Shown here: piece by piece, positions 1 through 36,268 of the stretch
Numbering within the stretch: the first letter of the stretch is position 1
How the letters are laid out: each line of letters begins with the position of its first letter
IMG/VR virus record: IMGVR_UViG_3300017727_000053
Location: 1 to 36,268 of that record
DNA: 36,268 bases
Direction: 5' to 3' (one strand)
Origin: a virus
Translations under genes and position numbers: made by a program
The notes under the pieces: generated by a model
What the model was told of the DNA's origin: nothing
The model's database searches: none
What the model saw: only the letters and a program-made list of their open reading frames with translations

Positions 1-614
1 ACGGATTCAATGCACATTTTTCCCACATCTTTGTAGCGCGCAATCTTGAGATCGTAGACGGTCACCTCTGTATCAAGGCCCATGTCATCAACCTCTATTT
101 CGGTGCGAGTTGTTGACTCCAGCACCTCAACATCATCGTCCATAGTTAGGACGCGGTACTCCATCTCATTAAGATTCTCAAAGTCATATGTTTCTTGTTC
201 TTGATAGTTATCCCAATACACTTTAACGATGCCGACCTTCTTGACCATTGCATCGTGGAATGCGTCATTTAGAACCCGGTAGCCGTTATGCTCATTAAAG
301 ACATAGTGCATATATTCGGTGGCCTGCTCTGCCGCCTGTACGTCCTCTGGACCCCGGGGTACATACTCAACCGGCTTATCCGTAGACAAAAACACGCGCA
401 TGAGAGACGGCTTGATAGCGCGAATGGTGTCACGCACCTTTGTAGATACAACCTTAGACCGGCCCTCTTCCTCGCCGATATCCACCTCGCCATCAAAGTA
501 CCTCTGCGCCTTAATGCGATCTTCAGCTATCTCAGATTCAACAAAGTCAATCGAATCAGTCGCCGCTTCCCGGGCGATGGCTTCGATCTCTTGATCAGTC
601 ATTGGCTTGAGCAT
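1..614 (-). CDS. Portal protein, N-terminal part (cut by window edge)
   Basis: N-terminal 204 codons of the portal, the dodecameric ring through which DNA enters and leaves the capsid. The ATG follows the TAA of the upstream gene with no gap. The protein opens with an acidic helical stretch (DQEIEAIAREAATDSIDFVE), then RIKAQRYFDGE, then SKVVSTKVRDTIRAIKPSLM, the latter typical of P22/SU10-like podoviral portals. The frame is open to base 3 and leaves two bases unread at the edge. Its continuation is at 34913-36268 on the same strand. The two parts cannot be joined directly: doing so gives GTG ATG TAA, an immediate stop, so a segment of length 1 mod 3 is missing. Identification is by pattern and by its C-terminal half; confident. 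Confidence 0.82.
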   Translation of the reverse strand, partial: MLKPMTDQEIEAIAREAATDSIDFVESEIAEDRIKAQRYFDGEVDIGEEEGRSKVVSTKVRDTIRAIKPSLMRVFLSTDKPVEYVPRGPEDVQAAEQATEYMHYVFNEHNGYRVLNDAFHDAMVKKVGIVKVYWDNYQEQETYDFENLNEMEYRVLTMDDDVEVLESTTRTEIEVDDMGLDTEVTVYDLKIARYKDVGKMCIES

Positions 615-2759
615 TTAGCTGTCTCCATCCATATAGATACCAGCAGCTGTAGTGCCCTCTGCGGTAATTGGCAATCCCGCTCTCTGCAAGACTTCGTTAA
701 TAAAAGCTGCCTTAGCGTCAGAGAGCGAACCCTGATCCATAGCCTCTTTAATATATCTTAGTGCTGCCTGCACCTGCGGTCCTCTTTGCTCTGTCATGCC
801 CCTAGCGATATCAGCAAGAATCTTTTGTCGCTCTTGCTCTGTGACCTCAGCAGACGTTCCGGTAATTACACTGATCATTCTTTTGCTTGCACTTAAAGGC
901 TCGCCACGCGCTATGGAGCCAAGGAATCCCGGCTCCAGCATTTCGTCAATTTGCTTGCCTACCTCTCTCCGCCGAGCGGTTGCACTATTTGGCGCTACTG
1001 ACGCTAAAAGCTCCAGTGAAGAGCGCACCTCTTCCAGCTTTTTATTAAGCTGCCTGTACGCACCCGGAGGGAGTATTGCCTGCAACTTGCGGCGGCTTGC
1101 TACTGTGCCAAGCTCCATAACAGCCTTTCTTGCAGCGGCGACACCCTCATCACCACCAGTGCTGATAAAGTTTCTTGCGTTGGTCATTAGCTCTTCTAGC
1201 TGACCTCTGGCTGCAAGCCTCATGGCTGCAAGCTGATCCGCAGACGCCTCTCGCGTTGCGTACAGCACTTCCTCAAACGTGGTTGATGGGCGAAAGATGG
1301 TAGAACCCATCTCTACTGCTTGTCGCTCAAGGATGGCGTCACCGCCAAGTTTTACAGCTTGATCATACTGCGGTACAGCCTTACCAAGTGCTGCCCGCAA
1401 CTGGCCTGCAACCCTGTCCAGTGCAATGCCTGTTCCCTTTGGTCTTTGCGTGATGGGATCAAAGAACTCAGGTCCGTATGCAATGTCTTGGAGACCGCGC
1501 TTTAAGAAGTCTAGTTGTATCACGTTGGGCTGCTCTTGGAATACTACAGACCCATCACTAGCTACAGTCGCTTTTATTTGGCGATCCGTAATCCCCTCAA
1601 GCTGCATTAAGTCGTTGGCGTCCTTGATCGCTTTTTTAAGGTGCTGGCTTGGGATTCTGTTTACTATGTTTAGGATGGCATCGCCCGCTGGGGACGTATA
1701 ATCAATCGGGCTGGAGTACGCGGCCTTGTACGCAGCGTTTCTGGCGGGTGCAGATCGACCAGAAATAGTCTCAATAATTGTTCTTTTGCCCGTAGGCGCG
1801 GCACCCAGAACCTCGTCCATCATTTGACCTAGCTGCGCCGACATCTCTGATGCGCGACCCTCTACAGCCTCGCGTCCTACAGACGCGGCTTCTCCAGCAG
1901 CCCCCAGAGTCATTACGGCATCCAGCAGGTTTTTTGTGGCTAGACTTGAGTCAGCCAACATTCCAGAATCACCAGCCCTTTGTATAGCTGATAACGCATC
2001 CTCAAGTGTCCCGCCGCCTCTAATCGTGTTTGCGATAATCATCCCAGCACCGGGCGACACGTTTAGCTTCTCTGATATCTCCTTGATTGCTGCGTCTGTT
2101 TGCTTGCGGCTTGTAGATCCCCGAGTAAGAAGTGATACGGCACCGCTGAACATTCCGCCCAAAGTAAAACCCAGCGCCGCGTCTCTTCCTGCTTGCGGCA
2201 GTCTGTCTAAAAATCCACCCTCTGCCGCACCGAACCCAGAAACACCAGCCTCTACCCCAGCTAGTGCAGCACCGCGCAAAGCTTGATTTGCCATCGATCC
2301 GCCCACAGCGGCGGGAGCCATAACAGCAAATGGGCCTGATCCTGCAATCCTTGCAACTAAACTTTTCCCGGGAGCCTGCTCTTCCGTAGCCCTTTGAATG
2401 GCTTCCATTCTTTGCCTAGCATCTGGGCTTACCGCGCCCACCATTTCGGGGATGTACTCACCGATAAATGGAATGCCCTGAGACGCCTTGAGTGCGGCGG
2501 CTGCTAGTGGTGACTCACCAATCAGGCCAATGTTTTCAAGCTCTCGCCGCTTTTCTTCCGTAGGGTTAATAGACCCGAGCGACTCCATAATCCGCTTGAT
2601 CTCGTCCTGATCGGTTGTTGAGTATCGCGGAGAAACAAAAGCAAGCCCGTTGGCGGTCTGCACAACTCTGCCGCCATCCGGTGTGTTCATAACAACCTCA
2701 GCGCCTGACGGTTGCTTTGCTTTACTGTCTAATACAGCTTCTATGATTGATGTTGACAT
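615..2759 (-). CDS. Large internal (ejection) virion protein candidate, 714 aa
   Basis: Large Ala/Gly-rich, mostly helical protein with no enzyme motif that I recognise. The start chosen is the ATG overlapping the upstream stop (TAATG); an open frame six codons longer would intrude into the previous gene. Residues of about 130-215 hold a long run of small and hydrophobic residues (GSGPFAVMAPAAVGG, AALGFTLGGMFSGAVSLL) that could insert into membranes. The rest is rich in predicted amphipathic helices. Its size and its place as the last of three consecutive structural-looking genes just before the portal fit podoviral internal proteins that are ejected with the DNA (inference). No lytic transglycosylase motif is visible. 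It could instead be another tail or structural component. Confidence 0.6.
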   Translation of the reverse strand: MSTSIIEAVLDSKAKQPSGAEVVMNTPDGGRVVQTANGLAFVSPRYSTTDQDEIKRIMESLGSINPTEEKRRELENIGLIGESPLAAAALKASQGIPFIGEYIPEMVGAVSPDARQRMEAIQRATEEQAPGKSLVARIAGSGPFAVMAPAAVGGSMANQALRGAALAGVEAGVSGFGAAEGGFLDRLPQAGRDAALGFTLGGMFSGAVSLLTRGSTSRKQTDAAIKEISEKLNVSPGAGMIIANTIRGGGTLEDALSAIQRAGDSGMLADSSLATKNLLDAVMTLGAAGEAASVGREAVEGRASEMSAQLGQMMDEVLGAAPTGKRTIIETISGRSAPARNAAYKAAYSSPIDYTSPAGDAILNIVNRIPSQHLKKAIKDANDLMQLEGITDRQIKATVASDGSVVFQEQPNVIQLDFLKRGLQDIAYGPEFFDPITQRPKGTGIALDRVAGQLRAALGKAVPQYDQAVKLGGDAILERQAVEMGSTIFRPSTTFEEVLYATREASADQLAAMRLAARGQLEELMTNARNFISTGGDEGVAAARKAVMELGTVASRRKLQAILPPGAYRQLNKKLEEVRSSLELLASVAPNSATARRREVGKQIDEMLEPGFLGSIARGEPLSASKRMISVITGTSAEVTEQERQKILADIARGMTEQRGPQVQAALRYIKEAMDQGSLSDAKAAFINEVLQRAGLPITAEGTTAAGIYMDGDS

Positions 2760-3976
2760 TAGTGCAGCTGGTCCCACTCTCTGAGGATCTCACCAATAGA
2801 CTTGCTCTGACCTTTACCTACCTTTAAAAACTCAGAAAAAAGTATTGGGTCGGCGCTACCCTCAACGTAAACAACTGCGCCTAATGTGTTTGCAGCAAGA
2901 TCAAGGGCATTTCTAAGCGTATTCATATGATTGAAATCTGTGGAGCGTGAACCAGCTGCAAACTCACCCAGCGCGGAGGAAAGACTATTTCGAGACACCA
3001 TGTAGTCAAGAATAGCTTTATTTGCTGCGGGATCTTTGTCCAATGATGGCATATAGCTTTGTGCGTACCTAGCATCAAAGTCTGTCTGCGGACCCTTGTT
3101 CTGTCGTAGCTCTTCTGCAACCAGCGTGGATGTAAACGCTTGTAGGGTTTGCGCGTTAGATATTGCGGTTTCATCTACGTCCATACCTAAAGACTGCGCC
3201 ATTGATCTAACGCGATTTTTAGTTTCCTCAAACCGCCCTGTTGGTACGCCCTTGTCAAACATCATCTGCAGCTGTCGCAGCTGTGTATTCTGGCTTCTCG
3301 CCAACTTACCCGACTCAGTGTACACGCCAATCTGCTCTGGTATTTGCTTGGCTAAGGCCGTCATCAACGCATCCTGACCAGTGTTGACGGTAATACCACC
3401 CGCCTTTCCAGCCGCCTCAACAGCCTCAACATCGCTGTACCCCACCTTTTTATAAAACGCCACCTTTTCACTAAAGGATGTTGGCTTTTGCGTCAGCGCC
3501 GTCATTGCAGTTTTTGCCAGAGTTGGATCAGCCTCAACTAAGTCAGCAAGCTCATCATGCCCAGCCCTGCGGAGCGCATCGGCGGTCTTATTTCCCTGAC
3601 CCCGCAGCAGGCGCAAGGTTTGCTCTGTTTCAATTTGGCTTTGCAGAGACCGCGCTAAGTTGGCGTCTGGGTTAAGGCGCATGGCATTGAAGCCGATTGC
3701 CAGCTGTTTGCGGTTAACTGGGTCGCCTAGATAATCTAGTGCGCCTCTGCCAAGTTTAGATAACATCCCCGGATCTTGCGGCCCGGGATTGGTAGATCCG
3801 CCCGAAACCGATTGCAGGCGCGGCGCTTGACGCATAGCCATAATGCGCTGCACCTCTGGATCATCCATTTTTAAGTTTGGCGGTGGCGTTGTAATAGGCG
3901 GCATAGTCTGAGCAGGCTGCGGAGCCGTAGGCTGGTCGGGATCGCCCAGCTGCAGCAAAAGATCCATTAAATTCAT
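2759..3976 (-). CDS. Internal/structural virion protein candidate, 405 aa
   Basis: Unrecognised protein. Residues 1-60 are Pro/Gln-rich and low complexity (PDQPTAPQPAQTMPPITTPPP). From about residue 70 onward it looks all-helical, with charged amphipathic segments and one hydrophobic patch (TLGAVVYVEG) near the C-terminus. It overlaps the upstream gene by TAATG and the downstream 714-residue gene by TAATG, implying translational coupling of three successive virion genes. Position and composition suggest an internal or ejected protein, partner of its neighbours. No catalytic motif was seen and there are no close familiar relatives. Confidence 0.55.
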   Translation of the reverse strand: MNLMDLLLQLGDPDQPTAPQPAQTMPPITTPPPNLKMDDPEVQRIMAMRQAPRLQSVSGGSTNPGPQDPGMLSKLGRGALDYLGDPVNRKQLAIGFNAMRLNPDANLARSLQSQIETEQTLRLLRGQGNKTADALRRAGHDELADLVEADPTLAKTAMTALTQKPTSFSEKVAFYKKVGYSDVEAVEAAGKAGGITVNTGQDALMTALAKQIPEQIGVYTESGKLARSQNTQLRQLQMMFDKGVPTGRFEETKNRVRSMAQSLGMDVDETAISNAQTLQAFTSTLVAEELRQNKGPQTDFDARYAQSYMPSLDKDPAANKAILDYMVSRNSLSSALGEFAAGSRSTDFNHMNTLRNALDLAANTLGAVVYVEGSADPILFSEFLKVGKGQSKSIGEILREWDQLH

Positions 3977-4530
3977 TATGCCATTCCCATGATTAGCTTT
4001 GCCATCTTCCCTCTCAGCCCGCCGCTGGCTTGGTTTTGTGCTGTAAAGTCTTGGGCGAGCATTCCCATGTTGGGGGTCTGTGGACCTGTAAGAAGCTGCG
4101 GTGCGCCGGGCTTGCCATCTGCTGCGCCTTGTATCATCGACAACAGGCCCATTAACTGCTCTTGGTCTATGCTGGGCTTGTCAATAACGCCGGTCTTTTG
4201 CAGCACCGCTTGGAACGGGCTAACCGGACCTCCAGCTTGAGGACCGCCAAATCTCTCCCCAAGCGCCAAAGCCTTATCAAACATATCTGGCGATGCAGTC
4301 GCGCGCTGCGGTATTGCCGGAGATGCTGGCGACATCTGTGGCGCTTGCAACTTCTGTAGTGCTTGCGGTGAAAGCGGATTCTGCCCAACAGGAGACATTA
4401 AAGGATTGTTAGCCATTTGCATGGCCTGACCGCCAGACGCTGCGGCTTGGCGGGAGGCAAGGCTATCTCTAATGCCCGCCTTGTCCATGCCCATCTCTGC
4501 CAGCTTTAGTAAGCCAAATAAGGGACTCAT
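3976..4530 (-). CDS. Pro/Gln/Met-rich virion-associated protein, 184 aa
   Basis: Unrecognised. The first 30 residues form a helix (LFGLLKLAEMGMDKAGIRDS). Residues 35-100 are low complexity with repeated SP, NPL and LQ elements (NPLSPQALQKLQAPQMSPAS). The C-terminus has an amphipathic helix ending in LRGKMAKLIMGMA, which might bind membrane or a partner. Its ATG overlaps the preceding stop as ATGA and its own stop overlaps the next start as TAATG. The setting between an S74-domain protein and two large internal-type proteins points to a virion component (inference). Confidence 0.5.
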   Translation of the reverse strand: MSPLFGLLKLAEMGMDKAGIRDSLASRQAAASGGQAMQMANNPLMSPVGQNPLSPQALQKLQAPQMSPASPAIPQRATASPDMFDKALALGERFGGPQAGGPVSPFQAVLQKTGVIDKPSIDQEQLMGLLSMIQGAADGKPGAPQLLTGPQTPNMGMLAQDFTAQNQASGGLRGKMAKLIMGMA

Positions 4531-5801
4531 GCAATACCCCCATAATTTACGCGGTAATAACCATCTGGGAACTCAATGACCAGATCCGGCCTAGTCTCTT
4601 TAACCTCTTGCGCCAGTACGCCCATGTCAGAGCCAGTTTTGCCAAACACGAACTTGGCCTGCTTCTTCCAATCCCAAGCGTAAAGGTTATGCCCGCCCGG
4701 AGTCTTGCCCACCCTGCGGATGTTTTTCTTGAGCCTTGCGTCAGAGCCAAGAAGCATAGACATCCAACCAAACGCGCCCGGGTCACTTGTAGTGGTTGAT
4801 GACTGTGGAGTTTGCGTAACGCCCAATGCTTGGGAGAGATAGCTAAGGGCATTTGCCGGAGCGCCTTGGTATCCTCCGTACTGGCCTGCAGCCTTATCCA
4901 TCATCTGCTGATTAAGCATTTGCTGGATTGCGCCTTGCTGCTGCATTCCTTGCAGAGCCTCCTGACCCATTCCAAAGCCAAGATTTGAGAGCGCGCCCAA
5001 ACCTTGAGCGCCCTGCATCTGCATTCCAGCGCCCTGCAATCCAGCGCCTTGATTAGCTAGTGCGGCTTGCAGCCCCTGAGTTAAGCCAAACTGCTGGGCT
5101 TGGTTATCGGCTTGCTGGTTCGCAATGCTTGTCTGTGCGCCAAGCTGGGCGTTGGTTATCCCGGCTTGCAAGGCACTGCTCTGGTTCGCCAAGTAAGACT
5201 GTAGCTGCTGCTGTGCGTTTTGCTGCAAAGCCTGCTGGCGGCGACCTACGTCCTGCTGTCCCATCTGAGAAGCAAACTGGAAGCCTTGGTCACGCAGACC
5301 GGCAGCTGTCCGCGCACTACTATCAAGCGCGTTACGGGCAATCTCTGCCTCCATCAGTGCGCCACGGGAGCCACCGAATGCACCTGCCGCCTGCGCCTGT
5401 GCAGCCGCTTGGTTGGCTTGCATCAGCCTGCCGCGCTCAATATCAGCCATAGACTGATCAATTACCTCCCCCGTATAGGGGTTCATAAACCGATCTAGGT
5501 CAGCTTGCTGGAACTGTGCCGCCTCATAATCAGTGGCGTTAGGGTCAAGTTGCTGCGCTCTAACACTTTGAAATCCAGCGCCCATATTGGGCTTGTAGCT
5601 GCCACCCTCAACCATCATAGGCTGGTAATTCATGGCGTCCTGCATTCCGCCGTAGGCTTGTGTCATTCCTTGTGCGGATTGCTGAAACGCATCAAGCCCT
5701 CCATATGATGGACCTGTTGCGCCGCCGCCTTTGCCCCCGCTAGGGACTCCGCCTGCGCCTGCTGATGCGACCGGGACGCCGCCTGTAGCTTGACTACCCA
5801 T
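4527..5801 (-). CDS. Gln/Ala-rich virion protein with C-terminal S74 chaperone-like domain, 424 aa
   Basis: Domains in order: Gly-rich N-terminus with a GGKGGG element (about 1-35); a segment containing FMNPYTGEVIDQSMADIERG; a long Gln/Ala-rich probably coiled region (about 130-310); and a C-terminal domain starting at S353 with SDARLKKNI, the signature start of peptidase S74 intramolecular chaperones. In that family the Ser-Asp step is where the chaperone releases itself after trimer assembly. The domain here is short (about 72 residues) and stops at YYRVNYGGIA, without the long coiled coil that usually follows, so autocleavage is uncertain. Likely a trimeric tail or internal virion component. 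TAATG start overlap and an AGGGGG ribosome site precede it. Confidence 0.65.
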   Translation of the reverse strand: MGSQATGGVPVASAGAGGVPSGGKGGGATGPSYGGLDAFQQSAQGMTQAYGGMQDAMNYQPMMVEGGSYKPNMGAGFQSVRAQQLDPNATDYEAAQFQQADLDRFMNPYTGEVIDQSMADIERGRLMQANQAAAQAQAAGAFGGSRGALMEAEIARNALDSSARTAAGLRDQGFQFASQMGQQDVGRRQQALQQNAQQQLQSYLANQSSALQAGITNAQLGAQTSIANQQADNQAQQFGLTQGLQAALANQGAGLQGAGMQMQGAQGLGALSNLGFGMGQEALQGMQQQGAIQQMLNQQMMDKAAGQYGGYQGAPANALSYLSQALGVTQTPQSSTTTSDPGAFGWMSMLLGSDARLKKNIRRVGKTPGGHNLYAWDWKKQAKFVFGKTGSDMGVLAQEVKETRPDLVIEFPDGYYRVNYGGIA

Positions 5802-6481
5802 TAGAACCCCCTAAAAGATTGGAGTCGGCGCATTAATCCCTGCGGTATGTTTGGCACCCCGCCCTGCGGTATGGTCTGCCTTGGAGTTGGGGTTGGAACT
5901 GAAGGGCGCGGGAAAGACGCCTGCTGCGGTTGGAAACCCGGAACAGGTGTCAGTGTTTGCGGGCGGGGCAACATCTGCCCCATAGGCTGCGCGTTTTGCA
6001 GATTGGCTAACGTAAGATTTGACGAACTCGGGTCAAGCATCTTAGACGCAATGCCCCCTGCGGCCTGACCAGCGTTTGATGGCCCCATATACGGCAAAGA
6101 TGTAAGCGTACCAGTGCGGTCAATAGAACCCGGGTTTGGCATTCCACTTGCTGCGTTACCGTAATTAACATACTGAGGTGATGGGCCGCTAGTCATGCTC
6201 GGCTGAGTTGAACCAACGGCGTTGTTTAGATTTTGGTTGCCAAACATACTAGAGGCCGCAGAAAACATAGAGGGCTGCATAGGCTGGTTTATGGCTTGGT
6301 TCATCTGGCCTACTGTCGGACCACCCATTCCCTGCGGGCTACCGCCGCCTTTACCACCCATTCCGCCGGGTGACGCTTGAGAAGGACCGCCCTTTCCTCC
6401 CATTCCGCTAGATTGGCGGGGGCTTCCTTGTGGAACGCTCATAGGCGATGCTAAATTTGATCTTGATGGTTGGGCAAACAT
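5801..6481 (-). CDS. Low-complexity Gly/Pro/Gln/Met virion protein, 226 aa
   Basis: No recognisable fold. Residues 20-60 contain repeated GMGGKGG elements, and the rest is rich in Pro, Gln, Asn and Ser (RPQTLTPVPGFQPQQ), suggesting a disordered linker or filler protein. A ribosome site (TGAGGAAG) lies before the ATG. The GGKGG element is shared with the two flanking genes, suggesting that the three work in the same structure or have exchanged sequence. Probably virion-associated, by context only. Confidence 0.45.
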   Translation of the reverse strand: MFAQPSRSNLASPMSVPQGSPRQSSGMGGKGGPSQASPGGMGGKGGGSPQGMGGPTVGQMNQAINQPMQPSMFSAASSMFGNQNLNNAVGSTQPSMTSGPSPQYVNYGNAASGMPNPGSIDRTGTLTSLPYMGPSNAGQAAGGIASKMLDPSSSNLTLANLQNAQPMGQMLPRPQTLTPVPGFQPQQASFPRPSVPTPTPRQTIPQGGVPNIPQGLMRRLQSFRGF

Positions 6482-6490
6482 AATACTTCC

Positions 6491-6985
6491 TCAGAATCTT
6501 AGGGTGCCAAATTGTGCAGCCCATGCGTCAAACTCGGGAGTCCCGTAGGGTGGTATAAATCCGGGTGCCTGCATGTCTCCCGGGTTATTTGGGTTTGTTT
6601 CGGGCGTCCCGTAGGGCTTGAAAAACTGGTTATATGCTGCGGCTTGTTGCGGATTTCTAGACTCAAACTCGGCCCTAGCTTGCTCAAACAGATCACCAGA
6701 TGAGTAGCCCATCATTCCGCCACCAAAGTCTTTGGCCTCTGGAATGCCAGCCAATGCATCGCCACCCGGGTCAGCTAGGCCAAAGGCTGCTGCTGCATCA
6801 TATGCTCCCTGCATCCCTGCTTCCTGCATAGGTGTAAACGCGGCTGTATCAGGGCCATAGTAAGGCATATAGCCGATCTCGCCCATCGCGCTTGCTTTTC
6901 TTAGGTTCTCCTTCATGGCTGACTCTGCCCACGCAGGAATCTCTACCTGAGTTGATTGACTGCCACCCTTTCCGCCGCCGCCCAT
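6491..6985 (-). CDS. Small virion-associated protein with GGKGG start, 164 aa
   Basis: Starts MGGGGKGGSQSTQVEIPAW, followed by a helical stretch and a segment FTPMQEAGMQGAYDAAAAFG. The C-terminal third is Pro/Asn-rich and contains the pentamer YGTPE twice, about 30 residues apart. The ATG has GGAAAGGA upstream. It lies two bases after the GNAT-like gene. I do not recognise the family; the shared Gly-Lys-Gly element and neighbours point to a tail- or head-internal structural role. Confidence 0.5.
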   Translation of the reverse strand: MGGGGKGGSQSTQVEIPAWAESAMKENLRKASAMGEIGYMPYYGPDTAAFTPMQEAGMQGAYDAAAAFGLADPGGDALAGIPEAKDFGGGMMGYSSGDLFEQARAEFESRNPQQAAAYNQFFKPYGTPETNPNNPGDMQAPGFIPPYGTPEFDAWAAQFGTLRF

Positions 6986-6986
6986 A

Positions 6987-7355
6987 TTAAATATCCTTTC
7001 CTAAACTGGTTAATACGGGCTTATAGCCCCTATGCTCTAAAACTTTTTGCCACCCCTTCCGGCCTGCAATGCTCATTGCGCTACAGCCATTTTGCCTCGC
7101 AAAGTAGATAGCCGACTCATCCATCTCCACTATCGTATCCATGTTTCCGCCAGCTAAAAAAACGTGAAATGCTTTCTTCCGCGGATAAACTATTATCTCC
7201 GTAACAGCACACGCATCTTCAGCAGGCCAGAACTGCATTGTCCCGGCCTTTACCGCACTGACAACATCCTCAAACAAGTGAGTGTTGCCACCCCGGTCCA
7301 GAGCCGCCTCTATCCACGGCCTACAGCGCTCTAACTCAGCGTCTAACTCCTCCAT
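6987..7355 (-). CDS. GNAT-fold-like small protein, 122 aa
   Basis: A small alpha/beta protein whose C-terminus (SIAGRKGWQKVLEHRGYKP) has the pattern seen at the end of GNAT acetyltransferase folds and of short podoviral virion/internal proteins, with Gly-Arg-x-Gly-Trp followed by a Gly-Tyr step. The central part (AVTEIIVYPRKKAFHVFLAGG) reads as beta strands. A full acetyl-CoA-binding Q/RxxGxG/A motif is not convincing, so catalysis is doubtful. The ATG lies in TATAATGGAGG with a GGTGG element just before it. Placed between tail genes and internal-type proteins, it may be a virion or assembly protein. Confidence 0.5.
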   Translation of the reverse strand: MEELDAELERCRPWIEAALDRGGNTHLFEDVVSAVKAGTMQFWPAEDACAVTEIIVYPRKKAFHVFLAGGNMDTIVEMDESAIYFARQNGCSAMSIAGRKGWQKVLEHRGYKPVLTSLGKDI

Positions 7356-7366
7356 TATACCACCCC

Positions 7367-7657
7367 TTACGAAACCTTTAACGTGCCTCCATCATTCCAT
7401 ATAACGCCCGAACCGGACGGCAATGACGTAGGCAAACTGTTGCCTTTTGCCATCAGTACCTGCACAAACTCGTTACCAACAGAAACCACTAAATATCCGT
7501 TAGCTGCGTCATACAACAAAATGCCGTTCTCCGCGGCTACATCAGACGCCTGTTTCTGTGAGATCAGCGCCCGGACTCGGGCTAGATAATCATTTAGATC
7601 CTCTGCCCACAAGTGCGGGGTTTCTCTGGAGTAGGGCGGCGGTAGCTCTTTGCTCAC
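7367..7657 (-). CDS. Small structural protein, 96 aa
   Basis: GTG start overlapping the upstream stop as GTGA. The N-terminal half is helical (HLWAEDLNDYLARVRALISQ), and the C-terminal half contains short beta elements ending VIWNDGGTLKVS, a common way for phage fibre and base proteins to end. Directly follows the large nozzle-like gene. No enzyme motif. Likely a small tail attachment or fibre-base protein (inference). Confidence 0.55.
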   Translation of the reverse strand: MSKELPPPYSRETPHLWAEDLNDYLARVRALISQKQASDVAAENGILLYDAANGYLVVSVGNEFVQVLMAKGNSLPTSLPSGSGVIWNDGGTLKVS

Positions 7658-9558
7658 CTTCTGCCTCCGCTACTAACCCGCAGCCGAACATCCCCGACTC
7701 GCCAATTAGCCTCAGCATCGCCGTCTATTCTGACTCTTACCTGCCGCCCGGTCATCCGCACGTTAGTCGGGTTAGCCGGGTCAAATGGGCCATGCTCTGT
7801 CTCAGAGCCATTAGGGTAAAACCTAGTTTTAAACTTCATTGACACCTCGCCCTGCGTATCCTCTTCTGGAATCATCTCCGTAATACGCATTACGTTGTCG
7901 CCGTCAGCAATGTTTACTGGGCCGCTCTCTACAAAAACGGAGCTGCCCTCATGCCCGTAGCCTGACTCATGCCGATATACAGAGCCATCAATAGCAATCC
8001 ACATGGGGTCAACAAAGACGCCAGAATCTACGCCAGAGCAGCGGTCAAGCTCACCGATAAGCCAGTGGTTTTCGTTGTAGTCATAGGCGACATATCGAGT
8101 GTTCTCATCTTCACCGACACCCGGGTAGAACCACCACACCTCGTTGTATTTTTGGTTGGCTACCGCAAAGCCGTGACTTACTCGGTTAAGGTTCATCTCA
8201 GTAAATACCTTGTCATGCACCTCACAAGGAAGAACTCTTGCCGTTGAACCGTCATATACAAAGAAGTTGCGCTCGCCCATCCAGAATGCTGTTGGGCCAA
8301 CAGATGCCAGCATATTTCGACCTACAAGGCCGCAAGAGTTACCGATCTTCTGAAAGCCGAACACTGTCGGCGGACCTTGGTACGTAGCTACCCACGCATC
8401 AATATCAGTGCAGATCAATGTTCTGCCCCGGACCCTAGCGCCAGCAACAATCTGCCCTGATGTTTGAAGCTCAATATCTCCAGCCTCATTTGTAGTCGCT
8501 GGCTGCCACTCATACAGATTCTCACGGTCACACCACTGCACTTTACGGGTATCACCGCCTGCGCCAAGGCAAAACACAAACCGTTCCGCTGTAACTACAA
8601 TTGCCGTATTGGATATCGGCACCTCAGTGGACTGAGACACCAAGGAGTTTGCAGATACAAGTGTTGCCACCGTGTTGGCGGGGTCAGCTGCAAACGCGGA
8701 TACATCAAGCTCGTACAAGTTGCCCTCAGCATCAGACAGGGCAATTAAGTCCTCGCCCCAGTTGTCTAGTGACCAATTGGTAGCCGCAGCAATACTGTAG
8801 TTGCGCTCTCTTGGCACACCATAGGCACCAGATCCATAGTTTTTGCCGCCATAGCCAAGGTTCTCGGATGCCTCAGCAATTCCAGCACTAAAAGCTGCTG
8901 GGGTTACGTCATAAACAACATCATTGCCGTCCACGACTGCAAGCCTGTTATATGACCCCGCTGCAAGGTATGGTGCGCCGTTGTTAGATGCCCATGAGTG
9001 CATACCGCGAGACTGCCTGCCCTTTTGTCGTACATCAATCTCGGTAAAGGTAATAGTGTCTGTTTCACCACCTGTCGCAGAGTCAAGCCCAATCACGAGG
9101 TTTGTGTTGGGCAGTGACCCGCCTGTGGTGATCTCAAAAGAACTGCGACCCGTTGACTCGACATTGCTAGATGCAGCTACACCGCCCAGCGTAACGGTCG
9201 CTGACGCGCCTGTAGAAAGCTCTGTGACGTTGACATCAACTACATAGGCCGTAGACACCGCTAAGACGCTAGAAAGGCTCTGCGTGATGCTGGAGGCCGT
9301 GCCAGCGACATTCTCCATCTCAATGGTGTCAATGTCTGCATTGTAGTTTGTGTTTACCTGCGTCCAGCTTGCAGAGTCTTCCAGATGCGGGTCATCGGCA
9401 ATCGTCTCAATGTTAGCGGCCTGCACCCAGCCGCCTACTGGCTGCGGAGCGTTGTTGGTCCAGCGCACAAGGCTGGAGTCAAGCCAGCGGCCCTTGGAGT
9501 CTAGGTCAACGCCGTGACTGTAAACGCCAGCCGGGATATCTAGCTTCACCAGAGGCAT
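7654..9558 (-). CDS. Large tail protein, nozzle/hub-like, 634 aa
   Basis: Beta-rich protein starting MPLVKLDIPAGVYSHGVDLD, followed by GRWLDSSLVRWTNNAPQPVG, an opening typical of large tail proteins of marine podoviruses. Residues of about 80-200 form an inserted beta/jelly-roll-like segment rich in Thr/Ser/Val. The rest has repeated Trp/Tyr-bearing strands (VQWCDRENLYEWQP, YNENHWLIGELDR) consistent with a beta-propeller like T7 gp12 or SU10 nozzle proteins (fold is inference). The start chosen overlaps the upstream stop as TAATG; the longer open frame adds 41 residues that only shadow the fibre gene. Probably forms the tail tube end. Confidence 0.6.
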   Translation of the reverse strand: MPLVKLDIPAGVYSHGVDLDSKGRWLDSSLVRWTNNAPQPVGGWVQAANIETIADDPHLEDSASWTQVNTNYNADIDTIEMENVAGTASSITQSLSSVLAVSTAYVVDVNVTELSTGASATVTLGGVAASSNVESTGRSSFEITTGGSLPNTNLVIGLDSATGGETDTITFTEIDVRQKGRQSRGMHSWASNNGAPYLAAGSYNRLAVVDGNDVVYDVTPAAFSAGIAEASENLGYGGKNYGSGAYGVPRERNYSIAAATNWSLDNWGEDLIALSDAEGNLYELDVSAFAADPANTVATLVSANSLVSQSTEVPISNTAIVVTAERFVFCLGAGGDTRKVQWCDRENLYEWQPATTNEAGDIELQTSGQIVAGARVRGRTLICTDIDAWVATYQGPPTVFGFQKIGNSCGLVGRNMLASVGPTAFWMGERNFFVYDGSTARVLPCEVHDKVFTEMNLNRVSHGFAVANQKYNEVWWFYPGVGEDENTRYVAYDYNENHWLIGELDRCSGVDSGVFVDPMWIAIDGSVYRHESGYGHEGSSVFVESGPVNIADGDNVMRITEMIPEEDTQGEVSMKFKTRFYPNGSETEHGPFDPANPTNVRMTGRQVRVRIDGDAEANWRVGDVRLRVSSGGRR

Positions 9559-10064
9559 TAAGAAGTATACCCGACATAAGTTCCGTAAAGAGTGCCGCCA
9601 ACATTCCAAATCTGCACCCAGTTTGTAGCACCAGACTCTAGCGTTGGGGCGCTTCCAAACATCCACTGCATAGTGGGCCATGTAACATCGTCATTGCCGC
9701 CGACTGACGTAAACCGCAAGGTCACAAATTGACCCGTGGTAAGGCTTGACGTAATAGTGACATCGCCCGACATAGCAATTGTTTGCACTGTCCCGTTTGC
9801 CGCGTCTACATCAACCGTGCCGTCTGTGCCTAGCTCATGCACTTGCTCGGTGATAGGCCCATCAATATCAATAGACGCCACCGCAGTTAGGGTCATGGCG
9901 TTAGCCGTGTAGCCATCTAAGTTAATAACCGTACCGCCACCGTCGCCACCTGCATACAGCAGCGTATCAAGCGAGGTCCAGTTGTTATTTAGCTTTGTAC
10001 CCCACGCATCTGAATCACCGCCGATTGCAGGAAGGTTGAAATTAAAATTTGTTGTCGTAGCCAT
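9558..10064 (-). CDS. Tail fibre/spike-type beta-rich protein, 168 aa
   Basis: Begins MATTTNFNFNLPAIGGDSDAWG then TKLNNNWTSLDTLL, an N-terminal pattern very common in phage tail fibre and receptor-binding proteins. The C-terminal part (VTLRFTSVGGNDDVTWP, ATNWVQIWNVGG) resembles the beta-structured ends of such fibres. Its stop overlaps the start of the nozzle-like gene. A 51-base gap precedes it, with only a weak ribosome site. Probably a virion receptor-binding or fibre-base protein. Confidence 0.65.
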   Translation of the reverse strand: MATTTNFNFNLPAIGGDSDAWGTKLNNNWTSLDTLLYAGGDGGGTVINLDGYTANAMTLTAVASIDIDGPITEQVHELGTDGTVDVDAANGTVQTIAMSGDVTITSSLTTGQFVTLRFTSVGGNDDVTWPTMQWMFGSAPTLESGATNWVQIWNVGGTLYGTYVGYTS

Positions 10065-10115
10065 AGCTCAGTCCAATTTAATGCCCATATTTTACTACGT
10101 TAATCCAGCTTAGTC

Positions 10116-11021
10116 TTAATCGTCCTCTGCAACATTTTGAGACGGGAACGCTCTTGCTCTGCCGGGCCATACGATCCGAACTGCGCCCCTGCCGCCTGAG
10201 CTTCCGTTAAGTCCGCCGCTGCCTTGCTGAGCAAGGTAGTTTGCGCCCGGAGATCCACCAGCGCCACCGCCGTACCCAAAGCTACCACCTTGGTCTGATG
10301 ATCCAGCACCACCCGATCCGCCATTAACAGGTGGCCCAAGACCGCCAGAGCCATTACTCCCTAAACCGTACAAGTGTGTTCCACCTCCGTTACCAGAGCG
10401 AACTTGGGGCAAGTAACGCCCTTTTCCGCCGCCACCACCGCCGCCAGATGAACCCGCCTGACCATCTGTGGAGCCGCTTCCGCCAGACCCAGACGCGCCT
10501 GCGCCTTTCCCTCCGGGACCACCGTATCCACCAGCGCCTCCTCCGCCCTGCGCGTTACTAGTAAATCTACCATCCCCAGAAGGCGCGCCACCGCCTGCGC
10601 CAGAGCCTTTATTGGTTGCGTCTGGATCAAAGTAGACGCTTGAAAGCGCATCACTACTGCCGCCGCCTCTTCCCCCGGGAGCTAAGATTAATGTTGCCCC
10701 TCCCAACTTGATAAGGCTATCCTCGCCATTTCCCCCTGCGCTACCAGATGCGCTAAAAGTGTAAGGTCCACCTGTACCGCGATCACCTACGGTTACAGAT
10801 AAAACATCACCCGGTGAAACCTTAAACGTCCCGTAAGCGAGAGTCCCGCCGTGACCCCCTGCCGGTCCGTAGTTTCCAGCCGAGCCGCCACCACCGCCGA
10901 TACAAACTGCTGAGATATACTCAACATTGTCAGGCACGGTGAAGGATGTCGTTCCCGCAGACGTAAACACCTGATCCCCATACTCTGCCATGCCTTTAGC
11001 GGTTATCAGCGCCCTAAACAT
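10116..11021 (-). CDS. Glycine-rich tail protein, 301 aa
   Basis: After a short N-terminus (MFRALITAKGMAEYG), residues 17-50 read VFTSAGTTSFTVPDNVEYIS followed by the start of a glycine-rich domain. From about residue 35 the sequence is dominated by Gly with Ser, Ala and Asn (poly-Gly runs up to six) and ends with VRIVWPGRARAFPS. This order, VPxGV-like strand, poly-Gly body, then VRIxWP, is the recurring form of phage glycine-rich fibre tips, thought to fold as polyglycine-II sandwiches that bind receptors (family knowledge). Start overlaps the upstream stop (TAATG). Confidence 0.75.
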   Translation of the reverse strand: MFRALITAKGMAEYGDQVFTSAGTTSFTVPDNVEYISAVCIGGGGGSAGNYGPAGGHGGTLAYGTFKVSPGDVLSVTVGDRGTGGPYTFSASGSAGGNGEDSLIKLGGATLILAPGGRGGGSSDALSSVYFDPDATNKGSGAGGGAPSGDGRFTSNAQGGGGAGGYGGPGGKGAGASGSGGSGSTDGQAGSSGGGGGGGKGRYLPQVRSGNGGGTHLYGLGSNGSGGLGPPVNGGSGGAGSSDQGGSFGYGGGAGGSPGANYLAQQGSGGLNGSSGGRGAVRIVWPGRARAFPSQNVAEDD

Positions 11022-11545
11022 TAGTAATTACTCCATGTGTCGCCGGGTTCCGGCCTATCGGTCCAGATACCTGATGCCTCGGGCCTACTGGTCCATGTGT
11101 CACCGGGTTCCGGCCTATCAGTCCAGATGCCGGACGGCTCTGTTCTATCAGTCCATGTGTCGCCGGGTTCCGGCTTTGCCTCCCACTTTAAGCGTCCTGA
11201 TATCATCATGACTCCGACAGCAGCCGAAAGAACACCGTTGTCGGTGATGATTTGTGAGGGTGACGCCAAACCGTTAGATTCGGCAGCACTTGCGATGCTT
11301 GTAAAATGGTTTCGGCCTGCATGAACATCAGCATCAGATGATGCCGCAGCAGCGGACGCTGACAGTCTGACTCTATACGGCGAAAGCGTTGTTGCCGTAA
11401 GCGCGGTTACTGGGAACGCTGGGTGTGTCAGGCAAACAGGGGCAACGGTAGTATCAGAGACCGAGGCGGGCGCAACAGCAACATTAATATAGTCGCCCTC
11501 GGCATAGCCCCTAACCCAATATCCACTTGTGACGTAACTAGCCAT
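11021..11545 (-). CDS. Virion protein with C-terminal Trp decapeptide repeats, 174 aa
   Basis: Residues 1-115 form a beta-rich domain (YWVRGYAEGDYINVAVAPAS, VHAGRNHFTSIASAAESNG). Residues of about 122-174 consist of five consecutive degenerate 10-residue units alternating PEPGDTWTDR and PEPSGIWTDR forms, each with one Trp. The repeat is also evident at DNA level with a 60-base period. Start ATG lies in the stop of the upstream 43-residue gene (ATGGCTAG). A tail or fibre component; the repeats may be a protein-binding or length-variable surface (inference). Confidence 0.6.
   Translation of the reverse strand: MASYVTSGYWVRGYAEGDYINVAVAPASVSDTTVAPVCLTHPAFPVTALTATTLSPYRVRLSASAAAASSDADVHAGRNHFTSIASAAESNGLASPSQIITDNGVLSAAVGVMMISGRLKWEAKPEPGDTWTDRTEPSGIWTDRPEPGDTWTSRPEASGIWTDRPEPGDTWSNY
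11032..11175. repeat. 60-base tandem repeat (about 2.4 copies, 30-base half units)
   Basis: The block TCCATGTGTCGCCGGGTTCC recurs at 11032, 11092 and (to 11175) 11152 with almost no change. Each copy is followed by a related 30-base half unit beginning TCCAGAT. or, before the third copy, a diverged one. The repeat is in frame in the 174-residue gene and encodes alternating decapeptides. Confidence 0.9.
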
Positions 11546-11669
11546 TATAGGGTCTCAGCACGCCTAAATAACTCATCCATTTGCGCGTCATAGATACCGC
11601 TTCAATCAGCTTATCTAGCTTCGCCTCTATCCTGTCTAATCTGTGTTCTTCTAACATAATATTACTCAT
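11538..11669 (-). CDS. 43-residue coiled-coil protein
   Basis: Small gene starting ATGAGTAA across the upstream stop and ending in ATGGCTAG across the next start, so both junctions are coupled. The product, MSNIMLEEHRLDRIEAKLDK followed by LIEAVSMTRKWMSYLG, is a heptad-like amphipathic helix with a short hydrophobic end. It recalls the N-terminus of XhlA-type or spanin-like small phage proteins, but it sits among fibre genes, so a role in tail assembly is as likely. Function unknown. Confidence 0.6.
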   Translation of the reverse strand: MSNIMLEEHRLDRIEAKLDKLIEAVSMTRKWMSYLGVLRPYNG

Positions 11670-11922
11670 CTGCAAGAACCAAAACAGGCTCTGGGTAAGG
11701 GTTTACAAAAACGTCTTTATCGGGGTCATACGGAAAACCCTCACCCGGAAAGACTCCTCTAATATTATTGTTGTAGCTACACTGCAACCATCTAGACCCT
11801 TCTTCCATTTCAACCTTTAGATCATTAGCTAAAAAGTCGTGGCCTCTATGTTCCTGCTCATCAGGAACAACCAATACTTCTACAACAATATTATCTGCGT
11901 TTACTAAAGCAAAATGCGCCAT
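11662..11922 (-). CDS. Small conserved phage tail-region protein, 86 aa
   Basis: Starts MAHFALVNADNIVVEVLVVP and continues with SRWLQCSYNNNIRGVFPGEG, then ends in PYPEPVLVLADE. The pattern MAHFAxxxxNxVVxxVVV / WxQxSYNxxxRG is one I know from small proteins next to tail fibres in marine phages, including cyanophages, where the function is unknown. Acidic, no membrane segment. Its ATG directly overlaps the stop of the glycine-rich fibre gene. Virion presence is inferred from context. Confidence 0.65.
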   Translation of the reverse strand: MAHFALVNADNIVVEVLVVPDEQEHRGHDFLANDLKVEMEEGSRWLQCSYNNNIRGVFPGEGFPYDPDKDVFVNPYPEPVLVLADE

Positions 11923-12941
11923 CAGATTGCATACCTCACAATTACTCTCCCAGAGCCGCCTGTACCGCCCCCTGAGTCTCCTGAGTTATTTCCTGTGCCA
12001 CGGCCACCGCCTCCTCCACCGCTGTTGGAGCGTCCGTTTCTGCTGTTGTGTCCGTTATTTCGACCGCCGCCGCCATGAGAAGCATCGCCCGATTCACCAC
12101 CAAAGTTGCTGTAGTCCAAGCCAGATCCTGCACCACCACCTGCGTAGCCAACATTGCTTCCGTCTATCCAATTGTTATCAAGACCAGAGCCGCCATCGCC
12201 ACCTAACTCAAACGACCCGTTACCTCCAACAGAGTTATAACCTCCACCACCGCCTCCAGCAGAGTTACCGCCAGCATCGTAGCCGTCACCTCCATCATTA
12301 CCCTGACCAGTAGAGCCAGAAGCACCTAATCTTGGAGTGCCGCCAGTACCGCCCCCGCCGCCTCCTGAGCCACCAGAGGTAGGAAGGTCATTATAGTCTC
12401 GGTCAGCACCGCCACCGCCACGGGTTGCTGTACTAATGCCAGCCCAAGTACCGTCACTTTCCCTTATTCGACTATTATTTCCTCTGTTAGAAGTAGAACC
12501 ACCAGCCCCTACAGTAATTGCGAAGGAGTTTCCTGAGAATAAATAAGTAGCGTCTGTCAAAGTTCCTGTTCGGACGCCTCCAGCGCCACCGCCACCTCCC
12601 CCGTTAGTACCTGCTCCACCGCCCCCAGCTACTATGAAATACTCAAGCTGAAATCCAGATGGAATGGTAGTAAACGTCAAAGTACCTGACGAGTTAAACG
12701 TATGTACTTTATAGCCACCTACCGTTGTTACAAAACTTCCTCCAGTAACGTCAATGTTGCTGGCTCCATAAAAGTCAGCCATGTCTGTTTCGCCACCAGA
12801 TGTGGTGTTAATAGTTCTGCCGCTTTCTGGGGTCAAACCCCGTATATCAGAGTCGTTCATAGTGGCATAAGTGCCAGTAGTTCCCCCTGCTTCAACGTGA
12901 AGATCGTTTAGGCTAATTTGTCCACTAGTTTGAAGAGGCAC
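11922..12941 (-). CDS. Glycine-rich tail fibre, 339 aa
   Basis: GTG start overlaps the S74 fibre gene by 17 bases, with a GGAGG site six bases upstream. N-terminal anchor of about 60 residues (MPLQTSGQISLNDLHVEAGG ... MADFYGAS) is a widely shared virion-attachment module. It is followed by a strand (HTFNSSGTLTF) and by about 230 residues of Gly/Ser/Asn-rich sequence with poly-Gly runs, ending GGSGRVIVRYAI. This is a second fibre of the same general design as the 301-residue protein. Likely receptor-binding tip. Confidence 0.75.
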   Translation of the reverse strand: MPLQTSGQISLNDLHVEAGGTTGTYATMNDSDIRGLTPESGRTINTTSGGETDMADFYGASNIDVTGGSFVTTVGGYKVHTFNSSGTLTFTTIPSGFQLEYFIVAGGGGAGTNGGGGGGAGGVRTGTLTDATYLFSGNSFAITVGAGGSTSNRGNNSRIRESDGTWAGISTATRGGGGADRDYNDLPTSGGSGGGGGGTGGTPRLGASGSTGQGNDGGDGYDAGGNSAGGGGGGYNSVGGNGSFELGGDGGSGLDNNWIDGSNVGYAGGGAGSGLDYSNFGGESGDASHGGGGRNNGHNSRNGRSNSGGGGGGRGTGNNSGDSGGGTGGSGRVIVRYAI

Positions 12942-14529
12942 GCAGCGCCTCCACTTCTGCTCGTAACTCTTTGATTGCTTCGATTAATACGGCGTGTAGA
13001 GCGTCATACTCCACAAGTTTGTAAATATCGTCTTCACTGCCTGTTTTAAGAGGCAACGCGGTTTCGTAAATTGCGTAGGGCATGACCTGTTCTAGCTCTT
13101 GTGCAATTACGCCAGCAGATTTTTTGCCTGTATCTTTTCGATCAAACGTCACGCCTCTAATTTGATCTAGCATATCCAGAGCGCCTGTGACTTGCTCTAC
13201 GTTTTCTTTAAGACGCTCATCAGAAATAGAAGTAGAGTACGCAATCACGTTTCCTTCTGCGTGAAAGTCACCAGAATCAGCGTACATTCTTGCCATAGCA
13301 TTTAAACCAACTGCAACTCCTTGCGTAACATTACTTTTACCTTCAAAGTCTAAATATGCTCCAGATGTTACATCGGTGTTTACTTCAAGACGAACGGCAT
13401 TGCCGTCTTGATCTGGTGTTCCATTCTGGTGATTAAAAGCAATGTTGCTGTTGCCGTAACCATCGTTGATAGTTAGCGCAATAGAGCCTGAGCCTTTACC
13501 TGCTACAAAGTCTCCAGTAGTAAATACATCGTTAGTAAAATCGACTGTTCCAGAGCTATTAATGGTGAGTCTGGTAGAGCCTGCTGTATACAGCTTCATA
13601 GCATCGTTGGCATTTTCGTACTCTACCCGCCCGAGAGCGTCATTATCTGTGTCGCCAAGAAGCAAGGCCGCGTTATCGCTGGTGCTAGAAACAATAGACG
13701 CGAATGCGGCACCGCCAGAGTTTTCAACGTCTAATAGCCTGCTCGGACTCGCAGTGCCAATCCCCAAGTTTCCACTAGCGTCTAATCTCATGCGCTCCAC
13801 GAACGCACCGTTTGTAAACTTAATTACATTAGGGTTAGTTGCGTGATCGTCACCAGTTATAATGACACCAGCACCTGCATTAAAGGTTCTGCCTCCGTAA
13901 AAGGCAAAAGTCCCATCGTCAGACGATCCATCACTGGAGCCGCCTAAGAAATCAGTGTGCTGAGCGCTACCTCCCACTTCAAATGACGCGCCGTTAGATA
14001 ATTCTACTTTTCCATAGAAGGTCGTATCTTGATTTTCATCAATGCGGATAGCTTCTGTGTTATTAGTTCCAAATTGAATTAGCCCAGCAGATTCTTCGTT
14101 CCAAATCTTGAATGTATCTCCGCTACCACCAAAGCCTAAATAAGCGTGTCGGTCAGTGCCGCGCTCAAACTCCATGTACAAAGGGCCATCGTCGGTAGAT
14201 CGTAAGGTCAGTATGGGGTCTTCTGTGCCTTCTAGTACGGCGTTGGTAGCAGTTACTTGACCTACAGACACATTGTTAGTAGTCGTAGCACCACGGCCTG
14301 TTACTGAGTCAAGCGTGTCAGTTTCTGTATAACTCGTAATATAACCAGAGTCGTTAGTCCATTGACTAATGTTGCCTGACTTATTAGTAAGGGTATCGGT
14401 ACTAGACGCCTCAATCTTATCGTCATTCAGATTGATAAAGTTGGCGTCTACCTCAGCGTGAGTAAGCTCGGAGCCTTTTGCGGCAGTCCCGTCAGTCTGC
14501 GCCGTTGACCGGGTTACTAGAGTAGCCAT
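12925..14529 (-). CDS. Tail fibre with C-terminal S74 self-cleaving chaperone, 534 aa
   Basis: N-terminal region (MATLVTRSTAQTDGTAAKGS, LTHAEVDANFINLNDDK) is a standard fibre attachment module. The middle is Thr/Ser/Asn/Asp/Gly-rich beta sequence of the beta-helix fibre type (DASGNLGIGTASPSRLLDVE). The C-terminal domain starts at S436 with SDERLKENV, contains KKSAGVIAQELEQVMPYAI and ends with the helix LHAVLIEAIKELRAEVEALR. This matches peptidase S74 chaperones, which drive trimer folding and then cut themselves off at the Ser436-Asp437 step. The gene reads AT-richer than its neighbours and lacks CCCGGG sites. TAATG start overlap. Confidence 0.88.
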   Translation of the reverse strand: MATLVTRSTAQTDGTAAKGSELTHAEVDANFINLNDDKIEASSTDTLTNKSGNISQWTNDSGYITSYTETDTLDSVTGRGATTTNNVSVGQVTATNAVLEGTEDPILTLRSTDDGPLYMEFERGTDRHAYLGFGGSGDTFKIWNEESAGLIQFGTNNTEAIRIDENQDTTFYGKVELSNGASFEVGGSAQHTDFLGGSSDGSSDDGTFAFYGGRTFNAGAGVIITGDDHATNPNVIKFTNGAFVERMRLDASGNLGIGTASPSRLLDVENSGGAAFASIVSSTSDNAALLLGDTDNDALGRVEYENANDAMKLYTAGSTRLTINSSGTVDFTNDVFTTGDFVAGKGSGSIALTINDGYGNSNIAFNHQNGTPDQDGNAVRLEVNTDVTSGAYLDFEGKSNVTQGVAVGLNAMARMYADSGDFHAEGNVIAYSTSISDERLKENVEQVTGALDMLDQIRGVTFDRKDTGKKSAGVIAQELEQVMPYAIYETALPLKTGSEDDIYKLVEYDALHAVLIEAIKELRAEVEALRASSN

Positions 14530-14942
14530 TAGTCAAGTGTCACCTTTAGGTTGCCAGCGTTAATCCGTAGGATGTCGCCTGTGCTAATCACCTTGGATAG
14601 CGCCGTGGTGAAGTCTGATGGATCTGTTAGCTCCGCGTAGGCAAGCATATTGCCACCGGAGAGCGCATCAAACACGCCCGCATGGGTAACAGTACCCCAA
14701 GACCCGGTGGCCTCTGGGAACTCTATAACCGCGCTAGACGCAGCCGTAGTGGGCGATGTACCTGACACCGTGAATGCAGCAGACTGCCGAGCGTATGAGT
14801 TGCCCGATATCTCGGTGCCAGCAGCAGAGTCACTAGCCGCAGACGTAAACAGCCCTACATACAAAGTGGTGGGCGCGGTATACGCAGACCCACCAAAAAC
14901 GTGATCGAGAACCTTGTCCTCTAAGTAATCTGAAAAGCTCAT
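14529..14942 (-). CDS. Tail fibre-base type protein, 137 aa
   Basis: Starts MSFSDYLEDKVLDHVFGGSA then YTAPTTLYVGLFTSAASDS, a pattern I recognise as a small, widespread phage tail/fibre protein family (LENKLLDHVFGG...YTxPxTLYVGL). C-terminal part is beta-rich (GDILRINAGNLKVTLD). It overlaps its upstream neighbour by ATGA and the S74 fibre by TAATG, so it probably is made with and attaches that fibre. Function in detail unknown. Confidence 0.7.
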   Translation of the reverse strand: MSFSDYLEDKVLDHVFGGSAYTAPTTLYVGLFTSAASDSAAGTEISGNSYARQSAAFTVSGTSPTTAASSAVIEFPEATGSWGTVTHAGVFDALSGGNMLAYAELTDPSDFTTALSKVISTGDILRINAGNLKVTLD

Positions 14943-15562
14943 CCTAGCCCCTTAATCTTCATTGTGAGTCCAGAGCCTGAGAATGATCCATCCTCACTGC
15001 TCCGATTGATTCTGTCCCGGGCGGCAGAGTACAGCTGCGCCCATACGCCAATACGCTGATCTTCAGCCAAGTATGGCGAGGAATGCAGCAGCGCGCCGTA
15101 CAAGTATACGTCTGGGTGATCCGTCAACAGCCAGTTGGTTGCGTTAGTAGATGACAGTGCCGGGACTTTTTCGTAATACAGTAGCTCAACCTCATACGTC
15201 CCGTCCGGGGTAGGAAACACCTCAAACGCCCTTTCAGCGTGTCGGAAGAACTTAGGCTCCCCGGTAGTGTTCTCCGCACCAGCGCGCTTGTCTGACATAG
15301 ACGCAGCCGACAAATACTCTAAGTGGCGAGTGCCACCGCCCGTGATATTAATCCGTATCGTCTCCAGCCAATCAGATGGGCGATCTAGGTATTGCTGGTC
15401 TAGGCTGGCAGTGGCCCGGTTCTCCATCTCGTAATGGCGTACATCACGATTAATAGCTGCCTCAGCAAGCGTGATAAAGTCGGGTATGACCGCGGTAAGA
15501 TCGTCACGGTTCAGAAAGTCAGCAATCGACGCCTTTAGCTCAGTGTAGTTAGACAGTGCCAT
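14939..15562 (-). CDS. Head-tail adaptor protein, SU10-like, 207 aa
   Basis: The sequence LKASIADFLNRDDLTAVIPD, followed by AAINRDVRHYEME and DWLETIRINI, matches the small adaptor family that sits under the portal in SU10- and P22-like podoviruses. The C-terminal part has HPDVYLYGALLHSSPYLAED and AARDRINRSSE, also typical. Its ATG follows the stop of the 53-residue gene directly. It would connect the portal to the nozzle-like protein. The pairing with an SU10-like capsid protein supports the call. Confidence 0.72.
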   Translation of the reverse strand: MALSNYTELKASIADFLNRDDLTAVIPDFITLAEAAINRDVRHYEMENRATASLDQQYLDRPSDWLETIRINITGGGTRHLEYLSAASMSDKRAGAENTTGEPKFFRHAERAFEVFPTPDGTYEVELLYYEKVPALSSTNATNWLLTDHPDVYLYGALLHSSPYLAEDQRIGVWAQLYSAARDRINRSSEDGSFSGSGLTMKIKGLG

Positions 15563-15724
15563 TTACTTTTTCTTCCGCTTTTTGGCTGTCTCTGCAGCAG
15601 CCTTAAATGCCTTGGCGGTGGGCGCACCCCTAGTCCCGGGCTTACGCATCTTTTCCTTGCTACCGGCTTTGATGCGCTTCCGCTTGGCTTGAATGTTTGC
15701 GTACAATCCCTTTTTACTTGCCAC
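15563..15724 (-). CDS. Lys/Arg-rich 53-residue protein
   Basis: GTG start inside the end of the 15-residue gene (out of frame), and stop immediately followed by the adaptor ATG. Product starts MASKKGLYANIQAKRKRIKA and includes KEKMRKPGTRGAPTAKAF; nearly 40 percent Lys/Arg. Similar KxGLYANIxAKRKRI...KPGxxGAPT peptides occur in other phages as conserved hypotheticals (my recollection). Very basic composition suggests nucleic-acid binding or a small virion protein. No own ribosome site of note, so expression probably depends on the tiny gene upstream. Confidence 0.75.
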   Translation of the reverse strand: MASKKGLYANIQAKRKRIKAGSKEKMRKPGTRGAPTAKAFKAAAETAKKRKKK

Positions 15725-15761
15725 GCTTCTTGCCCTTCTTCTTGCCTTTACCGTATGGCAT
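15714..15761 (-). CDS. 15-residue Lys-rich peptide (possible leader)
   Basis: ATG at 15761 preceded by a strong GAGGAG site six bases upstream. Product MPYGKGKKKGKKRGK then TAA. The stop region overlaps the GTG start of the 53-residue gene by 11 bases. The good ribosome site and the stand-alone basic composition argue that it is translated. It may act as a leader coupling translation to the next gene, or be a functional DNA-binding peptide. Confidence 0.55.
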   Translation of the reverse strand: MPYGKGKKKGKKRGK

Positions 15762-15796
15762 TACTTGCTCCTCGACTTAGTTTGGATCTGAGGCAA

Positions 15797-15928
15797 TTAT
15801 ACCTCAAGCTCCTTGTTAATCTGCTTGATATGATCCTCTCCACACTGCTCGCAGATAGGAACGCCACATATATGCGACTCTTCGGCATCTCCCACTTCTG
15901 CGCTACAGATATTACAGTTGCTCTCCAT
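15797..15928 (-). CDS. 43-residue zinc-ribbon protein
   Basis: ATG at 15928 with AAGGAG eight bases upstream, overlapping the end of the 452-residue gene by 17 bases. Product contains CNIC near residue 5 and CEQC near residue 26, with a further Cys21: two CxxC knuckles about 18 residues apart, the layout of a zinc ribbon. The rest is acidic and helical (HIKQINKELEV). Probably a small zinc-binding regulator or structural factor; partner unknown. Confidence 0.65.
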   Translation of the reverse strand: MESNCNICSAEVGDAEESHICGVPICEQCGEDHIKQINKELEV

Positions 15929-17270
15929 CGTCTCCGCTCCTTGCCACCATTCCCGCTGTAGTTGCACCTAGAAGGCCGTACATTGGCATATTGCCGGTCA
16001 TAAATCCGCGCAGCACCTCTTCCGGCGACTTACCTGTTAGCCTAGCTGTACGCTCAATCATCTCGTTAACTTCTGTAATCATAGGCTTGCCTTCGTAATT
16101 TTTAAAACCGGCCCACGCAACATCTTGGAAGTTTGCGGGCTGCACTCCGCGCTTGGCTGCTTCCTCTCCTACGATAGACTCCATTATCCCATAAGCGCCG
16201 TCTGGTGGCGCGTTTAAGGGCTTCCCCCCGGAGGTCATGCCCCGGGTCATTTGCTCGTCAATCGTGGCCCGGGATCTATCCCCCAAAAAGTTTGCAGAAA
16301 AATTGAAACGCTTTGGTGTATCGGCGGCGCTTAACCCTCTGCCCTGATTGATGACTCTATCGTACATAGACATATTGCCAGTAACATATCGCCCGCCTAT
16401 TGGGTAAGGCATTTCGTATGCCGCAGTAGGTGGAGATAATCCCTGATTACGCAAGAAGTTGCCATATGCCGCCATAAGAAGGTTTGAGCGCGGGTCTGCT
16501 CCACCAGTTGTCGCCGCCATAGCATCCGCAAACTTTTCCTTAAAAGCCTGCCTGCCAGCCTCTGGGCCTAACTCTGCAATAAAGGCGTCCTCAAGCTGCC
16601 CTAGCGCATACCAATCTTGTGCCAGCGGCCCCTGCCCGGCATCAAACGCCTCATTTAGTGCAGCCCTAGACTCTGGTGTATCGAACTGCGCCCTCTTCTT
16701 ATCAATGGTTGCTTGTTTTTTAGGTAAGGTGTCGATCAGGGTATTACCCTCTAGCTCGTAATAAGACGGGTCAGCGTAATAACGATCCTCCACCGGAAAC
16801 ATTGGGTCGTAACCGTCCTCCTCCATTTCTTTAATAATTTCCGAGCGCCTTTGCTCTGCCGCTTTCCCTTCCTCAGACGAACCCTTAGCTAGATAAGGTT
16901 TTTTCTTTTTTGGATCAATTTTTTCAACCGGGGTGCCAACTTGAGGATAACGCTTTGCTAACGCCCTAAGTGGGGCTGCGGCAACTTTTCCAGCAGCCGG
17001 AACTGCGCCCAGCAGGGTGGCTACACCCAGCAGCCCCGCTTCGGTCATGTTGCCCCTCTCAAACGCATCTGCGGTCTCTGCCGCCCCTTTTGCGTCACCC
17101 ACCCCGGGAATGAAGTCCAAGACACCCATTATCTTGTCGGCGGCTCTGTACGCAGCGTATGGATTGTTCTCGTAAAGGCCCATCCTTAACAGCCCAGACG
17201 CAAGCTCATCCCGCGCTGAGTCCACAAAGCCCGGCTCGTATGGTTGTAGCTGTGGCATATCCCTGCTCAT
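15912..17270 (-). CDS. Large unknown protein, virion or DNA-associated, 452 aa
   Basis: N-terminal 110 residues are a helical module (SARDELASGLLRMGLYENNP, VLDFIPGVGDAKGAAETA) ending with an Ala/Gly/Leu-rich hydrophobic stretch (GLLGVATLLGAVPAAGKVAA), followed by a Lys-rich linker. The C-terminal half has FNFSANFLGDRSRATIDEQM and GVQPANFQDVAWAGFKNY. That pattern recurs in a phage family of unknown function (DUF7178-like, from memory) and slightly resembles HhH-GPD glycosylases (GD..TID). The final residues include MYGLLGATTAGMVAR, possibly membrane-active. It sits between packaging/PP-loop genes and tail genes. An internal or ejected protein is possible; no activity is proven. Confidence 0.55.
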   Translation of the reverse strand: MSRDMPQLQPYEPGFVDSARDELASGLLRMGLYENNPYAAYRAADKIMGVLDFIPGVGDAKGAAETADAFERGNMTEAGLLGVATLLGAVPAAGKVAAAPLRALAKRYPQVGTPVEKIDPKKKKPYLAKGSSEEGKAAEQRRSEIIKEMEEDGYDPMFPVEDRYYADPSYYELEGNTLIDTLPKKQATIDKKRAQFDTPESRAALNEAFDAGQGPLAQDWYALGQLEDAFIAELGPEAGRQAFKEKFADAMAATTGGADPRSNLLMAAYGNFLRNQGLSPPTAAYEMPYPIGGRYVTGNMSMYDRVINQGRGLSAADTPKRFNFSANFLGDRSRATIDEQMTRGMTSGGKPLNAPPDGAYGIMESIVGEEAAKRGVQPANFQDVAWAGFKNYEGKPMITEVNEMIERTARLTGKSPEEVLRGFMTGNMPMYGLLGATTAGMVARSGDDGEQL

Positions 17271-17692
17271 TACTCTCCCGCCTTATTCCTAGCGTACTCA
17301 ATCGCCATATCAATCAGCTTGCCCGCAGGGACACGCTCGCCAGTGAACGCTTCAATGCCCGCTACGTTCTCGTAATAGTCTTGTATTGAGTCCTCTGGGC
17401 GATCTGCGTAACCCTTGTACTGGTATGCCCGGGCCATCTCTTTTGCCACTTGTGGCGATATGCCCTCTCTCGCAGCCCAATCGTAGCCACCGGCAAAGTT
17501 GATCGCCATATCCAGCAGGCCACGATCCACCCGGGGGCCAAGCTCTGGATTCTCACGCATGATGCGCTGGGCTACAGCCTCGGGGAATGAAATATGCTGC
17601 ATGGCATCTATAGGATTTGCCAGCACCGTAGGGATGTTGTGATCGCTAATGCGCTGCAACAATCCATAGTTTTCAAAGGGGTTATCTGCCAT
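17270..17692 (-). CDS. Unknown protein, 140 aa
   Basis: Helical and acidic (NPIDAMQHISFPEAVAQRIM, YDWAAREGISPQVAKEMARA). No family recognised. Its stop overlaps the start of the 452-residue gene (TAATG), suggesting that the two products act together. A sequence TGGTATAAT lies just before its GGGGT-ATG start. Confidence 0.55.
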   Translation of the reverse strand: MADNPFENYGLLQRISDHNIPTVLANPIDAMQHISFPEAVAQRIMRENPELGPRVDRGLLDMAINFAGGYDWAAREGISPQVAKEMARAYQYKGYADRPEDSIQDYYENVAGIEAFTGERVPAGKLIDMAIEYARNKAGE

Positions 17693-17697
17693 ACCCC

Positions 17698-17706
17698 ATT
17701 ATACCA
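17698..17706 (-). promoter_or_regulatory. Extended -10-like sequence TGGTATAAT (weak)
   Basis: Perfect TATAAT preceded by TG-N in the gap between the PP-loop gene and the 140-residue gene. No matching -35 element is visible and a start point would fall almost on the ATG, so it would give a nearly leaderless message. The same GGTATAATGG string occurs before the GNAT-like gene at about 7355, so it may be a shared translation-start context, not a promoter. Confidence 0.25.
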
Positions 17707-17714
17707 TCGCTAGG

Positions 17715-18545
17715 CTAATCACCACAGAAGCATGGCACTGTTTCATCACCCGCCAAAGCAAGCTGACCCTGCTCTCGGGCGATCACTTGCATCTCGCCGT
17801 AGGTCGGTCTGTCATTGCGCCATTTCGCCCCAGTTTGCTTGGTCGCAGGACACTCGCGCTCCATCTTCGCCCACCAATCAGCGCGGCTTGGCTTTTCAAG
17901 GATAAGCGACTCAATAAGATTCGCGCCCTTCAGATAGCAGAGGTCGCAGTTGCCGTGGGGTGTAACACCGTTGACGTTAGGTAGCTCTAAGTCAAACGGC
18001 TGCTCTGCCCAGAATTGGCTTACCGTCTCTTTGGTAGCGCCTGCAGCGACCAATGGCCTGCGATGTGGCTCAATCTTGGCAGCCCGGCGATGCTCATCAG
18101 CCCGGATGCCCACAATAGCCATGTTCTCGCCATCCGACCGCTTCTCAACGTGTCCTATTGACCATAAGTAATTGGCGATTGTGCGTATCTTTAGCTCAAT
18201 CGTGCAGAACCGGGCGACAGGGTTCGGTAGATATTTCTTGGCATGAATCAACGCCTCAAACGGCTCGCCGTCCCGGGCGGCTGTCTCAAAATCAACAACC
18301 TTCCACCTATCCTTAGTTTTCTCTGCCCATTGGTACTCTAGCCAGACGATAGGCACGTTCCACTCTTTACTGCATCGGTCAACAAATCGCAGCGTTTCTT
18401 CTGCTTCCTTGCCCGTATTAGCAAAGGTCACGATGCAGTCATCGGGTAGCCCGTCATTGGCTTCGATGAACCGCCACAGCATATAGGCGCTAGTTCTGCC
18501 CCCTGAGAAGCTGATGCAAGATGGCTCACTTAGCTTGAATGTCAT
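17715..18545 (-). CDS. PP-loop (PAPS reductase-like) enzyme, 276 aa
   Basis: N-terminus has CISFSGGRTSAYMLW, the SGGxxS PP-loop that binds ATP or an adenylated substrate, followed by VTFANTGKEAEETLRF and a helix with Cys, as in the PAPS reductase/DndC superfamily. Later motifs are ARFCTIELKIRT, then GNCDLCYLKGAN and a C-terminal PCFCGD. The Cys pairs may hold an iron-sulfur cluster. The CysH end motif (ECGxH) is absent, so a sulfur-transfer or other AMP-forming role is as likely as assimilatory reduction. ATG chosen at 18545 because GGAGGG lies seven bases upstream; the longer frame starts within that site's leader. Confidence 0.75.
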   Translation of the reverse strand: MTFKLSEPSCISFSGGRTSAYMLWRFIEANDGLPDDCIVTFANTGKEAEETLRFVDRCSKEWNVPIVWLEYQWAEKTKDRWKVVDFETAARDGEPFEALIHAKKYLPNPVARFCTIELKIRTIANYLWSIGHVEKRSDGENMAIVGIRADEHRRAAKIEPHRRPLVAAGATKETVSQFWAEQPFDLELPNVNGVTPHGNCDLCYLKGANLIESLILEKPSRADWWAKMERECPATKQTGAKWRNDRPTYGEMQVIAREQGQLALAGDETVPCFCGD

Positions 18546-18577
18546 ACGAATCCCTCCAGATCGCAAACCTCAGTGTA

Positions 18578-19858
18578 TCACGCAATCCCTTGTAGGTTAC
18601 GGCGTATAGGGTCACCCCAGTTACTAGTCTCACGGTGACCGACCGCCAGATACCGGAATGCATCAGCACTGTGGCTCGACCAATCGTGTGCCGGTCTGCC
18701 CTTCCACACGCGATTGTTGTCATCATATTCGCGGTGGTACGCTCGTAGCGCGTCGATCAGGTGACTGCACTTCTCAGCATCAAACCAGCACGTTGCCAGC
18801 AGCGACCGCGCCGCCTGTATCCCGTCATCCACATTCAGCTGCGGGGCGATTTGGATATTGTTTAGCCCTAGTGATTGTAGGGTTTCTAGTCGTGACTTCC
18901 CGGACCCTAGCTCCCGGACCCGGACATCATGCGGCAGGATGTGCTGATCGTAGATGTAGCCCTTACTCTGCAGCACCCTAACGTAGTGGTCTAAGCCCAC
19001 GCCAGAAGCCTCGTAGTGGTCGATTACCCGGGTCTCTGGCCCTACCTTCTGGCAGAACACGATCGCCGTTGTGTCGCCTATCCCCAAGTCCCACGCCGTG
19101 ATCACAGGTATCCGGGTCTCATACGGGACCGCGGTGATCCTGCTTTGTGCGTTGGCGTCACGCATCTCTAGCGAGTAATACGCGCCCTCATGGTGGGTTA
19201 GGAATGAGCCTTCCCAGATATGATCATAGTTCTCTGGGCGCTTCTCAAAGTCATTCTGGCGCACAAGCTCCAGCACCTTGGGGAAGTATGGGTTGTCACG
19301 CCAGTTGATCTCTACGATCTTGCTGCTTGCCGGGGTATCGGCCCGGAACCGCTGGTGAGTCGCTGATAGGTTGCTCTCGGGGTTCCACGACACCCATAGC
19401 TCAGAGCCTTCCTCGCGGATTGTGGGGTCCAGCTTGTCCCACGCCATGCCTGACACGGTCTCAGCCTCATCTACCCAGCACAGAAGGATACGGGCCTTAG
19501 ACTTAATGCTGTCAAGGTTCCTCCGCAGCCCAGAAAAGGTGAACTCAATGTTGCCGTCCCGGGACCGTATGTATCGCTCACCGACCTCATAGTAATCAGC
19601 CAGCCAATCATACGTCTTGATTGCCCCGGCGACCTCCTCAAACGAGCTATCGCCAAGGCTGTTCATGAACTCCCGGGCGCATAGGATCTGACCCGAGCGA
19701 CCCTCACTGCCCCATATGTAGCCTCTGACAGCAGCCATGATTGCAAATGAGCGGCTCTTCCCAGAGCCACGACCACCATAAGCGCAACGATAGCGCGCCT
19801 CACCAGCAAACAACTCTACCAGCTTCGGGGGTAATTCAATCGTCGCTATATTCGTCAT
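18578..19858 (-). CDS. terL: Terminase large subunit, 426 aa
   Basis: Packaging motor and headful nuclease. The ATPase shows Walker A GGRGSGKS at about residues 28-35 and Walker B ILLCWVDEAE at about 118-127. The nuclease domain shows ITAWDLGIGDTTAIVF and, near the C-terminus, WSSHSADAFRYLAVG, the acidic residues expected for metal binding. Length fits Terminase_3 (PBSX-type) proteins, which are associated with headful or pac-type packaging in many phages. It overlaps the small-subunit candidate by 23 bases. Intact. Confidence 0.93.
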   Translation of the reverse strand: MTNIATIELPPKLVELFAGEARYRCAYGGRGSGKSRSFAIMAAVRGYIWGSEGRSGQILCAREFMNSLGDSSFEEVAGAIKTYDWLADYYEVGERYIRSRDGNIEFTFSGLRRNLDSIKSKARILLCWVDEAETVSGMAWDKLDPTIREEGSELWVSWNPESNLSATHQRFRADTPASSKIVEINWRDNPYFPKVLELVRQNDFEKRPENYDHIWEGSFLTHHEGAYYSLEMRDANAQSRITAVPYETRIPVITAWDLGIGDTTAIVFCQKVGPETRVIDHYEASGVGLDHYVRVLQSKGYIYDQHILPHDVRVRELGSGKSRLETLQSLGLNNIQIAPQLNVDDGIQAARSLLATCWFDAEKCSHLIDALRAYHREYDDNNRVWKGRPAHDWSSHSADAFRYLAVGHRETSNWGDPIRRNLQGIA

Positions 19859-20144
19859 CGGGCAACCGGGGTATCAACTCTATTACCGTAGGCGACATAC
19901 TGCCGTCACTTGTCGTTAGATCAACCTCAGTGGCCTTCAGCTTAGGCTCAGTGTACGCGGCGATCTTATCCCATGCGTCTATGCTGGCCTTGATATCTGC
20001 CGTCTCCCCGGTCTCTGCTATGCCATGCAGCCTAACGGCCTGCTCTGCCATACGCATGATCGGATGGAAGTCATCCCCATACATATCCTGCAGCCGGGTT
20101 AGCAGAAACTTCTTGTTGCGATTTGGTACGCCGCGCCTACTCAC
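19836..20144 (-). CDS. Terminase small subunit candidate, 102 aa
   Basis: GTG start in a GTGA overlap with the upstream gene; overlaps TerL by 23 bases. Starts MSRRGVPNRNKKFLLTRLQD, a basic N-terminus common in small terminases of this class, followed by a helical middle (MRMAEQAVRLHGIAE, ASIDAWDKIAAYTEPKLKAT) and an acidic tail (LPDDEYSDD). The AYxxPKLKA element before an acidic tail occurs in other TerS proteins. It would bind the packaging site and recruit TerL. Confidence 0.75.
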   Translation of the reverse strand: MSRRGVPNRNKKFLLTRLQDMYGDDFHPIMRMAEQAVRLHGIAETGETADIKASIDAWDKIAAYTEPKLKATEVDLTTSDGSMSPTVIELIPRLPDDEYSDD

Positions 20145-20383
20145 TCTGAGATCAACTCACTGATATCCAAAAACAATTCTGAACGCTCCGGGTGCGGAAC
20201 TGATGCAGCCCACCACTCACCCTCAATAGATCCGCAGTGGATTGCGCCGTCCTGTATATCCCTAATGTCCATAGGGTAACTCTCAACACTACCGTCTGAG
20301 AACGCCACCATGTAAGTGCCTTCCGCATCTGGCATCTCGCCAAACTGGACCGGATACCATTGTATCGACACTAGCTGCTGCAT
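20141..20383 (-). CDS. Unknown small acidic protein, 80 aa
   Basis: Begins MQQLVSIQWYPVQFGEMPDA with EGTYMVAFSDGSVESYP, a small beta-rich protein with several Trp residues; C-terminus LFLDISELISE. Preceded by a G/A-rich leader (GGGGAAAGGGG) and by the 142-base gap, so it may be the first gene of the packaging/tail transcript. No function recognised. Confidence 0.55.
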   Translation of the reverse strand: MQQLVSIQWYPVQFGEMPDAEGTYMVAFSDGSVESYPMDIRDIQDGAIHCGSIEGEWWAASVPHPERSELFLDISELISE

Positions 20384-20525
20384 CCCCTTTCCCCTGATAG
20401 GTGACGTAGGTGATCAAATACTACTCTCTATGAGTTAAATGGCCCCTTTCGTATCTGATCTATAAACGATGCTACGCCTCACCGCCGGAGGGAGGGGCCG
20501 GAGTCCTAAATCCCTGTTCCCTATA
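20384..20525. other. 142-base noncoding gap upstream of the terminase genes
   Basis: No open frame. On the plus strand GCCGGAG occurs twice around a G-rich run (20483-20502, GCCGGAGGGAGGGGCCGGAG), and GGCCCC at 20441 pairs with GGGGCC at 20494 as a long-range inverted repeat. A minus-strand promoter for the terminase/tail genes, or the packaging site next to TerS, could lie here, but I find no convincing -35/-10 pair. Confidence 0.4.
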
Positions 20526-20720
20526 TTATCGCTCATTGTCCGGCTTCTTTAAAGCGGCAGGGCAGCGCACTATCTCAAGCGGTGGCGTGTCTGCCTCCCT
20601 TAGCGGCTTAACGGATAGGTCACTCATGATAGCCATATCCTCGCCCCAACGCTCTGCCATCTGAGTCGCAGCCTGCAGCGCGATCTTTACATCTTCATCC
20701 TGCCACGGTGAGACATACAT
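20526..20720 (-). CDS. Unknown protein, 64 aa
   Basis: ATG at 20720 has GGGAG seven bases upstream inside the end of the previous gene, making it a better start than one seven codons earlier. Product MYVSPWQDEDVKIALQAATQ continues as a helix with many acidic residues and a Cys-containing tail. No family recognised; last gene before the noncoding gap. Confidence 0.55.
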   Translation of the reverse strand: MYVSPWQDEDVKIALQAATQMAERWGEDMAIMSDLSVKPLREADTPPLEIVRCPAALKKPDNER

Positions 20721-20721
20721 A

Positions 20722-21105
20722 CTAAATCTCCCAGAACTCATACGTCCCGCCCTCTAATGGCGCTGCGTACAAGAACCTGTCTGTCTTGAGGTAAAGCATT
20801 GCTTGGTGGTTGCCATGATTGCCTCGCTTTGCCGAGCCTACACTTACCCGGCCCAACCCTTTCTCTTTCCGTAACGCCACGCTTGCCAAGAAATTGTATT
20901 TCGCCAGCCGCTTATCTCCCTCCAGCCTGCTCTCATCAAAAAAGAATGATGATTCTCTAACCCGGGACATATTAGATGGCAGTACCGGCGGTTTGGCTTT
21001 TTCGTTTAGCATTTCCTTGCTTGTCTTTAGCCCGCAGCAAATAGATAAACCACCAACTAGATGGTGACCAATTTCATCCGTTGTCGCATTTGCTTCATAG
21101 CCCAT
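20722..21105 (-). CDS. Unknown protein, 127 aa
   Basis: Product begins MGYEANATTDEIGHHLVGG and contains a Lys/Arg-rich middle (ESRLEGDKRLAKYNFLASVA, VGSAKRGNHGNHQAMLYLKT) and ends EGGTYEFWEI. Start is uncertain: I prefer 21105, with GAGG nine bases upstream, over two in-frame ATGs at 21123 and 21120 without a ribosome site. Function unknown; part of the small-gene accessory stretch. Confidence 0.45.
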   Translation of the reverse strand: MGYEANATTDEIGHHLVGGLSICCGLKTSKEMLNEKAKPPVLPSNMSRVRESSFFFDESRLEGDKRLAKYNFLASVALRKEKGLGRVSVGSAKRGNHGNHQAMLYLKTDRFLYAAPLEGGTYEFWEI

Positions 21106-21283
21106 CGCAGTCTGCCTCATCATAATTGGGCCACGCTCCTCGGGCTACGTTGTCGCAGTAAACCTCATGGGCCTTCACCGCCTCGACGTAATCACCATCA
21201 CCCACATAGCCATAAGCCAACGTAAGTACAGCCAACACAGCAAACCAAAAATAATGCTCGGGTATATCTCTAAATATTTTCAT
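21095..21283 (-). CDS. Small membrane protein, 62 aa
   Basis: Starts MKIFRDIPEHYFWFAVLAVL with a single hydrophobic span of about residues 12-28, followed by an acidic soluble tail with two Cys (VYCDNVARG, EADCDGL). The ATG at 21283 is better spaced from GGAGGG than the adjacent ATG at 21286. May be an inner-membrane protein acting on the host, for example in exclusion (speculation). Confidence 0.5.
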   Translation of the reverse strand: MKIFRDIPEHYFWFAVLAVLTLAYGYVGDGDYVEAVKAHEVYCDNVARGAWPNYDEADCDGL

Positions 21284-21518
21284 CATGCCCTCCGTCAGAC
21301 ATTTTACAGATTATTTCCCGGTAACCCCGGGCGGCTTCCATTTGCTCTAACGACTCGCTAATGAACTCAAACTGCTTGCCCATCAGGTAGCGCAGCCGCA
21401 TTACCTCAACCGCCAGAGACATCTGCTCATCTGGCAGCAATGACTTCCAGTTGTACTTGCCGCCAATAAACGTCTCAAGGCGCTCATCTGTTACAGGTTC
21501 AGTCGAATGGAATGCCAT
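21270..21518 (-). CDS. Unknown helical protein, 82 aa
   Basis: MAFHSTEPVTDERLETFIGG followed by an amphipathic helical region (SLAVEVMRLRYLMGKQFEFI, SLEQMEAARGYREII). Overlaps both neighbours, by 20 and 14 bases. No motif recognised. Could be a small nucleic-acid-associated or host-takeover protein. Confidence 0.5.
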   Translation of the reverse strand: MAFHSTEPVTDERLETFIGGKYNWKSLLPDEQMSLAVEVMRLRYLMGKQFEFISESLEQMEAARGYREIICKMSDGGHDENI

Positions 21519-21687
21519 GCTGCTCTATCCACCTCTCGTCTTTGTACTCTGGTGACTTCTGTAGTGTACGAAATTCTTGTACCAAGTCACGCATTAAATG
21601 CTCATCATCCTCTAGCCGGGTGATAAGCGAAAAGCATAGGGCGCGGTACGCCTTGTACTTTGCCCTATAGTGTTCTGCCTCAGTCAT
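21499..21687 (-). CDS. Unknown coiled-coil protein, 62 aa
   Basis: ATG in an ATGA overlap with the methyltransferase stop; a longer open frame extends into the methyltransferase and is rejected. MTEAEHYRAKYKAYRALCFS continues as a charged helix (LEDDEHLMRDLVQEFRTLQK). Function unknown; coupled to the methyltransferase. Confidence 0.5.
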   Translation of the reverse strand: MTEAEHYRAKYKAYRALCFSLITRLEDDEHLMRDLVQEFRTLQKSPEYKDERWIEQHGIPFD

Positions 21688-22538
21688 AAACTCTCTACTT
21701 GCTGTATCCGCTGGCCTATCCACCGCATGACGGGTACAGCCATCGAATTGCCTAGCGCCCGGTAACGCGGACCATCTGGGCATTTGTCTGCTGGCTTCCC
21801 GCGATACGGGATCTGGGTGAAGCCGTCAGGGAATCCCTGCAGCCGCTCGCACTCCGTTGGTGTGATCCTGCGGACCCGCAAGCCATCTGTATGAATCGCG
21901 TCAGCCTCTACTCGCTCGTTTCCTGTACGACTGAATGGAGGGCCAGTTGTAACAGCGGGAGCAACTTTTTGCCCCTCTTCTCTGCGCGGCGGAGAATCCC
22001 CGCACAAGCCTTGGCGCTCAAGAAGTACCGCTGCGGAACGCCTCCAATCTCCAAGATATCCGACAACGAACACACGCTTGCGGCGCTGTGGGACACCAAA
22101 GTACTGAGCGTCAAGTGTTCTGTAGGCGAACCCATACCCGAGTTCTGCCAGCGCCCCGAGGAAGGAACCAAAGTCCCGTCCTCCGTTCGATGACAAGACG
22201 CCGGGTACGTTTTCCCACACCAGCCACTTGGCAGCCTTTCGTTCAGCAAGCCTAAGAAATTCGAGGGACAAGTTGCCACGATCATCATCCATTCCGCCTC
22301 TGAGTCCGGCGATGCTGAATGATTGGCAGGGTGTTCCCCCCACAAGAAGGTCGATTGCTCCATATTGGTCCGCTCCGATTGTCGTGAAGTCACCATGTAG
22401 CGGCACATCAGGGTAGTGATGCTGGAGTGCCGCACGAGGGAAGTCCTCAATATCTGAAAAGAATGCTGGCTTCCAGCCTAGAGGATGCCACGCCATCGTA
22501 GCCGCCTCTATGCCGGAGCATACTGAGCCGTATCTCAT
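21684..22538 (-). CDS. Cytosine-C5 DNA methyltransferase, 284 aa
   Basis: Transfers a methyl group from SAM to C5 of cytosine in DNA. The family motifs are in order: CSGIEAATMAW (I), GGTPCQSFSIAG with the catalytic Cys (IV), WENVPGVL (VI), QRRKRVFVVG (VIII), TECERLQGFP (IX) and YRALGNSMAVPV (X). The stretch between motifs VIII and IX is short, leaving a compact target-recognition domain. No restriction enzyme lies nearby, so it likely protects phage DNA from host restriction or marks DNA for packaging or expression. It overlaps both neighbours by ATGA. Target site cannot be read from sequence. Confidence 0.92.
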   Translation of the reverse strand: MRYGSVCSGIEAATMAWHPLGWKPAFFSDIEDFPRAALQHHYPDVPLHGDFTTIGADQYGAIDLLVGGTPCQSFSIAGLRGGMDDDRGNLSLEFLRLAERKAAKWLVWENVPGVLSSNGGRDFGSFLGALAELGYGFAYRTLDAQYFGVPQRRKRVFVVGYLGDWRRSAAVLLERQGLCGDSPPRREEGQKVAPAVTTGPPFSRTGNERVEADAIHTDGLRVRRITPTECERLQGFPDGFTQIPYRGKPADKCPDGPRYRALGNSMAVPVMRWIGQRIQQVESL

Positions 22539-22831
22539 AGCAAAGCCGCAACCTGATCAATGCCATGCTGTACGCTTTCGCCTACATCAACCGCTGACAT
22601 CGCAAGCCCTAGCCCTTCGGGGTACTCAAGCTGTTTGGCAACGTGTGCCTGCAAATCCTCTAGCTCTTGCTGGAACGGAGGTGTGGTGCTGAACATCGTC
22701 ATGCCGCCATCACCTTTATTCTCAACAAAAACTTGACCTCCGCTTGGCGTGGCAATTACGGCCTCCCAACAAATACCTCGGGATGTCTCCATCTCGTCCA
22801 GCTTGGTGCAAACGTAATTATTCAAGTTCAT
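22535..22831 (-). CDS. Unknown protein, 98 aa
   Basis: Start ATG at 22831 in TGATG with GGAGG seven bases upstream; a GTG two codons earlier is less well placed. Product MNLNNYVCTKLDEMETSRGI continues with strands (WEAVIATPSGGQVFVENKG) and a helix (LEDLQAHVAKQLEYPEGLGL). No family recognised. Sits directly before the methyltransferase (ATGA overlap). Confidence 0.5.
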   Translation of the reverse strand: MNLNNYVCTKLDEMETSRGICWEAVIATPSGGQVFVENKGDGGMTMFSTTPPFQQELEDLQAHVAKQLEYPEGLGLAMSAVDVGESVQHGIDQVAALL

Positions 22832-23154
22832 CAGCACGCCTCCAATTCAACTAAGTCCAAGAATCCAAACTCATTGAGAGAGTCTGGATTTTTGAATCTA
22901 GGATCGTCAGTGCGTAGCTGGCGGAGAGTAGGAACAGCCAACTCTTTTGCGGTGTAGCTATCCCAGAAGTCGCTCACATTAGAGCCGTCTTCATTTTTGT
23001 ATGGAACATATACGCCAAGCGTAATCCAGCATTCGGCTGACCGAGCGCGCTCAAGGCGTCCATACCATGTTGCACCCATTATCGGCTCGTCGAACTGGAA
23101 CAGATCGCCCTCTTGCCAGCTTGATCGCTTCTGTACTTTGCCGTTGCGTCTCAT
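22831..23154 (-). CDS. Unknown protein, 107 aa, first gene after the operator region
   Basis: ATG at 23154 has GGAGGG upstream at 8 bases; the longer frame uses a TTG inside that site and is rejected. Product MRRNGKVQKRSSWQEGDLFQ, then a Trp/Tyr-rich beta-like middle (GATWYGRLERARSAECWITL) and an acidic C-terminus. Begins the accessory stretch transcribed from the promoter-like region at 23155-23236. Function unknown. Confidence 0.55.
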   Translation of the reverse strand: MRRNGKVQKRSSWQEGDLFQFDEPIMGATWYGRLERARSAECWITLGVYVPYKNEDGSNVSDFWDSYTAKELAVPTLRQLRTDDPRFKNPDSLNEFGFLDLVELEAC

Positions 23155-23236
23155 ATCTATACCCTCCAAGGTATGTGTTAATTGATACTACAAGACAGAT
23201 AGTACACCAATCTGTGTACGTGTACACCCCTTTTTG
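23155..23236 (-). promoter_or_regulatory. Promoter-like region with overlapping inverted repeats (operator candidate)
   Basis: On the minus strand TTGGTG (23210-23205) and TATCAA (23187-23182) are separated by exactly 17 bases, a sigma-70-like arrangement. Overlapping it on the plus strand are ACAGAT-N9-ATCTGT (23195-23215), GTACAC-N6-GTGTAC (23202-23219) and GTGTAC-GT-GTACAC (23214-23227). This density of dyads suggests a repressor operator, perhaps for the HTH protein at 28159-28371. The GGAGGG ribosome site and ATG follow at 23154. Confidence 0.55.
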
Positions 23237-23620
23237 CTAATTAAATGACACTAATTTGTAGTCGGGATCTGCCTCTAATTTCTTGAGTTCTTCCCTGTAA
23301 TGCTTGGCTATCTCTCGCCGCAGCGCCTCGTTAGTCTTCATATGACCCCGCGCCTTCTCACGCAGTATCGCCATATGTCCCTCGCCCAGCGTCTGCTCTA
23401 ACCAATCGTGGAACGCTACTGGGTTCTCAGTAAAGTAACGGTGGCTGCTATGGGTTAGGCTAACTGCATTATCAAGGGACCATCTTAGGATCTTAGCCCG
23501 GCGTCCGTAGATGTGGGCGCACTCTAATACATCAGTCCTACCAGTGTGCAGGCACTTGCCGTCCCTCGCCCGGACTGCCTTGCTAAACCAGATGTCTGCA
23601 GCGTCCCTCTTAACCGCCAT
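23237..23620 (-). CDS. HNH-like nuclease, NinG-like, 127 aa
   Basis: LECAHIYGRRAKILRWSLDNAVSL followed by SSHRYFTENPVAFHDWLEQT gives the AHI...N...H pattern of HNH/NinG (Rap)-type nucleases, which cut branched recombination intermediates in lambda. The zinc-binding Cys pairs of that family are largely lost (only GKCLHTG and LECAH), so the metal site may differ or activity be altered. C-terminal helix is Lys/Glu-rich. TGATG overlap with the upstream gene. Function assigned with moderate certainty. Confidence 0.5.
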   Translation of the reverse strand: MAVKRDAADIWFSKAVRARDGKCLHTGRTDVLECAHIYGRRAKILRWSLDNAVSLTHSSHRYFTENPVAFHDWLEQTLGEGHMAILREKARGHMKTNEALRREIAKHYREELKKLEADPDYKLVSFN

Positions 23621-23877
23621 CAGTGAACCTCTTTGCTCGCGTCACTTATGATGAACTCCATCTCACCCTCTAGCTCTTCTAGCTCGCAGCACAAGCAGGT
23701 CAGCCACACCCGGGTAAAGTCTTCCAGATTAACATCTACCGTAATGCCATCGGGCCATGTGTCGGTGTAAACGTCAGTCAGGTTTTTGTTTGTCGTGTTT
23801 GACATCGCCCCGCCAACAGCCGTGGTTAGGATCGCAACTTCGCCCTTGCCCATAGGCATCTTGAATACCGGGATCAT
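23620..23877 (-). CDS. Unknown acidic protein, 85 aa
   Basis: MIPVFKMPMGKGEVAILTTA continues with a beta-like segment and a C-terminal region containing VWLTCLCCELEELEGEMEF, where three Cys lie close together. Overlaps neighbours by ATGA and TGATG. A start at an internal ATG (MSNTTNKN) is possible. No function recognised. Confidence 0.45.
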   Translation of the reverse strand: MIPVFKMPMGKGEVAILTTAVGGAMSNTTNKNLTDVYTDTWPDGITVDVNLEDFTRVWLTCLCCELEELEGEMEFIISDASKEVH

Positions 23878-25034
23878 GACCGCGGCCTCACTGTAATCCT
23901 ACCCACTTCACCATCGGTCTTGTGGTAGGTAATAACCTTTGCGCCCCTTCGGCTGACCCAGCCGCCGCGGGCTGCATACGCATCTCTACCGCTTAGTGTT
24001 GGGTGCATCTCAGCGATTGCACCGCCATCTTCCACGACTCGCTCATGGTGGAAGTGACCAGAGTGTATGTAGCAGGATTCACTTCGCCCCCACATAGACC
24101 TAAACCTTGGCTCGCTTGCAAACAGCTTGTGCAGCTGCGCCAGCTTTACTTTATGGCCGTGATGAAAGCCGAGCATCGTCTCGCCATGCAGGTAAGCGTA
24201 GTAAGGGAAATCGTTATCAATCACCTCAAGCCGGGCGTCATCGGCAAACAGGTGTTTGATGTGCTTCCGCAGCCAGATGCTACCCGAGATGTCGTGGTTG
24301 CCCTCAGCAGATATCACTACAACCTTCTCAAACTTCCGCAGCATCATAGTGACGGCTTCAGTCATAACAGACATCGCCATCTCTACCAGCTTTCCGTAGC
24401 GGGTGTCGGCATCCAGAATATGTCCCGACTGTGGCGTGACGCTCAGTATTCCATCCCAGTGCAAGAAGTCCCCAAGCTGACACAACACTCCCGTGCCAGA
24501 CTTTGGTGACGCCTTGATCATGTCGTTAATAGAATTTAAAAAGACATCCCGGGCGATCTTCATATCCCAATCATCGCCGGTCTCTGCTTCATAGGCGTAC
24601 ATACCCAAATGAAAATCGGTGATGGTCACCAGCGTTAGCAAATCTGAGTCGGTAGACTTAGGCGCTGCAGCTGGCTTAAACCTAGGTAGCCCCTCTTGCG
24701 CCGCCTCTAGTCTCTCAATGAGGATTTCAAACTGGCGCTGCTCATCTGTCTGAGACTTTACCCACTGGCGCACCGGGTTGCCATCTTCATCGTAAAACGT
24801 CGAGACGCCTTTGATTTTATGACCGTCAGGCACCGGGTGCAGCCAATCGTTTTCGGGGCTATAGCCTTGGCGCTTCGCTTTGTTCCTTACCGCCCTCAAA
24901 TGTTCTTTTAGAGAACTGCGCGTCATGTTCATGACTACGGCGGCTTCATTCTGCGAAAGACCATCCTCTAAAACCAGCCTAACTGCATCGTTTTGTTTTT
25001 TTGTAGAGCAAAATTGAAGCAATGGGTGAGTCAT
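23874..25034 (-). CDS. HTH plus calcineurin-like metallophosphoesterase, 386 aa
   Basis: Residues 8-60 form a helix-turn-helix (AVRLVLEDGLSQNEAAVVMN, MTRSSLKEHLRAVRNKAK). The catalytic domain shows the classic metal-binding series: DFHLG, GDFLHWDG, EGNHD, HHGH and SGHFHH, with metal ligands D, H, D, N, H, H. This type hydrolyses phosphodiesters or phosphomonoesters; fused to a DNA-binding domain it suggests a nuclease or phosphatase acting at DNA. It follows the nuclease-NinB gene after one base, with a GGGGG site. Lambda also has a metallophosphatase (NinI) in its nin region. Similar HTH-phosphoesterases occur in other marine phages (recollection). Confidence 0.85.
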   Translation of the reverse strand: MTHPLLQFCSTKKQNDAVRLVLEDGLSQNEAAVVMNMTRSSLKEHLRAVRNKAKRQGYSPENDWLHPVPDGHKIKGVSTFYDEDGNPVRQWVKSQTDEQRQFEILIERLEAAQEGLPRFKPAAAPKSTDSDLLTLVTITDFHLGMYAYEAETGDDWDMKIARDVFLNSINDMIKASPKSGTGVLCQLGDFLHWDGILSVTPQSGHILDADTRYGKLVEMAMSVMTEAVTMMLRKFEKVVVISAEGNHDISGSIWLRKHIKHLFADDARLEVIDNDFPYYAYLHGETMLGFHHGHKVKLAQLHKLFASEPRFRSMWGRSESCYIHSGHFHHERVVEDGGAIAEMHPTLSGRDAYAARGGWVSRRGAKVITYHKTDGEVGRITVRPRS

Positions 25035-25035
25035 A

Positions 25036-25914
25036 TCATCCCCCTTTAAGTTTCATGTACTCCGAATCTTGTGGACAGGTAAGGCGAACGCCGTGATCTA
25101 GCGCCCACTCTAAAACACCATCCATGAACTCCATCATCTCCCCGCGGTCTAATCCACTAGTCTCTCGTACCTGCCCGGCTATAACCGTGTTGTTAATTTG
25201 CCGGTCTTCGGTTCCTAACAATTTGTATTTTATCAGTTCTTTCATGCGATCTTCATTTATATCTGCACCCCGGGCTGCAAAGTGTTCAGACATCTCACGA
25301 CACCAAACATGAAACAATGCATTCTGGGACAGAGATCGCTTCGGCCTGTACCGCTTTACTTTCCACTCAACTGGGTACTCCCAGTTCCATTCGCTCTCCA
25401 GATACTTCTGAAAAAACTCAATGCGCTGGCGCAGCTGCTGCTTGTCCTTTACTAACCAAAACTCACTCATAGTTTCCCTCATTCCCTCAATGGGTCGTAA
25501 TAGATCGTGCTTGATCTTGAACGCATCCGCTCTCTCCCGGAACGGGCCATCAGGATCGCCTTTCTTTACCTTCCTGCACAGCCGGTCAAAGTCGTGTTTC
25601 CACGCCCAGCCGACCATCTCAGTTTTGCCTGACTTCATGTTGCTACTACAAAAAACGTAGGCATCAACTGGGTAGTCAATTTGTGACGCCTCAACATGAG
25701 CGTCATGGTGCGCTTGTGGCGACACATTCCGCTGCTTAGTCTTCACATCAATCTTTATGCCGCAGAACTCTAAGTCCCACAAGCATCCAATATTTGACTC
25801 TGACACCCTGTTTGCGGCAAGCGCATCCCGGACAAGTAGTTCTGCCGCCTTCGCAGTCTGGTGACGCCCGGGGTCATTTACCGCGATAGACGCGCCATTG
25901 CTCCAGTTACGCAT
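25036..25914 (-). CDS. PD-(D/E)XK nuclease-like domain fused to NinB-like domain, 292 aa
   Basis: N-terminal domain (about 1-150): helix KAAELLVRDAL, then WDLEFCGIKIDVKTK giving the D...DxK core with Lys, then QIDYPVDAYVFCSS and MVGWAWKHDF, the arrangement of restriction-endonuclease-like folds. C-terminal domain (about 155-292): WKVKRYRPKRSLSQNALFHVW with EMSEHFAARG and RETSGLDRGEMMEFMD, resembling NinB (Orf), a recombination mediator of lambda. A single protein would join strand cutting with recombination loading. Start chosen at the ATG overlapping the DUF3310 stop; a TTG four codons earlier is possible. Confidence 0.65.
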   Translation of the reverse strand: MRNWSNGASIAVNDPGRHQTAKAAELLVRDALAANRVSESNIGCLWDLEFCGIKIDVKTKQRNVSPQAHHDAHVEASQIDYPVDAYVFCSSNMKSGKTEMVGWAWKHDFDRLCRKVKKGDPDGPFRERADAFKIKHDLLRPIEGMRETMSEFWLVKDKQQLRQRIEFFQKYLESEWNWEYPVEWKVKRYRPKRSLSQNALFHVWCREMSEHFAARGADINEDRMKELIKYKLLGTEDRQINNTVIAGQVRETSGLDRGEMMEFMDGVLEWALDHGVRLTCPQDSEYMKLKGG

Positions 25915-26113
25915 TAGCCTGCTCAATCAGAATATCTATATAGTGACGGGCTTTCTCCAAATCTTGTATACCGCCCTTTACCTTGTACCTTGATACATAT
26001 TTGATGACCGCGTGTTCGCATATACCTAAATCATTTTGCAGCGCGTACTCCAGCGGCTGTATCTTCATGGTTTTGTAGTGGCTCCCGCCGACCTGCTCCG
26101 AATCCCATTTCAT
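25907..26113 (-). CDS. DUF3310-type small protein, 68 aa
   Basis: GGSHYKTMKIQPLEYALQND followed by EHAVIKYVSRYKVKGGIQDL and KARHYIDILIEQ matches DUF3310, a small helical family present in many phages (T7 gene 1.7 contains it and affects nucleotide metabolism; function otherwise unclear). Starts in an ATGA overlap with the helicase stop. Likely part of nucleotide or replication metabolism. Confidence 0.85.
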   Translation of the reverse strand: MKWDSEQVGGSHYKTMKIQPLEYALQNDLGICEHAVIKYVSRYKVKGGIQDLEKARHYIDILIEQANA

Positions 26114-27072
26114 CTTTGGCTCCTTGGTAAATCAACTCTGATACTGGTGGCTGACTCTGACCGCTTGAACGTCTGCCCGGGACCATCGAACAAAGCGATA
26201 GTGCCTTCCCAGTAATGATGGCGCTGCTTGGCGACCACTAGCCGCTGGTCAACGCCTTCTGCCAACTCTGCGGTCTCGCGCTCACTGAGCATCATCCCAT
26301 CCTCGCGCTTACGTTTTGCCATAGCCCGCAGCTTGTTGTGCCAAGTAATGATTAACAAGTGCGCCTGATCGGTGATAGTGCTGCCACCCCGGACATCAAA
26401 CCGCGTAGGGATATACTCATCTCCGCCCTGCTGCGGCTTGCGTACATGGTGGACAATGGCGATGTGAACCTTGAGCGCCTCAGCCATCCCAATGAGTTGA
26501 TTGAAGAACAAACGCTCCCGCTCCGGGTCATCAGTCACGCCCATGAATTGCAGGTTATCTAGCGCAATAATCTTGACCCCCCGCTTCGCCATCGCAGCAA
26601 CGCAACCGAGCGCCTGCAGCGGAGTGACCGATCCAAGCGCCCGATACCACCAGATGCGCCCGCGGCTCCACTCCATAAAATCCTCAGCAAAATGCATTGC
26701 CACCGTGTCCACCGCGGCTGCTTGCTTGCACATCATTTTCGCAGTGTCCTGTAGCCGCATCTCAAACGATGCCAGCCCGACAGGGTGATACTGAGCAGCG
26801 TGTACCAGTATCTGACTCAGTAGTGTGCTTTTCTTGTGACCGTTGATGCCAGCCCAAACGCTAACCTCTGACTCACGCAGCCGCACCTTGTCATCTGTGT
26901 TGGGAAACGGCAGCGGCGTCCCGGTGGTGCCAGTTGGAACCTCTATACCCTCTAGAAACTCATCCTTAAAGGCGTCAATCCCGACAACGTCTAGCTCTTC
27001 GACTTGCGCGTAAATGTCTTGCAAGTCTTTATCAGTAAAGTCTTCCACTTCCCTCCGGGGAATCCGATTCAT
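26110..27072 (-). CDS. Replicative DNA helicase (DnaB/RecA-like ATPase), 320 aa
   Basis: RecA-type motor that would unwind the phage replication fork. Near residue 70 SEVSVWAGINGHKKST stands for the P-loop, but the Gly before Lys in GxxxxGK[ST] is replaced by Lys. Later GLASFEMRLQDTAKM (motif 1a with Glu), then VKIIALDNLQFMG (Walker B) and HVRKPQQGGDEYIPTRFDVRGG, then Lys/Arg-bearing C-terminus (LVVAKQRHHYWEGT). No primase domain; the N-terminal 65 residues are unrelated to the DnaB collar. ATGA overlap with the DUF4373 gene. The helicase call is confident; altered P-loop noted. Confidence 0.85.
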   Translation of the reverse strand: MNRIPRREVEDFTDKDLQDIYAQVEELDVVGIDAFKDEFLEGIEVPTGTTGTPLPFPNTDDKVRLRESEVSVWAGINGHKKSTLLSQILVHAAQYHPVGLASFEMRLQDTAKMMCKQAAAVDTVAMHFAEDFMEWSRGRIWWYRALGSVTPLQALGCVAAMAKRGVKIIALDNLQFMGVTDDPERERLFFNQLIGMAEALKVHIAIVHHVRKPQQGGDEYIPTRFDVRGGSTITDQAHLLIITWHNKLRAMAKRKREDGMMLSERETAELAEGVDQRLVVAKQRHHYWEGTIALFDGPGQTFKRSESATSIRVDLPRSQR

Positions 27073-27740
27073 ACTAAATACTCCGCTTGTTGATTACCTC
27101 GCTGGCGTTTCTTCTCCCGGGTATTCCACCCAGCAGCCGCCTGCACCCAATTGCTCATCTTGCTACGCCCAACCATCCAGTTCTTAGACTCATAGAAATG
27201 GAAAAATGACTCTGGGTCTACGAATAAATACCCGCGCTCTTTACAGGCGGCAGCAATTTCTTCCAGAGACGGCGGGACAAATCGTTTTGATTTGGACCCC
27301 TTTTTATCTCTTCTAGTCTTATCTAATCTAATCTGCTCTGACTCAGTCATGATAGTGTCATGACTTTTCTTCGGCTCCTCCTCAGCTACGTCCTTCAACC
27401 TGCTGATTAGCTTACGCATTTCTGGATTTCCGGTCATTGATGAATCCAGCCTTCTGGCTATTTTTAGGCAGGTTATGATGCCGCCGTCATTCTCAAACAA
27501 ATCCAGATTGACCATAAACGCCATCATCTCGTTTACCTTAGTCACTGAGATCCCGGTGTCGTGTCCGATAATTTCCGCGTCATGCTCTAGCTCAAAAGTG
27601 TACTTGTCGGGACTCACATCTCCCGCAATAAGCTCAACGCAATACCAGTACAGGCCGTACCCCTCCATGCCGTAAGCCAGCATCAGCCGCTTCAGCTTCG
27701 CATCCCTGTGCGCGTCAGTATCATGCTTTACCCACTTCAC
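27069..27740 (-). CDS. DUF4373 / DnaD-like replication protein, 223 aa
   Basis: GTG start with AAGGGGGG upstream; overlaps the primase gene end by 20 bases. N-terminal MKWVKHDTDAHRDAKLKRLM then YGMEGYGLYWYCVELIAGDV is the signature of the Lin1244/DUF4373 N-terminal domain found in phage replication initiation proteins. Middle region is a Lys/Glu-rich linker. C-terminal segment FVDPESFFHFYESKNWMVGR with MSNWVQAAAGW is the DnaD-like/primosome end common to such proteins. Likely recruits the helicase to the origin or single-strand DNA. Confidence 0.75.
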   Translation of the reverse strand: MKWVKHDTDAHRDAKLKRLMLAYGMEGYGLYWYCVELIAGDVSPDKYTFELEHDAEIIGHDTGISVTKVNEMMAFMVNLDLFENDGGIITCLKIARRLDSSMTGNPEMRKLISRLKDVAEEEPKKSHDTIMTESEQIRLDKTRRDKKGSKSKRFVPPSLEEIAAACKERGYLFVDPESFFHFYESKNWMVGRSKMSNWVQAAAGWNTREKKRQRGNQQAEYLV

Positions 27741-28149
27741 CGGACGCCCCCCTTACCACTGTGTCCACAAACTGGTTTTGACGCCCGCCGCGCTTTAGTG
27801 CTTGGGCATACCGCAGCTTGTCCTCCCGGGACAGCGTTTGGCCTGTCTTCTTAGCGTGTTCAGCAAGCTCCACCACAAAGTCCTCGACAGAGGCTCTAGA
27901 TGGCCCCCTGAGCGATTTATAGTGCTGGTCGGTGTCAGGGTATAGGGCTTGCCAATCCAGCCCTACGGACGCTAGAACGTCGATTGCGCCGCATCCGGCG
28001 TAGCAGTTAATTAAGACCCTGCCGTCTTCTAGCTCCGTCACTGACAGCGAGGGGGAAAGATCCCCGTGCGCCGGGCAGGTAGCCATCCACTTCCCGCTGC
28101 CGGTCTTCTTGTACTTCTGGACGCGATCCAGAATATCTTGCGCTGACAT
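27721..28149 (-). CDS. Primase zinc-binding (CHC2-type) protein, 142 aa
   Basis: Cys25-x2-His28 followed by Cys49-x3-Cys53 (TCPAHGD...INCYAGCGA) is the CHC2-type zinc ribbon of phage primases, which reads the template start site. The remaining 85 residues are helical and lack TOPRIM or archaeo-eukaryotic primase residues, so catalysis must come from elsewhere. Strong AGGAGGGG ribosome site. Adjacent to the DUF4373 and helicase genes, so it is part of the replication module. May be a template-recognition subunit. Confidence 0.8.
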   Translation of the reverse strand: MSAQDILDRVQKYKKTGSGKWMATCPAHGDLSPSLSVTELEDGRVLINCYAGCGAIDVLASVGLDWQALYPDTDQHYKSLRGPSRASVEDFVVELAEHAKKTGQTLSREDKLRYAQALKRGGRQNQFVDTVVRGASGEVGKA

Positions 28150-28158
28150 AAACCCCTC

Positions 28159-28371
28159 CTATAGTGGCTCGTAGTCACTGAAAAACTCAGGTACACCTAT
28201 CTCCATTGCAGAACAAAAATCTTCCACAACGCTAACCTTAACAGTCTTTGCGTTGCGCCATCTCACCACCTGATTAGGGTGTTCATCCATGAGGCGGGCA
28301 AGTGCGCGGGTGCTGACCCCGCGCTGATCTTGCAACGCCCGGATGCGCTTACCTACATCCATGCGATCCAT
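28159..28371 (-). CDS. Cro/C1-type HTH protein, 70 aa
   Basis: DVGKRIRALQDQRGVSTRAL followed by ARLMDEHPNQVVRWRNAKTV shows the helix-turn-helix of the XRE/Cro-C1 family. Length and lack of a dimerisation/protease domain suit a Cro-like regulator. ATG at 28371 has AGGAG six bases upstream. It lies within the replication operon and may control the promoter-like region at 23155-23236. No integrase in the window, so regulation of early expression, not lysogeny, is likelier. Confidence 0.8.
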   Translation of the reverse strand: MDRMDVGKRIRALQDQRGVSTRALARLMDEHPNQVVRWRNAKTVKVSVVEDFCSAMEIGVPEFFSDYEPL

Positions 28372-28380
28372 AGCAAACTC

Positions 28381-28644
28381 CTAAAATGGGATGTCATCAG
28401 ATACCGGCTCTACCTTAGTTTCCTGCTTGTTCTCAGGCTCCCAAGTGTCCAGCTTTGCGTAACCCTTCCCGGCCTTGCTAACCAACATATCCATGTTGAT
28501 CCACTCAGCACCTTGGTTGGCTTTTAAATACTCAGCCATCCACTCACGAAATTGCGCTACGTTGATTGACAGCTTGCCGATAACAAAATCCGGCTGACCG
28601 TCACGCTTCTTTGGGTATAGACCACCGATTAACTCACTATCCAT
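28381..28644 (-). CDS. ssDNA-binding-like protein with acidic DDIPF tip, 87 aa
   Basis: Ends in SDDIPF, the conserved C-terminal tip of bacterial single-strand DNA-binding proteins that recruits partner enzymes. The body, with a beta-like core (LYPKKRDGQPDFVIGKLSIN) and Lys/Gln-rich linker, is much smaller than a full OB-fold SSB (about 110 residues). Overlaps the annealing-protein gene by 8 bases. Likely an SSB analogue or a recombination partner. Confidence 0.55.
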   Translation of the reverse strand: MDSELIGGLYPKKRDGQPDFVIGKLSINVAQFREWMAEYLKANQGAEWINMDMLVSKAGKGYAKLDTWEPENKQETKVEPVSDDIPF

Positions 28645-29248
28645 TAATAATCTCCTTACGTGCTGCGTTTACTTCATTTGAGCGTAGGTACGCCCTCTCT
28701 TCTGTGGTGAATACACCACCCTTTGATGGAGCCAGCCACAACGCCTCTTTCTGCGCGTCACTTAACTCCAGCCATGCCTCCGCAAATGCGAGGGCATCTT
28801 TTTCCACAAATGCCGCCTTCATGTAAGAGACGGTTTGCCAATCATTTCTCACGGCTTCATTGTGGGCCATGAGTGTAGCGACTTGGGAAGAAACCTGCTC
28901 ATCAATGTTTTGCTGCGAAATGGCGTTGGCAACTTCGTCTGCTGAGGCAAATTCAGTACCGGCAAAGCCGCAAGCTGCGAGGCTTCTGCCGATTGCTGAC
29001 GTTTCCGCATTTTCCATTGCACTTGTCTTGTTGATCTTAGATGCCGCCCGTTTCTCCTCCGCATAACCTGTCCCTCTTATGCGCTGGTCCTGATCTAGCA
29101 CCAACGCCTTCATCACAACAGTTTCATCATCAGCGGAGACAAGCTCGGTCACAATAGACCACTCTGGATACTGCTCGTTAAACTCCGCTACCCGTAACGC
29201 CACGGTCTTGTACTCCCGACCATGAATCTTTACCACTCCATCTGTCAT
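28637..29248 (-). CDS. Erf/Rad52-like single-strand annealing protein candidate, 203 aa
   Basis: N-terminal half, VKIHGREYKTVALRVAEFNE then YPEWSIVTELVSADDETVV, a strand RGTGYAEEKRAASKINKTSA and helix METAxTSAIGRSLA-type region (NAETSAIGRSLAACGFAGTE, FASADEVANAI), matches phage proteins usually annotated as Erf or Rad52-like recombinases. Such proteins pair complementary single strands during phage DNA recombination. Its neighbour ends in an SSB-type tip. Assigned by pattern memory; a database comparison would settle the family. Confidence 0.6.
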   Translation of the reverse strand: MTDGVVKIHGREYKTVALRVAEFNEQYPEWSIVTELVSADDETVVMKALVLDQDQRIRGTGYAEEKRAASKINKTSAMENAETSAIGRSLAACGFAGTEFASADEVANAISQQNIDEQVSSQVATLMAHNEAVRNDWQTVSYMKAAFVEKDALAFAEAWLELSDAQKEALWLAPSKGGVFTTEERAYLRSNEVNAARKEIING

Positions 29249-29448
29249 ACCATCGTCCTCCGATCTTGCTCTTGCTCATGCCAGTACCGAGCGCCGTACC
29301 CAGCAGAATATGCTCGGTCATCGCCGGTAGCTGGCTTCCCTTCCTTACAATCCTGCCAGCCCAATACAAACTGGCTGACATCAAACAGCGGCCTGTTGCG
29401 GTAGTAACTATCAACGTACTCCTGCAACTCACTCTCTAGCTCAGACAT
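29245..29448 (-). CDS. Unknown protein, 67 aa
   Basis: ATG at 29448 with GGAGGAG upstream; an alternative frame on the same strand at 29178-29432 is shadow. Product MSELESELQEYVDSYYRNRP then QFVLGWQDCKEGKPATGDDR, ends RYWHEQEQDRRTMV. ATGA overlap with the annealing-protein start. Sequence resembles small phage proteins of unknown function. Confidence 0.5.
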   Translation of the reverse strand: MSELESELQEYVDSYYRNRPLFDVSQFVLGWQDCKEGKPATGDDRAYSAGYGARYWHEQEQDRRTMV

Positions 29449-29725
29449 ACATCTCCTCCAGCGTCTCAACGACATCCTCTGCATTCAAAATCTTGTAATT
29501 AAACCATGTGCATTTGCGGACGGTGTACTCAACTTCTTCGACCAAAGTTTTGTTGCCCCACGCCTCATCAATGTAGCAACCGCCATTAATATCGTATTGC
29601 GCGTCAATGTCGTGCGGATCAGCCATCACCCAACAGCCTTGCTCTTCAACATCTACTATTCGAGCGCCGTTAATAATGTCCTGATATTCAGAGGCAGGCT
29701 CGTAGTCAATCCATATGGCAATCAT
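29441..29725 (-). CDS. Unknown acidic protein, 94 aa
   Basis: Product MIAIWIDYEPASEYQDIING, then GCWVMADPHDIDAQYDINGG and WFNYKILNAEDVVETLEEMY. Strongly acidic. Overlaps neighbours at both ends (ATGA and ATGTCTGA). No known motif; may act as a DNA-mimic or inhibitor (speculation from its acidity). Confidence 0.5.
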   Translation of the reverse strand: MIAIWIDYEPASEYQDIINGARIVDVEEQGCWVMADPHDIDAQYDINGGCYIDEAWGNKTLVEEVEYTVRKCTWFNYKILNAEDVVETLEEMYV

Positions 29726-30027
29726 TGGTCTGACTCCTTCATAAAGTCGCGCAAACGGTAAAGGTGGTCAAGGTCTAACTTACGGGCATTGAGGTAGCCG
29801 TCAAAATACTGCCACTGTTGTGGTGACCGCTCGCGGTCAATCGTATTCATAAAGTCGCCATCGGTCTGAATGGACTCTTGGATCAAGTCAATGATGTGTG
29901 CAACCAAATGCCGCGCACCGTTTAGCTGATGCTTGGCAACCTCCTGCTTTATGCTGGTTTCTATTAAAGAGTTTTTTACTAACTCTGCCGTAGCCAACTC
30001 TGCTGCTTGCTCAAATGCATTTTTCAT
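29722..30027 (-). CDS. Unknown helical protein, 101 aa
   Basis: Helical, charged (MKNAFEQAAELATAELVKNS, HQLNGARHLVAHIIDLIQES, YLNARKLDLDHLYRLRDFMK). GGAGGTC upstream of the ATG. Begins a chain of coupled small early genes. Function not recognised. Confidence 0.55.
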   Translation of the reverse strand: MKNAFEQAAELATAELVKNSLIETSIKQEVAKHQLNGARHLVAHIIDLIQESIQTDGDFMNTIDRERSPQQWQYFDGYLNARKLDLDHLYRLRDFMKESDQ

Positions 30028-30036
30028 AAAGACCTC

Positions 30037-30234
30037 CTAGCCTCGCTTTGATTTGAATGGTGTAAGATATCGTTTCTCAGAGACGGGCTTGCGCTTGCGC
30101 TCTCCGGTAGCAAAGCGAACGGACATCCACTTGCTGCCCTCCTTCTCTATCCACGCAACACAAGTACCGCGATCAGTTTTGTACCAGCAAGGCTGAAAGC
30201 CCCGGTTGATTACCTTTCGATAGGTCCACTGCAT
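30037..30234 (-). CDS. Small basic unknown protein, 65 aa
   Basis: ATG at 30234 has GGAGGG eight bases upstream, better than the ATG six bases earlier. Product MQWTYRKVINRGFQPCWYKT then VAWIEKEGSKWMSVRFATGE, ending in a Lys/Arg-rich tail. First gene after the promoter-like region at 30235-30315. Basic surface suggests nucleic-acid binding; function unknown. Confidence 0.5.
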   Translation of the reverse strand: MQWTYRKVINRGFQPCWYKTDRGTCVAWIEKEGSKWMSVRFATGERKRKPVSEKRYLTPFKSKRG

Positions 30235-30315
30235 AGTCATTCCCTCCGTAGGAATATTCACCACAGAAGACAGATTACCACCTTTTAGTGTGCAGTGCAA
30301 CAGTTGTGTGTGCGC
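30235..30315 (-). promoter_or_regulatory. Intergenic promoter/operator candidate before the early genes
   Basis: No open frame is needed here. On the minus strand TTGCAC and TAATCT are 17 bases apart (weak -10). The motif AAGACAGAT (plus strand, about 30269-30277) is shared with the other promoter-like region at 23192-23200. CAACAGTTG, a small dyad, lies at about 30298. The early/replication genes follow, so a start of an early transcript is plausible. Confidence 0.4.
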
Positions 30316-30675
30316 TTAGTATGACCAGACGGTGGGGCCGGGACGGTCATTACACCAATCCAGATGGATAAAGCGGCTATCGCCTTTCTGATTGACGCCC
30401 ACCCGGGGGACGCCATGTGCAAATGCTACGCGCAGGACCGTATGGGCAAGTCCACGGTCAACCGCTAGGTCAACCGCCTTACCTGTAGTGTGCGCCCCGG
30501 GCTTACTCTTGCGTTTTTCTATGGGATGCTGAGTGCAGCGATAACCACTAGAAACGGGAAGAGGGAAGCCGCAATCGTGGCGAATGCTATTGAGTATTGA
30601 TAGCGCATCGTCGTCAAAGCGATAGATGTTGCAGCCGCATCTGCAGCGCAACTCATCCTCAGAAAAATAATTCAC
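30316..30675 (-). CDS. M15-type peptidase (endolysin candidate), 119 aa
   Basis: Zinc peptidase of the D-Ala-D-Ala/M15_3 type that would cleave peptidoglycan stems. GAHTTGKAVDL supplies His62 and Asp69 and FIHLDW supplies His104, the metal triad. N-terminal NYFSEDELRCRCGC matches this phage-lysis family. GTG start in a GTGA overlap with the holin stop; a longer open frame into the holin gene (148 residues) is rejected. No signal peptide, so holin-dependent release is expected. Confidence 0.85.
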   Translation of the reverse strand: MNYFSEDELRCRCGCNIYRFDDDALSILNSIRHDCGFPLPVSSGYRCTQHPIEKRKSKPGAHTTGKAVDLAVDRGLAHTVLRVAFAHGVPRVGVNQKGDSRFIHLDWCNDRPGPTVWSY

Positions 30676-31073
30676 GTTTTGTTTTGTCTGACCTGAGTGA
30701 CTATCTTTTCGCCCGACCGGGCAACAACGTATCCGCCCAATCCGATCTGCAAAAGTGTCCACGCTTCATCACGCAGCGGGTTTGGAAGCCACCCCAGAGA
30801 ATCCCCTACCGCTAGGGCAAGGAAGGTGAGCATTGTAATGGGTCGCCACGTTGCTGTCACCCAGTGCTCTGATTTTGCTTCGGCTTGCACGATCCCGGCC
30901 TTAGCTTGCAATGCTTCAGTTTCGTAATCAAAGACTCGTTGCATCGCGGCAGCTTGTACATCTAGCAGATGGCCTTGCGCCTTTAACCGCTCTTCTTCTG
31001 AGGTATGAAGCTCATCAATTAACTCTGCGGCTGGCTTGAATATTCCAGAGATCAAGTCGGTTATTGATAGCAT
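30672..31073 (-). CDS. Holin, GTA-type three-TM family, 133 aa
   Basis: DLISGIFKPAAELIDELHTS and EERLKAQGHLLDVQAAAMQR, then RPITMLTFLALAVGDSLGWL and LLQIGLGGYVVARSGEKIV match the holin family used for release of gene transfer agents and related phages. Hydrophobic segments lie at about residues 80-100 and 108-125. It overlaps the M15 gene by GTGA. It would open the inner membrane for the peptidase at the end of infection. Confidence 0.8.
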   Translation of the reverse strand: MLSITDLISGIFKPAAELIDELHTSEEERLKAQGHLLDVQAAAMQRVFDYETEALQAKAGIVQAEAKSEHWVTATWRPITMLTFLALAVGDSLGWLPNPLRDEAWTLLQIGLGGYVVARSGEKIVTQVRQNKT

Positions 31074-31291
31074 TAACTTTTGTCTGCCTTGTCATCTAGC
31101 TTTTCTAAAATTTTGTCCAACTTGTCTTTTATGTCTTTTATTTCTCTATCATGGGCTTGCCGGGCCATGTCCGTTTCAGTGCGTAAAACTGCTAACTGAG
31201 TAGAGTGGTCTTGCTGCCGTACAAACATTAGCCAGAGAAACCCGGCTATTGGCATAACCACCCATCGCAAAACAGTCTCTAAAACGTCCAT
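31073..31291 (-). CDS. Small membrane-anchored coiled-coil protein, 72 aa (spanin or holin-accessory candidate)
   Basis: N-terminal transmembrane span (VVMPIAGFLWLMFVR) followed by a long charged heptad helix (HDREIKDIKDKLDKILEKLD). This topology fits an inner-membrane spanin subunit or a holin accessory. Overlaps the holin start by one base. Context in the lysis cassette supports a lysis role; the exact one is unknown. Confidence 0.55.
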   Translation of the reverse strand: MDVLETVLRWVVMPIAGFLWLMFVRQQDHSTQLAVLRTETDMARQAHDREIKDIKDKLDKILEKLDDKADKS

Positions 31292-31579
31292 CTAATCAGC
31301 ACTCTTTAAAAATGCAGACGCCCGCCTCACTTCGGCTTGGTGCGACTTGCGGCAGTGATCTTTTTCTAACAGAAAAAAAATGGCGTCCACTAAAAACAAC
31401 ATCTTTCCCCAAAACCAGTGCCGCCTCTCTCGATAGCTTCTCCCTGATAACGACTCGTTAGGGTTTTCGCTAAGAAAAATAACAACATTAATTAACTGAG
31501 ATAATGCATCACCACAGCGGCGGAGATAAGCGCCAATCCCAAGAAACCAATCACCACTGCTACCATCAACGCGCCACAT
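31292..31579 (-). CDS. Conserved small protein of the lysis cassette, 95 aa
   Basis: Product MWRVDGSSGDWFLGIGAYLR with VVIFLSENPNESLSGRSYRE and AIFFLLEKDHCRKSHQAEVR. The NxNESLSGRxYRE ... ID-x-IFF ... HCRxxxxxE pattern recurs in phage genomes close to lysis or early genes (recollection), with unknown activity. Hydrophobic middle suggests membrane contact. Follows the lipoprotein after 22 bases. Confidence 0.6.
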   Translation of the reverse strand: MWRVDGSSGDWFLGIGAYLRRCGDALSQLINVVIFLSENPNESLSGRSYRERRHWFWGKMLFLVDAIFFLLEKDHCRKSHQAEVRRASAFLKSAD

Positions 31580-31601
31580 AATAAAATTCCTTCTACCGCC
31601 T

Positions 31602-32399
31602 TTAGTTGCAAGTCACTACGACTTTGTTGTTTGAATCTGTGGTGATGACGCAACCGCTATCCTTCATTATTTCCTGCATAATCAGGTCGCTTTTGTTGAG
31701 GTAACTCAGCCAATCTTCGTTGGTTTGGTGGATGCCCATCATCCCTTGAATGCCCAAATTTTCAGCAGTCTCTAAACCATTGGTGCCGAGAGTCACAAGA
31801 TTGTTCATCCCGTTGGTTCCAAGACTGTAAAGGTTGTTCATGCCAGTAGTGGCGATAGCTGTATTGGCGTCAAAGCCTGCTGTAGCCGTATCAACGATGT
31901 TATCCATGCCCGTGACACCAAGGGTCACCATGCCATCAATAAACGGTGTGTAGTCAACATTCCCTAGCGCCTCATATCCGGCGGCTGCGGAATCAACAAA
32001 CGCGCCATAGAGCGCCTGATTGTCTTTTGATTCAGCGGCGACCCGGGCAAGGTCAGTCTTGCTACTGTATCGGGCCATTGTCTTAGCCGAGTCAGCCTGC
32101 ATCCACATCATGCCAAGAGACGTTACTGGGGACGCTAGCACAGACGCCCACTGGATAGCCTCGGACTGCTGCGGCATGGGCTGTATCGTCTGCGTCTGAG
32201 TTAATGCCAGAGCCATGACCGCTGCACTAGCCGCCTGCCCGTCACCGCTTGCTGCGATCTTAGATAACGCCTCAAACTTTGCCTGATGCGCCGCGGAACT
32301 AGCTTCAGCAGCCTTTTGGACCGCCTCGTAATACTGGCTAGTTGACCCGGCGCAGCCGGTTAGTACCGCAACACAAAAAACTACAAGAAACTTTTTCAT
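31602..32399 (-). CDS. Phage lipoprotein, 265 aa
   Basis: Start ATG at 32399 overlaps the upstream stop; MKKFLVVFCVAVLTGC gives a signal peptide with lipobox LTGC, Cys16 being lipidated. The body is helical, and residues of about 165-230 have repeated amphipathic units (GMNNLYSLGTNGMNNLVTLG, TNGLETAENLG). The C-terminus has two Cys and ends NNKVVVTCN. Envelope-located; possible roles are superinfection exclusion, spanin-like fusion or lysis timing (inference). Confidence 0.75.
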   Translation of the reverse strand: MKKFLVVFCVAVLTGCAGSTSQYYEAVQKAAEASSAAHQAKFEALSKIAASGDGQAASAAVMALALTQTQTIQPMPQQSEAIQWASVLASPVTSLGMMWMQADSAKTMARYSSKTDLARVAAESKDNQALYGAFVDSAAAGYEALGNVDYTPFIDGMVTLGVTGMDNIVDTATAGFDANTAIATTGMNNLYSLGTNGMNNLVTLGTNGLETAENLGIQGMMGIHQTNEDWLSYLNKSDLIMQEIMKDSGCVITTDSNNKVVVTCN

Positions 32400-32689
32400 T
32401 AGTATCGGCCCTCCCATACTCTTAGTTTGTCAAAGTCACCAGACAGCATTTTTTTCTTAATTACCTCTTTGCAAGCCTCGGTGTCATCCCACGTTAGCCC
32501 GGCCTCTTTTAGCCACTCAGCCATAAGGTGCATGGGGATAACCCCGGCTAATCTGTTTTCCCCGGTTGTCCCAACATTTGCCTCGCGCAGCTGGCTCGCC
32601 AAATCTAAGTAAGGCGTGTTGGCGTGAGTTTTTTTAACGATCACCTTGTCTTCGGCGTCATCAAAAATAATCTCTTCTTTAATCTTCAT
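32399..32689 (-). CDS. Unknown small acidic protein, 96 aa
   Basis: MKIKEEIIFDDAEDKVIVKK, then LASQLREANVGTTGENRLAG, IPMHLMAEWLKEAGLTWDD and a Trp-containing C-terminus. GGAGG precedes the ATG. It lies between the capsid terminator and the lipoprotein. No family is clear; possibly a head decoration or capsid-stability protein because it follows the capsid gene, but translation is separate. Confidence 0.5.
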   Translation of the reverse strand: MKIKEEIIFDDAEDKVIVKKTHANTPYLDLASQLREANVGTTGENRLAGVIPMHLMAEWLKEAGLTWDDTEACKEVIKKKMLSGDFDKLRVWEGRY

Positions 32690-32704
32690 ATTGCCTCCAG
32701 AGAA

Positions 32705-32729
32705 TTAGAAAGGGGGGGCGAACCCCCCC
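32705..32729 (-). terminator. Rho-independent terminator after the capsid gene
   Basis: Minus-strand GGGGGGG TTCG CCCCCCC TTTCT: a perfect 7-base G/C stem (32712-32718 with 23-29), a UUCG-type tetraloop and a T-rich run. It lies 8 bases beyond the capsid stop and upstream of the 96-residue gene, so it limits head-gene transcripts while allowing partial read-through. Confidence 0.85.
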
Positions 32730-32736
32730 GGACCAC

Positions 32737-33693
32737 TTATGAGGTGGTGTTGTCAGCAATGATGCCGCTGGCCTTTTCATTTTTGCATACCAGTGACAGC
32801 TCAGTTACAACCTGTCGCTTCTGGTAATCGCCGTCCTTAGCGAGTGCCTCGTTCTTAGTAGGACGCAGCATAGCAACGCACCACATATCGTCTTGCATGA
32901 TAAATACATCACGCGAACGATTCTGTCGAGACGGTACAAACGTAACCTCGCCCCAAGGGGTCAGGTAAACAGCAAGATAGTTGCTGACCTTTCCGCCTTC
33001 GGCAGAGATTTGCGAACGCTGGTTGTTGTTTCCAGCAAACGCAAGCGCCTTAGTCATCTGGAATGCACTCAAGTAGCACGTTTGGGGTGTGCCGCCTGAC
33101 TCCCAGATTGACTGCATAACAGCGTCAAACTTAGTCTGTGAGAACGCAGTAGCAGTACCATCGTCAGTACGCGCATCAGTACCGTCACCCGTAGGGTTGG
33201 CTCCTGAGTTGCCGCTTTGGAGATCGACGTTAGTAATCAGCCAAGAAGGTGCGCCAGCAAACTCACGCGCAGTAGTGGCGTTGCCAGCTACCCGGGCGTT
33301 GTTGTCAAACAAAGCCTTCTCAATGTCTAGCTTCTGCTCTTTAGCAACCTTGAGGGTCTGGTAGGCCATTTCCTTGGATCGCCCAGCTTTATCTAACCCA
33401 TCATCAGTCCCGGGGATGATCACCGAGTTCTTGAAGATTTGGGTGTAGTTGCCCCGGCGAACCGTAGCAGTGCGGGCTTCCGCGGTTGTCGCATCGCCTT
33501 CGATGTGAGCGTTTGCTCCGGCGGCGCGCAGCGCGTCTGTCTGCCACTCATGGTAGGTGTTGGTTGCCTTTACCTTAGCGCAGGCTGAGTAGAATGGAGT
33601 TTCTTCGGGCGATACGTCATAAATGACATCGCTGAGATCCTCGCGGATTCCGACAGCATCATAGCTGTCAAATGTGTTGGATGGTTGTGCCAT
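32737..33693 (-). CDS. Major capsid protein, SU10-like, 318 aa
   Basis: MAQPSNTFDSYDAVGIREDL then SDVIYDVSPEETPFYSACAK, TYHEWQTDALRAAGANAHI and NYTQIFKNSVIIPGTDDGLD match the SU10/DUF5309 major capsid protein family of podoviruses, which has the HK97 fold. C-terminal part, YLTPWGEVTFVPSRQNRSRD, is also typical. Length of 318 is normal for the family. GAGG nine bases before ATG; strong terminator follows. Confidence 0.92.
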   Translation of the reverse strand: MAQPSNTFDSYDAVGIREDLSDVIYDVSPEETPFYSACAKVKATNTYHEWQTDALRAAGANAHIEGDATTAEARTATVRRGNYTQIFKNSVIIPGTDDGLDKAGRSKEMAYQTLKVAKEQKLDIEKALFDNNARVAGNATTAREFAGAPSWLITNVDLQSGNSGANPTGDGTDARTDDGTATAFSQTKFDAVMQSIWESGGTPQTCYLSAFQMTKALAFAGNNNQRSQISAEGGKVSNYLAVYLTPWGEVTFVPSRQNRSRDVFIMQDDMWCVAMLRPTKNEALAKDGDYQKRQVVTELSLVCKNEKASGIIADNTTS

Positions 33694-33704
33694 GATAAAT
33701 TACC

Positions 33705-34673
33705 TCATTTAAGGATTAAATTAAGAGCGTCATCAATGCTTCCGCTCTTCTTTAGTTTTTGTCGAGTTTGTCGCTCGGCGTCTGTACTGGATCGCATCTT
33801 TTTAGCGCCTGCCTTTACCGTTCGCTTTGCCTTTGGCTTCGCTTTGGTAACAGCCTGCTTTTTGCCTGACACTAACTCTTGGTACTTGATGGCGTCGTTC
33901 AATACTCGTATTGCCCGGTGATCCATGACCTGACCAATTTCATTTACATCGTAGCCATAAATCTCTTGCCCCATCGTCACAAGACGGTCTCGGGCTTGAG
34001 ATGCTGTGTCTGGCTCTGCAAACTCTGGCACTAATGCTTTCAGCGTTTCCATTTCACGCTCTAAATAAACGCGCTGTGCGTACTGCTCCGCCTGACCCTG
34101 CTGATGCACTACCTGCTGCAGCTGCCCGATCTGACCGTCATACGCTGTTTTAGCCTCATCATATTGCATCTTGGCTTCCATATAGCCTATGGGGTCGCTG
34201 TCAAAATGCTCTTTTGATGGTGCTATTGGTGCTTGAGGCAGACCGCTCTGTGCTGTTTGCAACAGGTAGCCAATCTGCTGGCGCTCATTTAAAAGGTTTG
34301 CGTACACCTCTTCTGCTTGCTTACGCGCAGCAGCGGCTTCTTGCATTCCCTTTTGGACATACTGCTGACCACTGTATCCTCGCTTGAGATCCTCAAGGCT
34401 TACCTGCACTTCCGTCCCGTCAACTTTGACGGTGTGTAGTGGCGGGGCCGGGACATCATCGTCTTCTGGGCCTTCGTATTCGTCCGACTGTGGAACCTCT
34501 CGCTCCTCATCATCAGGATCTTCAGAGTCTTCCACTTCTTCAAACTCAGCCTCTACTGCATATTCGGCTTCGTCTTCTTCAACTGCCTCGTTCTCCACCT
34601 CTTCGGCTTCTGGTTGCGGGGCAAGTAAACCTTCTACGGCGCTATCGAAACTATTAAGTTCAGTCGTATCCAC
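33705..34673 (-). CDS. Scaffolding protein, 322 aa
   Basis: Highly acidic N-terminus (EEVENEAVEEDEAEYAVEAE), a middle VDGTEVQVSLEDLKRGYSGQ, then a Gln/Glu-rich coiled-coil region and a Lys/Arg-rich C-terminus (VTKAKPKAKRTVKAGAKKMR). This acidic-helical-basic layout directly upstream of the capsid gene is that of podoviral scaffolding proteins, where the basic tail binds capsid subunits. GTG start, GAGGA upstream. Confidence 0.85.
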   Translation of the reverse strand: MDTTELNSFDSAVEGLLAPQPEAEEVENEAVEEDEAEYAVEAEFEEVEDSEDPDDEEREVPQSDEYEGPEDDDVPAPPLHTVKVDGTEVQVSLEDLKRGYSGQQYVQKGMQEAAAARKQAEEVYANLLNERQQIGYLLQTAQSGLPQAPIAPSKEHFDSDPIGYMEAKMQYDEAKTAYDGQIGQLQQVVHQQGQAEQYAQRVYLEREMETLKALVPEFAEPDTASQARDRLVTMGQEIYGYDVNEIGQVMDHRAIRVLNDAIKYQELVSGKKQAVTKAKPKAKRTVKAGAKKMRSSTDAERQTRQKLKKSGSIDDALNLILK

Positions 34674-34685
34674 GGTACTGAGTCC

Positions 34686-34916
34686 TCATTTACGTTTTTT
34701 GTCGTAGATCGCCTCATCTTGCAAAATATGGGCAATGCGATCCTCGATCTTGTTTAGCGCCTTTACTATCGTATGCGCCTCCGCCCGGTCTTCATCAGAA
34801 GAGTACGGGTTAAAAAAGATATCACCCTGATCCTTTTTAATGTCATCGATAAGGTCCGTAAAAGCCTCATCGCGTTGCAGCCGCCTTACGCCAGCCGCTT
34901 TGTCTTTTATGTTCAT
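34686..34916 (-). CDS. Unknown charged protein between portal and scaffold, 76 aa
   Basis: Helical (MNIKDKAAGVRRLQRDEAFT, IVKALNKIEDRIAHILQDEA), ending DKKRK. ATGA overlap with the portal stop. Small genes of this size and place occur in many podoviruses between portal and scaffold; possible assembly factor. Confidence 0.55.
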   Translation of the reverse strand: MNIKDKAAGVRRLQRDEAFTDLIDDIKKDQGDIFFNPYSSDEDRAEAHTIVKALNKIEDRIAHILQDEAIYDKKRK

Positions 34917-36268
34917 CTAGGCAATGCCTGCATTTGCTTAATTCGCTCAACATCTAAAGCGGTGCCATACTTACCTAAAATCTCTGCCGCATTAACCAGC
35001 AAGTCTTGATCCATTTTATCACGGGCCAAGTCATCGTCTGCAGCGGCTTTTTGGGCATCCAGCTGCATTTTAAACTGGTCTTTCTGGGACTGCGCCTGCA
35101 ACTTAGCCATGTCAGTCTGGGCCTTGGTCTGAGCCTTCATTTGTTCCGCTTGCAAGTATGCCTGCGTTTGCGGGTCTCCCTGCTGGCTCTGCTGCTGCGC
35201 CGCTTGCTGCTGTTGCTGCATCATTTGCTGCTCAACCTGCGGGTTCATTGGGTTGAAGTACCGGGTACTGTTGCGGATGCCATTTAAGGCAAGCATATCT
35301 GCCAGCGTGTTGCGTACCTGCGTAAGCGTCACTATCCCATTCTGCGGCCCGTACTGGCCTAGTATCTGCTGCTGAACTTGGAACGCTTGCATGAGTGCAG
35401 CCAGCTTCTGCTCTTCCTGACCTGTACCCAGACCCACGTTTACGGTCACATCCATAGTGACGTTCCATGACCGCGGGTCTACCGGGACATAATCAGCACC
35501 AGCTAGGCGCATCATCTGCTCTTCTTCTACATTTTCATGCATAACTTTCAGCATGAGAGTAAACATCTTCCGCATACCGCCTTCTGCAAGGTTGCGAGCC
35601 ATGACTTCAATCTGTCCGGCCTGCGCCTGCACTGTCGCTTGTACTGCCGCTGCGGTAGTGTTCTGCAGCGCATCTGGTGAAAGACCAGTAGACGCCTTAG
35701 TAACGCCAGTTTTGTTCTCAATCTCTTGATCCATGTACTGGATCGCACCTAGCGTCTGCCCAGCGATAAATGGCACGGCTTGAGTCTGGATAGCCCCAGC
35801 TTGCTTCACGCGAATAACGCCACCAATTTCGTTATTGAGCAGGTCATCAATGTTTACAGCGCCATCAACAATCTCAATCCGCGGGCTGTTGGTAAGCGCA
35901 ACATTATCCAGCACTCCCCGGATCATAGCCGTAGATGCGTCTTGATCATTAATGATTAAGTCTGCAATAGAGCGCCCGTAGAATGTATGAGGCTCTGGGT
36001 CTACCTCAAAGGCGGCAAACGGAACGTGAGAGCAGGCCATGTAATCTAATAGCTTGTACTTGGACCCGCCAAGAGTGACCTTCTGCAGCGTTGGTATGCC
36101 CGAGCCAGAAACGTCTATCTTCATATAGACTTCCGTTACTGCAACCAGCCTCATAGCGGGGTCTTTTATGTTGTCATCCGTATTATCATCTTGGTAACCA
36201 CTGCGCTCAAACTCTTCCGCTTCCGAGAACGTGTCTGACTGCCGCAGCCCTTGTAAATCTTTTACATC
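34913..36268 (-). CDS. Portal protein, C-terminal part (cut by window edge)
   Basis: Frame open from the window edge for 451 codons. PAMRLVAVTEVYMKIDVSG followed by AFEVDPEPHTFYGRSIADLI, NQDASTAMIRGVLDNVALT-type and QYMDQEIENKTGVTKASTGL mark the stem and wing of P22/SU10-like portals. A C-terminal Gln-rich coil (QQMMQQQQQAAQQQSQQ) and a charged helix end the protein. The N-terminal part is at 1-614. Likely interrupted by about 40-60 codons missing at the window junction (estimate from the usual family layout). Followed by ATGA overlap with the small gene. Confidence 0.9.
   Translation of the reverse strand, partial: DVKDLQGLRQSDTFSEAEEFERSGYQDDNTDDNIKDPAMRLVAVTEVYMKIDVSGSGIPTLQKVTLGGSKYKLLDYMACSHVPFAAFEVDPEPHTFYGRSIADLIINDQDASTAMIRGVLDNVALTNSPRIEIVDGAVNIDDLLNNEIGGVIRVKQAGAIQTQAVPFIAGQTLGAIQYMDQEIENKTGVTKASTGLSPDALQNTTAAAVQATVQAQAGQIEVMARNLAEGGMRKMFTLMLKVMHENVEEEQMMRLAGADYVPVDPRSWNVTMDVTVNVGLGTGQEEQKLAALMQAFQVQQQILGQYGPQNGIVTLTQVRNTLADMLALNGIRNSTRYFNPMNPQVEQQMMQQQQQAAQQQSQQGDPQTQAYLQAEQMKAQTKAQTDMAKLQAQSQKDQFKMQLDAQKAAADDDLARDKMDQDLLVNAAEILGKYGTALDVERIKQMQALPR

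Follow-up and report, generated by a model that had tools for sequence, protein, structure and literature searches.

A phage protein joining a restriction-type nuclease domain to a NinB/Orf domain

An uncultured virus of bacteria, represented here by a stretch of 36,268 nucleotides (the window), encodes a protein in which a predicted restriction-type nuclease domain is fused to a NinB/Orf domain. The fusion is confirmed as real, and its first half appears to be a replaceable cutting head attached to a recombination protein.

The fused gene and its neighbourhood

The gene occupies positions 25036–25914, as given in the original prediction, and a single uninterrupted open reading frame was found there. 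The prediction had left the strand unstated; the frame runs on the minus strand from 25914 to 25036, and the plus strand of this interval is rich in stop codons. A TTG located 12 bases upstream of the ATG (position 25926) is an alternative possible start. The relevant features, all on the minus strand, are as follows.

25036–25914, minus: fused gene of 292 amino acids, encoding a PD-(D/E)XK nuclease domain followed by a NinB/Orf domain (begins with ATG at 25914, stop codon at 25036–25038)
25474–25914, minus: restriction-endonuclease-like PD-(D/E)XK domain, residues 1–147 (AlphaFold2 model matches and invariant residues)
25039–25470, minus: NinB/Orf recombination-mediator domain, residues 149–292 (Pfam PF05772, phrog_72, Foldseek match to 1PC6)
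25468–25470, minus: in-frame internal ATG (Met149), a possible second start that coincides exactly with the codon at which stand-alone NinB begins in relatives
25471–25921, minus: exchangeable cassette that differs between phages alignable in both flanks at about 74–96 per cent identity (DNA alignments of the window with L013, L014, and L023, and of L006 with L023)
25907–26113, minus: DUF3310 gene, nucleotide-kinase-associated by PHROG names (PF11753, E 1.8e-10; phrog_236)
23874–25034, minus: DNA repair exonuclease by PHROG name, the next gene downstream (phrog_704, E 2.9e-121)
23237–23620, minus: NinG/Rap-like branch-specific endonuclease (phrog_5034, E 4.2e-15)
21684–22538, minus: C5-cytosine DNA methyltransferase, approximately 2.5 kb downstream of the fusion (PF00145, E 2e-51)

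In-frame fusions are also present on 12 further contigs (L001–L012), with 60–100 per cent identity to the window protein, which brings the contigs with both domains in one frame to 13; the copies in L008 and L010 are clipped by contig ends, and the most divergent fusions share 52 per cent identity in the N-terminal half. A viral structure database additionally holds an unnamed protein of 292 amino acids that is 90 per cent identical to the fusion. For pairs in which dN/dS could be computed, the ratio is 0.03–0.11 in the first half and 0.04–0.10 in the second, indicating that both halves are under purifying selection. A frameshift or chimeric-assembly artifact was ruled out by the 12 additional fusion-bearing contigs and the low dN/dS.

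The end of the upstream DUF3310 gene overlaps the start of the fusion by 8 bases, and one base separates the fusion from the downstream exonuclease gene. Genes for a helicase-type ATPase, a Lin1244-type replication-initiation-like protein, and a primase-type zinc finger lie upstream, and an SU10-type capsid protein and a large terminase are encoded elsewhere in the window. Judged by these family matches, the fused gene has neighbours of replication and recombination types, namely the helicase, the repair exonuclease, and NinG/Rap. The replication region also encodes a conserved 203-amino-acid protein (28637–29248, minus strand; phrog_11717, unknown function), which is found in most relatives of the phage group.

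The N-terminal half resembles type II restriction endonucleases

The first half had been proposed to carry the D...DxK arrangement of PD-(D/E)XK nucleases, and the alignment of its homologs bears this out: D47, D56, V57, and K58, along with R62, F88, G102, and K106, are invariant across 39 aligned sequences, down to 20 per cent identity. The predicted catalytic residues are E25, D47, D56, and K58, of which E25 is invariant among the fusions and is replaced by Q in some stand-alone relatives. No family match to this half was found in Pfam, PHROG, NCBIfam, or PADLOC, and sequence searches of the PDB with the single protein, the full profile, or the profile of the NinB half gave nothing useful, whereas fold comparison did. 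Because the Foldseek alignment of the full-length model ran across both domains with high rmsd, the N-terminal half was modelled and searched separately; in the full-length model, the placement of the domains relative to each other is unreliable (pTM 0.55).

The AlphaFold2 model of the N-terminal half, built from the 39-row alignment, has a mean pLDDT of 85.5 and a pTM of 0.81. Its PD-(D/E)XK domain spans residues ~15–145 and is composed of a helix (residues 15–32, containing E25), strands at residues 48–50, 53–62, 85–92, and 98–105, and a subsequent helix (residues 106–112), with D47 placed just ahead of strand 48–50 and D56-V57-K58 on strand 53–62. The top Foldseek match is NhoI (E 3.6e-4, TM about 0.48); Eco15I was also matched, as were DpnI (E 4.7e-3) and, more weakly, EcoRV, the resolvase Hjc, NaeI, HincII, and I-Ssp6803I (E 0.26), but only NhoI rows reached an E of 0.001 and some of the weak hits are unrelated folds. 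With the best match at a TM of ~0.48, none of the solved enzymes is a near replica of the domain. The original prediction had named the absence of a PD-(D/E)XK fold from a predicted structure as evidence against itself; the modelled structure matches restriction enzymes, so the prediction survives on this point. Model and conservation together show a predicted PD-(D/E)XK domain resembling those of type II restriction enzymes, in which the metal-binding and catalytic residues are intact.

It could still be argued that the first half has no catalytic activity and serves NinB as an added DNA-binding module. Some lineages with PD-(D/E)XK folds lose activity, and the most distant fusions are highly diverged in this half. 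We nevertheless regard such inactivity as highly improbable, since D47, D56, and K58 are retained in all fusions and in all 39 aligned relatives and dN/dS in the first half is low.

The C-terminal half is a NinB/Orf domain with a retained start codon

The last 144 residues are identified as a NinB mediator, in line with the resemblance noted in the original prediction, because they match Pfam PF05772 (29.5 bits against a curated cut-off of 23.8), phrog_72 ('NinB/Orf', E 2.5e-26), and the fold of NinB 1PC6 (Foldseek probability 1.00, E 9.7e-3). NCBIfam PRK09741 was also matched with an E of 1.8e-27, yet under that family's cut-off. A protein search matched 199 phage records, all at <60 per cent identity, and among the matches listed only the second half aligned.

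The internal ATG that encodes Met149 is retained in every fusion and, in the window, is preceded 6 bases upstream by GAGG, a ribosome-binding-like motif. Since ~7.6 per cent of the in-frame internal ATGs in the genes of the phage have such a site, the motif is no more than a hint. Free NinB may also be produced from the retained codon.

The segment ahead of NinB is exchanged between closely related phages

The same phage group includes 36 further contigs (L013–L048) in which NinB is a stand-alone gene. The start of these proteins (MSEFW, MGEFW, or a GTG version) corresponds precisely to residue 149 of the fusion, and they are up to 90 per cent identical to fused NinB. The slot ahead of them is hypervariable: 10 contigs carry a gene with a QVK motif (type B), 10 a gene with only a DIK motif (type C), 1 a gene with a DVK motif (type D), and 2 (L027 and L030) a phrog_13625 gene with no nuclease motif (type E), while in 11 (L032–L040, L045, and L046) the slot is empty beyond DUF3310; 2 contigs were too short to judge, and DUF3310 was not found in L027–L031. 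The profile of the fused domain (A4) matches type B in hhalign with a probability of 90 and an E of 1.8e-6, and profiles of the fused-domain family and of the slot genes of types B and D recover one another's members. By these comparisons, the type B and D genes are putative nucleases homologous to the fused domain; type C is nuclease-like by motif only. The original prediction had counted separate open frames in relatives as evidence against a fusion, and here the outcome is divided: NinB stands alone in many close relatives and the nuclease family stands alone elsewhere, but every instance of this nuclease type found in the slot (12 of 12 contigs, in addition to the window) is fused.

The boundaries of the slot are sharp at the nucleotide level. 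The window and L013 are 96.2 per cent identical down to position 25922, cannot be aligned over the following stretch, and are alignable again, at 80.5 per cent identity, from position 25470, which is the A of the internal ATG. Similarly, L006, which has the fusion, and L023, which has a separate type B gene, are 96.2 per cent identical up to base 2751 and 95.6 per cent identical from the internal ATG (base 3201). It follows that a whole nuclease segment has been swapped between near-identical phages, with one edge of the exchange at the NinB start codon.

In the NinB tree, in which some nodes are weakly supported, fused copies are dispersed among stand-alone ones: the window, L002, and L003 group with L013 and L014; L006 groups with L015, L023, and L026; L011 groups with L032 and L043; and L009 lies apart. 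Between the window and L009, dN rises from 0.117 in the first half to 0.373 in the second, whereas between the window and L011 it falls from 0.479 to 0.246; as estimated from these sequences, the two halves of the fusion have different histories. Scattered placement and discordant halves therefore point to several gains, losses, or exchanges, and not to one inherited fusion.

Such a pattern might be produced by a mobile, homing-endonuclease-like cassette whose spread depends on cleavage of unoccupied sites at the start of NinB, with the in-frame join as a by-product. The exact edges at the end of DUF3310 and at the NinB start codon, the existence of empty sites, the mixing of fused and unfused NinBs on the tree, and the weak fold match to the PD-(D/E)XK homing enzyme I-Ssp6803I are all compatible with this explanation. 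Yet the same boundaries are shared by several slot occupants that are unrelated or only distantly related, an outcome not expected from a single homing site; no stop codon interrupts the fusion in any instance, even though the NinB start codon is retained; and stand-alone relatives of the nuclease reside at many other sites, including beside methyltransferases. We therefore consider homing quite improbable as the explanation of the fusion.

Stand-alone relatives belong to a probable restriction-endonuclease family

A profile scan recovered 297 relatives of the N-terminal half in viral contigs, of which 80 were retained, and 8 in bacterial contigs. Nearly all are stand-alone proteins of about 170–190 amino acids. 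The sole family member found in isolated-phage records is in MW202481.1 (L064:1269-1778), and a search of such records with a divergent relative found none. The MW202481.1 member is 169 amino acids long, has no row in the feature table of the record, and adjoins a DUF3310-type gene.

Most stand-alone relatives have no NinB nearby. In L083 (3436–4360), however, a NinB gene (phrog_72, E 1.8e-24) lies directly before and overlaps a nuclease-family gene, and in L117 (1372–2309), L120, L121, L124, and L125, NinB is likewise followed by an overlapping nuclease-family gene, an order that is the reverse of that in the fusion. The NinB match is weaker in the L117-type loci (for L117, 21.5 bits in Pfam, just below the cut-off). 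Because the two halves are fused in one group of phages and adjacent in others, a functional link between them is supported.

The bacterial members offer a different context. In 4 of the 8 bacterial contigs, a DNA methyltransferase gene is adjacent to the nuclease gene or within ~700 bases of it: an N6/N4-type enzyme in L144 (locus 2611–4357), and C5-type enzymes in L145 (locus 2568–5381, with Vsr downstream), L147 (locus 3592–6229, with a controller-like HTH gene), and L150 (locus 2574–4456). Because this layout is that of type II restriction-modification systems, the stand-alone family is probably a restriction-endonuclease family, and these four loci probably encode restriction-modification systems with a restriction enzyme for which no curated family exists.

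These loci raise the alternative that the fused protein is a site- or modification-specific restriction weapon, in which the cutter retains its sequence specificity and breaks down the DNA of the host, of prophages, or of competing phages, while NinB serves mainly for dimerization and recruitment to replicating DNA. Besides the bacterial neighbourhoods, the alternative is favoured by the nearest fold relatives, NhoI and Eco15I, both of which cut methylated DNA (PMC11347163), by cassette turnover between phages that are 96 per cent identical in the flanks, which has the look of an arms race, and by the C5 methyltransferase of the window phage. That methyltransferase, however, is not kept with the fusion: among relatives it occurs only in some (L010, L018, L019, L021, and L022), and it was not found in L003–L005, which carry the fusion and the same region. 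For this reason, a restriction-modification pairing of the fusion with the phage's own C5 methyltransferase was set aside; with the nearest methyltransferase 2.5 kb away, the window lacks a type II restriction-modification layout. PADLOC, moreover, gave no match, and the exchange takes place inside a recombination operon, next to NinB. On balance, a restriction weapon seems rather unlikely.

Comparison with known proteins

The suggestion in the original prediction that a nuclease–NinB protein would be without precedent was an overstatement. Orf proteins fused to an HNH nuclease (DUF968, phiETA Orf20) were noted in 2014 (PMC4118853), and one Orf-HNH protein, phiNM1 Gp16, nicks DNA, binds RecA, and binds duplex but not single-stranded DNA (PMC12817073). 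A nuclease–Orf fusion as such is therefore of a known kind. Like phiETA Orf20 and phiNM1 Gp16, the protein described here combines an Orf/NinB domain and a nuclease domain in one phage protein; in those proteins, however, the nuclease is a C-terminal HNH domain with a zinc finger, whereas here it is an N-terminal PD-(D/E)XK domain, and the protein ends with NinB and has no HNH motif C-terminal to it. In a literature search conducted mostly without subscription journals, no published PD-(D/E)XK–NinB fusion was found, and the version with an N-terminal PD-(D/E)XK nuclease in an exchangeable slot appears to be undescribed.

Lambda Orf (NinB; PF05772, phrog_72, 1PC6) is similar in the C-terminal half and in its ninR-like neighbourhood with NinG/Rap, but is a stand-alone protein without a nuclease domain. 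The N-terminal half shares with the BisI family (NhoI and Eco15I) and DpnI the PD-(D/E)XK fold and a size of about 150 amino acids. NhoI combines the motifs WD and QVK (PMC11347163); the fusion likewise has WD as its first motif (residues 46–47) but DVK as its second (residues 56–58), and E25 corresponds to the helix glutamate. BisI enzymes, which are specific for methylated GCNGC, use QxK, so the PD-QxK active site of that family is not found in the fusion, and identity is about 14 per cent. The stand-alone phage and bacterial nucleases are clear homologs, mostly at 20–36 per cent identity and with the same invariant residues, but they have an N-terminal extension and no NinB domain.

A proposed mechanism

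We consider it reasonably probable that the protein is a two-domain recombination-associated endonuclease, in which NinB tethers a cutter and the cutter is a cassette exchangeable at the NinB start. The NinB part, like lambda Orf, would dimerize and bind both single-stranded DNA and host SSB, presumably at replication forks, gaps, or resected ends, and would thereby bring the metal-dependent cutting domain to a junction of single- and double-stranded DNA. The cutting domain may then nick or cut duplex or branched DNA, starting or processing recombination. It would itself be a cassette of the phage and bacterial restriction-endonuclease family, traded for other genes of the PD-(D/E)XK type at the start codon of NinB. 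Such trading suggests selection for having a nuclease that works with NinB, whereas the identity of that nuclease, and hence its specificity, can vary freely.

Several lines of evidence agree with this mechanism: the presence of the fusion in 13 contigs, the fold matches of both halves, the invariance of D47, D56, and K58, selection on both halves, and the homologous nucleases with QxK and DxK motifs in slot types B and D. The adjacency of stand-alone relatives to NinB in other phages (L083; L117, L120, L121, L124, and L125) is an independent sign of joint action, and Gp16, with its Orf-HNH architecture, sets a biochemical precedent by nicking DNA and binding RecA (PMC12817073). Against it, relatives with an empty slot (L032–L040, L045, and L046) show that the nuclease is dispensable, type E (L027 and L030) lacks a nuclease motif and type C has the motif only, and a branch nuclease is already supplied by NinG/Rap. 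Additionally, since Gp16 bound duplex and not single-stranded DNA, the step of recruitment to single-stranded DNA may not carry over (PMC12817073).

A more elaborate version of the mechanism, which we think unlikely, holds that NinB is constant while the nuclease ahead of it is exchanged, in frame or as a separate coupled gene, altering what is cut at sites of recombination or replication. Two products, the full-length protein and free NinB translated from position 25470, would then form mixed oligomers that, if this version were true, hold a limited number of cutting domains.

Implications

If active, the two-domain protein would add a second class to the mediator-nucleases of phages, one built independently of the first, and the coupling of a cutter to a mediator that binds SSB and single-stranded DNA would be a repeated solution. 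The fusion also points to a large unnamed nuclease family, with about 300 matches in viral contigs and with bacterial members that are restriction-enzyme-like. Finally, the near-identical phages that differ in the nuclease cassette form a natural set in which the role of the nuclease in recombination or competition is directly testable.
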